A stretch of 64,000 nucleotides of DNA from assembly GCA_020073605.1 (NCBI GenBank), contig JAIQEW010000001.1, positions 248,001 through 312,000 on the forward strand. Direction: 5' to 3'. Under the pieces are notes generated by a model. It saw nothing but the letters and a program-made list of their open reading frames with translations, searched no databases and was not told the origin of the DNA. Position numbers and translations under genes: made by a program. Below, piece by piece: positions 1 through 64,000 of this stretch. Each line of letters starts with the position of its first letter. The stretch's first letter is position 1. This DNA is from Terriglobia bacterium. Its GTDB lineage: Bacteria > Acidobacteriota > Terriglobia > Acidiferrales > UBA7541.

Positions 1-356
1 TGCTGAACCGCTCGGTGAACGAAGCTTTTTCGGGCGGCGAGAAGAAGCGGAACGAGATTTTGCAGATGGCGGTGCTCGAACCGAAACTCGCCATTCTGGA
101 CGAGACCGACTCCGGCCTCGATATCGACGCGCTGCGAATCGTCGCACAGGGCGTCAACGCCATGCGCAGTCCGGAGCGCGCGATGCTGGTCGTCACGCAC
201 TATCAGCGGCTGCTCAACTACATCGTGCCGGATCGCGTGCACGTGCTGGTCGAGGGGCGGATCGTCCGCTCCGGCGGACCTGAACTGGCATTGGAGCTTG
301 AGGATCAGGGCTACTCCACGATTGAATCCGTCGCGCGCGGCGCCAGCCCCGCCTGA
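1..356 (+). CDS. sufC: Fe-S cluster assembly ATPase SufC (5' truncated by window edge)
   Basis: ABC-type ATPase of the SufBCD scaffold complex, which builds Fe-S clusters in the cytoplasm. Only the last 117 codons are present. Visible are the ABC signature [11 protein letters not shown], the Walker B region [16 protein letters not shown], and the switch histidine in [12 protein letters not shown]. These are SufC-specific forms rather than those of a transporter ATPase. The reading frame is open to the window edge, so the true start (and probably sufB) lies upstream. It is followed after 8 nt by sufD. Confidence 0.95.
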
Positions 357-364
357 ACGGAAGT

Positions 365-1737
365 ATGGGGAATTTGAACGTGGCCACAGCAACTCAAGGA
401 CTGCAAAACTACGCGGAGAGCTTCGGCGGATTCGAGAAGGCCGCCGCGAGCCGCGAATTGTCGTGGCTGCGCAAGCTGCGGCAGGATGGCTTCGCCCGCT
501 TCAGCGACACCAGCTTCCCCACTCTTCGCGATGAAGACTGGCGCTTCACGAATGTTTCCGCGATCGCGCAGACGCCGTTCCGCCTCGTCCGCAACGGCGA
601 TTCCCTGCCCTCGCGAAAAGATCTCGATCCGTTTCGCATCGCCGGGCTCGGTTGCCAGCTCGTTTTCGTGGATGGGCGTTTTGCGCCGGCTCTTTCGACG
701 CTGGGGCAGATGCCTGCCGGAGTGACGGTAAACAGCCTCGCCCGCCAGCTTGAGCGCGATCCCGGGACGCTCGAGCCGCACTTGGGCCGCTACCTTGATC
801 TGCAACGCGATGCCTTCGGGGCGCTGAACACGGCTTTTCTCGAGGACGGCGGATACGTGCACATTGCGAAAGGCCTTGTGGTGGAGGCTCCAATCGGCCT
901 GCTGTTCGTTTCGACGGCGCACGATTTCCCGGCGGTGAATCATCCCCGCAATCTGATCGTGGCCGAGGAAAACTGCCAGGCTACGATTGTGGAAGACTAT
1001 GTGTCGCTCGGAGGCGCCGAGGCGCTCTGCAATACCGTGACGGAGCTCGTTGCCCGCGACCGTGCCTCGATCTCTCACTACATGATCGAGCGCGAGCACG
1101 CGAAGGCCTTCAACGTCTCCACGCTCCGCATCCAGCAGGGCCGAAATTCGGACGTCGCATCGCATTCCGTGCTCTTGGGCGGAGCGCTCGTGCGCAACAA
1201 CGTCCATCCGGTGCTCGCGGGCGAGGGCGCCGAGTGCCTGATCAACGGCCTGTTCATCGGCAACGGCCGGCAGCATCTCGACAACTACATGCTCGTGGAG
1301 CACGCGAGCCCGCACTGCAGCAGCCGCCAGTTTTACAACGGGATTCTCGACGGCCAGGCGCACGGCGTGTTTCACGGCCGCATCATCGTCCACAAGGACG
1401 CGCAGAAAACCGACGCCAAGCAGACGAACCGCAACCTCTTACTCTCCGACACCGCGCAGATCGACACGAAGCCGCAGCTCGAAATCTACGCGGACGACGT
1501 GAAGTGCACGCACGGCGCGACCATCGGTCAGATGGAGGAAAGCGCGCTCTTCTATCTTCGCTCCCGCGGAATCGACGAGGCGTCCGCACGCCGGCTGCTT
1601 CTGGTGGCTTTTGCGAGCGAATGCCTCGACCGGATGAAGGAAGGCCCTGTGCGCACGCATGTCGAAACTCTCGTGCATGAACACGCGCTTCGCCTGGCGG
1701 GCGAATCGCACGGGGCTGCACGGCAGGAGCAAATCGC

Positions 1738-1741
<4 letters not shown>
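365..1741 (+). CDS. sufD: Fe-S cluster assembly protein SufD
   Basis: Second scaffold subunit of SufBC2D, which acts with SufC in cluster assembly. The 458 aa fit SufD. The C-terminal beta-helix region carries family hallmarks such as VFHGRIIVHKDAQKTDAKQ, NLLLSDTAQIDTKPQLEIYA and DDVKCTHGATIG. The ATG at 365 follows sufC by 8 nt. The stop overlaps the sufS start (ATGA), indicating translational coupling. SufB is the paralogous alternative, but the N-terminal region (WLRKLRQDGFARF and following) and the position after sufC favour SufD. Confidence 0.93.
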
Positions 1742-3011
<1,270 letters not shown>

Positions 3012-3012
<1 letters not shown>

Positions 3013-3461
3013 TGTCCGACCTGCGCGATCTCTACCAGGACGTGATCCTCGAGCACTGCAAGGCGCCGCGGAACTATCGCGAGATCCCGGCGGCGGACCA
3101 CAAGGCGGAAGGCTTCAACCCGCTTTGCGGAGACCGCTTCACGGTGTACCTGGCGCTCGATGGCGACGTGATCCGCGACATCAGCTTTCAGGGCACGGGC
3201 TGCGCGATTTCGAAAGCCTCTGCTTCGATGATGACGCAGATGCTCAAGGGCAAGACGCGGGAGGAAGCGGAGAAACTCTTCGGCCGGTTCCACGATCTGG
3301 TCACCGGCCACGCGCCCGCAAGCGAGGAAGTGGAACTCGGAAAGCTCGCTGTTTTCTCCGGAGTCTCGGAGTTTCCGGTGCGCGTGAAGTGCGCCACGCT
3401 TGCCTGGCATACGCTCCAGGCCGCGCTCGAAGGAAAGCAAGAAGCCATCTCTACCGAATAG
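3012..3461 (+). CDS. sufU: Sulfur-transfer/scaffold protein SufU
   Basis: Zinc-dependent sulfurtransferase that accepts the persulfide from SufS. The 149 aa start LYQDVILEHCKAPRNY and keep the three zinc-ligand cysteines: Cys39 in NPLCGDR, Cys64 in GTGCAISKASASMM, and Cys127 in VRVKCATLAWHTL, plus Asp41. The stretch between the second and third cysteine is the longer form typical of SufU rather than IscU. The start ATG overlaps the sufS TGA by one base (TGATG). Confidence 0.94.
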
Positions 3462-3468
3462 GACCAAC

Positions 3469-4011
3469 ATGCCCGAATGGATTACATTGAGCCGCGATTG
3501 CACGGCGATCGCAATTCCGAGCGGAGAGACCAGCATTCTTCCGGCCGGTACGGGTGTTCGCGTGATGCAGTACTTGGGCAGCAGCTACACCGTGACGAGC
3601 TCGCACGGAATGTTTCGCATCGATGTGAAGGATGCGGACGCAATGGGCCTTACGCCGCACGTCGCCACGGAACTGTCGGCTGCCGAACAAGGAACGTTCA
3701 GCGAAAAGCTGGTGTGGGACCAGCTGAAGACCGTGTTCGATCCCGAGATCCCCGTCAACATCGCCGACCTCGGCTTGATCTACTCCTGCGTTGCCGCGCC
3801 GCTCGAACAGGGCGGCCAGAGGATCGACATCAAGATGTCGATGACCGCTCCCGGCTGCGGAATGGGCAACGTGCTGAAGGCCGACGTCGAGAACAAGCTC
3901 GCGCGCCTGCCGGACGTGAAGGAAGTGCACGTCGAGATCGTCCTTGATCCTCCGTGGAGTCCCGAACGCATGTCGGAAGCCGCCAGGCTGCAGCTCGGAT
4001 TCGATCTCTAA
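3469..4011 (+). CDS. sufT: Fe-S assembly protein SufT (MIP18/DUF59 family)
   Basis: Auxiliary Fe-S maturation factor, 180 aa. The start is taken as the ATG at 3469, 7 nt after the sufU stop (MPEWITLSRDC); a longer frame from 3400 would run inside sufU. The N-terminal 80 residues match the SufT-specific extension (LPAGTGVRVMQYLGSSYTV). The DUF59 domain follows, with DPEIPVNIADLGLIYSC and the cysteine motif MTAPGCGMG. It is the last gene of the suf operon. Its 3' end overlaps the convergent permease gene by 4 nt. Confidence 0.9.
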   Translation: MPEWITLSRDCTAIAIPSGETSILPAGTGVRVMQYLGSSYTVTSSHGMFRIDVKDADAMGLTPHVATELSAAEQGTFSEKLVWDQLKTVFDPEIPVNIADLGLIYSCVAAPLEQGGQRIDIKMSMTAPGCGMGNVLKADVENKLARLPDVKEVHVEIVLDPPWSPERMSEAARLQLGFDL

Positions 4012-4826
4012 CTGGGTGGCCGGACGCTGATGAGAGCTTTCTCACCCGCAGGCGCGGATGCCTTCATACTCTGGCGCGTTATAAACGTCCGCGCGCCGCT
4101 CCAAATAAGCTGAAGCCCCGCGAAGATCGCGATCAGAGCGATCACGAATTTTAGCTTCCGCGCCGGCACTCGCCGCGCGAACAAGCATCCAAGCACCACG
4201 CCGGGCACACCCCCCTCGAGCAGATGGATCAGCACCGGGTTGTTGATCGAACCGAACTTCCAGTGAAAGACGCTCCCGATCACGGCCAGCACCAACCCAA
4301 ACAGGATGTCGGTGCCGACCACTTCCGGCGGCGTCATCTCCGAATAGTTGAGAAGCAGCACCGTGCCGAGCGCGCCCGCTCCCGCGGACGAGAACCCCGC
4401 CTCGACTCCGATCGGAAGAGCGAGCCAGGGGAGCCAACTGGAATTCTTGCTGGCGAAGCCGGGATATTGGGCGCGAGGAATGAAGGTCACGCTCGAGGAT
4501 GCCGTCAGCACGAGGCCGAGCAGAAGGACAACCGTGGGGCTTCCCGAGTCGCTGCTGAGCAGCCGAAGAATGTACGTGCCGATCAGCAGCCCCGGCACGG
4601 CGCCCAGCACGAGAAGCCACAGATAGCGCCAATGGATGTGCCGGCCAGCGAGGTAAAAAGGTGCGGCAATCAGCCGCAACACGCCAGCAAACACAAACGC
4701 GGTGCCTACGGCAGCGCCCGGCACCAGCCCCACGATCAGGACGAGCGCGGGCACCGTAAAACTGCCGCCGCCGATGCCGGTGAGCCCTACTGCGAGGGCA
4801 ATCAGAAAGCCGATGAGGGCCTGCAT
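4008..4826 (-). CDS. TSUP-family permease (TauE/SafE-type, probable sulfur-compound transport)
   Basis: Polytopic membrane protein of 272 aa with about eight hydrophobic segments and the TauE/SafE N-terminal signature LIALAVGLTGIGGGSFTVPAL, repeated in weaker form in the second half (GVEAGFSSAGAGALGTVLLL). The ATG at 4824-4826 overlaps the cysH stop as TGATG; a TTG one codon upstream is possible. As the last gene of the cysDNH operon it probably moves sulfate, sulfite or a related anion. The exact substrate and direction cannot be read from the sequence. Confidence 0.8.
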   Translation of the reverse strand: MQALIGFLIALAVGLTGIGGGSFTVPALVLIVGLVPGAAVGTAFVFAGVLRLIAAPFYLAGRHIHWRYLWLLVLGAVPGLLIGTYILRLLSSDSGSPTVVLLLGLVLTASSSVTFIPRAQYPGFASKNSSWLPWLALPIGVEAGFSSAGAGALGTVLLLNYSEMTPPEVVGTDILFGLVLAVIGSVFHWKFGSINNPVLIHLLEGGVPGVVLGCLFARRVPARKLKFVIALIAIFAGLQLIWSGARTFITRQSMKASAPAGEKALISVRPPS

Positions 4827-5536
4827 CAATCAGCCCGTTTCGACTCGGTGTGAATCCCGCACTCAAGCTTTGCGCCGCCCCATCGGCCGGAGCGCGGATC
4901 GGCGCCCGCCGCGGGAATCGCGGTGCAAGGCTCGCAGCCGATGCTGCGGTATCCGGAATCGTAGAGCGGCAGGTAGTCGATCTTCTCCCGGAACGTGCGC
5001 TCCCACACCTGCCCCCAGGTCCACGCGGCGAGCGGGCTCACCTTCAAGAGTACTTTGCCGCTTGGAAGCTCGTGGTGCTCGACGACCTTCAGATTCTTGC
5101 GCGTGGGCGATTGCTCGCGGCGCAGTCCCGTGAACCAAATGTCGAAGTTCTCGAGGGCCGCGAACAACGGCTCGACCTTGCGGAGATGGCAGCAGCGGCC
5201 GGGGTCGGTGCGATTGAGGATGCCGAATTCCGCTTCCTGCTCAGCGACGGATTTCTTCGCCGCGAGATTCTGAACGTTCAGATGCCAGGCCTGCGCCATG
5301 CGGTCGCGATACGCGTAGGTCTCCGCGAAGTGATAGCCGGTGTCGAGAAAGAGCACGGGAATGTCCGGCAGACGCTTGCGCAGCAGATCGAGCACGATCA
5401 TGTCTTCGGCTTGAAAGCTGCACGTGATGCAGACCGAGCCTTTGCTCTTCGCGGCTGAATTTTCCGCGAGCAGGCGGTCGATCACCGCATCGGCGGAGAG
5501 AGCTTCGAATTCCTCGGCGAGCGCGGGCTGGGTCAT
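4826..5536 (-). CDS. cysH: Assimilatory adenylyl-sulfate (APS) reductase
   Basis: Reduces activated sulfate to sulfite with thioredoxin. The 236 aa carry the PAPS-reductase fold elements CSFQAEDMIVLDLL and FLDTGYHFAETY and the catalytic C-terminal ECGIHTE (Cys226). Two extra cysteine pairs, RCCHLRKVEPL (Cys115/116) and IGCEPC (Cys201/204), are the [4Fe-4S] ligands of the APS-using branch, so the substrate is predicted to be APS rather than PAPS. The start is placed at the ATG overlapping the cysN stop (ATGA); an upstream extension of 13 codons is open but unnecessary. Confidence 0.92.
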   Translation of the reverse strand: MTQPALAEEFEALSADAVIDRLLAENSAAKSKGSVCITCSFQAEDMIVLDLLRKRLPDIPVLFLDTGYHFAETYAYRDRMAQAWHLNVQNLAAKKSVAEQEAEFGILNRTDPGRCCHLRKVEPLFAALENFDIWFTGLRREQSPTRKNLKVVEHHELPSGKVLLKVSPLAAWTWGQVWERTFREKIDYLPLYDSGYRSIGCEPCTAIPAAGADPRSGRWGGAKLECGIHTESKRAD

Positions 5537-5901
5537 GATTTCCCCTTGTACGGATCCGAATACGTGTCGCGCCACTTGCGCAGCACATTCATGATGCGCT
5601 CGACGGCCTCTTCATCGGTGTCGTCGGTGATGCGAACGGCGAAGAAGGAATCCGGACCGAAAATCGCGCGGACCACTTGCTTCTGGTCCGTGCCGTCATC
5701 AAGCGGGCAGAAAACGGTAATGTATCCCGACAGGCGGAACGCCTTTGCGACGGTGACGAGCTCGTGCGAAAGAAAATCGTTGGGCCCCGCCAGTTGCACT
5801 TGCCAGCCTTCGTCGAATAGCCTGCGCTCCACAAGCTCGGCCACGTGGGGCCGGCCCTTCAGCCAGACGGCGGCGGCGGGATGGCCAAACCGAAGAATAC
5901 G
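5533..5901 (-). other. Decayed APS-kinase (CysC-like) domain inside cysN
   Basis: This is the C-terminal 122 residues of the CysN frame. Where a CysC domain would read W-x-T-G-L-S-G-S-G-K-S-T, this reads WLKGRPHVAELVERRL: the segment holding the nucleotide-binding loop is deleted, while the following helix and strand (LFDEGWQVQLAG) and the later part (FRLSGYITVFCPLDD) remain recognisable in outline. Kinase activity is therefore unlikely. The frame is intact to the stop, so the domain is still translated and may have a structural role. Confidence 0.65.
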
Positions 5902-7287
5902 CTCTTCCCTGGTGCTGTGTTTGCGATGGGCCGCCGACCGCGAGCCAGATCCTGAATCGATGGCGCCGTCGATGATTCCGGCGGCGACCGTGGCGTTCGT
6001 CAGCGGGTCAATCACGATGAAGCTGCCCGTCGTGCGGTTCAATCGGTACGGATCGAAGAATAGCGGCAGAGTCGTCTTCACGTCGACGGCTGCGATTTCA
6101 TTCAGGTCGAGCTTTGTCGCGGGCACGTGCTCGAGAGTGTTGATGTCCACGCGGTGGCGAATCTGATTGAAACGGGCACGGACTGTCCGCGTGGTGTGCT
6201 TGAGAACGTAAATCTTGTGCGGGTCGAGCGGCTCCGAGTGCATCCACACGAGCGTGGCGTGAAATTCCGTGCCTTTGAACGGCGCCTGCTCTTCAGCGAC
6301 CAGCATGTCTCCGCGGCTTAGGTCGATTTCATCATCGAGCGTGATCGTAATCGAATTTCCTGGGCCGGCCGATTCCGGCTCGTCCTCGAACGCCACGATC
6401 GATTGGATCTTCGTCTTGACTCCCGAGGGCAGCGCCATGACGCTCGTTCCGGGCCGCAGTTCTCCCGAGGCGAGCTGCCCGGCGAATCCGCGGAAGCTCG
6501 CGTCCGGCCGGATCACGTACTGCACCGGGAACCGCAACGGTCCGGAAACCGCGCCGGCGCTCGCCGGAATCGATTCGAGGTGTTCAAGCAACGCGGGGCC
6601 TTCAAACCACGGCATGCGCTTGCTGCGCCTCACCACGTTGTCGCCTTCGAGGGCGCTGACCGGCACCGCGTAGACGTTGCGAATTCCCAGTTGATCGGCG
6701 AACTCGCGAAATTCGCCTGAAATGCGGTCAAACACTTCCTGCGAGAATCCGACGAGGTCCATTTTGTTGACGGCGGCAACGATGTGCTGCACGCCGAGCA
6801 GATGAGCGATGAAAGCGTGGCGGCGCGATTGGCGCAAGACGCCCTTTGTCGCGTCCATCAGCACCACGGCGGCCTCAGCCGTGGACGCGCCGGTGGCCAT
6901 ATTGCGGGTGTACTGCTCGTGTCCCGGCGTATCGGCGATGATGAATTTGCGGCGAGGCGTGGAGAAATACCGGTAGGCCACGTCGATCGTGATTCCCTGT
7001 TCGCGCTCAGCGCGGAGACCGTCGGTAAGCAGGGAGAAATCGATGGGGCCGCTCGCGCGATTGATCTTGCTGCTGCGGACCGACGCGAGCTGGTCCTCGA
7101 AAACGGACTGGCTGTCGTAAAGCAAACGCCCGATGAGCGTGGACTTGCCGTCATCGACGCTGCCCGCCGTCGAGAAGCGAAGCAGCCCGGCGGTGTGCGT
7201 GAGCGCCTCCGCGACGCTCTTTGGCGCCGTGGGCGACGATGCGCTGGCCGAGAGGGCGTCCGCAGGCTCTGGCGTTGCCGTGGACAT
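5533..7287 (-). CDS. cysN: Sulfate adenylyltransferase large subunit CysN with a degenerate C-terminal APS-kinase remnant
   Basis: GTPase subunit of ATP sulfurylase; GTP hydrolysis drives APS synthesis by CysD. GTP-binding motifs are intact: P-loop GSVDDGKS (42-49), DTPGHE (119-124), NKMD (174-177). Beta-barrel domains run to about residue 450. Residues about 463-584 resemble the CysC kinase of CysNC fusions (WLKGRPHVAELVERRLFDEG) but lack the GxxGxGKS loop. The gene overlaps cysD by 1 nt and cysH by 4 nt. Confidence 0.93.
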   Translation of the reverse strand: MSTATPEPADALSASASSPTAPKSVAEALTHTAGLLRFSTAGSVDDGKSTLIGRLLYDSQSVFEDQLASVRSSKINRASGPIDFSLLTDGLRAEREQGITIDVAYRYFSTPRRKFIIADTPGHEQYTRNMATGASTAEAAVVLMDATKGVLRQSRRHAFIAHLLGVQHIVAAVNKMDLVGFSQEVFDRISGEFREFADQLGIRNVYAVPVSALEGDNVVRRSKRMPWFEGPALLEHLESIPASAGAVSGPLRFPVQYVIRPDASFRGFAGQLASGELRPGTSVMALPSGVKTKIQSIVAFEDEPESAGPGNSITITLDDEIDLSRGDMLVAEEQAPFKGTEFHATLVWMHSEPLDPHKIYVLKHTTRTVRARFNQIRHRVDINTLEHVPATKLDLNEIAAVDVKTTLPLFFDPYRLNRTTGSFIVIDPLTNATVAAGIIDGAIDSGSGSRSAAHRKHSTREERILRFGHPAAAVWLKGRPHVAELVERRLFDEGWQVQLAGPNDFLSHELVTVAKAFRLSGYITVFCPLDDGTDQKQVVRAIFGPDSFFAVRITDDTDEEAVERIMNVLRKWRDTYSDPYKGKS

Positions 7288-8240
7288 TAGAAATACCCCT
7301 CGCGCTTTTTGATTTCCATCGAGCCTTCCTCGTCATGATCGATCACGCGGTTTTCGCGCTCGGAGCGGCGGAACGAAATCATCTCATCGATGATTTTGGG
7401 AACGGTGTCGGCGTCGGAGCGAATTCCGCCCGTGCAGGGGACGCATCCCAGGGATCGCATCCGGCACTTGACCATCTGCGGCTTCTCGCTGGGAAGAGGG
7501 CGCACACCCGTCTGTAGCAGCAAAATCTGCTCTCCCCGGACGATCGCTTCACGCTCTTTCGCAAAATAGAGCGGAACGATGGGGATATTTTCCGAATGGA
7601 TGTAGAGCCAGACATCGAGCTCGGTCCAATTCGAAAGCGGAAAGACGCGTATGCTTTCGCCCTTGTGATGGCGGCTGTTGTAGAGGCTCCAGAGCTCGGG
7701 CCGCTGATTCTTCGGGTCCCACTGGCCGAGCGAATCGCGGAAGGAGTAGACGCGCTCCTTGGCGCGCGATTTTTCCTCATCGCGGCGCGCCCCTCCGAAC
7801 GCGGCGTCGAAACCGCCCTCGGCGAGCGCATCCAGAAGCGACCGCGTCTTGAGCAGGCCGCAGCACTTCTGCGTGCCGAGCGTGTAGGGATTGGCGCCAT
7901 CGTCGAGGGCTTTCTGATTCTTGTGCACGATCAATTCCGCGCCCACGTGCTTCGCGTACCAGTCGCGAAATTCGATCATTTCAGGGAACTTGTAGCTGGT
8001 ATCGACGTGCAGTAGAGGAAACGGGATTTTCCCCGGATAGAAAGCCTTCTGCGCCAGGCGCAGCATCACGGAGGAATCCTTGCCGATCGAATACAGCATG
8101 ACCGGGTGGGCGAATTCGGCCGCAGCTTCGCGCAGGATGAAAATGCTCTCGGCTTCGAGCATCTTCAGGTGGTCGAGCTGGCTCGACGTCACCCTGTCAT
8201 CGGTCTTCGTGTAAAGCTCCATTTTCAACTCGATCCCCAT
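7287..8240 (-). CDS. cysD: Sulfate adenylyltransferase small subunit CysD
   Basis: Catalytic subunit of ATP sulfurylase (PP-loop pyrophosphatase fold), 317 aa. Motifs: [69 protein letters not shown]. First structural gene of the operon. The start is ambiguous: ATG 8238-8240 lies only 3 nt after the U-tract of an upstream terminator, and its nearest Shine-Dalgarno, GGAGG at 8256-8260, sits in the terminator's 3' arm. The next in-frame ATG (8220-8222) would give 311 aa and still keep the conserved [16 protein letters not shown]. Expression is predicted to be controlled by the leader at 8244-8443. Confidence 0.93.
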
Positions 8241-8243
8241 CGC

Positions 8244-8280
8244 AAAAAAAAACCGCCTCCCGGATCAGCTCCGAGGGCGG
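8244..8280 (-). terminator. Intrinsic terminator / attenuator in front of cysD
   Basis: On the minus strand a GC-rich hairpin (5' arm CCGCCCTCGG, 3' arm CCGGGAGGCGG) is followed by nine consecutive T residues at 8252-8244. This is a textbook Rho-independent terminator. It stands directly before cysD, between the operon promoter and the first gene, so it can only act as a conditional attenuator. The 5' arm segment at 8271-8278 can instead pair over 8 bp (two G-U) with TCGGGGGC at 8330-8337 inside the leader ORF, giving a candidate antiterminator. Confidence 0.85.
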
Positions 8281-8310
8281 GTTGGATTCAAGCCTAGCTG
8301 TGTTGCGAAC

Positions 8311-8400
8311 TTAGCTCGTAAATCCCTGTGCCCCCGAAGACGCACACATCTGCGTCGGGCTACAACACGTACAACACGCGCTCGGGAGCAGTAAAGTCAT
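8311..8400 (-). CDS. Cysteine-rich leader peptide of the cysDNH operon
   Basis: A 29-codon ORF between the operon promoter and the attenuator, starting MTLLLPSACCTCCSP and ending in GAQGFTS. Five of 29 codons are Cys, all TGT, four of them packed as C-C-T-C-C (codons 9, 10, 12, 13) with a fifth at 19. Stop codon TAA at 8311-8313, about 30 nt before the terminator. The ATG lies only about 6-8 nt from the predicted transcription start, so translation may be near-leaderless. Clustered codons for the pathway product followed by a terminator is the classic layout of ribosome-mediated attenuation. Function inferred, not shown. Confidence 0.75.
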   Translation of the reverse strand: MTLLLPSACCTCCSPTQMCASSGAQGFTS

Positions 8401-8414
8401 AAGCGTACCAAAAC

Positions 8415-8443
8415 AGTCTAATCTCGCAGGCCAAGCCTGTCAA
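8415..8443 (-). promoter_or_regulatory. Sigma-70 type promoter of the cys operon
   Basis: Minus strand: TTGACA at 8443-8438, a 17-nt spacer, then TAGACT at 8420-8415. The -35 is a perfect consensus and the -10 matches four of six positions. Predicted start of transcription is around 8406-8408, just ahead of the leader peptide ATG at 8400. Confidence 0.7.
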
Positions 8444-8545
8444 TGAATACCCGGCGAGCGCGTTAGGTGGATCATGCAGTTTCCTGTCCCGGCGGCAGCT
8501 CTGGAACCATTGGACTTAGTGAGGGTTGCGTGGCCGAAGCAATCG

Positions 8546-8575
8546 TTGACGCGACGACGCAATGTGCGCTAGAAA
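8546..8575 (+). promoter_or_regulatory. Possible promoter of the HTH-TOBE gene
   Basis: TTGACG (8546-8551), an 18-nt spacer and TAGAAA (8570-8575), 21 nt before the ATG at 8597. Both boxes are near consensus, but there is no other support. The rest of 8444-8596 shows nothing else I can identify. Confidence 0.35.
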
Positions 8576-8596
8576 CTAGACTTCGTCGCGAAACCC

Positions 8597-9010
8597 ATGC
8601 CCACGCCCAAGCTTCTCACGCCCCGGGACGCAGCCAAAATACTGGGTATCAGCTATCCCACGCTGAAACAGTGGATATATAAGAAGAAGCTGCGCACCGT
8701 GAAGACCGCCGGAGGGCACCACCGCGTCCCGGAGCCCGAACTCGACAAATTCCTGCACCTCCAATCGGAGCGCCTGCCCGTTGAGGCGCGCAGGCCGAAT
8801 TTCCGGCACATCAGCGGCCGGAATCAGCTTGCCGGCCGGGTGACCGAGATCAAAGTCGATGGCCTGATGGCGCAGGTGACACTCTCAATCGGCGGCCAGA
8901 AGATCACGTCGATCATCACGGCGGACGCCGTGCGGGAAATGCGGCTGAAAGTGGGAGACAAGGCCGCCGCCCTGATCAAATCCACCGAAGTGATGATCGT
9001 CCGGGACTAG
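8597..9010 (+). CDS. HTH (MerR/excisionase-type) - TOBE/Mop domain protein, probable molybdate-responsive regulator
   Basis: 137 aa in two domains. Residues about 5-55 form a MerR/excisionase-type winged helix (LTPRDAAKILGISYPTLKQW, then the wing TAGGHHRVPEPELDKFL). Residues about 70-137 form a TOBE/Mop molybdate-binding domain (SGRNQLAGRVTEIKVDGLMA and ITADAVREMRLKVGDKAAAL, ending IKSTEVMIVRD). TOBE/Mop domains bind molybdate or tungstate, and the next gene on the same strand is modA, so a ModE-like role is likely. Direct DNA or oxyanion binding is inferred from the folds. Confidence 0.82.
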   Translation: MPTPKLLTPRDAAKILGISYPTLKQWIYKKKLRTVKTAGGHHRVPEPELDKFLHLQSERLPVEARRPNFRHISGRNQLAGRVTEIKVDGLMAQVTLSIGGQKITSIITADAVREMRLKVGDKAAALIKSTEVMIVRD

Positions 9011-9155
9011 AGCGCTCTCTGGGGCCTTTTCCGAGTGAAAGAAACCTCCTCGCATCACGCTCATTCGAACTAAAGCGCACATTACCAGTTTGACGTCTCG
9101 CCTGTAGATGTGTTAATCCGTATTGTGTATATCACCGCCGTTTCCGGAGTCTCAC

Positions 9156-9953
9156 GTGATCCGCAAAGCTTCACGATCGCTTCAAATGATCCTGCTGGGG
9201 TTGACTCTCGCTGCCGGAAGCGGATTCGCCGGCGGGCCACTGCCCCGCGCGGCGAAAACGGAGCTCACCGTATCGGCGGCGATCAGCCTGAAGGACGCGC
9301 TCGATGAAGCGAAGCAGCTCTACACATCAGAAAATCCCAGCGTGTCGGTCGCGTTGAATTACGGCGCTTCGGGAACTCTACAGATCCAGATCGAGCAGGG
9401 CGCGCCCGTTGACATCTTCCTCTCCGCTGCTCCGAAGCAGATGGACGCCCTCGATACGAAGGGGCTTCTGCTCGAAGGAACTCGCAAGAACTTGCTGCTG
9501 AATGAAGTCATTCTGGTTGTTCCGAAGGACTCGACGATCTCAATCACGAGCTTTCAGGGCCTGGCGAAGCCGGAAGTAAAGAGGGTCGCCCTGGGCGAGC
9601 CCGCAACGGTGCCCGCTGGGCAGTACGCGAAGGAAGTCCTTACTTCTCTGGGAATCTACGATGCCGTGAATTCCAAGGCGATTCTGGCGAAGGACGTGCG
9701 GCAGGTGCTCACCTACGTGGAGACGGGAAACGTGGACGCTGGCATCGTCTACGCGACCGACGCCCTTTCGTCCGGGAAAGTGAAAGTGGCCGTGACGGCA
9801 CCGGCAAATTCCCATGCACCGGTGATCTATCCGGCTGCCGTGATCAGAGCCTCGAAGAATCCCGCGGCCGCGCGGCAGTTCTTGGATTTCTTATCGGGCC
9901 CGCGGGGCGGCGCGATCTTCCAGAAGTATGGATTTACGCTCGCGAAGCCGTGA
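9156..9953 (+). CDS. modA: Molybdate ABC transporter substrate-binding protein ModA
   Basis: Periplasmic oxyanion-binding protein, 265 aa from the GTG at 9156, which has a GGAG box 6 nt upstream (a longer frame from 9123 has none). An N-terminal hydrophobic signal segment (MILLGLTLAAGSGFAGG) precedes LTVSAAISLKDALDEA. Ligand-site motifs NYGASGTLQIQIEQGAPVDI and VETGNVDAGIVYATDA are typical of ModA. No modB or modC follows: the next gene is convergent and overlaps the 3' end by 20 nt. The permease must therefore be encoded elsewhere, or this is an orphan binding protein. Confidence 0.9.
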   Translation: MIRKASRSLQMILLGLTLAAGSGFAGGPLPRAAKTELTVSAAISLKDALDEAKQLYTSENPSVSVALNYGASGTLQIQIEQGAPVDIFLSAAPKQMDALDTKGLLLEGTRKNLLLNEVILVVPKDSTISITSFQGLAKPEVKRVALGEPATVPAGQYAKEVLTSLGIYDAVNSKAILAKDVRQVLTYVETGNVDAGIVYATDALSSGKVKVAVTAPANSHAPVIYPAAVIRASKNPAAARQFLDFLSGPRGGAIFQKYGFTLAKP

Positions 9954-10998
9954 CGCGATCCGAGAGCTTCTCGTCGGCGATATGCCGGCCGACCGCCGGA
10001 GCAATCGCGCGAATTTCCTTCATCAACTGGGCGAACTGATCCGGATAGAGGGACTGTACGCCATCGGATAGCGCGCGCTCCGGATCCGGGTGGACTTCGA
10101 TGATCAGCCCATCCGCGCCAGCCGCCACGGCCGCGCGAGCCATCGGCGCGACTTTGTCACGGCGTCCGGTGCCGTGCGAGGGATCCGCAACCACCGGCAG
10201 GTGCGAAAGGCTATGGAGCACGGGAATGGCCGCGATGTCGAGCGTGTTGCGCAGGTACGTATCGAACGTGCGGATGCCCCGCTCGCAGAGAATCACTTTG
10301 TAATTGCCGCCGGCCATGATGTATTCGGCGCTGAGCAGCAGTTCTTCGATCGTGGCCGACATGCCGCGCTTGAGCAGCACCGGCTTATCGACCTCGCCGA
10401 GCCCGCGCAGCAAATGGTAGTTCTGCATGTTGCGAGCGCCCACCTGGAGCACGTCCACGTAAGGCAGCATGAGCGCGATCTGCGAAGGATCCATCACTTC
10501 GCTGACGACGAGCATATTGTTCTTGTCCGCGGCATCGCGCATCAGCTTCAGGCCTTCTTCACCCATGCCCTGAAAGCTGTACGGCGACGACCGCGGCTTG
10601 AACGCGCCTCCGCGAAGCAGCTTCGCTCCGGCTTGAGCCACTTTCGCGGCGATGTCCGCAATCTGCTCGGCCGACTCCACGGCGCACGGTCCGGCCGCCA
10701 CGACGACCTCCTTGCCGCCAATCGTGACGCCCTTGCCCAGATCGATGATCGTGCCTTCGGGACGCACGCTGCGCGCCGCCAATTTGAACGGATGCGAGAT
10801 CCGCACGATTTCTTCCACGCCCGGAGCGGAGCTCAGGGCCAGCAACTCTTCCCGGCGGCGATCGCTATTGCCCACGACTCCGATCACGGTCCTCTCCTTG
10901 CCGCGAATCAAGTGCGCCTCGTACCCGCACTCCTTGATGCGCTCGATGATGTGGTTGATCTGTTCGTCGGTTGCGTCGCCCAGCATGTTGAAAATCAT
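9934..10998 (-). CDS. aroF: 3-deoxy-7-phosphoheptulonate (DAHP) synthase, AroF type with N-terminal regulatory domain
   Basis: First step of the shikimate pathway: PEP plus erythrose-4-phosphate to DAHP. The 354 aa have an N-terminal ferredoxin-like regulatory domain (about 1-75) and the KDO8P/DAHP synthase barrel with [42 protein letters not shown] and [17 protein letters not shown] box lies upstream of the ATG. It is the last gene of the chorismate mutase-pheA-aroF unit, so entry into the pathway is co-regulated with the phenylalanine branch by the upstream Phe leader. Confidence 0.94.
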
Positions 10999-11018
10999 TT
11001 TCGAGTCCTCGCAAATCT

Positions 11019-11873
11019 CTAAGATTTCTTGCTATCCGATCGCGGCGCGGAAACGTACGACCCGAGAATCCGCAGATCGACGACCAGTTGCTTCAATTCC
11101 TCGAGCGCCGCGGCCACTTCGGGATCGCGCCTCGACGCTTGCAGGTCCAGATAAAACCGGTATTGCCACGGGCTGCCGTGCACGGGCCGGCTCTCGATCT
11201 TCATGAGATTGACGTTCCGGCGCGCGAACGGCTCGAGCGCGTGATAGAGCGCGCCGGGCCGGTGATCGAGCTGAAAAACGAGCGACAGTTTATCGGCGTT
11301 CTCCGGCACGACGGCCGATTCCGAGAGGAGCAGAAAGCGCGTGTAGTTCTCGCGGTTGTCCTCAAGATGCTCGCGCAGAATGACGCCGCCGTAAATTTCC
11401 GCGGCGCGCCGCCCCGCGATCGCCGCGCGCGAGCGGTCGCCCGAGCGAACCACGTCGCGGACACTCCCGGCCGTGTCCTCCGTCGCGATTCTTCTCAAGC
11501 GCGGGTGCGCGCTGAAGAACCGCTCGCACTGCGCGAGGGCCACGGGATGCGATTCGACGACGGCGATTCCGTCGAACGAAGCTCCCGGCGCCGCGATCAA
11601 GTTGTGCACGATCGGAATGATGACCTCCGCCAGAATATTCAGCCGGCTATCCACCAGCAAATCGAACGACCTGTGGACCGGGCCAGCGAGACTGTTTTCA
11701 ATCGGCGCGAGGATGTAATCCGCGACGCCGTCGCGGATCGCGCTGAAAGCAGCCTCGAACGTCGGGCGCGGCACGAGCGAAATCCCTTCGCCGAGGAGTC
11801 TTACCGCGGCCTCCTCGCTGAAGGCTCCGCGCTCCCCTTGAAAGGCCACGCGCGCGTTTTTGGCGACGTTCAT
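11019..11873 (-). CDS. pheA: Prephenate dehydratase PheA
   Basis: Converts prephenate to phenylpyruvate. The 284 aa begin VAFQGERGAFSEEAAV, with the catalytic-domain motif DYILAPIENSLAGPVHRSFDLL. A C-terminal ACT domain carries the Phe-binding motif RPGALYHALEPFARRNVNLMK and ESRP, indicating allosteric inhibition by phenylalanine. The ATG overlaps the stop of the upstream chorismate mutase gene (ATGA). Together they act as a split P-protein. Confidence 0.95.
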   Translation of the reverse strand: MNVAKNARVAFQGERGAFSEEAAVRLLGEGISLVPRPTFEAAFSAIRDGVADYILAPIENSLAGPVHRSFDLLVDSRLNILAEVIIPIVHNLIAAPGASFDGIAVVESHPVALAQCERFFSAHPRLRRIATEDTAGSVRDVVRSGDRSRAAIAGRRAAEIYGGVILREHLEDNRENYTRFLLLSESAVVPENADKLSLVFQLDHRPGALYHALEPFARRNVNLMKIESRPVHGSPWQYRFYLDLQASRRDPEVAAALEELKQLVVDLRILGSYVSAPRSDSKKS

Positions 11874-12214
11874 TTTCTCCAGCGCCGTCGTGACTTGCGA
11901 CGCTCCCCGCGCGTTCCAGCCGGAACCGGATGCGCATGGCCCGGCTTCGCGAAGCCGTGGCTTTCCTGGGTGCGAATCGATTCGTCGAGAATGAACTGAT
12001 AAATCCTCTCTATGGTCGCATTGTCGAGCGGGCCGGGGTTTGCGGCCTTCATGCGCGAGAGAATCTCCTGTTCGCGTGCCGGGGCACGGAGCGCCACGCC
12101 CTCTTCCTGCTTCAGGCGGCCGACCTCGACCGCGAGCTGGGCGCGCAGGTTCAGCAGGTGCAGCATGGCCGTATCGATCGCGTCGATTTTCTTTCGCCAG
12201 TCGTCGATTTTCAT
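11870..12214 (-). CDS. Chorismate mutase (AroQ class)
   Basis: Rearranges chorismate to prephenate. The 114 aa are all-helical AroQ type: WRKKIDAIDTAMLHLLNLRA, then VALRAPAREQEILSRM and IERIYQFILDESIRTQE. The start is the ATG at 12212-12214; frames extending further upstream would run into the terminator. The C-terminal 25 residues are Arg/Lys-rich and variable. First structural gene of the Phe operon, directly behind the attenuator at 12261-12295. Confidence 0.9.
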   Translation of the reverse strand: MKIDDWRKKIDAIDTAMLHLLNLRAQLAVEVGRLKQEEGVALRAPAREQEILSRMKAANPGPLDNATIERIYQFILDESIRTQESHGFAKPGHAHPVPAGTRGERRKSRRRWRK

Positions 12215-12260
12215 AGCGCTCCCGTTGCCTCTACGGCGGTTGGTATGGGGCCCGCGCAAC

Positions 12261-12295
12261 AAAAAAGGCCGCGTCTCCGTTCGGAGGTCGCGGCC
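12261..12295 (-). terminator. Intrinsic terminator / attenuator in front of the chorismate mutase-pheA-aroF operon
   Basis: Minus strand: GGCCGCGACCTCCG, a short loop, CGGAGACGCGGCC, then six T residues (12266-12261). The stem is about 13 bp with one mismatch. It lies 46 nt before the first structural gene and downstream of its own promoter and leader ORF, so it is an attenuator rather than the end of another gene. Confidence 0.85.
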
Positions 12296-12320
12296 CGGTT
12301 CTCGAAACTTTGTGCGGCTT

Positions 12321-12416
12321 CTAGCTGCCTACTTCATCCGCGCGCGTCTCGCCGGCCCGCTCCCCCGTAAAGGAGAAGCGGTAGGTAAAGGCGAAATAGC
12401 TGGAGTTCAGTTGCAT
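12321..12416 (-). CDS. Phe/Tyr-rich leader peptide (PheL-like)
   Basis: A 31-codon ORF that starts MQLNSSYFAFTYRFSFT and stops at TAG 12321-12323, 25 nt before the terminator stem. Within codons 7-16 there are four Phe and two Tyr. This parallels the PheL leader of enterobacteria in design but not in sequence. With the terminator that follows, ribosome stalling on Phe codons under phenylalanine limitation is predicted to allow read-through into the Phe operon. Function inferred from architecture. Confidence 0.78.
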   Translation of the reverse strand: MQLNSSYFAFTYRFSFTGERAGETRADEVGS

Positions 12417-12470
12417 CGCGCGCTCTCGGCTATCCTTCGTGTTTCCGTCTCACCAGCCAACCGAAATCTC

Positions 12471-12499
12471 ACTATATAAAACGCTCCCGGACCCGTCAA
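12471..12499 (-). promoter_or_regulatory. Sigma-70 type promoter of the Phe leader/operon
   Basis: Minus strand: TTGACG at 12499-12494, a 17-nt spacer, and TATAGT at 12476-12471. Both boxes differ from consensus at one or two positions. Predicted transcription start is near 12464, about 48 nt before the leader ATG. Confidence 0.68.
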
Positions 12500-12559
12500 G
12501 CGGTTCCTTGGCGCGGATCGCCATAAGCCGGAGTTATACCGTTTGCAAGAATTGCAAAT

Positions 12560-12588
12560 TTGACTTATCCCGCAGAATCGGGCTTACT
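12560..12588 (+). promoter_or_regulatory. Weak candidate promoter for the ilv leader
   Basis: TTGACT at 12560-12565, 17-nt spacer, CTTACT at 12583-12588. The -35 is good and the -10 poor. It would place the transcription start about 75 nt before the leader ATG at 12672. No better pair was found between 12500 and 12670. Confidence 0.25.
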
Positions 12589-12671
12589 TGGCGGTAGAGC
12601 AGAACGGCGCTGCGAAAGCACGGGAATCGCGGCGGGGCTCGAAGCCGAGGAAACCGATTGTCGATTCTGAA

Positions 12672-12746
12672 ATGAGACGTTACTCTATGACGCGACAAAT
12701 CAGCTATCCCGTATACGTAATCATCGGGTGGGGGCCGCCCGTCTAA
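12672..12746 (+). CDS. Ile/Val-rich leader peptide of the ilvDC operon
   Basis: A 24-codon ORF with a first ATG at 12672 and a second in-frame ATG at 12687. Its C-terminal part reads QISYPVYVIIGWGPPV, with three Ile and three Val among the last 15 codons, and it ends at TAA 12744-12746. A 6-bp hairpin (CTAAGC/GCTTAG) overlaps the stop codon, and the terminator begins 20 nt later. Position and codon content match an ilv attenuation leader. No Shine-Dalgarno is obvious. Confidence 0.72.
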   Translation: MRRYSMTRQISYPVYVIIGWGPPV

Positions 12747-12765
12747 GCCACGCTTAGGCGCATGC

Positions 12766-12803
12766 GCCCCGCACCTGGAGACAGGTCGCGGGGCTTTTTG
12801 TTT
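12766..12803 (+). terminator. Intrinsic terminator / attenuator in front of ilvD
   Basis: GCCCCGC-ACCTG, a GAGA tetraloop, CAGGT-C-GCGGGGC (12 bp with one bulged C), followed by TTTTTGTTTT. It is 28 nt before the ilvD ATG and downstream of the Ile/Val leader ORF. CCCCGC at 12767-12772 in the 5' arm can alternatively pair with GTGGGG at 12728-12733 inside the leader ORF, a possible antiterminator. Confidence 0.85.
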
Positions 12804-12830
12804 TAGGGACAGCCGAAGGACCACGAAGAC

Positions 12831-14480
12831 ATGCAAAGCGACGCAATCAAAAAAGGAATTGCACGAGCGCCCGCACGGGCGATGTTGAAAGCCACCGGTC
12901 TGACGGACGCGGACCTGGCGAAGCCGCTCGTCGCCATCGCGAATACCTGGTCGGACGTGACGCCGTGCAACTCGCATCTGCGCGGCATCGCCGACAAGGT
13001 CAGAGAAGGGATTCGCGCCGCGGGCGGGACTCCGATCGAATGCAACACGATCGTCATTTCCGACGGGATCTCGATGGGAACCGAGGGCATGAAAGGCTCG
13101 CTGGTTTCCCGGGAAGTGATTGCGGACTCGATCGAACTTTTCGTGCGCTCGCACTCGTTTGACGCCGCGGTGGCGATCTGCGGCTGCGACAAGACGATTC
13201 CCGGCACGGTGATGGCTCTCGCGCGGCTGAACCTCCCTTCCCTTTCGCTCTATGGCGGTTCGATCATGCCCGGGCACTATCACGGGCACGACGTCACGAT
13301 TCAGGACGTTTTTGAAGCTCCCGGCGCGTTCGCAACCGGCAAGATGAGCGAGAAGGACGTCTGCGACCTCGAAAACGTCGCGTGCCCCGGCGCCGGAGCG
13401 TGCGGCGGCCAATTCACGGCCAACACGATGGCCACGGCGATCACGTTTCTGGGAATCTCGCCCATGGGAGCAAACGAAATTCCCGCGATCCATCCGGCGA
13501 AAGCGCAATCGGCGATCGACTGCGGCAAGCTGGTGATGCAGCTTTTCGCCAAAGATATCCGCCCAAAGCAGATCATCACGCAAGCGTCGCTTCGCAATGC
13601 CATCGCGTCCGTTGCCGCCACGGGCGGCTCGACAAACGCCGTGCTTCACCTGCTCGCGATCGCGCGCGATGCCGGCGTGCCCTTCACAATCGACGAGTTC
13701 GACAAAGTCTCTTCAAAAACTCCCGTGCTGGCCGATCTGAAACCCGGCGGCCGCTTTACCGCGCCGGACATGTTTGCGGCGGGCGGAATGCGATTGCTCG
13801 GCAAGCGATTGCAGGAAGCGGGCCTGCTGACGGACGGCATCACCGCATCATGCAAGAATCTATTCGAAGAAATTCGCGACGCGCGCGAAACACCGAACCA
13901 GGAAGTGATTCGCCCGCTTTCGAATCCGATCAAGAAGGACGGCGGCCTCGCGATTCTGCGCGGCTCGCTCGCTCCCGACGGCTGCGTCGTCAAGCTATCC
14001 GGCCATGAAAGAGTCTTTCACAGCGGCCCGGCGCGCGTTTTCGATTCGGAGGAAAGCTGCTTCGAAGCCGTGCAGCAGCGGAAGATCAAGCCCGGCGACG
14101 TGGTCGTGATCCGCTACGAAGGACCGAAGGGCGGACCGGGGATGCGCGAGATGCTCGCGGTCACGGCCGCGCTGGTCGGCCAGGGACTCGGCGATTCGAT
14201 TGCGCTCATCACGGACGGCCGCTTCAGCGGCGCGACGCACGGGCTGATGGTCGGCCACGTGGCCCCGGAAGCGGCGCACGGCGGCCCGATCGCGTTCGTG
14301 CGCGACGGCGACAAGATCACGCTCGACGTTCGCGCGAGACGGCTCGACGTGGAGGCCAATCTCGACGAGCGCCGCGCACAATGGAAGGCACCGGCGCCGC
14401 GCTACACGAGCGGCGTGATGGCGAAGTACGCGAAGCTCGTTTCCTCGGCGTCCGAGGGCGCGATCACGAGCGCCGCATAG
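12831..14480 (+). CDS. ilvD: Dihydroxy-acid dehydratase IlvD
   Basis: Dehydrates 2,3-dihydroxy acids to the keto acids of Ile and Val. The 549 aa carry the Fe-S ligands and family motifs: [17 protein letters not shown] (Cys46), [14 protein letters not shown], and [17 protein letters not shown]. Also present are the substrate-site motif [14 protein letters not shown] and [18 protein letters not shown] near the C-terminus. First structural gene after the Ile/Val leader and attenuator; ilvC follows after 29 nt. Confidence 0.96.
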
Positions 14481-14509
14481 ACTTTTTGCAATCCTTAAGG
14501 AGAAAACAC

Positions 14510-15529
14510 ATGGCAAAGATGTATTGGGAGAAAGACGCAAGTCCGAAGGCGCTCGAAGGGAAGCGCATCGCCGTGCTCGGCTACGGCAGCCAGGGACGCG
14601 GTCATGCGTTGAACTTGCGCGACAGCAAGCTCAACGTGGTCGTCGGGCTGCGCCAGGGCGGGCCTTCGTGGAAGCAAGGCGAGCAGGACGGCTGGAAACT
14701 GCTCTCGCCTGCGGAAGCTTCGAAAGGCGCCGACGTAATCGTAATGCTCGCGCCGGATATGGCCCAGCCCGCTATATACAAGAACGAGATCGCTCCAAAC
14801 CTCAAGCCGGGAACCATGCTGCTGTTTTCCCACGGCTTCAACATTCACTACGGCCAGATTGCGCCGCCCAAGGACGTGGACGTGACCATGGTGGCTCCAA
14901 AGGGGCCCGGCAACCTGGTCCGCAGGCAATTTGAGGAAGGCCGCGGAGTGCCGTGCCTTCTTGCGGTCCATCAGGACGCTTCCGGGCACGCTTTTGACCG
15001 CACGCTCGCTTACGCGCACGCCATCGGGGGCACGCGGCCCGGCGTCATCGAGACCACCTTTGCCGAGGAAACGGAAACCGATCTGTTCGGCGAGCAGGCC
15101 GTTCTTTGCGGAGGGGCTCGCGCGCTGATTCAGGCCGGCTGGGAGACGCTGGTCGAGGCCGGATATCAGCCCGAGGCCGCGTATTTCGAGTGCCTGCACG
15201 AGCTGAAGCTGATCGTGGATCTCATTCAAGAAGGCGGGATCGCCAAGATGCACCAGTTCGTAAGCGAAACGGCTAAGTTCGGCGACATCACGCGCGGCGA
15301 GCGCGTGATCGACCAGCACGTCCGTGAAAACATGAAGAAGATCCTTGAGGAAATCCAGTCCGGCGCGTTCGCCAAGGAATGGGTGCTCGAAAATCAGGCC
15401 GGGCGCCCGCACTACGCGAAGTTGCTTGGGCGCAACGCGAATCATCCGATCGAGAAGGTCGGCGTAGAACTGCGGAAGCAAATGTCGTGGCTGAAACCCG
15501 AGAGTGCGGCGGCTCGAGGCCAGAAGTGA
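14510..15529 (+). CDS. ilvC: Ketol-acid reductoisomerase IlvC (class I)
   Basis: NADPH-dependent isomeroreductase of Ile/Val/Leu synthesis, 339 aa, the class I length. The start is the ATG at 14510 with AAGGAG 7 nt upstream; a longer frame from 14381 overlaps ilvD and is rejected. Rossmann motif [19 protein letters not shown], then [21 protein letters not shown], and the knotted domain with [18 protein letters not shown] and [13 protein letters not shown]. Co-transcribed with ilvD; no ilvB/ilvN gene is nearby. Confidence 0.96.
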
Positions 15530-15598
15530 CTAGAGGGCTGCGGCATCTCGCAGCGGCGCTCGTACCGCACTGCACAAGATGAGCGGCACGGAGTAGTG

Positions 15599-16465
15599 AT
15601 GGCCGGCACACTACTCTTTCGCCGCGTCGCCGTCATCGGTACGGGCCTGATCGGCGGGTCTTTCGCCCTCGCCCTGCGAAAACAGTTTCCCAAGATTTCA
15701 GTGGTTGGCTATGGCCGCGCCGGCTCGATGGAGCAGGCGCGCGCGCGCGGCGCGATTGACGAGTCCGCAACCGATCTCGCGAGCGCCGTGCGAGGCGCCG
15801 ATCTGGTGTACGTCGCCCTGCCGATCGGAGCGGCGATCGAATCGCTCGCCACGATTGCAAAATCCGCAGAGCCGCATGCCCTGGTCACCGATGCGTGCAG
15901 CACAAAGGCTATAGTCTGCCGCACAGCGAAGGAACACTTTCGGACCGGGGCGCGCTTTCTCGGCGGACATCCCATGGCCGGAAAAGAGAAGTCCGGAGTG
16001 GAAAACGCGGACGCGGAACTCTTCCGCGGGGCAACCTATGCCCTGATTGGTTCGGAGGGCGATTCCGATCCGCGCGTGAAGGAATTCGCCGAGATCGTTC
16101 GCAGGATCGGCGCGCAGCCGGTCTGGTGCGACGCCGATACCCACGACTGGGCAGTCGGAATCGTGTCTCACCTCCCCCAGCTCGTTTCCATCGCGCTCGC
16201 GGGCGTGGTCCGCGACGAGACCGACGAAACGGGCATGCCGCTCACGCTCGCCGGGCCGGGACTTCAGGACATGTTGCGGCTAGCGGGGAGCCCTTACGAG
16301 GTCTGGCGAGATATCTTCCTCACGAATACGGAAAACGCGGCGCGCGCGCTCGACCGGATCGCGCAGGCGGTGGACCATCTGAGAACGCATCTCGCAAGCA
16401 AAGACCTCGAGCAGGAATTCCAGGCCGCCAACGAACTCTACAAACAACTGCGCAAGCAGCGGTAA
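15599..16465 (+). CDS. tyrA: Prephenate dehydrogenase TyrA
   Basis: Oxidative decarboxylation of prephenate to hydroxyphenylpyruvate in tyrosine synthesis. The 288 aa have an N-terminal NAD(P) Rossmann motif AVIGTGLIGGSFALAL, the catalytic segment GGHPMAGKEKSGVENADAEL, and helical-domain motif VGIVSHLPQLVSIALAG. The ATG at 15599 has GGAG 5 nt upstream; a GTG three bases earlier is too close to it. No ACT domain is attached. Located 69 nt after ilvC, possibly read through from it. Confidence 0.92.
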   Translation: MAGTLLFRRVAVIGTGLIGGSFALALRKQFPKISVVGYGRAGSMEQARARGAIDESATDLASAVRGADLVYVALPIGAAIESLATIAKSAEPHALVTDACSTKAIVCRTAKEHFRTGARFLGGHPMAGKEKSGVENADAELFRGATYALIGSEGDSDPRVKEFAEIVRRIGAQPVWCDADTHDWAVGIVSHLPQLVSIALAGVVRDETDETGMPLTLAGPGLQDMLRLAGSPYEVWRDIFLTNTENAARALDRIAQAVDHLRTHLASKDLEQEFQAANELYKQLRKQR

Positions 16466-16522
16466 TCCCGCGGGGAAACTACAGAGGCTTTTTCAGAGCA
16501 GGTTGCGGCCGGAGGCGTCTCT

Positions 16523-18286
16523 TTACCCCAATCCGCAGGTTCCGTCACTACATGTCGCACCAACGGGCATTCGGAGGGGCCGAGCGTCGCGGCGAATTCC
16601 GCCCTTCGGCCTCCATTTGTCCACCGATACGCTCTGGGTATACAGAAAATCCGTGGTGAGCCAGAGCGGGTTCGTTTCGCCGCCCACGATCACGATGTTG
16701 ATCTGGTTCGGATCGTGATAGGGAGCGATGAGCTTGTCCTTCGGCAGTTTGGACCAGGACGCATAGGGTTCAATCCCCTGCCGCGCAAGCGGCGCGACGA
16801 GAGAATAAATGATGTCGGCACCCCAGTATTGTCCGGCGGGTACCTCGACATGCTCTGAAAGCCATCGGCTGAGCTCTTGCTTTGTTTTGAAACCCTGGTC
16901 CTTGAGGCCCTTGGCTACCAGCGGGTCCATCACCAGAGTGGCGGCCGAGCGCAGCCCGGCAAACGCCTTCAGCATGATGACCGTTTCCTCGCTGGCCGGC
17001 CGCACCGAATTCGCGGCGCCCATGCTGTTGATGACGCTCCATCCGCGGAAGAAGCTGACGACGCTTTCATCGGCACGGAAGCCCTTTTGCACGTGGAAAG
17101 GCTCCCAGACGCTTTTCTCCTCGTTCTCCGCGCAGCACATGTTGTTGTAATTGAGGTTGTGGCCGAGGGAGCCCATAAAAGTCTCGCCCAGCCGGGAATC
17201 CGCCAAATTGACGGTCATCAACGTCCAGGCTCGCCCGATCACGGAATTCGCCAGATTGAACGGGCTCAAAGCGCCGACGCCCGAGTTCATGGCAATCTCG
17301 TCGCGAATCGGCCCATTCACGACGACCATCCTGGCAAAGGAAGTCGTGGAGCTTGGAAAGGCGGGCTCCTGAGCAGAGGCGATGGCGAGTATCACGGGGA
17401 AATGTTCGGGCCTGGCTCCCGCCATCACTGCATTGACCGCGACCTTCTCGACCGTGTACTCGATCTTCTCCTGCGTGGTCGTGATGGTCATGCGGCCGAC
17501 GACTTCGTCGGGATCGTGGCTGGTTCCCGTGAGCATTTCGGCCACGCGTTCGTTGGTGGGCAGGATGATCGGAAGACCGTCGGTCCAGCCGCTTTCCAGA
17601 AAGAGCCGCCGCAGATTCTCTTCCGTGTTCGGCTCCAGCAGCCTGACCGGGACAGGCCTTCCGGCCCGCTCCGGTTTCATTTCGCGTTCGGTAAGAGGCT
17701 TTGTGAGTGCTTCGATCAACTCCGGCACCAAGGGCTTTCCCGATATGGGGTCGTTGCCTTCGATGTATCGCTGCAAGACGGCCCGGGACATCCCAACGAC
17801 CGGATAGGGAGTGAAGCTGAAGCGCAAATTCATTCCATGATTGCGCGAATCGCGCTCGATGTAGTCAGCGAATCGGGCGGTCGTGATGGGAGCGGTGGGG
17901 ATTCCGTAGGCGTGTTCGAGTTTCCTGCAGTGCTCGGCGACACTCGCCGAACAGCCGTCTCAACCGCCGACACCGAAGATGACCGCGTGCCCTTTGTCCT
18001 TCACTTGGGCCCACAGTTCGGGATCGTCCAGGAACATGTTGCCCTTTTTCCGGTGGAGCAGCGTTTTAACGGCAGGCATGTTGCGGGAAAACCACGCGCG
18101 CAACTCTTCAAGAAACTCGTACCCTCCCGCAAATCCCACGTCCACGAGGTAAACGGTCTTGCCTTCGAGAGTGTCGAGGCGCGGAGCCATGGATAACGGC
18201 TCGAACACGCCGGTGGGCCGGCCCTGAGGGTTCAACACCGTGAACAACGGACTGGTAAGCGTGCTCTGTGCGATAGCCTGCGCCAT
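16523..18286 (-). CDS. UGSC-family selenoprotein, fused to a large uncharacterised C-terminal domain (in-frame TGA = Sec109)
   Basis: 587 aa read through TGA at 17962-17960. Start: ATG 18286, preceded by GGGAGG. Residues 1-108 and 110-160 form one UGSC-like domain interrupted by the TGA: IFGVGG-Sec-DGCSASVAEHC, then LEHAYGIPTAPITTARFADY and LRFSFTPYPVVG. The family is named for a motif with Sec or Cys at this exact site. Residues about 200-587 form a second domain (GWTDGLPIILPTNERVAEML, VAVNAVMAGARPEHFPVILA, CCAENEEKSVWEP) that I recall only as an uncharacterised family; it ends CSDGTCGLG before TAA. Frame and homology continue across the TGA without any shift. Activity unknown; redox chemistry is plausible. 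Confidence 0.82.
17931..17962 (-). promoter_or_regulatory. Bacterial SECIS-type hairpin following the Sec TGA
   Basis: Directly after the TGA (17962-17960) and six bases, the minus strand forms a 10-bp stem (TGTTCGGCGA pairing with TCGCCGAGCA, one G-U) around a GTG loop at 17943-17941. The apical loop begins 16 nt after the TGA, at the short end of the spacing used by bacterial SECIS elements. The stem lies inside the coding sequence, as bacterial SECIS must. SelB recognition is inferred. Confidence 0.6.
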
Positions 18287-18490
18287 TTTAGTCCTCCCAA
18301 GCCGCGCAAGCGGCGAAAAATCGAGCATACGTCACGGCAGCATACGTGGATAGTACCTCAATTCCGCGAGCGGGGGTACGCAGCGCGCGCTCGAGCGGAT
18401 CGCGCAATCCGTCCTGATTGACAATAGCCCCGCGTCAGCCTACAAGGGAGCTCTGTTGTGCACCGAAAATTACTGAGGGAGGACTACGCA

Positions 18491-18859
18491 ATGAAACTTC
18501 GAATGGGTGCCGCTCTTGCGATCTTCGTGCTGGCCATTTGCCTACCCGCTCTGGCTGCGGACATCAGCGGTCAGTGGACGGCAACGTTCAACACTCAGGT
18601 GGGCGAGCAGCACTATGTCTACACGTTCAAGGTTGACGGGGAGAAGCTTACGGGCACGGCGAAATCCGACGATAGTACGACCGAGATACAAAACGGGGTC
18701 GTGAAGGGCGATGACGTTTCGTTCGTCGAGAATCGGGACTACCAGGGCCAGAAGCTCGTGTTTACATACGTGGGAAAAGTCTCTGGCGATGAAATCAAGT
18801 TTACTCGCGAACTGACGGGATTTGACAAAGAGGTCCTGGTCGCAAAGCGTGTCAAGTAA
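18491..18859 (+). CDS. Small secreted protein of unknown function
   Basis: 122 aa from the ATG at 18491, which has a GGGAGGA box 8 nt upstream. A clear signal peptide (KLRMGAALAIFVLAICLPAL, cleavage after ALA) is followed by about 100 residues predicted all-beta: ISGQWTATFNTQVGEQHYVY, FKVDGEKLTGTAKSDD, VVKGDDVSFVENRDYQGQ. The repeating strand-turn pattern recalls small lipocalin-like barrels. Similar secreted proteins are frequent in Acidobacteriota, but I know of no assigned function. Confidence 0.75.
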   Translation: MKLRMGAALAIFVLAICLPALAADISGQWTATFNTQVGEQHYVYTFKVDGEKLTGTAKSDDSTTEIQNGVVKGDDVSFVENRDYQGQKLVFTYVGKVSGDEIKFTRELTGFDKEVLVAKRVK

Positions 18860-18884
18860 ACCGGTGTTCTGAAAGAGGCCGCAG

Positions 18885-19814
18885 CTATCGCTTGTGCGCG
18901 TGCGCGGCCTTGCCTTCCGGTTCGTGCGTGGCGGCGTCAACGCCGTGCCGGACGAGAGCCACAAAGGCCGCCGCCGAGCGCGGTAGCGTGCGGTCGCGCC
19001 GGTAAACGATGCCCAGTTCCCGCCAGACCTCCATGTCGGAGACCGGGATCAGCTTCACCTGCCCCGCGTGCACTTCGTCCTGCGCGAAACCCTCGCTGAT
19101 CAGCGAAACGCCGAGCCCGGCGGCGACGAACCGCTTGATCATTCCGACGCTCGCCAGCTCCATCGTGATCCTCAGCCGCGAACGGAAGGGGCGAAACTGC
19201 TTGTCGAGCACCTGGCGCGTGAAGCCGGTCTTGGGAAAAATCAGCGGCTGATCGGCGATGTCGCTCGTCTTCACGCTTTTGTACGAGGCGAGAGGGTTAT
19301 TCGGGCTGACCATCAGCATCAGCCGGTCCCGGAAAATGGAGTGGACCTTCAGGCTCGGCGACTTCACCGGCAGTGTGACGATGCCCACGTCCACCGTGCC
19401 GTCCTCGACCTTCTCCAGCACCTTGTGGCTGAAGTTGCGGTAGATGCTGATTTGAACGCCGGGAAAGCGCCGGTTGTACTCCGCGAAAATGTCGGGCAGG
19501 ACGTAGAGGCAAGTCGCCTCGTTCGCCCCGATGGCAAGCGTCCCGTGCGGCGTGTTCGATTGGTCGGCAACCGCCCGCAAGGATTCGTTGCGGAGCGTCA
19601 GCAGCTTGTTCGCGTATTCGAGGAGCGTCTCGCCGGCAACCGTCAGGCGAACCGATTTCCCCACGCGGTCGAAAAGCTTCTGCCCGTACTCCTGCTCGAG
19701 CTGGCGAATCTGCGCGCTCACCGCGGGTTGCGAACGGTAAAGCTTTTGCCCGGCGCGCGAGAAGCTCCCCTGCTTGGCGATCTCGAGAAATGTTATGAGG
19801 TGGTCGAAGTCCAT
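18885..19814 (-). CDS. LysR-family transcriptional regulator
   Basis: 309 aa. Residues 1-60 are the LysR winged HTH (FDHLITFLEIAKQGSFSRAG, SQPAVSAQIRQLEQEYGQKL). Residues about 90-295 form the periplasmic-binding-like effector domain (GTLAIGANEATCLYVLPDIF, VGIVTLPVKSPSL, AAGLGVSLISEGFAQDEV). The overall style is of the CysB/CbbR branch, but the effector and targets cannot be read from the sequence. Not in an obvious operon; the zwf gene ends 88 nt upstream on the same strand. Confidence 0.9.
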   Translation of the reverse strand: MDFDHLITFLEIAKQGSFSRAGQKLYRSQPAVSAQIRQLEQEYGQKLFDRVGKSVRLTVAGETLLEYANKLLTLRNESLRAVADQSNTPHGTLAIGANEATCLYVLPDIFAEYNRRFPGVQISIYRNFSHKVLEKVEDGTVDVGIVTLPVKSPSLKVHSIFRDRLMLMVSPNNPLASYKSVKTSDIADQPLIFPKTGFTRQVLDKQFRPFRSRLRITMELASVGMIKRFVAAGLGVSLISEGFAQDEVHAGQVKLIPVSDMEVWRELGIVYRRDRTLPRSAAAFVALVRHGVDAATHEPEGKAAHAHKR

Positions 19815-19902
19815 GGCTGTATGGTGAACCGTATCACGGAAGTGCGGGCAGGATTATAGCAAAATGGAGGGCTAGGTCAGGATGAACGCCTGAGAAATCC
19901 GT

Positions 19903-21498
19903 CTACGCCCGTTCTCCAGAGCGTCCGGCGCTCTCCCCAGTGGCGTGATGCGGACCGCCGGCGCGAGTGGGGTCGCGCCATTCGCGCCCTTCCCTGTGGA
20001 GAAGCTCGTCAGCCTGTTGTGGTCCCCAAGTGCCCGCGGAGTAATTCGGAAAATCGCGCGGGGGAAGAGCCTTCCAGACATCCAGAATCGGCTGGACGAC
20101 GGCCCAGCCCGCCTCGACCATATCGGCGCGCTGGAAAAGCGTGGGGTCGCCGAGCATGCAATCGTAAAGCAGCGTCTCGTATCCGGTGGAAGGCGTCGTG
20201 CCAAAATAGTCGGAATACTGAAAATCCATGTTCACGGCGCCGAGACGAACCACCGGTCCGGGAATCTTGGCCTCGAAACTCAGCGAGATGCCTTCATTCG
20301 GCTGGATATTGATGACGAGCTCGTTCGGCGGAATCTGCTCGACCGACGTATTGCGGAAGAGAACGAGCGGCGGTCGGCGGAAGCGAATCACGACCTGCGT
20401 GATCCGCTCGGTCATCCGCTTGCCTGTGCGCAGGTAGAATGGCACACCGGCCCAGCGCCAGTTGTCGATGTGCAGGGCCATGGCCACGTAGGTCGGCGTC
20501 TGCGAATCGGGCGCGACGTGAGGTTCACTGCGATACGCGGGCACGTGTTTTCCATCCATCGCGCCTTCGCCATACTGGCCGCGCACCGCCTGGTCCAGGA
20601 CTCGTTCGGGGCTGAGCGGCTGGATCGCGCGCAGGATTTTTGTCTGCTCGTCGTGGACTGCGTCCGCTTCGAAGGAAATCGGCGGCTCCATGGCGGAGAG
20701 CGTAATCAACTGGAAGATGTGATTCGGGACCATGTCGCGCAGCGCGCCGGCGGTCTCGTAATATCCGCCGCGTAGCTCGACGCCGAGTTCTTCGGCCACC
20801 GTCACCTGCACGTGATCCACGTAGCGGCGATTCCACACCGGCTCGAAGATGCCATTTGCGAACCGAAACGCCAGGAGATTCTGAACGGTTTCTTTACCGA
20901 GGTAATGGTCGATCCGGTAGATTTGCTTTTCTTCGAGGACGTGCCCGAGCGCGTGATTCAACGCCACGGCCGACGCGAGGTCGTGGCCGAACGGCTTTTC
21001 GATCACGACGCGCTTCCACTTGGGCCCTTCCTGGCGGGTGAGCTTGGCCGCGCCGAGTTGCTCCACGACGATCGGGAAAAACACCGGGCTCGTCGCCAGA
21101 TAGAACAGGCAATTGCCCTGCGTGCCCTGCTCCTTCTCGACCTGAGCGAGCGTTTCACCCAGCTTCTTGTAGAGGACGGGGTCCTGGAAATCGCCGGAGA
21201 GGTAGTAGAGACGCTGGGCGAACCAGTCCCAGCGGGACATGTCGATACCCTCGATCGAAAATTCCCGGATATCGTCCGTCATCTTCTTTCGAAAATCGTC
21301 GGTGGAAAACGGCTCGATCGAAACGCCCACAATCGCAAACTGCTCCGGAAGTAATCTGCTTTTGGCGAGGTTGTAGATCGCGGGCATCAGCTTGCGCTTG
21401 GTCAGATCGCCGGCCGCGCCGAAAATGACCATCGCGCACGGGCTGGCCGGCATGCCGGGCACCGCCTCAGATACGTTTGCGGAATCACTCGATGCCAT
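19903..21498 (-). CDS. zwf: Glucose-6-phosphate 1-dehydrogenase Zwf
   Basis: First step of the oxidative pentose phosphate pathway, producing NADPH. The 531 aa contain the coenzyme motif [20 protein letters not shown] (about 25-44), the lysine motif [10 protein letters not shown], and the active-site motif RIDHYLGKE (195-203). GGGGAG lies upstream of the ATG. The C-terminal 30 residues are Gly/Ala/Arg-rich and variable. Last gene of tal-pgi-zwf; no 6-phosphogluconate dehydrogenase gene is present here. Confidence 0.95.
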
Positions 21499-21596
21499 CA
21501 GCCGCGTCTCCCCAGAACCTGGATGCTCTCACGTGTATGGCCCGATGCCGAACAGAGGTGGAATTTTGCGGAAGAATTCGCGCCAATCGAACGCTC

Positions 21597-23309
21597 TCAC
21601 GACAACGCTTTTCTGATTGCTTGCTGGAGCTGTGCGAGTCCCCGCGCGACATCCAGCCCCAGATGGACTCGCAGCGCGCGCCGATTGCGCTCCGCGAGCA
21701 CCTGAAAATCTCCACGCGCCTGCGCCGCTTTCACAACGCCGAATGCGTATTTCTGGCCGGGCACCGGCAGATCGGCGGCATCATCGCAAGTGACCTGCAA
21801 GAACACGCCTGAATTCGGGCCGCCTTTGTATGCCTGGCCGGTCGAGTGCAGGAACCGCGGGCCGAAGCCGAGACATGTGGCGACGCGCTTTCGGTCCCTG
21901 ATCGCGTGGCGAATCGCCTGGAGCTGCGATTCATGCGCTTCGTTCATCTCGATGTAGCCGAGCACGGCGAAGTAGTCGCCCGCGCGAAGGCGATCGATGT
22001 GCGCGCGCAAATAGCCCGCGAGCGTGGCGTCGCGCCCGGCGGCCTGCTTCAGCGCGGCGGCGTTCTTCGCGTCGGTGAAAAGTTGCAGTCCGTGCTGCTC
22101 GAGCACGGGAGCCTCCGGCGGCAGCGATCCGGACTTCTCGTATGCCTCGGTCAGCTTCCGCGTCTCGATCTTGCTCGCTTCGACGTCGGGCTGGTTGAAC
22201 GCGTTAATGCCGATCACCGAGCCCGCGACCGCCGTGGCAATTTCCCAGCGGAAGAATTCCTGTCCGAGGTCGTAAATCTCGGGCACGGCGATACGAATCA
22301 CGGGCTGGCCGGCCTTTTCGATCGCCGCCACCGCGGCATCCTGCGCCGGATCGGGTGCGGATTCGAGACGCAGGTACGCAAAAACTCGATCGTTGCCGTA
22401 CACGTCGGGTGGGGCGATTTTCTCGCGGTCCACGGGAATGATTCCGTGGCCCTCCTTGCCGGTGGATTCGGCGATCAATTGCTCGAGCCACGCGCCCAAA
22501 TCCGAAATCCCCGGCGACGTGAAAATCGTGAGCTTGTCGCGGCCGCTCTTTGCGAGAGTGCCGAGGGTCGCGCCGAGCACAACGCCCGGATTTTGATCCG
22601 CGGGGACGGAGGAGGCGCACGCACGCACCATTTTTTCCGTGTGGTCGAGAAACTTTGCGATGTCGAGACCCTGGATGGCCCCGGGAATCATGCCGAAATT
22701 CGAGAGCGCCGAATATCGCCCTCCGATGGAGGATAGGCCAAAAAAGATGTGGCGAAAGCCGGCTGCCTCCGCGACCTTCTGCATGTTCGAGCCGGGATCC
22801 GTGATGGCGATGAAGCGCTTCCCTGCCTCGGCGGCTCCGACAGTCTGCCTCACGCGGTCGAAAAAGTACTGCTGAAAAATGTTTGGCTCGAGTGTGCTGC
22901 CTGATTTGCTCGATACGATGAAAATCGTTTTCGCCAGGTCCAGCTTCCCCTCGAGGGTCCTCACTTGCGCCGGATCGGTCGAGTCGAGGACCAAGAATTC
23001 GGGATGGCCCGGAACCTTGCCGAACGTGAGCTTTAGGACTTCGACACAGAGGCTGGACCCGCCCATGCCGAGGAGCACCGCTTGCGTGAATCCCGCCGCA
23101 CGCATCTCTTCGGCGATCTGCTGAAAGCGCTGGCGATTGGCAATCTGTTCTTCGGTGATGCCGAGCCAGCCGAGCCATTTGCTTTCGTCGGCGTTGCTCC
23201 AAAGCGAAGCATCGCGCGCCCAAAGTCGCCGGACCTTGTCGTGGGCTTTCCAGTCCTCAAGTGTGGCCTTCACCGCTCGCGCGAGAGGCTCCGGCAAGTA
23301 GTCGGTCAT
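21597..23309 (-). CDS. pgi: Glucose-6-phosphate isomerase (Tal-Pgi-type)
   Basis: Interconverts glucose-6-P and fructose-6-P. The 570 aa show the SIS-domain motifs VLLGMGGSSLCVEVLKLTFG, IFIVSSKSGSTLEPNIFQ and FAITDPGS-like FIAITDPGSNMQKVAEAAGF, and the C-terminal GPRFLHSTGQAYKGGPNSG. This is the Pgi form that in several phyla is fused behind transaldolase; here the two are separate genes overlapping by 4 nt (ATGA), which supports a physical or regulatory pairing. Confidence 0.92.
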   Translation of the reverse strand: MTDYLPEPLARAVKATLEDWKAHDKVRRLWARDASLWSNADESKWLGWLGITEEQIANRQRFQQIAEEMRAAGFTQAVLLGMGGSSLCVEVLKLTFGKVPGHPEFLVLDSTDPAQVRTLEGKLDLAKTIFIVSSKSGSTLEPNIFQQYFFDRVRQTVGAAEAGKRFIAITDPGSNMQKVAEAAGFRHIFFGLSSIGGRYSALSNFGMIPGAIQGLDIAKFLDHTEKMVRACASSVPADQNPGVVLGATLGTLAKSGRDKLTIFTSPGISDLGAWLEQLIAESTGKEGHGIIPVDREKIAPPDVYGNDRVFAYLRLESAPDPAQDAAVAAIEKAGQPVIRIAVPEIYDLGQEFFRWEIATAVAGSVIGINAFNQPDVEASKIETRKLTEAYEKSGSLPPEAPVLEQHGLQLFTDAKNAAALKQAAGRDATLAGYLRAHIDRLRAGDYFAVLGYIEMNEAHESQLQAIRHAIRDRKRVATCLGFGPRFLHSTGQAYKGGPNSGVFLQVTCDDAADLPVPGQKYAFGVVKAAQARGDFQVLAERNRRALRVHLGLDVARGLAQLQQAIRKALS

Positions 23310-24490
23310 CGGTTTGCGGAGTTCTTCGCCTGTTTCTCGACGGCTGCGAGGAGTTTGTCGAACGCGTCGGCGAACAGCTTCACGCCGTCTTCGGTGAGCT
23401 GATCGGTGACCGCTTTCATGGAGATTCCGGCGCGGGGGAGATCGAGCATCGTTTTGCGCGCCGCGTCGATGCCTTCTTCGAGGCTGGCGCGCGGCTTGCC
23501 GTGGTCGCGAAACGCGTCATAGGTGGCCGGTGGAATCGTATCGACCGTATCGGGGCCGATCAGTTCCTCGACGTAGAGTATGTCGCTGTAGGCGGGATTC
23601 TTTGTGCCGGTGCTCGCCCATAGGACACGCTGCGTGGTTGCGCCGCGCCCTGCGAGAGACTCCCACCGCCCACCGCTGAAGATTTCCTTGTACTTCTGGT
23701 ACGTCAACTTGGCGTTGGCAATCGCGACTCTACCCTGCAAGCCGCGCCAAAGAGATTGATCGGCGCTGCCCGGCGCATTCTTGATCAGATCGGCGAGCTT
23801 GCCGTCGATCAGCGTGTCGATGCGGCTGACGAAGAAGCTTGCCACGCTCGCCACGCGGCTCACATCGCCTCCGCGCTTGGCAAGGTCTTCAAGTCCCGCG
23901 ATGTAGGCTTCCGCGACTTTCTCGTACACGTCCTGCGCGAAAAGCAGCGTGACGTTGATGTTAAGGCCCCGGCCGATCAGATCCCGGATCGCCGGAATGC
24001 CCGCGGCGGTGCCGGGAACCTTGATCATGACGTTGTCGCGCGCGACGGCTTTCCACAAGCGCTGCGCTTCGTCGATCGTCTCCTGCGTCTTATGGGCGAG
24101 GTAGGGCGAGACTTCGAGGCTCACGTAACCGTCGCGGCGCTTGGTCTGGTCGTAAACGCGCCGCAGCGCGTCGGCCGCGTCCTGAATATCGCGAATGGCG
24201 AGATGCTCGTAGATTCCTTTCGCGTCCAGATTCTTCTGCTTCGCGAGATCTCCCAACGCCTGCGTGTAGTCCGCGCTTCCCGTGATCGCTTTTTCGAAAA
24301 TGGCCGGATTCGAGGTCATGCCGCGCAGCCCATCCACGTCAATCAGGCGCGCGAGCTCACCCGTCGACATTAGATCGCGGCGGATGTAATCGAGCCAGAC
24401 AGACTGGCCAAATCCTGTGAGAGCTTTGAGGGGGTTCTCAGCTTGGGTATCGACTTTCGCGGCGGTGGTTGGCTTCGTCGTCAGACTCAT
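23306..24490 (-). CDS. tal: Transaldolase
   Basis: Non-oxidative pentose phosphate enzyme, 394 aa, of the longer bacterial TAL2 class. Motifs: VWLDYIRRDLMSTGELARLI, GMTSNPAIFEKAI, and the Schiff-base lysine in NVMIKVPGTAAGI (Lys157), followed by GLNINVTLLFAQDVYEKV and ASFFVSRID. A perfect GGAGG precedes the ATG. Leads the tal-pgi-zwf operon. Confidence 0.95.
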   Translation of the reverse strand: MSLTTKPTTAAKVDTQAENPLKALTGFGQSVWLDYIRRDLMSTGELARLIDVDGLRGMTSNPAIFEKAITGSADYTQALGDLAKQKNLDAKGIYEHLAIRDIQDAADALRRVYDQTKRRDGYVSLEVSPYLAHKTQETIDEAQRLWKAVARDNVMIKVPGTAAGIPAIRDLIGRGLNINVTLLFAQDVYEKVAEAYIAGLEDLAKRGGDVSRVASVASFFVSRIDTLIDGKLADLIKNAPGSADQSLWRGLQGRVAIANAKLTYQKYKEIFSGGRWESLAGRGATTQRVLWASTGTKNPAYSDILYVEELIGPDTVDTIPPATYDAFRDHGKPRASLEEGIDAARKTMLDLPRAGISMKAVTDQLTEDGVKLFADAFDKLLAAVEKQAKNSANR

Positions 24491-24643
24491 GATTCCCTCC
24501 AGACCATCGGGAAGTCATCTTACCGCACGAGACGACGGGCGAGCGAGGTTTCCTGTTTCGTGGCGCCCATTGGCCCGAGCTCCATTTTCCCGCTCCTTCT
24601 CCGCCGGCCTTTCCAGGCCAGACGTTAGCACAGGTGAATGACT

Positions 24644-25837
24644 CTACGATGAATGCGGCTCGCCCCTGCCGGCCATGCCGTATTTGCGCAAGAGCCGGAA
24701 GGGGCGCAGTGCCACGTATAGCGGCGCGAGCGGGCCGGGCAGCCGCACCGACTGCCAATCCTCCTCAGCCGGAATCGTGGCGAGCCGCAACGCGTAGCGC
24801 CAACCGGCGAACGCGCCTTCGACCATACGCCGCCGATACCGGAAGACTTGCGCCGCACCGAGCGGATGCGGGCTGCGGGCCAGGAGCCGCCGTTCAATTT
24901 CAGACGCGACGCCGGTCGCCACCCGATCACCGCGCACTCGCGAAATCACCTCGTCCGGCATAGGCGCGTCCAAGAGCCCGGCCGCAAGCGCCAATCCGAG
25001 ATGGAGCATGCGTTCCGCATGCAAAGCTTCCGTGCGCTGGAAAACCTGGTTCCAATCGAGCTGCGATTGCGACTGTACAAATTCGGCGATGTCGGCGATC
25101 CAGGAAATTCTCTCCCAAAAGTCCTTTGAGCCGTGAATGCAAAGGAGCGAAAGCATGTCCTCCGCTCCAAACGTCCACACGTCGTGGCCGCTCAATGAGA
25201 CGGGCATAAGCCGCTTTGCGAGATCGTCCAGGTCAGGAGGGACGGGAAAGTGGCGCAGCGTCACTTCCGTGTGAAGCTCAATCGTCATGGATCGCGCAGC
25301 GTCGCGGTAGTTGTACTCCCCGGGAACAACCGACGCCGGCGCGCCGGCCGACAGAACCCACGGGAACCTCGCGCGATAACCCAGACTCGTGATGATCTCG
25401 TTTGCTTTCGCCATGTCGCGCTGGCGCAGGATGATGTCCAGATCTTCGTATTCCCGCAGCGAAATGTCTCCGTAAGCTTGCGCGGCAAGCACCGGCCCCT
25501 TGTATGGAATTGCCTGAATCCGCTCCGAACGGAACAGATCGATGATCTTGATCAGCTCGGCGGTCAGGACCAAACACCGCATCGCATTGGCACGCGCCAG
25601 TTGCTTCAAGCGTTCGAGATGGCCGGGCGCCACGGTATCCGCGGCCGCAGAAAGCTGGCCGGCGAGAAGCGGCGTGATCGAATTAGCAGCGGCTTCCGAT
25701 AGAAGATAATCCCAGTCGATTGGGCCGGCGGCCAGCACGCGAATCCTTTCGGCGATGGATGGCTGCATTCGCGTCCGGGCACACAAAACGAGAAGCTGTT
25801 TTTCAGGGCAGGCGGCATCGCTGGGCGAGAGGGTCAT
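24644..25837 (-). CDS. Nucleotidyltransferase-like protein (NTP_transf_5 type)
   Basis: 397 aa from the ATG at 25837 (a TTG lies one codon earlier). The segment AIPYKGPVLAAQAYGDISLR followed by EYEDLDIILRQRDMAKANEI is the G-S/D-x-D-type nucleotidyltransferase core of the family found near polysaccharide genes. Later SMTIELHTEVTLRHFPVPP and MLSLLCIHGSKDFWERISWI also match that family, whose substrate is unknown. It stands alone, 153 nt downstream of tal on the far side of the operon promoter region. Confidence 0.72.
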   Translation of the reverse strand: MTLSPSDAACPEKQLLVLCARTRMQPSIAERIRVLAAGPIDWDYLLSEAAANSITPLLAGQLSAAADTVAPGHLERLKQLARANAMRCLVLTAELIKIIDLFRSERIQAIPYKGPVLAAQAYGDISLREYEDLDIILRQRDMAKANEIITSLGYRARFPWVLSAGAPASVVPGEYNYRDAARSMTIELHTEVTLRHFPVPPDLDDLAKRLMPVSLSGHDVWTFGAEDMLSLLCIHGSKDFWERISWIADIAEFVQSQSQLDWNQVFQRTEALHAERMLHLGLALAAGLLDAPMPDEVISRVRGDRVATGVASEIERRLLARSPHPLGAAQVFRYRRRMVEGAFAGWRYALRLATIPAEEDWQSVRLPGPLAPLYVALRPFRLLRKYGMAGRGEPHSS

Positions 25838-25939
25838 CAAGGTTGCGCAGCGGGATCTGACGGGGAATTCTACGACATCCCGGGCCGGATCACCCGGGAT
25901 TCATGAGGGGAGTGGAAACTCTTGCGCCGCTCGAGTGGA

Positions 25940-26233
25940 TCAAGCCGCGAGCGGGTGCGTCCACGGACCTTCCATCTCGATCTTTCGTCCGATCTTCAGG
26001 AGCTTGCCGCGCAGGCTCGTAGGGTCAAGACCGGCTCCGGCGCACGCGCGGCTGAAGTCACTCTCGTTTTCGAAAATAAATCTCTGGGCTTCGCGCCGCG
26101 CGCGCAGCGACCCCGACCGCCAGTCTTCCACGGCCAGAGTGATCACCGCCGTCCAAAGCCGATGTTCGGCGATGCACTCCTCGGTGACCTCACTCTGATA
26201 GCTGGTCCCTGCCTGAGTAAAATTGCCTTCCAT
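25940..26233 (-). CDS. Small conserved hypothetical protein
   Basis: 97 aa from the ATG at 26233, with an AAGGGG stretch 9-14 nt upstream; the frame extends to 26362 but that part is uncharacteristic. A central motif WTAVITLAVEDWRSGSLRAR, then EAQRFIFENESDFSRACAGA and LDPTSLRGKLLKI, resembles small helical proteins seen beside phage-like or regulatory genes (an F-I-F-x-x-D/E block preceding a turn helix). No function can be assigned. The 290 nt between it and the histidine kinase gene hold nothing I recognise. Confidence 0.5.
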   Translation of the reverse strand: MEGNFTQAGTSYQSEVTEECIAEHRLWTAVITLAVEDWRSGSLRARREAQRFIFENESDFSRACAGAGLDPTSLRGKLLKIGRKIEMEGPWTHPLAA

Positions 26234-26523
26234 GGCCGTTTCCCCTTTCTGTGTGGCTGCACCCGGCGGCCCGCATCCACTCAATCGCCTGGTCAGGGAT
26301 GTTAAAAGCACGCACAGCGCCAGCCGGTCCGTGCAATGCGGGGCGTTCGGGCAGCGATGCAACTCCCTGGCGCAGAACGAGTTCGCTCGCGTTCACACGC
26401 TGAAATGCGGGTAAGGGCTGATGCAACATCGGAGGTATGACTTGGCTCACACGCGTACGAGTGTTCCATTCAGGGACAGAGGGGGCTCTTCAGAACGAAT
26501 CCGATCAAGCCCGAAGGTAACAG

Positions 26524-29500
26524 CTAGTGGACAGCTTCGACGGCCAGGATCTCGCGTAATTTCGAGGCGAGTGCCGCGAGCGTGAAAGGTTTCTGGAGGA
26601 GGACCGCGTTCGTGTCGAGGACGCCTTGATGAACGACCGCCTGATCGGTGTAGCCGGACATATATAGAACCTTGATGCTCGGGCGGAGGCTGGTCACCCG
26701 CTCGGCCAGCTCGCGTCCACCGATCCCCGGCATCACCACATCGGTCATCAGCAAATGAATTGGTCCGGCGTGCATGGCGGCCAGCTCAATCGCCGTGTGG
26801 CCGTCCGAGGCCTCGATTACGGTGTAACCGCACATTTCCAGGTATTCGCGCGCGAGCTCGCGCACTCCGGCTTCGTCTTCCACGAGAAGGACTACTTCCG
26901 AGCCACGCGGCAGTGAACGCGCATCGGCATCGCGGTCGTTCCCGTTCGCGGTAACTTCATCCTCGATTCGCGGAAGATAAACTTTGAATGTGGTCCCATG
27001 GCCCGGCTCGCTATACACCCAAACGTAACCTCCGCTTTGCTTGACGACTCCGTAGACGGTCGCGAGGCCGAGGCCCGTACCTTTGCCCTTTTCCTTGGTG
27101 GTGAAGAACGGCTCGAAAATGTGCGCCTGCGTCGTGGCGTCCATGCCGGAGCCATTGTCCGTAACGGCGAGCATGACGTATTTCCCGGGCTCCAGCACAG
27201 CCGGGGGATGAGAGAGGGTAGAGTCAAATTCGATGTTGGCAGTCTCGATCATCAGCCGCCCGCCCCTCGGCATCGCGTCGCGGGCGTTGACGGCGAGATT
27301 CATGACCACTTGCTCGATCTGGCTTCGGTCAGCCTTCACAAGCCACAGGTCCGGCGCGGAAGAAGTCTGGAGTTCGATGTCTTCGCCGATGAGCCGGCGC
27401 AGCATCTTTTCCATGTCGGCGACGACAGTCTGGACGTTCAGCACCTTCGGCGCCAGAATCTGCTTTCGGCTGAAGGCGAGCAATTGCTGGGTCAGCGAAG
27501 CCGCGCGCTGCGCCGACGTTTGAATCTGTTCCGCGTTCCGGCGCAGGGGGTCACCCGCAGGCAGGCGGTCCGCCAGCAGATCGGCGTAACCCTGTATCAC
27601 CATCAGCAGATTGTTGAAGTCGTGCGCGATCCCGCCCGCCAGACGGCCGACGGCTTCCATCTTCTGGGCCTGCCGGAATTGCTCCTCAAGTTTCTTGCGG
27701 TCCGTGACGTCCAGCGCCATGCAGATCGCGCCCTGCAACTTACCCGACGCGTCGCGCAGCGGTTCCACGTGACACGCGTACGAGCCGTCCTTCCACTCAA
27801 GGGGAAACGTCATGGACTCGCCGGCGACGGCCCGTCTGTGGGCCGCGATGGGCGCAAAGTTCTGGTCGACGGTCTCGAAGTACTCCGTGAGGGACATCCC
27901 GACAATCTGATTCGGTTTCAGCCCGAGCCGCGCCAGCCCCGCCCCGACGGCCGAGGTGAAGCGGAGGTTCTTGTCCACGGTCCATAGCACGGCCGGCAAT
28001 TGCTCGATCAGGACGCGCAGGCGCGCTTCGCTTTCCCTTACGCGTTCTTCCGCGCGTTTCCGCTCGATCGCAAGGGCGATCTGGCCGCCGACGGAAGACA
28101 GGAATTCGAGGTCGCGCTCGGTATAGACATGTTCGTTCTCGTAATTCTGTACAACGAGGACGCCGATCGTCTGCGCCGGCGTCCGCAGAGGGACCCCGAG
28201 CCACGACGGCGACGGCGTGCCAACAAGCTCGACTTCGCCCTGTTTGGCAAGGCGGTTGAAGAGTTCCTGCGACATCAGGATCGCACGGCCGGTGCGAAAG
28301 ACGTACGCTGCGCAGCTGCGGCCCATCTCCTCGCGCTGATCGGGGGGTGGCGGCGGATCGAATCGGTCCACGAAGAACGGGTAGTGGAGTGTCCCATCCG
28401 AAGGCTCATAAAGGGCCACGAAGCAGTTTTCGGCGTCGAGAACTTTCCGCAAAGCCGCGTGAATCAGACGCAGCAGGTCGTCGAGCTTGTCCGTCACGCT
28501 GACGGCGTGGACGATCTCCGTCGTAACCTGACGCTCAAGCTCTGACCGCTTCCGGTCGGTGATGTCTTCCGCCGTGCCGTCGTGGCTGATGATCTTGCCG
28601 CTGGCGTCGCGGATGGCCCGGACGTTCATCTTGATCCAGATCTTGCTGCCGTCTTTCCGCAGCATCTGGCACTCAAATCCCTCGAGGATGCCCTGCTTCT
28701 CCAGTGCCCGCTTCAAATCCCCCCGGATTCCCGGGTCCACGTAGAGCTGTTTGCCTATATCGTAAATCTCGCTCACCATCTCGGCAGGCGACGAATACCC
28801 GGCAATGCGTGCCATCGCCGGATTGACGGTCACGAAGCGGCCTGCCGGCGTCGATTCGAAAAATCCTTCCACTGCGTTTTCAAAGATGCGGCGGTACTTC
28901 TCCTCGGCGCGGCGCTGAGCGCCTTCGGCGCGGCTGCGCTCGGTAACATCTTCGTAAATTCCGAAACTGCCGGTGCGCTCGCCATTCACGACCAGCGGCA
29001 CACCAATGACTTGCACGTCCACCAGCGAACCGTCTTTGCGACAGCGCTGCGTCGTAGCGCGCACGACATTGCCCGTCATCGCGCGCCCGATCAGCCCGGT
29101 CATTTCACTCTGCCGACGGGGAGGGCAGATCAGCGTTTCGATCTCCTTCCCGCGAATTTCGGCCAAGGAGTAAGCGAAGAGGCGCTCGAATGCGGGATTG
29201 CACATCTGCACTCGGCGGTCAAGGTCAAGCGTGACGATCGCCAGGGGGTTGTTCTCGGTCAGCGCCTGCACGTAGGCGGCGTGTTGCGCCAGCTTTTCTT
29301 CCGCAGCATGCCGCGCGCTGACGTCCTGAGCGACGACCAAGGCGGCGTCCCGGCCCGCGAACTTGATTCCCTGGGCTGTTACGTCGACCTCGAGAACCTC
29401 CCCATTCTTCCGACGATGCCGCCAACGCCCCAAGAACGTCACCGATGGCCCGTTTGTCTTCACAACCTGGAGGGTGCGGGGCACCTCTTCGGCCGGGCGA

Positions 29501-29784
29501 ATATCCGTGATCCGCATCCGAAGGAGTTCTTCGCGCGAGTAACCATATTGTCTGACGGCGGCTTCGTTGACTTCCAGGAAGCGCAGTGTGTCGCGGTCAG
29601 CCACATACATCGCAAGCGGATTGGTGGAGAACAATATCTCGAAATTCACGTCCGTGCGAGGAAGGGTAAGTTGCGTTGGCGAAGACTTGCCGTTTGGATA
29701 TGGGTCGGAGTTGCCGTCCGCGTGCTTCAAAGCGCGCGAACCGCTCTTCTGCTTGGGACGAAGCGTCGCCGTTTTACTCGACAT
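26524..29784 (-). CDS. Hybrid sensor histidine kinase with four PAS domains, a GAF domain and a receiver
   Basis: 1086 aa, no membrane segment, so cytoplasmic sensing. Order: PAS (about 45-160, [18 protein letters not shown]), PAS (166-290), PAS (292-412), GAF (425-575, [17 protein letters not shown]), PAS (580-700), HisKA (705-775; phospho-His in [20 protein letters not shown]), HATPase (815-935; [26 protein letters not shown]), and a C-terminal receiver (955-1080; [25 protein letters not shown]). The H-D-F-N-N box and terminal receiver are typical of one-gene phosphorelay kinases. No cognate regulator lies nearby; signal unknown. Confidence 0.92.
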
Positions 29785-30089
29785 GGGCCTGGAGAAAGCT
29801 AGATAACCGGAGTGGTTACAACGCTCCGTGGACGTACCCCACCTTCATGTATAGGGGCAGACGCCCAAGGTCACAATGGTACGTTCGTACCAAGCGCGCC
29901 AAATGATGACGCCGCTGGTTGGTACTTGGCCAATATCAGACCCGTGATGCGTGTGAATCCGAGGATCTTCGTTGAACAAGGAGGCCCGCGGAGCGGAAGG
30001 TTTGCAACGCGCGCGTTTGGATGTCTGGTGCCTTGCCCTTCGCTCCAGTAAGATAGGGACTTGGCTGTTCAGGTCTCTCCCGCAGGCAC
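29785..30089. other. Intergenic region between divergent kinase and glgB genes
   Basis: About 305 nt that must hold the divergent promoters. The only clear structure is a 14-bp palindrome GGTACGTTCGTACC at 29878-29891, which could be an operator. No convincing -35/-10 pair, RNA gene or short CDS was found. Confidence 0.4.
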
Positions 30090-32366
30090 ATGGAAAAGAG
30101 TGAGAAATCATCGGGCGCGTTGACTCCGGAGCAAGATAGCCTCCGGGAGCAAGTCGAAGATCTCGTCCGCGGCGAGCACTCCGATCCATTCCACATCCTG
30201 GGGCCGCACTGGGTCGAGAAAGACGGGAAGCGGTCACTCTGCATCCGACCGTTTCGACCGGGGGCACGCGAGGTAACCGTCCTTTGGGGAGCGGCCAAGA
30301 CCACTGTTCAGGCCATTCAAGTCCATCCGGACGGCCTCTTTGAAGCGATCATTCCGCTCGGGACACCGGAACTGCGCGACGGAGAACCTGTTCCACCTTC
30401 CACGTATCGCCTGCGCTGCCGCTTCACCGGCGGTGTCGAGATCGAAACGTACGACGCGTACGCTTTTCCTCCCGTCCTGACCGACTACGATCTCTATTTG
30501 TCGGGTGAGGGCACGCACTATTTGAAATACGAAAAGCTGGGCGCGCACGTCCACGAAGTAGCAGGCGTTCGCGGAGTTCAGTTCGCCGTCTGGGCGCCGA
30601 ATGCCCGCCGTGTAAGCGTCGTCGGAGATTTCAACTCCTGGGACGGCCGTGTGAACGCCATGCGCAATCGCGGCCCGAGCGGCATCTGGGAAATCTTTGT
30701 GCCCGAGCTCGACGAAGGGGCCCTTTACAAGTTCGAGATTCTCTCACGCGTCGGAAATTTCCTGGGGCTGAAGTCCGACCCGTATGGATTCGCGGCCGAG
30801 CTGCGCCCAAAGACCGCCTCAGTCGTCTGCAGCATCGACCGCTACGAGTGGAATGATTCCTCCTGGCTCGAAGCGCGCACGTCGCACGATTGGCTGCACT
30901 CCCCGATGTCCGTGTATGAGATTCATGCCGGGTCCTGGCGGCGCAAGGCCGGCGAGGGAGACCGCTGGCTCACGTATCGCGAGCTCGCCGACGAATTGAT
31001 TCCCTACGTCAAGCAGATGGGCTACACGCACATCGAGTTGATGCCCATCATGGAACATCCCTTCGATGCCTCCTGGGGCTATCAGACCGTCGGCTACTAC
31101 TCCGTGACGAGCCGTTTCGGCTCGCCCGCCGATTTCATGCACTTCGTCGATCGATGCCACCAGGAAGGCCTCGGCGTGATTCTCGATTGGACGCCGGCGC
31201 ATTTTCCGCGCGACGGGCACGGCCTGGCATTCTTCGACGGCACCCATCTCTACGAGCACGAAGACCCGCGGCGCGGCGCGCATCCCGATTGGGGGACGCT
31301 CGTCTTCAATTACGGCCGCAATGAAGTGCAGAACTTCCTGCTCTCGAACGCGCTTTTCTGGATCGACAAGTACCACATCGACGGGCTTCGCGTGGACGCG
31401 GTCGCATCCATGCTCTATCTCGACTACTCTCGACAGCCCGGAGAATGGATTCCCAATGAATTCGGCGGACGCGAAAATCTCGAAGCCATCGCGTTCTTGA
31501 AGCGGCTGAACGAAGTGCTGCACGTGCGCCATCCCGGCGCCCTGATGATCGCCGAGGAATCGACCTCCTGGCCGGCCGTATCGCGCCCCACGTACGTTGG
31601 CGGGCTCGGATTCGATCTGAAGTGGAACATGGGATGGATGAACGACGTGCTGCAATACATGACGCTCGATCCCATCCACAGGCAATTTCATCACGGCAAA
31701 CTGACGTTCTCCATGCTCTACGCATTCCACGAGAATTTCGTCCTGCCGATCTCCCACGACGAGGTCGTCCACGGGAAGCGCGCCCTGCTCGAAAAGATGC
31801 CGGGCGACGACTGGCAGAAATTCGCCAACGTGAGGCTTCTCTTCGGCTATTTGTTCGCGCATCCGGGAAAGAAACTTCACTTCATGGGCAGCGAGCTTGC
31901 GCAGCGAAACGAATTCTGGGAAGGAGGCTCGCTCGAGTGGGCGCTTGCGGCTTCGCCGTCCCACCGAGGCGTCCAGCGCCTGGTCGCCGACCTGAACCGG
32001 CTCCATGTGCGGGAGCGAGCGCTCCATGAAGTGGACTTCGAATGGTCCGGCTTCGAATGGGTGGAGGTCAACGACGCCGCGGCGAGCGTGCTGTCCTTCG
32101 TGCGGCGGGCAAAGGATCCCGAGGATTTTCTCGTCGCCGTCTGCAACTTCACGCCCGTGGTCCGGGAGAACTACCGAGTGGGGGTCCCGCGTCCCGGCTT
32201 TTATCGCGAAATTCTGAATACCGATTCGAAGTATTACGAGGGCTCGGATATCGGCAATGCCGGCGGCGTGCGCGCCGAACCAATCCCCTGGAACGACCGT
32301 CCCTATTCGATCAAGCTGCGCCTGCCGCCCCTCGCCGTGATGTACTTCAAACCCCAGCGAGATTGA
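30090..32366 (+). CDS. glgB: 1,4-alpha-glucan branching enzyme GlgB
   Basis: Introduces alpha-1,6 branches in glycogen (GH13). The 758 aa contain an N-terminal extra domain ([20 protein letters not shown]), CBM48 ([20 protein letters not shown]) and the catalytic barrel: [20 protein letters not shown], nucleophile Asp in [18 protein letters not shown], acid/base Glu in [11 protein letters not shown], and [10 protein letters not shown]. Full family length. It is not in a glg cluster: repeats and a restriction system follow. Confidence 0.96.
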
Positions 32367-32445
32367 AGATTTGAACGTAGCGCCGGGTCCTTTAGCCCGG
32401 CATCTTGGCGACGGTTTGCGGCCCGGACGAATCTGCGGGACGAGG

Positions 32446-32582
32446 GCCTGCCCGCCGGAGCCTTGGCGTAGGCGGGATCTGCTTTTGCCTTCGTAGCGGC
32501 CGCCTTCAGGCGGGCCTGCCCGCCGGAGCCTTGGCGTCGGCGGGATCTGCTTTTGCATTCGTAGCGGCCGCCTTCAGGCGGG
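32446..32582. repeat. Tandem pair of module B repeats (69 + 68 bp)
   Basis: Two adjacent copies, 32446-32514 and 32515-32582, nearly identical: CCTGCCCGCCGGAGCCTTGG at the start, CGTAGCGGCCGCCTTCAGGC near the end. They differ at GCGTAGGCGGG versus GCGTCGGCGGG and at TTTTGCC versus TTTTGCA. Each carries two hairpins (CCCGCC/GGCGGG and GCCGCCTTCAGGCGGG-like). Confidence 0.85.
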
Positions 32583-33033
32583 CGCCTTTGCCTCTTCCGA
32601 GGTTTGAATGTAGCGCCGGGTCCTTTAGCCCGGCATCTTGCCTTGCTGCTTCCGTGGCACAGACACTCCCTTGCCCTGAGTCCGCCGTGGCGGACCGAAG
32701 GGTGTCTGTGCCCTGCCGCGCCGGTTGCTGGCGGGCGGTTCATTCTCTGAATAGCGGCGCTACTTGCTGCGCCCGCCGGAGCCTTGGCGTAACTTGTCCC
32801 GAGCAGCGCCGAGGGAGGCGGGACCTGCTTTTGCATTCGTAGCGGCCGCCTTCAGGCGGGCGGGTTTGACTCTTCGGACTTTGCAGCGCGCCTTCTGCGT
32901 CCCGATCTTGCATCGGGACGGCCGCCTTCCCCGGTTTGTGCGTCCGCCGCTTTCTGGCGGAAGGCGGGCCTGCCCGCCAGAGCCTTGGCGTCGGCGGGCG
33001 CCTTTGCCTCTTCCGAGATTTGAACGTAGCGCC

Positions 33034-33081
33034 TGCCGCGCCGGTTGCTGGCGGGCCTGCCGCGCCGGTTGCTGGCGGGCC
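33034..33081. repeat. Perfect 24-bp tandem duplication inserted in module A
   Basis: TGCCGCGCCGGTTGCTGGCG plus GGCC, present twice head-to-tail (33034-33057 and 33058-33081) and once more without the last base at 32714-32736. In module A copy 1 the flanking sequences are directly joined, so this is an insertion into a pre-existing repeat. Confidence 0.85.
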
Positions 33082-33291
33082 GGGTCCTTTTTACCCTGAG
33101 GAACGAAGGGTAGCCCGGCATCTTGGCGACGGTTTGCATCCCGGACGGGCTCGCGGGACGCGTTCCTATGCGCTGGTTCTATCGCAGCATGTGCGGGTCT
33201 TGCCCCTGCCGCGGCGAGGAGCTGCTCTTCGCGCCTCCTTGAGGTGGTAGAATCGCGCCCGTAATTCCTTGACTAATACGGAGCGCGACGG

Positions 33292-34843
33292 ATGGCGCAG
33301 CGCAAGAGTGCCGCAAAGAAGAAACCCAAAAATGGGGCCAATCTTGGCTTCGAGGCGCAGCTTTGGCAGATGGCGGACAAGCTTCGCGGGAATATGGACG
33401 CGGCGGACTACAAGAACGTCGTCCTCGGCCTCGTTTTCCTCAAGTACATCTCAGACGCTTTCCAGGAACGATACGAGGCGCTAAAGAAGGAGCCGCATGC
33501 GGACCCCGAAGATCGCGACGAATACTCCGCCGAAAATGTCTTTTGGGTGCCGAAAGCAGCCCGCTGGCCCAAACTTCAGGCCAGCGCGAAACAACCCGCC
33601 ATCGGCAAGCTGCTGGATGAAGCCATGCTCGTTATCGAGAAAGAGAATCCTTCGCTCAAGGGCGTTCTGCCCAAGGACTATGCACGCGAGTCTCTCGATA
33701 AACATCGCTTGGGAGAACTGATAGACCTGATTGGAACAATCGGATTGGGCGACAAGGAAAGTCGCTCGAAGGACATCCTGGGACGCGTCTACGAGTATTT
33801 CCTCGGCCAGTTTGCCGCTGCGGAAGGCAAGAAGGGCGGGCAGTTCTACACCGCTCAATCGGTTGTCAAATTACTCGTGGAAATGATCGAGCCGTACAAG
33901 GGCCGCGTTTTTGACCCTTGCTGCGGTTCCGGCGGCATGTTCGTCCAGAGCGAGAAGTTTGCCGAAGCTCATGATGGTCGGCGCACAGACCTGAGCATCT
34001 ACGGACAGGAGTCAAACCAGACCACTTGGCGGCTCTGCAAGATGAACCTGGCGATCCGGGGGATTGAGTCAAACATCGCCTGGAATAGCGAAGGCTCTTT
34101 TCACAACGACGCGCACAAGGACCTCAAGGCCGACTTTGTCCTCGCGAACCCGCCGTTCAACGACAGCGATTGGGGCGGCGAGCGCCTTCGCGAAGACGTG
34201 CGCTGGAAGTACGGCGTGCCGCCAGCCGCGAATGCAAACTTTGCTTGGGTGCAACACTTCATCTATCACCTCGCGCCGAACGGTATCGCGGGATTCGTTC
34301 TTGCGAATGGTTCGATGTCCTCGAATCAATCGGGCGAGGGGGAAATCCGCAAAGCAATAGTCGAGGCGGACCTCGTGGATTGCATGATTGCTCTGCCGGG
34401 CCAGCTTTTCTATACGACGGCTATTCCTGTTTGTCTTTGGTTTCTCACTCGGAACAAAGCAAACGGCAAATTCCGCGACCGGCGGCGGCAAACGCTTTTC
34501 ATGGATGCTCGCAAGATGGGGCACTTGGTGGACCGTAAACATCGCGAGCTTTCTGAGGAAGAGATCGCCCGGCTCGGTCGCATTTATCATGCTTGGCGGG
34601 GCGAGAAGGATGCAGGTAAGTACGAAGACATCCCTGGTTTCTGCAAAAGTGCTGCGAGTGAAGAGATTTCTGCCCACGGCTATATCCTGACGCCGGGTCG
34701 CTACGTCGGTGCCGAAGAATTGGAAGATGACGCTGAGGTGTTTGAAGACAAGATGAAGCGGCTAACGGCCAAGCTCGAATCTCAGTTTGCAGATTCGAGT
34801 AAGCTGGAACAGCTCATCCGGGAGAATCTCAAAGGCTTGCAAC

Positions 34844-34854
<11 letters not shown>
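33292..34854 (+). CDS. hsdM: Type I restriction-modification system, DNA methyltransferase subunit HsdM
   Basis: N6-adenine methyltransferase subunit, 520 aa. N-terminal HsdM domain ([38 protein letters not shown]), SAM-binding motif [18 protein letters not shown], and catalytic NPPF at about residue 286 ([18 protein letters not shown]). GGAG lies 8 nt upstream of the ATG. It overlaps hsdS by 11 nt. First gene of an intact hsdM-hsdS-hsdR unit. Confidence 0.96.
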
Positions 34855-36054
<1,200 letters not shown>

Positions 36055-36058
<4 letters not shown>

Positions 36059-39000
36059 CCATTCCGTTCACCGAATCCACCGTCGAAGAGGCTGCCCTCG
36101 AAATCCTTGAGGGCCTCGGCTACACGAGTCTGCATGGTCCCGACATTGCGCCAGGCGAGCTTTTTGCGGAGCGGGCAGAGTATTCGGATGTATTGCTCCT
36201 CGGACGGCTGAAACAATCTCTCGCCAAGATCAATCCGAAGATTCCTGCCGTGGCTATCGAAGATGCTGTCCGCAAACTCTTAAGCGTGGCGGGGCCTAAT
36301 CTGGAAGTGAGCAATAGAAGGTTTCACCATTTCCTGACGGACGGGATCAACGTCGAGTACCGGGCGGAAGGCCGGATCGTTCACGACCAGGTGAAGCTCT
36401 TCGACTTCGAGAAGCCCGACAACAACGATTGGGCCGCCGTGAATCAATTCACGGTCATCGAAAACAAGGTCAACCGCCGGCCGGATATCGTGATCTTTGT
36501 GAACGGGATTCCGTTGGCCGTGTTCGAACTCAAGAATATGGCCGATGAGAACGCGACGATCCGCGACGCGTTCCATCAGTTCCAGACTTACAAGAAAGAC
36601 ATTTCCAGCCTATTCCCCTATAACGAGGTTCTGGTCATCTCCGATGGTATCGAAGCGCGGGTTGGGACGCTGACTTCCGGCTGGGAACGCTTCATGCCCT
36701 GGCGCACGATTGCAGGAGACCGGATTGAGCCGAAAGGGTCATTGGAACTGGAAGTCTTGACTCACGGGATTTTCGAGAAGCGGCGCTTCCTCGACCTGGT
36801 ACACGATTTCGTAGTTTTTGAGGATTCGGGGAGTGCCCTTACCAAGAAAATAGCGGGCTACCACCAATTCCATGCTGTCAATAAGGCCGTGGAATGCACG
36901 CTCGACGCGGCATCTCCGAAGGGCGACCGTCGCGTAGGTGTGGTCTGGCACACGCAGGGCAGCGGCAAAAGCCTGACGATGGTTTTCTATGCCGGGAAGA
37001 TCATCCAGCATCGGGGGATGTCCAACCCAACGCTAGTTGTTTTGACGGATCGCAACGACTTGGACGATCAACTCTTCGGCACCTTTAGCGGTTGCAAGGA
37101 ACTCCTTCGGCAGAAACCTGAACAGGCAGCAAGCCGCGACCATCTTCAGGAACTCCTTCACGTTTCATCGGGTGGAGTGATTTTCACCACGATTCAGAAG
37201 TTTCTGCCAGAGAGTAAAGGCGAGAAGTTCCCGCTCTTGTCGGATCGACGGAACATTGTCGTGATTGCCGACGAAGCGCACCGAAGCCAATACGATTTTA
37301 TCGACGGTTTTGCGCGTCATCTGCGGGATGCTCTGCCGAATGCTTCGTTCATTGGTTTCACCGCGACACCACTGGAAGTGGGCGACCGAAGCACACCTGC
37401 CATCTTCGGGGACTATATCGATGTTTATGACATCCAGCGAGCCGTCGAGGACGGCGCTACGGTCCGCATCTATTACGAGGGGCGGCTTGCGAAGATCGAG
37501 CTGAAGGAAGAAGAGCGCCCCAAGATCGACCCGGAGTTTGAGGAAGTTACCGAAGAAGAGGACGTTTCGACGAAGGAAAAGCTCAAGAGCAAATGGGCGC
37601 GCATGGAAGCGATGGTCGGCACCCCGAAACGAGTGGGGATCATCGCCAAGGACCTTGTAGAACATTTCGAGAAGCGGTTGGAGGCGATGGACGGCAAAGG
37701 GATGATCGTTTGCATGAGCCGACGGATTTGCGTTGACCTGTACAACGCCATCGTCAAGCTGCGCCCGGAGTGGAACAACGAGGACGACGAAAAGGGCGCA
37801 ATCAAGATCGTGATGACGGGCTCGGCTTCCGATGTTCTCGACTTCCAACCTCACATCCGAAACAAACCCCGCCGGGAATCTCTCGCCAAGCGATTCAAGG
37901 ACCCGAATGATCCGCTGAAACTGGTGATCGTCCGGGACATGTGGCTGACGGGATTTGACGCGCCGTGCCTGCACACGATGTACGCGGACAAGCCGATGCA
38001 ACGGCATGGCTTGATGCAGGCAATTGCACGTGTGAACCGCGTGTTCAAGGACAAACCGGGCGGCCTTGTGGTCGATTACCTGGGGTTGGCGGACCAATTG
38101 AAGAAGGCTTTGACGGACTACACGGAGAGCGGCGGTGAGGGCAAGCCGGTCTTCGACCAGGAAGAAGCCGTTGCGAAGATGCTCGAACTGTACGAAATCT
38201 GCGCGGGCATCTTTCACGGTTTCGACTATTCGAAGTTCAAGGCGGGCAGCCCGAAAGAGCGCATTACTATTGTGCCGCCCGCCATTGAACACGTCTTGAA
38301 GCAGGACAACGGCAAGGACCGGCTCTTGAAAACCGTGACCCAGCTATCGAAAGCGTTTGCCCTGTCTGTGCCGAACGAAAAGGCGATTGCGATCCGGGAT
38401 GATGTAGGTTTCTTCCAGACTGTCCGGGCTGCTTTGGCCAAGACGACTCCTACAGGCGGTCGGGACGAAGAAGAGCTAAATGCCGCCGTCCGCCAAATTG
38501 TCTCCAGAGCAGTAGCCTCGGACCAAGTGATCGACATTTTTTCGGCTGCGGGATTGAAGACCCCGGATATTTCTATCCTGTCCGATGAGTTCTTGGCGGA
38601 AGTAAAAGACTTGCCACACAGGAATTTAGCCTTCGAGGTCCTGAAGAAGCTGCTCAATGGGGAAATCAAGGTGCGGTCGAGGAAGAATCTTGTGCAGTCG
38701 CGCCTGTTCTCTCAAATGCTGGAAGAATCTATTCGGAAATATCAGAACCGCGCAATCGAGACGGCGCAAGTCATTCAGGAACTGATAGACCTCGCGAAAG
38801 ACATGCGGGAAGCCAGCAAGCGTGGGGAAGACTTGGGCTTCACGGATGAAGAGCTCGCCTTCTACGACGCCTTGGAAGTGAACGATAGCGCCGTCAAAGT
38901 TCTGGGCGATGAGACCCTAAAAACGATTGCGCGGGAACTCGTGGATACCGTCCACAAGAACACCACGATTGATTGGACGGTCAAAGAGAGTGTGCGCGCT

Positions 39001-39123
39001 AAGTTGCGGACGATGGTTAAGCGTATCCTCCGAAAATACGGCTACCCTCCAGACAAACAAGAGAAAGCAACCCAAACCGTCCTGGAACAGGCCGAACTGC
39101 TTTGCAGAGAATGGGCTGCCTGA
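36055..39123 (+). CDS. hsdR: Type I restriction-modification system, endonuclease/translocase subunit HsdR
   Basis: ATP-dependent translocase and nuclease, 1022 aa. The start is the ATG overlapping the hsdS stop (ATGA). The N-terminal nuclease domain (about 1-220) carries [20 protein letters not shown] and AVFELKN, giving the D...ExK catalytic pattern. Helicase motifs: [16 protein letters not shown] (Walker A, near 305), [18 protein letters not shown] (near 405), [11 protein letters not shown] and [19 protein letters not shown]. Full length, no frameshift, so the system looks active. Confidence 0.96.
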
Positions 39124-39303
39124 GCAATTTGCCCCTCAATCTCGCCCCTCGCGCCTCATCCCCGCCCCTCAACCCCCTGCACGCCGAAAATGCGCGAAAT
39201 ATCGCCCTAAGGAGCGCAAAAAGTGGCCAAAATTGCCACCACCAGTAAACGAATTAATACCTTCACATGGAACGAATTCAGGCAGGAAATTGCGCCCCCG
39301 GAA

Positions 39304-39341
39304 GAAGAGGCAAAGGCGCCCGCCTAAAAGGCGGCCGCTAC
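39304..39341 (-). repeat. Inverted copy of the module B tail downstream of hsdR
   Basis: On the minus strand this reads GTAGCGGCCGCC, TTTTAGGCGGGCGCC, TTTGCCTCTTC and matches 32561-32598 on the plus strand except for one base change and one inserted base. It lies between hsdR and the next gene, so the restriction system is bracketed by opposed copies of the same repeat. The remainder of 39124-39352 is C-rich spacer with no gene. Confidence 0.75.
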
Positions 39342-39352
39342 ACGGTCAAGAA

Positions 39353-40459
39353 CTAGACTGCGGTGAGCGCCAGCTCCTTCGGATCCTCGAGCGTCGCCGA
39401 CGGCCAGCTTTTCAGCTCCGGCATGCAGTGCTTCACGAAGCACTTGATATTGCGCACGGCCTCTTCGTTCGGCATCCCGCCGAAATTGAAATTCGGCATG
39501 ATTCCCTGCATGTCGATCAGGTCTTTCATCTTGGAAAACTTCTCGAGCACCTGTTGGGGCGTTCCCCAGGCCATGAGCTGGATGTAATCCTCGACGGCCT
39601 TGTCGGCCCCTATCTCGTTCATATACTTACTCAAATCGGCGTACCGCTCGTAGCTCTTAATCTTCTCGAAATGCTTCCCCATGATTTCGTAGTGATCGAG
39701 CGCCTCGCGATAATTGCGCGCCAGGTACGTGCGAGCGAGTTCTTCGGCGCGGTCCGCGCTCTCGTCGACGAACAGGAAGCCGGAACAAAACGGCTTCGGC
39801 GGCTCCGCGTTGGGATGAAACTCCCGCCAGTGCTTGTGATACGTCTCGAAGTCCTTCGTCACCAGGTCCCAGGCCTTCTGGAGGATCACCAGCATGCCGA
39901 GGCCGAGCTTGGCCACCACCGGCACCGAATCGGCCGACGCCGCAGCGGCGAACGATCGCCCTTTGAATGACTTGAATGGGCGCGGCCGGATTTCGCGCCG
40001 CGGCTGCTTCACGGTGTTGCCGCCCTCCATGTAGCCGGTCTCGAGCGCGTCCAAGATGAGGCTCGTGTACTCGTCGAAGCGATTCCTGCCCTCGTTTTGA
40101 TCGATGCGCAGACCTTCGAATTCCCGCCTCGCCAGCCCGCGGCCCACGCCGAGGATGTAGCGCCCGCCCGAGTAGTGGTCGAGCAGGACGATCTGCTCCG
40201 CCAGGCGCACCGGGTCGTGCCACGGCACCACGATCACCATCGATCCGAGCTTGATGCGCTTCGTCTTCCCGGCTAGGTAGGACAACAACTGGCAGACGTC
40301 CGGGCTGATCGAGTAGCTGTCGAAGTGATGTTCGGTGGCCCACACCGATTCGAACCCAAGAGACTCCGCCGCCTCGCAGTTCCCGAGTTCCTCGCGCATG
40401 AATTGCGTGTCGGAAGTGCCGCTCAGATGCTGGAAGCCCGTCCCGTAGCCTACATGCAT
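39353..40459 (-). CDS. LLM-class flavin-dependent oxidoreductase
   Basis: Luciferase-like F420/FMN monooxygenase fold, 368 aa. The start is the ATG at 40459 (MHVGYGTGFQHL), with AAGGAG about 12 nt upstream. Family motifs: SLGFESVWATEHHFDSYSIS, LGSMVIVVPWHDPVRLAEQI, GGRYILGVGRGLARREFEGL, and ARTYLARNYREALDHYEIMG. Substrate unknown; relatives act on alkanesulfonates, F420-linked alcohols or other hydrophobic substrates. It stands alone, and its upstream gene is divergent. Confidence 0.88.
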   Translation of the reverse strand: MHVGYGTGFQHLSGTSDTQFMREELGNCEAAESLGFESVWATEHHFDSYSISPDVCQLLSYLAGKTKRIKLGSMVIVVPWHDPVRLAEQIVLLDHYSGGRYILGVGRGLARREFEGLRIDQNEGRNRFDEYTSLILDALETGYMEGGNTVKQPRREIRPRPFKSFKGRSFAAAASADSVPVVAKLGLGMLVILQKAWDLVTKDFETYHKHWREFHPNAEPPKPFCSGFLFVDESADRAEELARTYLARNYREALDHYEIMGKHFEKIKSYERYADLSKYMNEIGADKAVEDYIQLMAWGTPQQVLEKFSKMKDLIDMQGIMPNFNFGGMPNEEAVRNIKCFVKHCMPELKSWPSATLEDPKELALTAV

Positions 40460-40800
40460 GGCCTCTGTCTCCTTCGATGGCCTCGCGCCGGCAATGCATG
40501 CGGCGCGGTGCATTCCCTTGGATTCCCCAGTGGCCGAAATATATCAGATTCGCGTTCCTAGCACTACGCCGGCCACTCTCGCGGCAGGAGCATTCTCGAT
40601 GAGCGGAATTGTCCCGCCGCGCGATCCTCATTGCGGTTGCAAGACACCCTCGCTTGAATCCCCTTATCACGGCACGAATAAAGTGGTACCTTCAGCGTTG
40701 GTTTGTAGCCTTCCTCTGCGCGCTACACGGAAAGTCGGCCCTGGGATCATTGCCCGCCTAGTTCAGCACCAAGAAATGGCTCGTAATCGGAGAAGAACTC
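40460..40800. other. Divergent intergenic region
   Basis: About 340 nt between the LLM oxidoreductase and the radical SAM gene. It must contain both promoters. I found no RNA gene, no repeat shared with the rest of the window, and no short CDS with a convincing ribosome binding site. Confidence 0.4.
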
Positions 40801-42414
40801 ATGCGAATTTTGCTTTACAACCCCGACAACGGGGTGACACGAAACTTCATGCCGCATCTTTGGATGTTTCTCCTCCAGGCACTGACTCCCTCCGGCCACG
40901 AAGTACTGCTGATCGATGGCAACGCGCAACCCATGGATGAAGCCGGCATCGCGCGATACGTGAAGGAACAAAACATCGGACTAGTCGGCATCGGGGCAAT
41001 GACCCGGATGATCGCTAAGGCATACAGGGTCGCGGACGCTGTCCGCGCCACGGGCGTCCCGGTCGTGATGGGCGGACCTCACGTTACAGAAATGGCCGAC
41101 GAAGCCCTCGGCCGAAACGGCGGCCCGCGCCATGCGGATGCCGTGGCTCTCGGTGAAGCGGATGAAACCTGGCCGAAGATCGTCGAGGATGCCGCGCGGG
41201 GAGAGCTTAAGGATGTCTACGCTCCGGTCGATGAGACTGGCAAGGAACGCAAACCGGGTCTCCAGTCATATCCGCCAATCCCGTGGGACACGATAGATCT
41301 CGAACAATTCAATTTGGTTCCGAAAGTTGCGAAAGGCTTGCTCCAGCGTATCGGAGATGGCTGGGGCACATTTCGCATCGTTCCCATGGAGTCGGGGCGC
41401 GGGTGCCCCTATGGCTGCGAGTTCTGCACGGTCACCGGCTTTTTCGGCGATTCAATCCGGTTTCGCACGAATAAAAGCGTCGTGGATGAATTGTTGCTAT
41501 TGAAGGCTCGCGCGCGGAGCGAGGGCGGCCAAATTGCCGTCTTCTTCATCGACGACAACTTCGCCATCAACGTCAAGCGGACGAAATCGTTGTTGCGGGA
41601 TATCATTGCCGCCGGCGCACAAGTGCACTGGGTGGCGCAGATCAGCGCCAATCTGCTGCGCGACGAGGAACTCGTCGACCTGATTGCGGCATCGGGCGGC
41701 AAGTGGGTTTTCATCGGCATGGAGTCCATCGACCCTGCCAACCTTGCCGACGTGAAAAAGGGATTCAACAAGCCGGGTGAGTATGCGGCCGTGCTTGAGA
41801 GGCTCGCCAACCGCAATGTCTATGCGATCACTTCGTTCATCTTCGGCATGGATAACGACACGCCCGGGGTCGCGGAGCGGACGCTTCGCGAGATTCGCAC
41901 CTGGCCCCCTGGCCTGCCCATCTTTGGCCTGCTCACGCCCTTGCCGGCGACGCCTCTCTACAAGAGGCTAGAGGCCGCAGGGCGACTGACGCGGCCGAAG
42001 CATTGGCAGGAATTCATACCTTTTGAGATGGCCCACACGCCGCTGAAGATGACGATCGCGGAAGCTCATGCCGAGGTGAAGTACGGGTGGGCTAACTCCT
42101 ACAGCCCGGAGGCGTTGGAAGGAGCCGTCAATGCGCTTGCTCACAAGCCGCTCGGCTATCGCATCAACATCTTCATCGCACGAATGTGTTTTCGCGGAAT
42201 CTACTTCCCTCAAATGGGCCGCTTCGCCTGGCTGAAGTTGGTTTCTCAAAATCGCCGCGCAATCTTCGGCCTCGTTCGGGAGGGGTTCGCAACGTGGCGC
42301 AGGCGCCCTGCATCAGCCGCCCGAGCTACCGCTGACGCCGTTTCCATGACGGGCACGCATCAGGCGGATCTCAGTTTGCCACCTTCTCAAGTGGCGGATC
42401 CCTCGTCTGACTGA
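40801..42414 (+). CDS. B12-binding radical SAM protein
   Basis: 537 aa. The N-terminal cobalamin-binding domain (about 1-140: MRILLYNPDNGVTRNFMPHL, VGIGAMTRMIAKAYRVADAV, VVMGGPHVTEMADEALG) is followed by a radical SAM core with the 4Fe-4S motif GCPYGCEFC near residues 201-209, FFIDDNFAINVKR, and WVFIGMESIDPANL. This layout belongs to class B radical SAM methylases and rearrangement enzymes, including lipid-modifying members. A ChbG/HpnK-type deacetylase occurs 2.5 kb away, but a hopanoid role is only a guess. GGAGAA precedes the ATG. The 3' end overlaps the convergent CWC gene by 28 nt. Confidence 0.88.
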   Translation: MRILLYNPDNGVTRNFMPHLWMFLLQALTPSGHEVLLIDGNAQPMDEAGIARYVKEQNIGLVGIGAMTRMIAKAYRVADAVRATGVPVVMGGPHVTEMADEALGRNGGPRHADAVALGEADETWPKIVEDAARGELKDVYAPVDETGKERKPGLQSYPPIPWDTIDLEQFNLVPKVAKGLLQRIGDGWGTFRIVPMESGRGCPYGCEFCTVTGFFGDSIRFRTNKSVVDELLLLKARARSEGGQIAVFFIDDNFAINVKRTKSLLRDIIAAGAQVHWVAQISANLLRDEELVDLIAASGGKWVFIGMESIDPANLADVKKGFNKPGEYAAVLERLANRNVYAITSFIFGMDNDTPGVAERTLREIRTWPPGLPIFGLLTPLPATPLYKRLEAAGRLTRPKHWQEFIPFEMAHTPLKMTIAEAHAEVKYGWANSYSPEALEGAVNALAHKPLGYRINIFIARMCFRGIYFPQMGRFAWLKLVSQNRRAIFGLVREGFATWRRRPASAARATADAVSMTGTHQADLSLPPSQVADPSSD

Positions 42415-42674
42415 TCTCTCATAGTCTTGCCCGCTGAATCGCCCGCGTTCGCGGACTCCAGATCGCGCCTGAGACAATCTCGACAGAAACAGCCGGCGGG
42501 TTCCGCCGGCATGGGCCGCGCGGGCAATTCAGCGCACCAACAATTACCCTCCGGATGGCAGCTCATCGGAGCATTACATCGAGCGCAGCGGGTTTCCACG
42601 AGACCGATTATTGCTCGCAACCGCTCCAAGTCAAGGCGTGTGCGCCGGCATCGACTGAGTTCCTGCGGGAACAT
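42387..42674 (-). CDS. Cysteine-rich CWC family protein
   Basis: Up to 95 aa. The core RCARCNAPMSCHPEGNCWCA, then EPAGCFCRDCL, matches the Cys_rich_CWC family (C-x2-C, C, CWC, C-x-C-x2-C), probably a small zinc-binding protein of unknown role. The ATG at 42674 lacks an obvious ribosome binding site, and the true start may be internal. The C-terminal 30 residues are low-complexity and overlap the radical SAM gene on the other strand. Confidence 0.7.
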   Translation of the reverse strand: MFPQELSRCRRTRLDLERLRAIIGLVETRCARCNAPMSCHPEGNCWCAELPARPMPAEPAGCFCRDCLRRDLESANAGDSAGKTMRDQSDEGSAT

Positions 42675-42750
42675 CCACTATCGCCCTTAGAAATGAACTA
42701 CGCCGGTGTACAATTCCCCGCTCGGGACGCAATTCTCAGATCCCGGCTGA

Positions 42751-44109
42751 GTGCAAGTGGCTGAAAACGGACAATATTTCGTCGCGGTCATCGGCGGAGC
42801 CATCTCGGGTTCGGTTGCTGCCGAGATCCTTGCTGACCACGGCATTCGCGTGGCCGTGATTGAGCAGAACAAGCGTCCCTACGGAAAGATTGAAGATGGT
42901 TTGCCACGCTGGCACGTGGAGCAGCGCAAACAGGAATACGGCCGCATTGACGCCCGCCTAAAGAAGCCCGGCGTTTACTTCGTTCCCTCAACGAAACTCG
43001 GCCGGGATGTGGATTTTCAGGACTTCTGCCGCAACTGGGGCTTCTCCGCCGTGATCCTGGCCAACGGCGCCTGGCGTGACAGGGACCTGGGCGTTCCTGG
43101 AGCGGCGGAGTTTGTTGACAAGGGCCTCGTTTACCAGAACCCTTTCATCTACTGGTACAACCACAAGAACGAAAAGAGTTACGACGGCCCGCGCTATGAA
43201 ACCCCGGACGAGACACTCGTCGTCGGCGGCGGGCTGGCCTCGATCGATGTGGTGAAAGTCCTACAGCTCGAGAACTACGAGCGAGCGATGAAGGCCCGCG
43301 GCATTCAAACGGACATGCACGAGCTGGAGAAGGGCATCCCCGCGGCATGCAAAGCGCACGGCATCAACCCGCAAAGCCTGGGCGTGAAAGGGTGCCTGCT
43401 GATCTATCGTCGCCGCGAGGCGGACATGCCGCTCGCGCAGCCGCCGGACAACGCAACGCCGGAACAGGTGGCGAAAACCGAGCAGGTGCGGCAGAAAATG
43501 CTCCGGCTCGCGCGAGACAAGTATCTGTTTCGAGTTCAGGACCGCAGACTCACCACAGGTCTGATCGTGGAGAACGGGCGCGTCGCCGGCTTGCGAGTTG
43601 CGGAAACTAAGATCGAAGGGCGGAAGGCCGAGCCGATCCCGGGTTCGGAGAAGGAACTGCGAGCGCCGCTGGTGATCTCCTCGATCGGGTCAGTGCCGGA
43701 GGTTCTTCCGGGCGTCGCGATGAAGGGTGAGTATTACACGTTCACTGACGAAGATTTGCCACGCTACACGGGTGCCGAGCGTGTCTTTGGCGTCGGCAAC
43801 GTCGTAACCGGCCAAGGGAACATCCGAGTCTCACTCGTCCATAGCCAGAAGGTGACCAACCACCTCATTGAACACTACATGGGCATCGGTGACGGCAAGC
43901 GCAATCTCTCCGGCATGTACGCTCCGGCTGAAGCTCGCGCGGCGGAACGCGCCAAGGCGGTTGCGGACGGAGTGCAAAGCCTTCCAGCTCTTCCGCCTGC
44001 CGAGGTTGCTGCGCTGGAGCAGCGAATCCGCGGACTCCAACAGCGAGCGGGCTACACCTCCGACTACGATTCCTGGATTGCGAAGGTAACTCCGCCTGAC
44101 CTCGAGTAG
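42751..44109 (+). CDS. FAD/NAD(P)-dependent oxidoreductase (GltD/ferredoxin-NADP reductase-like)
   Basis: 452 aa with a GTG start (GTGs at 42751 and 42757 are both possible). N-terminal FAD-binding segment FVAVIGGAISGSVAAEILAD, then KRPYGKIEDGLPRWH, the ATG motif variant VILANGAWRDRDLGVPGA, a second dinucleotide fold DETLVVGGGLASIDVVKVLQ, and C-terminal ERVFGVGNVVTGQGNIRVSL with flavin-binding G-D/N pattern. The arrangement is that of glutamate synthase small subunit-like reductases. The electron partner is unknown; no ferredoxin gene is adjacent. Confidence 0.82.
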   Translation: MQVAENGQYFVAVIGGAISGSVAAEILADHGIRVAVIEQNKRPYGKIEDGLPRWHVEQRKQEYGRIDARLKKPGVYFVPSTKLGRDVDFQDFCRNWGFSAVILANGAWRDRDLGVPGAAEFVDKGLVYQNPFIYWYNHKNEKSYDGPRYETPDETLVVGGGLASIDVVKVLQLENYERAMKARGIQTDMHELEKGIPAACKAHGINPQSLGVKGCLLIYRRREADMPLAQPPDNATPEQVAKTEQVRQKMLRLARDKYLFRVQDRRLTTGLIVENGRVAGLRVAETKIEGRKAEPIPGSEKELRAPLVISSIGSVPEVLPGVAMKGEYYTFTDEDLPRYTGAERVFGVGNVVTGQGNIRVSLVHSQKVTNHLIEHYMGIGDGKRNLSGMYAPAEARAAERAKAVADGVQSLPALPPAEVAALEQRIRGLQQRAGYTSDYDSWIAKVTPPDLE

Positions 44110-44129
44110 TTCCTGGCGACGGAGTGACG

Positions 44130-44810
44130 CTATTCCGTCGGCGGCTGCATCTGCTGCATCATTTGCATGGGATTGAAGGGCGTCGGCGTGCCAACGATCT
44201 TGTCTTTGGCGCCAGTGATCACCTTCGTCAGCACCATCGAGGAATCCTTTCCCTGGCGCTTCACGATTCCCAGAGGCGAAACCTTCTCGCTCACCCAGGT
44301 GTCGCCCGACCCATCCTTCGCGCGAAGATGCTCGCACAGGAAAGTGCCGGCCGGAGTGGTGATCGACTCCTTGCCCACGACTTCTGACTCGGTGTGAATG
44401 TCGACCGGCTGGTTCTGCTGGCCGCTCATCTGTCCCATTTGAGAGGACATTTCCATTGGAGGGCGCCCTCCCATCTGCATGATTGTGCGGGACGTGACCG
44501 TCTTGGCTCCGTCGACGACGAGCAGCATCTTGGTCACCATGTCACCCATGGGCGTGCCGGAGGTCGTGTACTCCAGCCAGTACGCGTCCTTGCCGTTCAC
44601 GGTCTCTTTCCCGACGATCGTGTACTCCGTGACGGTCTTCCTCCCGTCCGCTCCAGTGGTTTCATACTGCGCCCCGGAGCCGACCACGGGTTTGAAAACT
44701 CCGCGCGGCATCGGCCGCTGGCGCATTCCCATACCCATCTGCGCGCTCGCCGCCATTGCCAGCGCAACCAGGAAAACCGAACAAGCAACCGCAATCTTCA
44801 AGTTCTTCAT
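44130..44810 (-). CDS. Secreted protein of unknown function, Met/Gln-rich
   Basis: 226 aa. Signal peptide IAVACSVFLVALAMAASAQ, then a Met/Arg-rich linker (MGMGMRQRPMPRG). The body looks beta-rich: GSGAQYETTGADGRKTVTEY, KDAYWLEYTTSGTPMGDMVT, STITTPAGTFLCEHL-like IGKES segment and GDTWVSEKVSPLGIVKRQG, reminiscent of DUF3108-type or outer-membrane-linked proteins. The tail is MQMMQQMQPPTE. GAGGAG lies before the ATG. Exported to the periplasm or cell surface; role unknown. Confidence 0.75.
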   Translation of the reverse strand: MKNLKIAVACSVFLVALAMAASAQMGMGMRQRPMPRGVFKPVVGSGAQYETTGADGRKTVTEYTIVGKETVNGKDAYWLEYTTSGTPMGDMVTKMLLVVDGAKTVTSRTIMQMGGRPPMEMSSQMGQMSGQQNQPVDIHTESEVVGKESITTPAGTFLCEHLRAKDGSGDTWVSEKVSPLGIVKRQGKDSSMVLTKVITGAKDKIVGTPTPFNPMQMMQQMQPPTE

Positions 44811-44899
44811 GATCTCCTCGGTCGTTCGAAGAATTCAGTGCCGGGCCAAAGTGATTCTAACGCAACCAAACTCTCGATCGATTGCGAATCCTCATTCCC

Positions 44900-45766
44900 C
44901 TAGTCCAACTCCCGATAGCTGATCAACTGGATGCCGCGCTCCGCGACGGCGCGTTTCGTTTCCGGGGCGAGGAGGCCTTCCAATTCCACTTGACGCTCCA
45001 TGCGCAATCGCGAGCTGGTGGCCGCCAGTTCGTCATCGCAAACTCCCGGATGCACCATAATTTCCGTCCGGCCGTCGGGAACCGTGTCTATCAAGCGACA
45101 CATGGCCGCGGTGCCGAGTCTTCCTGTCATCGCCAGCCCGAGGAAGTGATCGGGCGAGTGCAGTCCATACTTCCGCGAGATCGCGCGGAAAAGCGGAGCG
45201 ACGGCACGCACGGCAACGGCGCCCGGTATCTGGCTCGACGAACCCGGCTCGCCGCCGCGAGTGGATCGCCATGAATCTCGAAGATTCTCCACGGGGTTGC
45301 GCACGCGCGTGATCCCGAACTCTCGCGCCACTCGCGCCAGCGCGCCCATGATCCGCGGATGGACGTGAGTGTGCTTGTGTGTGTCGAGGTGGGTCGGCTC
45401 GATTCCCGCTCCCCGGATCTTTTCGATCTGGGCGCGCAATTCCCTCTCGATTTCGCTCATCCGCACCATCCCTGAACTAACCCTCCACACGAGCACCGCG
45501 AGAGACCGAGGCAAACGGCCGTCCCGCTCCGCAAGTGTGGGAATTTCTTCTCGCGGCGCGACGGCGAACCCTCCCGTGAGTACGAGGTGGCATCCGACTC
45601 CCAACTTTGGATTTGCCTTGGCCCGCGCGACCGCGTCTTCAAACGCCGGTCCGGTGGCCATGAGTGTCGCGCTCGTCAGAATCCCATCGCGGTGCGCGCG
45701 GACGATTCCTTCGTTCGCGCCGCGCGTGAAACCGAAGTCATCGGCATTTATGATCAATTCCTTCAT
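44900..45766 (-). CDS. ChbG/HpnK-family carbohydrate deacetylase (YdjC-like)
   Basis: 288 aa. The metal-site motifs of the family are present: INADDFGFTRGANEGIVRAH near the N-terminus, GVGCHLVLTGG, and PTHLDTHKHTHVHPRIMGAL, and near the C-terminus EIMVHPG. Members remove acetyl groups from N-acetylated sugars or are associated with hopanoid synthesis (HpnK). No hpn or chb genes are adjacent, so the substrate remains open. Confidence 0.87.
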   Translation of the reverse strand: MKELIINADDFGFTRGANEGIVRAHRDGILTSATLMATGPAFEDAVARAKANPKLGVGCHLVLTGGFAVAPREEIPTLAERDGRLPRSLAVLVWRVSSGMVRMSEIERELRAQIEKIRGAGIEPTHLDTHKHTHVHPRIMGALARVAREFGITRVRNPVENLRDSWRSTRGGEPGSSSQIPGAVAVRAVAPLFRAISRKYGLHSPDHFLGLAMTGRLGTAAMCRLIDTVPDGRTEIMVHPGVCDDELAATSSRLRMERQVELEGLLAPETKRAVAERGIQLISYRELD

Positions 45767-46141
45767 TGTGGCCGGAACATCTTCAGGCAGGGAGAAATAG
45801 TATCATGCGGAAGCGGCTCAGCATCGTGCGGCGGCAAACGCAACGGAGTCTTCGACGCGCCAAGGCAATTTTCACGCCAACTTTCGCTCGCGCGGAACAT
45901 AAATTGTGAATGTTCGGTAAAAGTTTTCAACAGTTCTGTTGAAAACCATGTGGAAAAGGCTCCTGCGCAAATCGAAACTGCCCGCCAGCACGAGGCTTAA
46001 TCCTCTTTGCACAAAATCTGTGCAGGTGGCTCACGTAGAAAAGTTTTTGGGCCGGCTGTTCGCGCGGCGAATTCGAATTTCTGGGAATGGGAAACGCAAA
46101 TGGAAAAACTATGGGGCGAAAGAACCCCGCGGAAGAATTTC
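45767..46141. other. AT-richer intergenic region with palindromes and a DnaA-box-like site
   Basis: 375 nt without a supported gene. Contains the palindrome at 45923-45946, TGTGGAAAA at 45950-45958 (reverse complement TTTTCCACA, one mismatch to the DnaA-box consensus TTATCCACA), and a second inverted repeat TGCACA-AAATC-TGTGCA at 46008-46024. It also holds the promoter of the deacetylase gene. Confidence 0.5.
45923..45946. repeat. Perfect 24-bp palindrome
   Basis: GTTTTCAACAG, two bases (TT), CTGTTGAAAAC: 11-bp perfect arms. Only 4 nt separate it from the DnaA-box-like TGTGGAAAA. The TTTTCAACA arms are two mismatches from a DnaA box. It could be an operator, a terminator-like hairpin without U-tract, or part of a replication origin. 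Confidence 0.7.
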
Positions 46142-46633
46142 CTAGTACCAGTGAGGCGGCGGCTCGAGCGCGATCGGAATCAACTCTTCGTCTTTATCGA
46201 TGTCGTACCACTTGCCGTACGTGTGCCAGCCTTTGGCGATCACTTGAATCAGAATCTTGCCTTGCGGAATTTCCGAAACCTTAACCGAGCCATCCAGATT
46301 CGTTTTGAAATTCAGCTCAGCCAGCTTGTCGTGACGCAAGAAGCCGCCCGACGTGTAAAACCGGACATAGACGCTGGCGTTCGAGATAGGCTTGTCGTTG
46401 GCCGTGACCCGAATCCGCAGCTTCGTCGTCCCCGGCTCGGAGGACTTCCTCGCATTGTTATCCTTCGAAGCGGAAGATTCCTGCGGGGCGGCCTGTGTGG
46501 CGTCAGATGTTCCGGCCTGGCTTGAACTGTTCGTCTGGGCCAGGCTGACTGTCGCCCAGAGCAAACCCGCAGCAAGCAAAGCTCCTGACTTGCGTGGCCT
46601 ACAGAAACAGTGCCGAGCTATCTTCAACCTCAT
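46142..46633 (-). CDS. Secreted carboxypeptidase-regulatory-like (CNA/Ig-like) small protein
   Basis: 163 aa. Basic N-terminus and signal segment SGALLAAGLLWATVSLAQ, then a Ser/Gln/Ala-rich linker (about 34-68), then an Ig-like domain: TKLRIRVTANDKPISNASVY, LAELNFKTNLDGSVKVSEIP, QGKILIQVIAKGWHTYG, resembling the peptidase-regulatory-like domains common in Acidobacteriota surface proteins. No catalytic residues are evident. Role unknown. Confidence 0.7.
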   Translation of the reverse strand: MRLKIARHCFCRPRKSGALLAAGLLWATVSLAQTNSSSQAGTSDATQAAPQESSASKDNNARKSSEPGTTKLRIRVTANDKPISNASVYVRFYTSGGFLRHDKLAELNFKTNLDGSVKVSEIPQGKILIQVIAKGWHTYGKWYDIDKDEELIPIALEPPPHWY

Positions 46634-46732
46634 AACTCTCTTCTTTTACTCCAATTAGGTGCGCCCCTCAAGTCCCGAAGACGTCGTAGCGCCTATCCTA
46701 CGAGCGTCATAAGCATCGCGCGGGTAATTTTG

Positions 46733-47065
46733 TCACTTATTCGGCGCGCGAACAGACTCCGAAATCCACGATAGATAGTCGCGCGAACCTGCCGCAATCG
46801 GCAGCGCGATGATCTCGGGGACGTCGTAGCTGTGCAACCGTCGGATGGTTCTTTGTACCGCCGTGAAACATTTCCTCGAGGTTTTTAGGACAACCAGGCA
46901 CTCGCGGGCAGACTCGATCTTTCCCTTCCAGCGGTAAATCGACTGCACGGGAACCTGAATAACATTGGCGCACGCCACGAGCCTCTGCTCGACGAGTGCC
47001 CGGCCTATCCGCCGCGCCTCCCTCGCCGACCCGCATGTGACCAGTACCACGATCTTGTCCGTCAT
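46733..47065 (-). CDS. cutA: CutA divalent-cation tolerance protein
   Basis: 110 aa trimeric ferredoxin-like protein. Motifs: VLVTCGSAREARRIGRALVE, RLVACANVIQVPVQSIYRWK, and HSYDVPEIIALPI, all typical of CutA1. Linked to copper/divalent metal tolerance; its biochemical role is still debated. Divergent from the phosphohexomutase gene. Confidence 0.93.
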   Translation of the reverse strand: MTDKIVVLVTCGSAREARRIGRALVEQRLVACANVIQVPVQSIYRWKGKIESARECLVVLKTSRKCFTAVQRTIRRLHSYDVPEIIALPIAAGSRDYLSWISESVRAPNK

Positions 47066-47146
47066 CTTGCGCCTTTACTCTTGGGACGCTCTTTCGAACG
47101 ATTACCCGGTACGCATCGCTTGCGCGACAAGATACAATAGCGGCGC

Positions 47147-48553
47147 GTGACGAGCCAAGCGATCCATTTCGGCACCTCCGGCTGGCGCGGAATTATCGCC
47201 GACGACTTTACGTTCCCGGGTGTGCGTCGCGCGGCCACGGCGATCGCTGGCCATGTCCGTGCCCGGAAGAAGTCTCCGACGCTGCTCGTCGGCTACGACA
47301 CGCGGTTTTTCTCTCCGGAGTTCGCCCTTGCCGCGGCATCGGTCCTGCGATCCCAAGGTTGCCGCGTCCTTTTGTGTCCTCAGCCGACGCCCACTCCGGC
47401 CATCGCGCACGCCATTCTGCATGGAAAGCTGGACGGCGGAGTCAACTTCACGGCGAGCCACAATCCCGCGCCCTACAACGGCCTGAAGTTCTCGGGACCG
47501 GATGCCGGGCCTGCGCTACCCGAAATTACCCGGGACATCGAAAAGCGGGCTGCGGCGCTAGAGGACGGTCCGGCACAGCATCACGAGGTCGAGAACGACT
47601 TCGAGTGTCTCGATCCGCGCGAGCCCTATTTCGAGCAGCTCCGGCGGATGATTCGCTTCGACGTCCTGCGCCAGGCGAAGGGCAGCTTCGTATGCGACGC
47701 CGTTCACGGATGCGGCGCGGGCTGGCTCGATCGCATTCTCACGGAAAACGGCATCCCCGTAACTTCCATGCGCGGCGAGCGCGATGTGCTTTTCGAAGGC
47801 ACCGGCCCCGATCCTTCGGAAGAAAACGTGAAGGCACTGCGGAAAGCGGTGACGGAGAAGAAGGCGCTCGCGGGCCTGGCAACGGACGGCGACGCCGACC
47901 GCTTCGGCATCGTCGATCGCGACGGCTCGTACGTCTCGCCCAATCACATTCTCGGGCTCGTTTTCGACTACCTGCTTGAGACGCGCGGATCCAAGCTGGG
48001 CGCTTCGCGGAGCGTTGCGACTACGCATCTGATCGATGCCGTCGCGCATCTGCATGGCGTGAAGCTCTACGAGACGCCTGTCGGGTTCAAGTACGTCGGC
48101 CCGTTTCTCCGCGAAGATAAGATCGCGCTCGGAGGCGAAGAAAGTTCCGGGATGACGATCCGCGGGCACCTTCCGGAAAAGGATGGAATTCTGGCGGGCT
48201 TGATCGTTGCCGAAATGATCGCGGCGCGCCAGGCGTCGCTCGCCGATCAGCTCCGCGATCTCTTCCGCCGCATCGGCCGGGAGTTCTGGCCCGTCCGCGT
48301 GAATTTGCACCTCTCCGCAGACGCCCAGGCGAAGCTGCCGGAGCGTTTGCGCGCGAACTTCAAGGAATTCGCCGGGCACCGCGTCGCTCGCACGGACCGC
48401 ACCGACGGCGTAAAACTGATTCTGGACGACGGCACGTGGCTCCTGATGCGCCCGTCGGGCACGGAGCCGGTCGTGCGGATTTACACCGAAGCCTCGACGA
48501 CGGCCGCGTCGCAAAAGCTCGCCGACGAGGCGCGCGCCTGGATTACCCAATGA
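47147..48553 (+). CDS. Phosphoglucomutase/phosphomannomutase family protein
   Basis: 468 aa, GTG start at 47147. Alpha-D-phosphohexomutase architecture in four domains: substrate entry IHFGTSGWRGIIADDF, phosphoserine loop GGVNFTASHNPAPYNGLKFS (Ser in TASHNP), metal loop LATDGDADRFGIVD, sugar-specificity loop GGEESSGMTIRGHLPEKDGI and phosphate-binding MRPSGTEPVVRIYTEAS. Substrate preference (glucose, mannose or glucosamine) cannot be decided. The stop overlaps the next start (ATGA). Confidence 0.92.
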   Translation: MTSQAIHFGTSGWRGIIADDFTFPGVRRAATAIAGHVRARKKSPTLLVGYDTRFFSPEFALAAASVLRSQGCRVLLCPQPTPTPAIAHAILHGKLDGGVNFTASHNPAPYNGLKFSGPDAGPALPEITRDIEKRAAALEDGPAQHHEVENDFECLDPREPYFEQLRRMIRFDVLRQAKGSFVCDAVHGCGAGWLDRILTENGIPVTSMRGERDVLFEGTGPDPSEENVKALRKAVTEKKALAGLATDGDADRFGIVDRDGSYVSPNHILGLVFDYLLETRGSKLGASRSVATTHLIDAVAHLHGVKLYETPVGFKYVGPFLREDKIALGGEESSGMTIRGHLPEKDGILAGLIVAEMIAARQASLADQLRDLFRRIGREFWPVRVNLHLSADAQAKLPERLRANFKEFAGHRVARTDRTDGVKLILDDGTWLLMRPSGTEPVVRIYTEASTTAASQKLADEARAWITQ

Positions 48554-48939
48554 GCGCTCGCTCGGGAGCAGGCCAACGTGTGAACTTCTCCGACCAAATG
48601 TGGGAGTTCCTGCGCCGCAACGCCAACTGGTTCCTCGCGGGAGGTCTAGCTCTGCTTTTGCTTCAAGATGTTTTCGGCACGCACGGCCTGATCGCCATGC
48701 GCCGCGCGCAGCAGGAAGCGGCGCGCGTCCAGAAGCAGATCGACCAGATCAATGAAGAAAACCGCCAGCTACAGGAGCGCGTGAAAGCGCTGAAGACCGA
48801 TCCTCAAGCCATCGAACGGATTGCGCGCGAAGAGATGGGTCTGGCCCGGCCCGGCGAATATATTTTCAAAATTCCGCCCCGGCCCGGAGACTCCTCGAGC
48901 CCGGCTTCGCACCCCCCGGATACGCCGAGACAACCTTAG
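48550..48939 (+). CDS. FtsB/DivIC-type septum formation initiator
   Basis: 129 aa from the ATG overlapping the upstream stop. Short cytoplasmic N-terminus, one transmembrane segment (ANWFLAGGLALLLLQDVFG), then a coiled coil (ARVQKQIDQINEENRQLQER) and the family motif DPQAIERIAREEMGLARPGE followed by YIFKI. This is the FtsB-like divisome protein pattern. The Pro/Ser-rich C-terminus is variable. A GTG at 48580 is a possible shorter start. Confidence 0.85.
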   Translation: MSARSGAGQRVNFSDQMWEFLRRNANWFLAGGLALLLLQDVFGTHGLIAMRRAQQEAARVQKQIDQINEENRQLQERVKALKTDPQAIERIAREEMGLARPGEYIFKIPPRPGDSSSPASHPPDTPRQP

Positions 48940-49136
48940 ACCGCTTCAACGAAATGCCGCTGAAAATTGCGGGTGGATTGATCGTCACCGCGCTCTGGCC
49001 CGAATCCCGGCCACGGCTTGAAACGCCGTTTCCGGCTTGCTGCCGGAGAACTCTCCCAGTGGTTATGTGCAGCGTCATCGTTTTGGCGTTTTACAATAGA
49101 AGCGTACGTCATCTTCAGTCATTTGGAGCGGCTGCC

Positions 49137-49907
49137 ATGCCCAAATGGGCGCGCATCCTTGCGACGATCGGAGTCGCAGTCGTTCTGGTAGGTGTGTACC
49201 TATCGGCCTTCGGCGTTCAAACCGGGTGTGCTTTGATGGCGCGCTATAAATTTCGAAGCATCCCCGAAGCAGCGAAGACGCCTGTCGCCCTCCCAGACGC
49301 CTCGGTTTCGGTCGCCCCTCACAAGAAGGTTTCCTATTTCGGATACGAATTCGAGCTTCCCTGGGATGACGTGGACGAACAGAATGTCAAAGCCTTTGGC
49401 ACCGTCCATGTGACCTATTTTCACTCCGGAAACATCGTTTGGTTCTCGACGTTTCCCCCGAAGAACTTCGTGAATGAAATATCCAAATCAACGCAGACTG
49501 ATCCGGTTCTCATGCGGCAGATGTATGGCGACAATGCCTTCCAATCGGACTATGCCTTTACGAGCCGGATGCTACAGATTACGCCATCGAAGATCAGTCC
49601 GTTCTCTTCTAGGAAGGAAGCCGTTAGCGGAATGATGTTGTTGATCCTCAAAACAATCGCTATGCCGAATGCGGACTCGGGTCTCTTCTCGATTCACACA
49701 GGGGATTTCAAAGGCTTCCAGTACTGCAGTCCGCAAAGTCAGTCCACAAGGATTGTCGACGACTTATTTGCCGATGACGGTGGAGTCGAATTTTGGTTTG
49801 GCCTGAACAAGAAAGGAGCCGTCCCCGACATTTCGCAGGCGCAGATTAATCGCGTCCTTCAATCTGTACGGAAGGTCTCCATCTCCGCGCCCGCCGCGTC
49901 ACGCTAA
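49137..49907 (+). CDS. Membrane-anchored hypothetical protein
   Basis: 256 aa from the ATG at 49137, with GGAG about 9 nt upstream; a longer open frame from 48954 has no such site. One N-terminal membrane segment (ILATIGVAVVLVGVYLSAFG), then a soluble domain: HKKVSYFGYEFELPWDDVDE, HVTYFHSGNIVWFSTFPPKN, GVEFWFGLNKKGAVPDISQA. No domain recognised. Base composition is slightly less GC-rich than neighbours. Confidence 0.65.
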   Translation: MPKWARILATIGVAVVLVGVYLSAFGVQTGCALMARYKFRSIPEAAKTPVALPDASVSVAPHKKVSYFGYEFELPWDDVDEQNVKAFGTVHVTYFHSGNIVWFSTFPPKNFVNEISKSTQTDPVLMRQMYGDNAFQSDYAFTSRMLQITPSKISPFSSRKEAVSGMMLLILKTIAMPNADSGLFSIHTGDFKGFQYCSPQSQSTRIVDDLFADDGGVEFWFGLNKKGAVPDISQAQINRVLQSVRKVSISAPAASR

Positions 49908-51013
49908 GCCGCCGCTCGCACTCGCCGAAAACGCGCCAGTATCTCCGCACCCCGCCCCTTCCAGCGCGTCCGCGCAGCTGCCAGCAACACCATCGCCGTG
50001 AAAATCACGGCCAGGCCCACGGACGCCACGGGAATCGTCTCCGCTCGCTTCGGCAAAATCGAGAATCGCCCATAGACAAATTCGATGTGCACCCAGTAGA
50101 CGAGCAACGAAGCCTGACCCAGCAGTATCAGCGGGCTGAAACCCTTCTGGCCGAATCCCCAGCGGCACCACGCATACACGCCCCCGGCGATCACCAGCAG
50201 GATTCCGATTCGCGCGAGAAAAAAGTTCGGGCTCGTGTGCCAGTAGTCGTACACGGCGTAGAACTGCGCGGGCCGCGCATCCAGCCACGACGAAAGAAAG
50301 AAAATCCCGCCTCCCGCCGCACCGGAAAGCGCCATCGTCCGGCTTGGATTCTTCGCCGCCCAATCGCTAAACAGCAGGAAACCAACCGCGAGTCCCGCAA
50401 ATGCAAACGCCGTCCACGGGAAGATCGGGAAGAGCCACACCTGCGGCACGTTGTAGGTGTGAACGCCGTTGACGTACGACTCGAGATACCACGGCAGCCA
50501 GCGCGGCCGCCACGTGGTCCAGAGCGGCGGCGTTGCAAGCGCGACTCCCAGCGCAGCACCCGCGGCGAGGATCGTGCTCGCGGTCCGGCTCTGCGCCATC
50601 CGGCAGAGAATTCCCATGAGCACCAGCGAAAGACCGATCGTGTTCAGAATGTCCACGCGCAACAAGTCGGTCCACGGCGCCCACGGCTGGCCGAGCACAA
50701 ACTCCTGCACGCGAAACAGCAGCCCGAGTCCGAAGATTTCCGCCCCGCGCCGAATCGTCGTATTCGCGATGTCACGCGGCGCAGCTCCCTTGCGGCGCAT
50801 CCGGTCCGTGAGCAACGCACAGGAGATGCCTGCGAGGAAGAGGAACAGCGGGGCAGGCAGTGTGCCGCCGAGCTGCGACCAGCGAATGAACGACGTTTGC
50901 CGCGCGGCCCCGCCCAGCCACGAATCGTAGCAGTGCGTCTGAAACATCAGCACGCACGCAAGCCCGCGCATCCAGTCGATGTATGCGAGACGCTGTTTCC
51001 CGGCTTCGGCCAT
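49904..51013 (-). CDS. DUF1624 / heparan-alpha-glucosaminide N-acetyltransferase-like membrane protein
   Basis: 369 aa from the ATG at 51013 (MAEAGKQRLAYIDWMRGLAC); the open frame upstream to 51160 is unlike the family. About ten membrane segments. Motifs: YIDWMRGLACVLMFQTHCYD, APLFLFLAGISCALL, RRGAEIFGLGLLFRVQEF, GQASLLVYWVHIEFVYG. These are shared by the acyltransferase/DUF1624 membrane family thought to move acetyl groups across the membrane to sugars. Substrate unknown. Confidence 0.8.
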   Translation of the reverse strand: MAEAGKQRLAYIDWMRGLACVLMFQTHCYDSWLGGAARQTSFIRWSQLGGTLPAPLFLFLAGISCALLTDRMRRKGAAPRDIANTTIRRGAEIFGLGLLFRVQEFVLGQPWAPWTDLLRVDILNTIGLSLVLMGILCRMAQSRTASTILAAGAALGVALATPPLWTTWRPRWLPWYLESYVNGVHTYNVPQVWLFPIFPWTAFAFAGLAVGFLLFSDWAAKNPSRTMALSGAAGGGIFFLSSWLDARPAQFYAVYDYWHTSPNFFLARIGILLVIAGGVYAWCRWGFGQKGFSPLILLGQASLLVYWVHIEFVYGRFSILPKRAETIPVASVGLAVIFTAMVLLAAARTRWKGRGAEILARFRRVRAAA

Positions 51014-51099
51014 TGTGATGGAAGTGACAGAATCGCCGACGCTCGAAGCCAAATCAAGTTTTGTCGGCGCGCGCGTGCTTGGTTCAGTAAACTTGTGGC

Positions 51100-52083
51100 G
51101 TGGCGGCGAATTCGAAATCGTGGCAGATGGGCGTTCCGGCGGCCGTCGCCGTCTGGGCAATCGTCCTCGCCGCTGCGGCGCTCGAAGGTGTTCGCCACGG
51201 CTTGCACGGGCGGCCGTTTATCATCGCACTCGGAGTCGCCGCGGCGCTTTTCGGCTTCGAGCTATTTCTAGCCGCGCCGCGCATCCTCGCTGGCATACGC
51301 GGCTCGTTCGCCGGCCGTGGCGGAATCCTTGCGGCGATCGTTCCGCTCTTTGCCGCTCTGATCTACGGGTCCGCCGTCACCGGCGATTGGAAGATGATGC
51401 TCGCGGGCGCGGCGTACGCCGTGGTCCCCGCGCTTCTCCTCGCCAGCAGCGCGGGAAAGTCGCCGGGCACATGGGAAGACTACGCCGCCGCAATCGCGCT
51501 CTGGCTTCCGGTGGAATTCCACTGGATGTACCGGCTCTTCCCTTACCCGCCCTCGCTCACGCATACGCTCGCGATCCTGATGGCGCTCTCGACCGGCGTC
51601 GCGGCGTTTGTGCTGGTTCGCAGGCTGGATGGAGTCGGCTACGCGGTTGAGTGGTGGCGCGGCTTCGGCGCGAATTTCGCCCTTCACTTTGCGATCTACG
51701 CCGCCATCGCGATTCCGCTTGGGATCAAGATCGGGTTCATCGCTTTCGATCCGGCATTCTCGCGGATGCGGGTGTCGTTTCCCCTGGAGGCGCTCGGAAT
51801 CCTGCTGTTCACGGCGTGGCCCGAGGAATTTCTATTTCGCGGTTTGCTGCAGAACCTGCTCTCGCGCACGTTCAAGAATGAATGGGCGGGATTGATCGTG
51901 GCCTCGGGAATCTTCGGCCTGTCGCACATCCTTCACGCGCCGTATCCGAACTGGAAGTACGTGCTACTCGCCACGATCGCGGGATTGTTCTACGGCCACG
52001 TGTGGATGAGGACACGCTCGCTCGTCCCCGGCACGCTCGTCCACGCTCTCGTGGACATCTCCTGGCACGTCTTCTTCCGCTGA
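51100..52083 (+). CDS. CPBP-family intramembrane glutamic protease
   Basis: 327 aa, GTG start. About eight membrane segments. C-terminal CPBP (Rce1-like) motifs: FTAWPEEFLFRGLLQNLLSR (the E-E-x3-R motif), GLSHILHAPYPNWKYVLLA, and GTLVHALVDISWHVFF. The longer N-terminal membrane region resembles the protease part of exosortase-linked CPBP proteins, but no exosortase is nearby. Substrate unknown. Confidence 0.87.
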   Translation: MAANSKSWQMGVPAAVAVWAIVLAAAALEGVRHGLHGRPFIIALGVAAALFGFELFLAAPRILAGIRGSFAGRGGILAAIVPLFAALIYGSAVTGDWKMMLAGAAYAVVPALLLASSAGKSPGTWEDYAAAIALWLPVEFHWMYRLFPYPPSLTHTLAILMALSTGVAAFVLVRRLDGVGYAVEWWRGFGANFALHFAIYAAIAIPLGIKIGFIAFDPAFSRMRVSFPLEALGILLFTAWPEEFLFRGLLQNLLSRTFKNEWAGLIVASGIFGLSHILHAPYPNWKYVLLATIAGLFYGHVWMRTRSLVPGTLVHALVDISWHVFFR

Positions 52084-52107
52084 CACCGCGCGAGCAGACG
52101 CCGCGAA

Positions 52108-52884
52108 CTATCTCACAATGCCGGTGAGAGGGCTCGAAGCGGTCGCGTAAAGCTTCTTCTCGATCCGTCCGGCGAGGAATGCCTTCCGCCCGGCTTCGAC
52201 CGCAGCGCGCATCGCTTCCGCCATCAGCACCGCGTCCTGCGCCCCCGCGATGGCCGTGTTCATCAGCACGCCGTCCGCGCCCAGCTCCATCGCGATCGCG
52301 GCATCCGACGCCGTGCCGACGCCCGCGTCCACGATCAGCGGAACTTCCGTGATCCGCTCGCGCAAGATGCGCAGATTGGCCAGATTCTGAATTCCCATCC
52401 CCGAGCCGATGGGCGCGCCGAGCGGCATCACGGCCGAGGCGCCCGCGTCGATCAGCTTGCGAGCCACGATCAGGTCGTCGCTCGTGTATGGGAGCACGAT
52501 GAAGCCTTCCTTCACCAGCGTCTTCGTCGCCTGGATGAGCTGCTCGGTATCGGGAAAGAGCGTCTGCTCGTCGCCGATGACTTCGAGTTTCACCCACTCC
52601 GAAAGGCCGACCTCACGCCCCAGCCGGGCCGCGCGGACCGCTTCCTCCGCCGAGTAGCATCCCGCCGTGTTCGGCAGAATGAAGATCTTCTCGCGGTCGA
52701 TGTAATCGAGCAGCGACTCCTTGGTTCGGTCGGTCAGATTCACGCGCCGCACGGCGACCGTGACCATATCCGCGCCCGACGCCGCGTGCGCGCGCGCCAT
52801 CTCCTGAAAGCTGCGATATTTCCCGGTTCCTACAATCAGGCGCGAACGAAACGCGCGCCCCGCTATCACCAGTTGATCTGTCAC
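52108..52884 (-). CDS. thiG: Thiazole synthase ThiG
   Basis: Makes the thiazole phosphate of thiamin from DXP, ThiS thiocarboxylate and dehydroglycine. 258 aa from a GTG at 52884; frames extending upstream to 53184 would run over the palindrome and the neighbouring gene. Motifs: [99 protein letters not shown]. No thiS, thiC or thiE and no TPP riboswitch is visible next to it. Confidence 0.95.
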
Positions 52885-52912
52885 TTGAGTTTCCCCTCGA
52901 TGATTGTACCGC

Positions 52913-52941
52913 GTAGGGGCGGGTTTGAAACCCGCCCCTAC
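52913..52941. repeat. Perfect 29-nt palindromic repeat (REP-like)
   Basis: GTAGGGGCGGGTTT, a single central G, AAACCCGCCCCTAC: 14-bp perfect arms. It lies in the 71-nt gap between thiG and the acyl-CoA synthetase gene. Very similar palindromes recur as dispersed repeats in many soil and sediment bacteria. It has no U-tract on the thiG strand. Confidence 0.8.
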
Positions 52942-52955
52942 CACCGACCTAACTC

Positions 52956-54773
52956 TCACGCCATTGGCTGCGGCCGCGGCTCCTCGACATCCGCATAGAG
53001 CCGCGCGATCGTATCCCGGTAGTGCTCTTCGATCACGCGCCGCTTCAACTTGAGCGTGTACGTTACCTGCCCGTTGGTATACGTGAAGTCCTGGTCCAAG
53101 ACCGCAAAGCGCTTCGGCTTCTCGTATTGCGCCATTGACGAGGTCAGCCGCTCGATCTCCCTCGAAAGAAGATCGCGCACCCAAGGATCGGACATCATCT
53201 GCGCGGGCGTGCTCAACTCCCGTCCCGCCTGGCGCGCCTTCGCTTCGACCGCGCCAAATTCCGGAACGATCAAAACGGAGACGAACTTCCGCCCATCGCC
53301 CACGACCATCGCATTCGAAATGTACGGCGAGGTCTTCAGCATATTCTCGATCGGCGCCGGCGCGACGAATTTCCCTCCGGCCGTCTTCAGTAGCTCCTTC
53401 TTCCGGTCGGTGATGATGAGATAACCGTCTTCATCCAACCGGCCGATGTCGCCCGTGCTGAACCAGCCATCGGGCGTGAGCACTTCCCGCGTTTCGGCCG
53501 GCTTGTTGTAGTAGCCCTGCATCACGCACGGCCCTCTCACGAGGATCTCGCCGTCCTCCGCGATCCGCACCTGCACATCCTGAATCGGCCGACCGACCGT
53601 GCCGACCTTGTTCGCTTTCGGCGAATTGAACGTGGCAACCGGCGAAGTTTCCGTGAGGCCGTACCCCTGATACACCGGCAATCCGACGCTCCAGAAGAAT
53701 TCCGCCAGTTCCGGAGCGAGCGGCGCGCCACCCGAGCTGAACGTTCGCATTCTGCCGCCCACCCCCGCGCGCACTTTCGAATAGACCAATCGATTCGCGA
53801 TGTGCCACCGGAGCTTCACGCCGATGGAGACTCTCTTGCCATACGCCCGCCACGGCATCGCTTTCGCCGCCACATGAAGCGCCCAATCGAAAACCTTTCG
53901 CTTGAGTCCCGGCGCTTTGTGGCCCGTCTCGATGATGTTCGCGTACGTCTTCTCGTAGAAGCGCGGGACCGCTGCCATTATGGTGGGCCGGACCTCGAGC
54001 AAAGCTTGCGCCACCGTCTCCATGTGCTCGACGTACGCAACAGAAACTCCCCGGAAAATATACCCGTAGTCCATCGTGCGCTCGTACACGTGCGCGAGCG
54101 GCAGGAGCGAAAGCGCAAGATCGGACGGCATCATTTCGAAGTCCCGGCTAAAGCCGCGCGCGTTCGAGCTGAGGTTCGCGTGACTCAGCATCACGCCCTT
54201 CGGTTCACCCGTCGTGCCCGAGGTGTAGATGATCGTCGCGAGCTGGCTGGCGTTCACTTCGGCGACGCGTTTTCTGAATTGGGCGATGTCGGCGTCACCC
54301 GCTGTCGCGATCAGCGCTTCGTAGCGCAGGATGTCGCCCCGCAGGTCCGCAGGCGGCGCGACGCAGATCATGTGCTCGAGCGCCGGCAGTTGCGCGCGAC
54401 TCTCGGCGATTCTGCGCGCCTGATCTTCGCCGGACGTGAACACGATTCGCGCCCCCGAATCCTTCAGGATGTAGGTAAGCCGCTCCGACGATTCGCGGAA
54501 GTAGACCGGCACGGTCACGGCACCCAGCCCCTGAATGGCGAAATCGGCGATGTGCCATTCGGGACAGTTGGGCGCAAGAACTCCTACGCGATCTCCGGAC
54601 CCGATGCCCAGCTCGGCGAGCGCTCTGGCGAAGCCCGCCACTCGCCGCAGCATTTCCGCCGCCGAAATGGACTCCCAGCCGCTGGCCGTGCGATATATCT
54701 GCGCGCGCGGATTCGCGAAGCGATCCACGGCGTCGAGAAAGCTTTTTGGGATCGAGAGGTCTTCCGTCGCCAT
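52956..54773 (-). CDS. Long-chain acyl-CoA synthetase (AMP-forming)
   Basis: 605 aa from the ATG at 54773 (a GTG three codons earlier is possible). ANL-superfamily motifs: [20 protein letters not shown] (P-loop), [99 protein letters not shown]. This is the FAA1/FadD15-like long form that activates fatty acids for degradation or lipid synthesis. Single gene, divergent from the secreted protein at 54948. Confidence 0.93.
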
Positions 54774-54947
54774 TGACGCCACTCTAGCCCATTGCGCGCG
54801 CGCCGCGCAATGCGACGCGATGGCACTCCCCCGTTCGCTGGAACTGTTGTGGACGGGAGAGGCTTGACATCAATGTGACTGGCAGTAGAATGCCGCTCAC
54901 CAGATTCGGAAGTAAAGAGACTCCCGCTGCACATTCACGGAGGAAAC

Positions 54948-55511
54948 ATGCGCGTGCTGATGACGGCTTTCATAGTCGCGGTAATGCTGTTCGCCTTCTC
55001 GGCCACGGCCAAAGCTCAACAAGCAAAAACATCGGACTTGCAATATATCGCCCAGGCTCTCTCTGCCGCGCCCGCGGCGGTCGCAAAAGGCGCGGCAGTG
55101 GTTCGCATGGGCGATGACGGGAGCATGACCACGGTTCGCGCGGGAAATAACGGATTCACTTGCATGGTGATGGGCACGGACAGGATCTGCAACGACGCCA
55201 ACAGCATGGAGTTCATCCACGCCCTGCTGAAGCACGCGCCGCCGCCGAACAAGGTCGGGGTCTCGTACATGCTTGCCGGTGACAAAGGCGCGAGCAACAC
55301 GGACCCGTACGCCACCGGCAAGACCGCGGACAATCATTGGATCGTCACCGGCCCGCACATCATGCTCTTCGGCCCGCCGGCCAAAACGCTGGGCTACACG
55401 GAAGCGAAGGACCCCGATCCGACGAAGCCGTACATGATGTGGGCCGGCACGCCCTACGAACACGCCATGATTCCGGTCGGTCCTGCGAAGTCAACGCCGA
55501 AGAAGCAATAA
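54948..55511 (+). CDS. Secreted hypothetical protein
   Basis: 187 aa; perfect GGAGG before the ATG. Signal peptide MTAFIVAVMLFAFSATAKAQ. Mature part: YIAQALSAAPAAVAKGAAVV, VRAGNNGFTCMVMGTDRICN, DNHWIVTGPHIMLFGPPAKT, YMMWAGTPYEHAMIPVG. The two Cys (in FTC and RIC) could form a disulfide. I recognise the pattern as a secreted family seen in Acidobacteriota and Proteobacteria, without known function. Confidence 0.72.
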   Translation: MRVLMTAFIVAVMLFAFSATAKAQQAKTSDLQYIAQALSAAPAAVAKGAAVVRMGDDGSMTTVRAGNNGFTCMVMGTDRICNDANSMEFIHALLKHAPPPNKVGVSYMLAGDKGASNTDPYATGKTADNHWIVTGPHIMLFGPPAKTLGYTEAKDPDPTKPYMMWAGTPYEHAMIPVGPAKSTPKKQ

Positions 55512-55621
55512 GGATCGCGATTCTGCCAGGCATCGCGGCAGAAGACGCGTTCGCCCGGCCATCTCATCGAACCTCGTGAAACACGCGCCCCGGTGCGATA
55601 AGATGCGCGCAGAGGTTTTTC

Positions 55622-57298
55622 GTGGGAAAGCTCGCCACAGAAGACGCGACCAGCTATCAGCCCGTTCGCGCGCCACGCGGCACGGCCATCTCCTGCAAAG
55701 GCTGGCAGCAGGAAGCAGCGCTGCGGATGCTGATGAACAACCTCGACCCGGAGGTTGCCGAAAAGCCCGAAGAATTGATCGTCTATGGCGGCCGTGGCAA
55801 GGCGGCGCGCAACTGGAAATGCTTTCATGCCATCGTCGCGTCTCTCCGCTCGCTTGAAAACGACGAAACGCTTCTCGTGCAGTCCGGCAAGCCCGTCGGC
55901 ATTTTCCGCACGCACTCGTACGCCCCGCGCGTCCTGATCGCGAATTCCAATCTCGTCGGACACTGGAGCGACTGGAAGCACTTCGACGAGCTCGACCGCG
56001 CGGGCCTGATGATGTACGGCCAGATGACCGCCGGAAGCTGGATTTACATCGGCACGCAGGGAATCTTGCAGGGCACCTACGAGACGTTCGCCGCCGCCGG
56101 ACGTCAGCACTTTCGGGGCGATCTCGCCGGAAGACTGATCGCGAGCGGCGGCATGGGCGGCATGGGCGGCGCGCAGCCGCTCGCCGCAACCCTCAACGGC
56201 GCCGCCTTTCTGGGAATCGACGTCGATCCGGAGCGCATCAAGCGTCGCGTCAAGACCGGCTACTGCGACGTGATGGTCAACGACCTGGACGAAGCACTGC
56301 GCATTTTGAAGAACGCCGTGCGCAAGCGCGAAGCAACTTCGGTCGGCCTCGTCGGCAACTGCGCGGACGTAATTCCCGAGCTCGCTCGCCGCGGCGTGGT
56401 CCCCGATCTGCTCACCGATCAAACCAGCGCGCACGATCCGGTCGGAGGCTACATTCCGCAAGGGCTCGACGTCGCGCAGGCCGCCGAGCTCCGCAAGACC
56501 GACCCCGAGCAATATCGCAAACGCGCGCTCGAATCGATCGGCAAGCACGTCGAAGGCATGCTCGCGCTCCAGAAGCTCGGCGCAGTCACCTTCGACTACG
56601 GCAACAACATCCGCACGTTCGCATTCGAGCAGGGCGTGAAAAACGCCTACGATTTTCCCGGCTTCGTGCCCGCTTACATCCGCCCGCTCTTTTGCGAGGG
56701 CCGCGGGCCGTTCCGCTGGGCCGCGCTCTCCGGCGAAGCGTCGGACATCCATCGCACCGACCAGCTCGTCCTCGAAATGTTTCCGCACGACGAAATCCTC
56801 TGCCGTTGGATCAAGCTCGCGCAGAAGCGCGTGCGGTTTCAGGGACTGCCTTCGCGCATCTGCTGGCTGGGCTACGGCGAACGCGATAAATTCGGCCTCG
56901 CCATCAACGAGCTCGTCGCACGCGGCGAATTGAAAGCGCCGATCGTCATCGGCCGCGATCATCTCGATTGCGGCTCCGTCGCTTCTCCTTATCGCGAGAC
57001 GGAAAGAATGCGCGATGGCTCGGACGCTGTCGCCGATTGGCCGCTGCTCAACGCCCTGCTCAACACCGCGAGCGGCGCCAGCTGGGTTTCAATTCACAAC
57101 GGCGGGGGTGTGGGCATCGGCTACGCCCAGCACGCAGGGCAAGTCCTCGTCGCAGACGGGACGAAGGATATGGCCGCGCGCATCGAGCGCGTGCTGACGA
57201 ATGACCCCGGCATCGGCGTCGCGCGCCACGTGGACGCGGGCTACCCCGAAGCCATCGACTTCGCGCGCAAATCCGGCGTGAAAATTCCGATGTTCTAA
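55622..57298 (+). CDS. hutU: Urocanate hydratase HutU
   Basis: Second step of histidine degradation (urocanate to imidazolonepropionate). 558 aa, GTG start with AGAGG about 6 nt upstream. NAD-binding and family motifs: [120 protein letters not shown]. First gene of the hut cluster; hutH is not in the window. Confidence 0.97.
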
Positions 57299-57308
57299 AA
57301 GTTGAAGG

Positions 57309-58619
57309 ATGCTTGTGCTAAACCAACAAGTCCCGGACTCCGACCGCAAGACACTTGCCGAGATCGTCGGGCTGATTTGCGAAAAGAGAAAGAATCACTG
57401 GCAGGACATCATCGTAAGTTCAGCGCTCATTCGCGAAGGAGAAGTGTGGCGGAACTTGTTCACCAAAGTAGAACCGACACGCCGAGGAACGAAAGCACCC
57501 AAACTGGCTAGGTTGAACTACCACAACGTCCTTTTCTTCAGGGAACTGATCCCGCCCGAGGCCGTCGGATTGTACCTCCAGCGACTCGTCCTCGAAGGCT
57601 TGCTAAACTGCCCACTCAAGTACGGCGATGTTCAGCTCGAAGGATCTTTCGGTGGCTCCTCGATTACGCCTGATCGTGCTTGGCAAATGCGGACGGAATT
57701 CTCGGACTGGCCTGCTGCGGTGTACTGTTTCGAACCTGCCCAGCAGTTCCGGATTTTTCCGAATCCTCAGCCCTTGATCGGAATTGATGAGCCTTACTAC
57801 CAAGATTGGGGTCATTTCCTTCGAGATCAGTTTGGAATCGACACTGGGAATTGGCTAGGGTATTTCAACGGCCAAGTTCGGGTGGTTGTTCCCGACTACC
57901 GCGCTAGGATAGCAAGTCTTACCATCGCGTCCGGCTTCATTGAGGTCGAGCTCGATTGCGGCGTGGCAAGACCCGATAACCTGCTTGCCAAGGTCTATGC
58001 CGAAGACCATGACGGGGCGCTCACCCAAGAAACACTGCCAATCAGCAAACCAAAGTTCCGAATCAAGACCAAGGATCAGTCGACTTTCGCATCCGTGGCT
58101 ATACTCACCAAAGATACAGGCGAACCGTTGGACCAAAAGGTCTTCAAGCACGGACTCTCGTGGGAACAGCCCGGTGTGCATCTTAGGGCAAAACAGCTGG
58201 AGGTCGAACAGCTCTTGGCCGTCGGGGAGTGCGACACGATAGAGTTCAAGAGAGAGATTGACAGAGCGCACAAACTCGCCCAGACCATAGCGGCATTTGC
58301 GAATACAAAAGGCGGGACGGTAGTAATCGGAGTTGATAATGAGAACAACGTCGTAGGCTGCGAGCCAAGAGGACTCAACGACAAGATAACGAACATTGTG
58401 AGAAGCCACTGCGACCCTCCGGTAACCGTTTCTATTCGGAAGATCGTTTACAAAGAGAAGGTGCTTGTTCTCGTCCACGTCCTAGAGTCGCGCGGAAGGG
58501 TTCACACGGTTCGGGACTGGGGCGTGTACATCAGAGCGAACGCCACTAATCGGATCCCGTCAGCTGACGAGTTGGAGAGTCTGTTCATTCGGCGCCGAGG
58601 AGCCGCAGGCCAATCGTGA
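57309..58619 (+). CDS. AlbA_2/Schlafen-type ATP-binding domain protein inserted in the hut cluster
   Basis: 436 aa. Residues about 300-400 form the AlbA_2 (Schlafen AAA_4) domain: ECDTIEFKREIDRAHKLAQT, IAAFANTKGGTVVIGVDNEN, VGCEPRGLNDKITNIV. The N-terminal 290 residues are unrecognised (LNYHNVLFFRELIPPEAVGL, DWGHFLRDQFGIDTGNWLGY). Such proteins occur in defence and nucleic-acid contexts. It begins 10 nt after hutU and sits between hutU and hutI, yet is clearly less GC-rich than both, which suggests horizontal insertion. It has no evident role in histidine catabolism. Confidence 0.72.
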   Translation: MLVLNQQVPDSDRKTLAEIVGLICEKRKNHWQDIIVSSALIREGEVWRNLFTKVEPTRRGTKAPKLARLNYHNVLFFRELIPPEAVGLYLQRLVLEGLLNCPLKYGDVQLEGSFGGSSITPDRAWQMRTEFSDWPAAVYCFEPAQQFRIFPNPQPLIGIDEPYYQDWGHFLRDQFGIDTGNWLGYFNGQVRVVVPDYRARIASLTIASGFIEVELDCGVARPDNLLAKVYAEDHDGALTQETLPISKPKFRIKTKDQSTFASVAILTKDTGEPLDQKVFKHGLSWEQPGVHLRAKQLEVEQLLAVGECDTIEFKREIDRAHKLAQTIAAFANTKGGTVVIGVDNENNVVGCEPRGLNDKITNIVRSHCDPPVTVSIRKIVYKEKVLVLVHVLESRGRVHTVRDWGVYIRANATNRIPSADELESLFIRRRGAAGQS

Positions 58620-58676
58620 CGCGGCATCCACCAGTAGTTTTTTGAAACCGTACGCGTTAGTATCGGGCCACCGTCC

Positions 58677-59933
58677 TTGCCCGACTGGCTGATCACCGGC
58701 TGCTCGGAGTTGCTCACGTTGCGCGGCTCCGCGCCGCGTCGCGGCCGCGCGCTTGCGGACCTCGGCCTCATCCGCGATGGCGCGCTGCTCGTTCACGGCG
58801 ACCGCATCACGGCGATCGGCCCGCGGCGCCGCATTGAACGCCTCCGTGAATCGCGCCGCGCCGAAAAGCTGGACCTCGGCGGCCGCGTTGTTCTCCCGGG
58901 CTTCGTCGATTCGCACACGCATCTGATCTTTCCGCAAAGCCGCGCCGCCGACTACGAACAGCGCATCTCCGGGAAGACCTACGAACAGATCGCGCGCAAA
59001 GGCGGCGGAATTCGCTCCACCATCGATAGCCTTCGGCGAGCGTCTCCGAAAAAGCTTCGCGACCTGGCCAGAACTCGCCTCCGCCAGTTTGCCGCGCACG
59101 GTACGACGACGCTCGAAGCCAAGAGCGGCTACGGCCTCGATTGGAAGAACGAGCTGAAGATTCTCAACGTTCTCCACGAATTGCACCAGCAGCAGCCGCT
59201 CGATATCGCCCTCACGTTTCTCGGCGCTCACGTGGTGCCGCCGGAATTTCGCCGGCGTCCCGATGCATTTGTGGATCTGCTGGTCAAGCGCTGGATTCCA
59301 ACCGTTGCGACCGCGGGCCTCGCCGAATTCTGCGACGTCTTCTGCGATCGCGGCGCGTTCACGGTGGCGCAGGCGCGCCGGATTCTCCTGGCCGCCCGCG
59401 CGTGCGGACTCGTTCCGCGCATCCATGCCGAACAGCTCGCTCGCACCGGTGCCGCGCGCCTTGCAATCGAGGTGCAGGCGGCGAGCGCCGATCATCTCGA
59501 AAAGATCGACAGCAGCGACATCCGCGCGCTTTCGCTCTCGGGCGTCGTCTGCACGCTTCTGCCGGGCTGCTCGTTTCATCTCGGCCTTGGCAAGTACGCT
59601 CCCGCGCGCCAGTTGATCGATTCCGGGGCCATCGTCGCGCTCGCCACGGACTTCAATCCCGGCACGAGCCCCACACTCAGCATGCCGATGATCCTGTCGC
59701 TCGCTTGCACGCAGATGCGGATGACTCCTGCCGAGGCGATCGCCGCGGCGACCATCAATCCCGCGTATTCGCTCCGCCAGCACGACCGCATCGGTTCGCT
59801 CGAGGTTGGCAAGTATGCGGACCTCGCGGCGTTTGACGTGGCCGGCTACCGCGAAATTCCGTATTATTTTGGAGTGAATCTCTGCAGCCTGACCATGAAA
59901 CGCGGTATCGTCATCCACTCGAAGAAGCGCTAG
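58677..59933 (+). CDS. hutI: Imidazolonepropionase HutI
   Basis: Third step of histidine degradation, giving N-formimino-glutamate. 418 aa; the start is a TTG at 58677 (an unusual codon, but the N-terminus WLITGCSELLTL fits and no ATG/GTG is available upstream). Amidohydrolase motifs: VVLPGFVDSHTHLIFPQSRA, FAAHGTTTLEAKSGYGLDWK, VPRIHAEQLART, and ALATDFNPGTSPTLSMPMIL. The stop is 3 nt before ftcD. Confidence 0.95.
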   Translation: MPDWLITGCSELLTLRGSAPRRGRALADLGLIRDGALLVHGDRITAIGPRRRIERLRESRRAEKLDLGGRVVLPGFVDSHTHLIFPQSRAADYEQRISGKTYEQIARKGGGIRSTIDSLRRASPKKLRDLARTRLRQFAAHGTTTLEAKSGYGLDWKNELKILNVLHELHQQQPLDIALTFLGAHVVPPEFRRRPDAFVDLLVKRWIPTVATAGLAEFCDVFCDRGAFTVAQARRILLAARACGLVPRIHAEQLARTGAARLAIEVQAASADHLEKIDSSDIRALSLSGVVCTLLPGCSFHLGLGKYAPARQLIDSGAIVALATDFNPGTSPTLSMPMILSLACTQMRMTPAEAIAAATINPAYSLRQHDRIGSLEVGKYADLAAFDVAGYREIPYYFGVNLCSLTMKRGIVIHSKKR

Positions 59934-59936
59934 CCC

Positions 59937-61469
59937 ATGAAGCAACTCGTTGAGTGTGTTCCTAACTTTTCCGAAGGGCGCAACGCGGCAAAGATCGATG
60001 CCATCGTCGCCGCGATACGAGAAGTCCCCGGCGTGTACCTGCTTGGCCGCGAGAGCGACGCAGACCACAATCGCAGCGTGATCACTCTGGCAGGTGAGCC
60101 GGAAGCCGTCCGGGAAGCAGCCGTGCGCGCGGTCGGCAAGGCCGCCGAATTGATCGACCTCACGCGGCAGACGGGCGCGCATCCGCGCATCGGCGCAACG
60201 GACGTGGTCCCGTTCATTCCGATCGCAGGCGTTACCATCGAAGATTGCGTGGCCCTGGCAAAACAAGCCGGGCGCGAAATCTGGGAACGCTATCGCATCC
60301 CTGTTTATCTCTATGAGGCGGCCGCGCAGCGTCCCGAGCGTGCGAACCTCGAAAATATTCGCAAAGGCCAGTTCGAAGGCCTCCGCGAGGAAATCCTTCG
60401 CAATCCCGGCCGCGCACCGGATATCGGCGAGCCCCGTCTGCATCCCACCGCCGGCGCCACGGTGGTTGGCGCGCGGAAATTCTTGATCGCTTACAACATC
60501 AACCTCGCTACGTCCGATATCGAAATCGCCAAACGCATCGCGAAGACAATTCGCTTCTCCAGCGGTGGCTTGCCCTGCGTCAAGGCCATGGGCGTGGACC
60601 TGCGCGCCCGCAACCTCGCTCAGGTTTCCATGAACCTGACGGACTTCGAGCGAACGCCGATCCATCAGGTGTTCGAGACGGTCAAGCGCGAGGCTGAACG
60701 CCACGGTGTTGGCATCGCGGGCAGTGAGATCGTCGGTCTCATTCCGCGGCGCGCCATTGAAATGACCGCTGAGTTCTACTTGCGGATCGAGAACTTTTCT
60801 CCCGCCCAGGTATTGGAGAACCGTCTGGAAGAATCGCTCCGCGGCGCGGACGCCCAAAGCCCGGCGACCCTCGCCGCGCTCGCCCAGCCGTTTATCGACG
60901 CGGTCGCGAAGCCCACACCCGCTCCGGGAGGCGGCTGCGTCGCCGCGCTCGCGGGCTCGCTCGCCGCTGCGCTTGGACACATGGTGGCGGGAATCTCGGC
61001 CAGGAAGAAGTCTCTTGCCGCGCACGCGCCATCGCTATCGAAATTGGCGGAAGAGCTTCAGGGCGCGTCGAAAGCGCTCGCCGAAGGCATCGACCGCGAT
61101 GCGGCGTCTTATGAATCGGTTCTCGTCGCGCACAGGCTCCCTCGCGAGACACCACAGGAGAGACAGCGCCGCGATGAAGCGATTCAGCAGGCGTTTCGAA
61201 CCGCCGTCGAAGTGCCTCTCGAAATCGCCCGCCAGGCAGCGGAAGTATTCGACAAGCTCGGGCAACTGGAGCCCATGGCCGGAGCGTCTATGCTCTCAGA
61301 TGTTCGCGTCGGCCGGATGATGGCCGCCACCGCCGCCCGCGGTGCTCTCGAAAACGTAGCCACGAATCTTGAAATCATCACCGACGCAGCCTTCGCCAAC
61401 CGGGCGCGGGCCGAGGCGCTGTCGCTTACGTCACGGATTTTGGAGAGTCCCATGGCGGCCAGCCGATAA
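59937..61469 (+). CDS. ftcD: Bifunctional glutamate formimidoyltransferase / formimidoyltetrahydrofolate cyclodeaminase
   Basis: 510 aa fusion. Residues about 1-300 are the formiminotransferase (QLVECVPNFSEGRNAAKIDA, LTRQTGAHPRIGATDVVPFI, LHPTAGATVVGARKFLIAYN). Residues about 320-505 are the cyclodeaminase (AVAKPTPAPGGGCVAALAGS, EPMAGASMLSDVRVGRMMAA). The pair transfers the formimino group from histidine breakdown to tetrahydrofolate, then releases ammonia. The fusion is the form known from animal FTCD; in many bacteria the two are separate. Ends the hut cluster. Confidence 0.94.
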   Translation: MKQLVECVPNFSEGRNAAKIDAIVAAIREVPGVYLLGRESDADHNRSVITLAGEPEAVREAAVRAVGKAAELIDLTRQTGAHPRIGATDVVPFIPIAGVTIEDCVALAKQAGREIWERYRIPVYLYEAAAQRPERANLENIRKGQFEGLREEILRNPGRAPDIGEPRLHPTAGATVVGARKFLIAYNINLATSDIEIAKRIAKTIRFSSGGLPCVKAMGVDLRARNLAQVSMNLTDFERTPIHQVFETVKREAERHGVGIAGSEIVGLIPRRAIEMTAEFYLRIENFSPAQVLENRLEESLRGADAQSPATLAALAQPFIDAVAKPTPAPGGGCVAALAGSLAAALGHMVAGISARKKSLAAHAPSLSKLAEELQGASKALAEGIDRDAASYESVLVAHRLPRETPQERQRRDEAIQQAFRTAVEVPLEIARQAAEVFDKLGQLEPMAGASMLSDVRVGRMMAATAARGALENVATNLEIITDAAFANRARAEALSLTSRILESPMAASR

Positions 61470-61501
61470 AGTAGCTTTAAGTGTCCTGAGGGGAAGAAAA
61501 C

Positions 61502-62500
61502 GTGAGACAGACAATTCATCGTTTCATCGAGATTAGCATTCTAACGGCTGGGCTTTTTCTCTGTGTCCTGGTCATCGCTCCGCAACGGGCTTCCGCCGGG
61601 TCTCTGAGCACGGCCATCATCGGGATGTTCCCGAAACAGGTGGGCGAGTTCGCGTACGCCGATCTGAAGACGGCGCGAAAGTTTTCCTGGTATCCACAGC
61701 TTCGCGAGCAGCTTCTGCCCAGCCGCTTCCGCGACTTCGAGAAATTCCTGGTGTCTGCGGGCGTCGATCCGAATACGCAGGTGGACGAACTCGCCTGGGG
61801 CGGGATCAATGGCTCGAAGGGAGCGGCCGAGGAAGTCGTGGGCGTCGCGCTCGGCGCGTTCAACCCGTCGTCGAGTGAAGACCGCTTCAAACAGCAGAAG
61901 CTTCCCATGTTCGACGTACATGGCTATCACCTTTACGCTTTCGGCAGCGGCCTCGCCGCGGGCGATATTCTGTTCACGTTCATCGACTCGAATACGGCTG
62001 CTTTCGGTCATCGCGCCGCTCTTGAAAAGCTGATTGACGTTCGCACGGGCGTTGCGGAGAGCATGCTGACCAACGACCAGCTTTTTCCGCTGATCAATGA
62101 AGCCAATGGCACCGGAATCATCTGGGGCGTGCTCGACAAGACGTACGCTCACCTCGCCATGCAACAGTTGATTCCCGAGGCGAGCCAGTTTCCTCAAGCC
62201 GCCACGATCATCAATCGAATACGCGCCATGACGATCAGCATCGAAGCGGATAGCGGGATCGACGCGCACTTCCAGGCCGTTTGCAGCTCGACGGACGATG
62301 CGAATCTGCTCGCCGCGGGCATGCAGGCCGCGCTCATGATGCGGCGTTACCAGGAAGCGCAGCAGCACCCCGATCTCGCCGGCGCGCTCGATCAGGTTCG
62401 CGTGGCGCCCAGCGGCGACCGCCTGAAAGTGGAAGCTCCGGTGAGCCAGGATCAGCTGCTCTCGCTGATTCGCACACGCACGTTTGCCGTGCCTATGTAA
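61502..62500 (+). CDS. Secreted hypothetical protein
   Basis: 332 aa, GTG start with an AGGGG box about 8 nt upstream. Signal peptide ISILTAGLFLCVLVIAPQRA. Mature part: MFPKQVGEFAYADLKTARKF, FEKFLVSAGVDPNTQVDELA, AFGSGLAAGDILFTFIDSNT, FGHRAALEKLIDVRTGV. It looks like a periplasmic protein of a lineage-conserved family, possibly a single substrate-shaped domain repeated twice (the pattern DxxxAAFGHRxAL and LLAAGMQAALMMRR). Function unknown. Confidence 0.68.
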   Translation: MRQTIHRFIEISILTAGLFLCVLVIAPQRASAGSLSTAIIGMFPKQVGEFAYADLKTARKFSWYPQLREQLLPSRFRDFEKFLVSAGVDPNTQVDELAWGGINGSKGAAEEVVGVALGAFNPSSSEDRFKQQKLPMFDVHGYHLYAFGSGLAAGDILFTFIDSNTAAFGHRAALEKLIDVRTGVAESMLTNDQLFPLINEANGTGIIWGVLDKTYAHLAMQQLIPEASQFPQAATIINRIRAMTISIEADSGIDAHFQAVCSSTDDANLLAAGMQAALMMRRYQEAQQHPDLAGALDQVRVAPSGDRLKVEAPVSQDQLLSLIRTRTFAVPM

Positions 62501-62551
62501 GGATTGGCCGCTCTTCCTTGCCGGGATGGGTGTTTACAACGGAATGTGGCG

Positions 62552-62989
62552 TTAAGCCTTCGCGCCCGTGCCGGTAAGCTCGGCGAGCGACATGGAGAAG
62601 CGACCCTCGCGTATCTCGCAATGCACGCGGGCCGCAAGCACGCCTTCGAGCCGCTTGCAGACCTGCTCTGCGGATTTCACGGACGGCGGCGCTCCTCCCG
62701 AAGTCCCGATCGTAATTTCGACGCGGTTGGAAGATCCTGTTACGCCAAGCTCAAGAACCGATGAAGCTGCGAGTGCGCCGCCGATCGCAAGAAATGTCTC
62801 GCGGCACGCCTCGATGGCGGCAGTAGAAACATCCTCCTGCATTTTCTCGGAAAGCCCGGCGCGCTGCGCGACGTAAGCAGCGATCACACCGGCTCCCGCG
62901 AATAATCGGGGATCGTTATGGAGCGTGCATTTGACCGGCGTGCCTCGAGCGGCATGCGCCGTTTGGGCGGGATCAGTGTTCTTCGGCAT
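62552..62989 (-). CDS. GHKL/RsbW-like ATPase-fold regulatory protein (tentative)
   Basis: 145 aa from the ATG at 62989. LFAGAGVIAAYVAQRAGLSE, then EDVSTAAIEACRETFLAIG, resembles the N-box helix (EAC-x-N) of anti-sigma-factor serine kinases, but the box residue is Glu-Thr rather than Asn, and later G-boxes are weak (EITIGTSGGAPPSVKS). It could be a degenerate member that binds a partner without ATP. Its start lies inside the end of the Cys-rich mini-gene upstream (17-nt overlap), so the two are co-translated. Confidence 0.45.
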   Translation of the reverse strand: MPKNTDPAQTAHAARGTPVKCTLHNDPRLFAGAGVIAAYVAQRAGLSEKMQEDVSTAAIEACRETFLAIGGALAASSVLELGVTGSSNRVEITIGTSGGAPPSVKSAEQVCKRLEGVLAARVHCEIREGRFSMSLAELTGTGAKA

Positions 62990-63146
62990 CGGCCACTCGC
63001 ACGTCGCACGCCTCGCGGCAGTCCGGGCAATAATACAGCCCGTCAACGCAGAGGCGGACGTGTTCTTGCGACTGGCAGAAGCAGCAATACTTCTCGCACG
63101 TGCACTTCGATTCCGGTTTGTCGCATTGCGAACAGACGGTGGTCAC
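62973..63146 (-). CDS. Cys-rich zinc-ribbon-like mini-protein
   Basis: 57 aa, GTG start at 63146 with AAGGA about 9 nt upstream. Eleven cysteines: VCSQCDKPESKCTCEKYCCF, then CQSQEHVRLCVDGLYYCPDC and REACD. The C-x2-C...C-x-C...C-C-x-C...C...C-x2-C-x3-C spacing suggests two or three zinc-binding knuckles. An acidic tail (VADAEEH) ends at TGA. Codon use and the ribosome binding site support a real gene. It overlaps the downstream ATPase-fold gene by 17 nt. Partner or nucleic-acid target unknown. Confidence 0.65.
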   Translation of the reverse strand: MTTVCSQCDKPESKCTCEKYCCFCQSQEHVRLCVDGLYYCPDCREACDVRVADAEEH

Positions 63147-63345
63147 TGTGGACGTCCTTGCGCTCGGAGCTGCTTCGCCTTCACTCCATACTAGGCCGCA
63201 TCCGCGCGCCCGACAAGCTGCACGGTCCGCGCGTTTGCCCGAGCATATTCGGCCGAGAGGAGGGCCCGGCGGCGCGCTGCGCTTGCTGCCTGCACGCCGC
63301 GATGGTCCCGGAACTTCTCCGTGAAGTCAGATCGCCGGTGAGCTT

Positions 63346-64000
63346 CTATCGCTTCTCGTTCCGTGCCTTCTCCACAGGCACGGCCCGTTGCGAAGGCATG
63401 GGCGGAGCGATTTCGGCGGTCGCACTTGCTGAAGCTGGAAAGGAGAGCTCGCGTCCGTCGGAAATTGCGGCGGCGGCTTCGGTCATGGGATCGGGGACCG
63501 GGGAATCCATCGGCACCAGCGCCCCTTCCGCTTCCTTCAGAAACGTCAGCCCGTTCTCCCCGCCGTTCCAGTCAATCGAGATCACGTCTCCCAGCGTCAC
63601 CTGATTCGTCGCCAGCAGGCTCGCCAGCGGATACACCACGTGCCGCTCGATCGCTCGCTTCAAGTGGCGCGCCCCGTACTTCAGGTCCGTCCCTTCCCGC
63701 AGCAGAAACTCCCGCGCCGCCTGCGTCACGCGGAACAGGAACCGCCCCTTCGCCGTCTCCAGCACTCTCTGCTGCACCATTCCCAGCTCGATCTCCAAGA
63801 TCTGCTCCAGCTGCTGCGACCGCAGCGGATGGAACACCACCACCTTGTCGATCCGGTTCATGAACTCCGGCGCGAACTTCCTCTTCGCCGCTTCCGACGC
63901 CGTCCGCTCCACCTTCTCGTCCAATCCCACTCGCGATTCCGGCCGCACCAGCGGCGCAAACCCCAGCCCGCCGGTCATCAGCTCGGTGATCTCCCCGCCG
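63346..64000 (-). CDS. Clp/Hsp100-type AAA+ ATPase, C-terminal part (5' end beyond window)
   Basis: 217 codons visible, open to the window edge. Second AAA+ module and C-terminal D2-small domain of ClpA/ClpB/ClpC proteins: FAPEFMNRIDKVVVFHPL (arginine-finger region NRID), then LEQILEIELGMVQQRV and the sensor-2 motif LKYGARHLKRAIERHVVYPL. The tail from about residue 150 is Pro/Ala-rich and atypical. Whether it pairs with ClpP or acts as a disaggregase cannot be told without the N-terminus. Confidence 0.85.
   Translation of the reverse strand, partial: GGEITELMTGGLGFAPLVRPESRVGLDEKVERTASEAAKRKFAPEFMNRIDKVVVFHPLRSQQLEQILEIELGMVQQRVLETAKGRFLFRVTQAAREFLLREGTDLKYGARHLKRAIERHVVYPLASLLATNQVTLGDVISIDWNGGENGLTFLKEAEGALVPMDSPVPDPMTEAAAAISDGRELSFPASASATAEIAPPMPSQRAVPVEKARNEKR

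Follow-up and report, generated by a model that had tools for sequence, protein, structure and literature searches.

UGSC proteins (PF24696; NF041046; the "UGSC-containing protein" of marine selenoproteome surveys) are among the most abundant selenoprotein families of environmental surveys, and the open-access text available on them gives no function. The available portion of a 2008 report (PMC2398784) describes the UGSC domain fused to an uncharacterized conserved domain, UGSC/Unknown_1 (Figure S1A), and proposes a Trx-like fold for UGSC, and UGSC also appears, without a stated function, in the available text of a review (PMC13188914). The other described proteins that come close are GrdB, GrdF and GrdH, the selenoprotein B subunits of glycine, sarcosine and betaine reductase (PF07355), together with PrdB. 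Here we analyzed a UGSC gene in a 64,000-nucleotide stretch of DNA from a Terriglobia bacterium (the window). Our best overall explanation, at a rough probability of 0.55, is that it encodes a selenocysteine (Sec) reductase of the GrdB type that is recycled by its own cysteine tail or by other thiols.

Results

The initial annotation had joined two same-phase frames, split by one TGA, into one continuous protein. The analysis bears this out, as they form a frame of 587 codons and the Pfam match to PF24696 runs across the TGA (residues 17-169 of the read-through product, E 1.8e-17, 64.4 bits, above the gathering cut-off of 25). The features of the locus are as follows.

16523-18286, minus strand: UGSC-family selenoprotein coding sequence, 587 residues plus TAA stop, a single frame with one internal TGA
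18284-18286, minus strand: ATG start codon, with GGAGG upstream
17780-18238, minus strand: UGSC domain PF24696, residues 17-169, Pfam match, flavodoxin-like alpha/beta model
17960-17962, minus strand: internal UGA, read as Sec109, with TGA or TGC/TGT at the same site in homologues
17951-17953, minus strand: Cys112, partner of Sec109 in U-D-G-C (UxxC)
17928-17957, minus strand: bacterial SECIS-like hairpin, 10-bp stem, GUG loop 16 nt past the UGA
16613-17629, minus strand: large C-terminal domain, about residues 220-558, without a Pfam family
16526-16612, minus strand: C-terminal extension RPKGGIRRDARPLRMPVGATCSDGTCGLG, kept across the tail clade
16535-16552, minus strand: C-S-D-G-T-C tail motif, Cys579 and Cys584
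16523-16525, minus strand: TAA stop codon, the 587-codon frame itself being 16526-18286
18885-19814, minus strand: LysR-type regulator, upstream of the UGSC gene on the same strand

The protein scores 53.2 bits against NF041046, below the equivalog cut-off of 125 bits, and is therefore not filed as an NF041046 equivalog; automatic naming of the gene would probably fail for this reason, as the initial annotation had feared.

A scan of GTDB contigs gave 80 loci, found in Acidobacteriota, Pseudomonadota, Chloroflexota, Bacillota, Actinomycetota, Spirochaetota, Myxococcota, Planctomycetota, one haloarchaeon and others. The fused large domain, which had been put forward as a distinctive trait of the window gene, is present, but it is not special to this gene: nearly every homologue that was retrieved combines UGSC with a large domain, and a fusion of this kind appears in the available part of the 2008 report (PMC2398784). 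Judging from the description there, the large domain of the window protein is probably of the Unknown_1 kind. In two loci a UGSC gene is instead followed by a separate large-domain gene, after a gap of 28 nt (L102) or 19 nt (L107, Halobellus), an arrangement that points to a functional complex. The large domain matched no Pfam family and, by sequence, no PDB entry. A whole-chain Foldseek search returned nothing below E 0.001, and the structure matches from VIA-align cover essentially residues 37-204, which does not make the fold of the large domain new. Many of its polar residues (D235, T243, N323, R351 and E386 in the numbering of the 66-homologue alignment) are invariant or nearly so, and this conservation suggests a substrate site. 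A few homologues (L047, L049, L085) have Leu, Met, Trp or another residue in place of Sec or Cys; some adjoin a second copy, and they are possibly inactive or repurposed.

The AlphaFold2 model built on the 66-sequence alignment reached a pLDDT of 93.0 and a pTM of 0.92, and replaced a poorer model from nine sequences (pLDDT 74.5). The Sec domain is modeled as an alternating alpha/beta domain resembling flavodoxin and B12-binding domains. Its top structural match is 8s7v_H, a chain of the MCR activation complex (Z 10.3, rmsd 4.8 Å over 141 residues), followed by the B12-domain-like AerR, 7te2 (Z 10.2, rmsd 2.4 Å over 113); with moderate Z values of about 10, these matches indicate no more than a shared arrangement. 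The model lends no support to the Trx-like fold proposed for UGSC in the available part of the 2008 survey (PMC2398784), in a comparison that leaves room for folds not listed. Profile alignment with hhalign placed the Sec half against GrdF/GrdH-type sequences, a set that includes GrdF of Peptoclostridium acidaminophilum and GrdH of Enterococcus gilvus, with a probability of 92.6 and a score of 53.1 (150 column shuffles reached at most 23.2). The alignment spans 72 columns and sets UxxC on UxxC, followed in register by E-x-x-GIP and P-HP. Against short GrdB-like proteins of Acidobacteriota, found with PF07355, the score was 45.3 (shuffle maximum 24.3) and stayed at 41.7 with UxxC masked on both sides. 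From these profiles the Sec domain very probably shares ancestry with GrdB. None of the 66 homologues matched PF07355 directly, and no GrdE-type gene (PF09338) was matched in the window's own genome. A GrdE-like pyruvoyl subunit was considered for the C-terminal domain and rejected, as no profile match to GrdE or GrdG was obtained; the reaction may therefore differ from glycine reduction. The short GrdB-like proteins of Acidobacteriota (L117-L131) are themselves diverse at the GrdB Sec site: an in-frame TGA occupies it in several, and in others it is Cys or another residue.

Ten of the retrieved loci have a pyridine-nucleotide-disulphide reductase gene in the neighborhood; it usually adjoins the UGSC gene, mostly within about 100 nt and on the same strand. 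All eight copies of this flavoprotein that were inspected contain CASC and dinucleotide-binding motifs, and we consider it thioredoxin-reductase-like. Ahead of grdA, the annotated Enterococcus gilvus grd operon contains trxB and a gene for a thioredoxin. A thioredoxin-reductase-like neighbor would also fit with the most serious competing explanation, namely a general thiol or peroxide oxidoreductase with Sec, thioredoxin- or peroxiredoxin-like, in which the large domain serves for targeting or oligomerization only. Such enzymes typically carry UxxC, and the Trx-like fold guessed in the available part of the 2008 survey (PMC2398784) would agree with them, but the flavodoxin-like model, the alignment of the Sec half with GrdB and the conserved polar residues of the large domain make this explanation rather unlikely. 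A thiol-recycled reductase is, in our judgment, a reasonably likely assignment. Counting against it, no reductase gene lies beside the window copy, which is surrounded by LysR, zwf and tyrA genes.

These surroundings are partly conserved in the genus, judging from Pfam matches beside the orthologues (L165-L167), and a LysR gene also adjoins the orthologue in L165 and L167; it is possible that this neighbor regulates the UGSC gene. Between the UGSC and LysR genes of the window, a small open reading frame (18458-18859) begins with a secretion-type N-terminus and matches no Pfam family. Short-chain dehydrogenase genes occur near three members of the tail clade described below (L041, L044, L079). 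In L044 one of them lies 18 nt ahead of the tail-bearing UGSC gene, and a small gene (7711-8334), flavodoxin/FMN-reductase-like and containing a CxxC cluster, follows 43 nt after it.

The C-terminal CSDGTC tail, already remarked on in the initial annotation, is present and kept in orthologues. In a maximum-likelihood tree of 66 sequences, the window copy falls within a clade of 13 (SH-aLRT 99) whose Sec motif is GV[GA]G-U-[DP]-G-C. A C-x4-C ending, mostly C-x-D-G-x-C, is found in ten of the 13, from Acidobacteriota, Chloroflexota, Bacillota, Myxococcota and Spirochaetota, and in none of the tree sequences outside this clade; the tail cysteines are absent from the other three members, which counts against a role for the tail. 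Within the genus, all nine orthologues keep both cysteines and most of the linker. Conservation across clade and genus indicates that the tail is a selected feature and not the accident of a lost stop codon. The chance that it acts as an electron shuttle is, in our estimate, a little short of even. It could also bind a metal or a partner without shuttling electrons, as two close cysteines at a flexible terminus (pLDDT about 56-60) can do either and the linker RPKGGIRRDARPLRMP is conserved too; with just two cysteines, no conserved His and a tail that accompanies the GV[GA]G-U-[DP]-G-C form of the Sec motif, we regard such binding as improbable.

Sec is almost certainly inserted at UGA 17960-17962, a prediction that draws on comparative sequence evidence throughout. 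The initial annotation had made its selenoprotein call hinge on sel genes not being absent altogether, and the genome (3.66 Mb, 93.6% complete) encodes all four: selA (E 9e-169), selB (E 2e-110, above its cut-off), selD (E 1e-110) and selC (67.5 bits as tRNA-Sec, and called tRNA-SeC with anticodon tca by ARAGORN). It had also placed the TGA at the family's Sec/Cys site and called for homologues with Cys there. Across the 80 related loci the Sec column holds TGA in 74 cases, TGC or TGT in 17 and TAA or TAG in none; other codons in eight cells reflect degenerate copies or misalignment, and some Cys cells are misaligned as well (L101, L112), which would weaken, not help, the hairpin contrast between TGA and Cys sites. 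All nine orthologues in the genus keep the TGA. The dN/dS ratio is 0.07-0.14 downstream of it and 0.07-0.24 upstream; dS is saturated and the figures are rough, so that purifying selection beyond the TGA is indicated in approximate terms.

Bacterial SECIS elements are constrained, according to the available text of PMC13188914, to a loop of 3-9 nt with G in its first two positions, a stem of 4-16 bp, a distance of 16-37 nt from the UGA and a minimum free energy (MFE) of at most -7.5. The window hairpin, with its 10-bp stem, GUG loop, 16-nt distance and -18.6 kcal/mol, lies within all four limits. SECIS-type hairpins are commoner in UGA homologues than in Cys homologues. The codon-shuffle z is lower at TGA sites than at Cys sites (-1.02 versus +0.08, P 5.6e-4; 83 TGA, 17 Cys) and hairpins with G in the first two loop positions are stronger there (P 6.8e-6), both P values being optimistic because the sequences are related. 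By eye, two forms of the hairpin exist within the genus, CGGCGA-GUG-UCGCCG and CUCGGC-GGUC-GCCGAG; the encoded residues shift from SAS to SSA between them, and a hairpin with a G-start loop is still possible. Column-wise covariation of the hairpin was not seen among the 13 clade members.

Were the TGA a true stop, the locus would be a pseudogene or yield two separate products, of the kind that the stand-alone UGSC and large-domain genes of L102 and L107 exemplify. This is highly improbable in view of the exchange of TGA and Cys at 91 sites with TAA and TAG at none, of the purifying selection on both sides and of Cys homologues that form one unbroken chain. A pseudogene or sequencing error is ruled out by the ten paralogues, the nine orthologues and dN/dS. 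The joint loss of selA and UGSC within the genus was uninformative, since selA also occurs in genomes without UGSC. That the UGA encodes a residue other than Sec, or is simply suppressed, is the least credible reading, given the complete sel set, the SECIS-like hairpins and the use of TGA as a normal stop in the same genome, where the paralogue on contig C22 terminates with it.

The window gene belongs to a family of ten in its own genome. PF24696 detects nine of the copies and a protein search the tenth (C20:77428); all ten have a single internal TGA at the same site and the large C-terminal domain. Cys112 is invariant in the nine own-genome copies that were aligned and is kept in at least 90% of the 66 homologues. 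By inspection, eight of the ten copies have a twin-arginine-type leader, such as MKINRRKLLSLLG, and another (C22) a hydrophobic one; the window copy is the only one without either, and also the only one with the C-x4-C tail. Quinoprotein (PQQ) dehydrogenase genes adjoin three paralogue loci, with cytochrome c near one of them. One of these loci (L030 3803-9545; G000:C21:470-475 kb) contains three tandem UGSC selenoprotein genes flanked by the PQQ-type dehydrogenase, and in the two others (L031 6753-9193 and L032 3980-5710) the paralogues beside the dehydrogenase have export leaders. In L031 a cytochrome c gene adjoins the dehydrogenase gene, which suggests a periplasmic oxidation module. A rhodanese-domain gene (L162 3620-4177) lies 39 nt past the tenth copy. 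In a first sample of the genus, UGSC matches numbered 9-18 in eight genomes besides the window's own, almost always with TGA, and zero or one in other genomes; a second sample gave up to 21 matches to the full-length protein per genome, some of them fragments.

Discussion

As a GrdB-type reductase, the protein could work as follows. SelB and tRNA-Sec would decode UGA 17960-17962, aided by the downstream hairpin, to give one chain of 587 residues, in which Sec109 and Cys112 are predicted to form a UxxC redox center on the modeled flavodoxin-like domain. The large C-terminal domain would bind a small substrate, the Sec109 selenolate would attack it and reduce or cleave a bond, and Cys112 would resolve the product into a Sec109-Cys112 selenenylsulfide that thiols re-reduce. 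In the tail clade, C-x4-C would carry electrons from a donor of the thioredoxin/thioredoxin-reductase type, and where relatives have no tail, the center would be re-reduced directly by the CASC-type flavoprotein encoded next to them.

The outline given in the initial annotation, a Sec-containing UGSC protein encoded by a single gene, with Sec/Cys interchange and a redox-type tail, stands, and its emphasis on the fusion was overstated; kinship to GrdB, the ten-copy family, the clade-wide tail and the reductase neighbors elsewhere were absent from it. The UGSC family and its large-domain fusion were already known, as the available part of PMC2398784 makes clear. What is added here is that the fused form is the usual one, that a clade with a C-x4-C tail spans several phyla, that the Sec domain is akin to GrdB/GrdF and modeled as flavodoxin-like, and that flavoprotein genes lie nearby. 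A search of open-access papers found no account of the tail-bearing clade, the kinship to GrdB, the flavoprotein partner or the expansion of paralogues. One could tentatively see here a new class of GrdB-related reductases that is not limited to amino-acid-fermenting anaerobes. It would unite the Sec site and the substrate domain on one chain, joined in a single multi-phylum clade by the dithiol tail, and would number at least ten copies per genome, most of which have export leaders and several of which adjoin quinoprotein dehydrogenase genes.

An expansion to ten copies in one acidobacterial lineage implies that much selenium is required, and gene callers that end genes at UGA have likely overlooked most of this demand. 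The GrdB link, the likely reductase partner, the two-gene form and the Cys tail turn an "unknown redox protein" into testable biochemistry.

Compared with known systems, the window protein shares with the UGSC family the whole Sec domain, UxxC and the exchange of Sec and Cys, but its motif is U-D-G-C instead of U-G-S-C, and it carries the fused large domain and the Cys tail. By description, its architecture is probably the same as the UGSC/Unknown_1 fusion of PMC2398784, whose available account mentions no Cys tail such as the one present here. The resemblance to another redox enzyme lies in that tail. Thioredoxin reductase with a C-terminal redox tail is comparable in that a Cys pair on a flexible C-terminus may carry electrons; in the window protein, however, Sec sits in the core, the tail holds two Cys and the chain has no FAD or NAD(P)H domain. 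GrdB, GrdF, GrdH and PrdB differ in that the large domain of the window protein is unlike GrdE/GrdG, in a genome where no GrdE-type gene was found, but they share with UGSC the UxxC, E-x-x-GIP and HP segments, a reductase gene close by in the E. gilvus operon and, for GrdB/GrdF/GrdH, a profile match centered on Sec.
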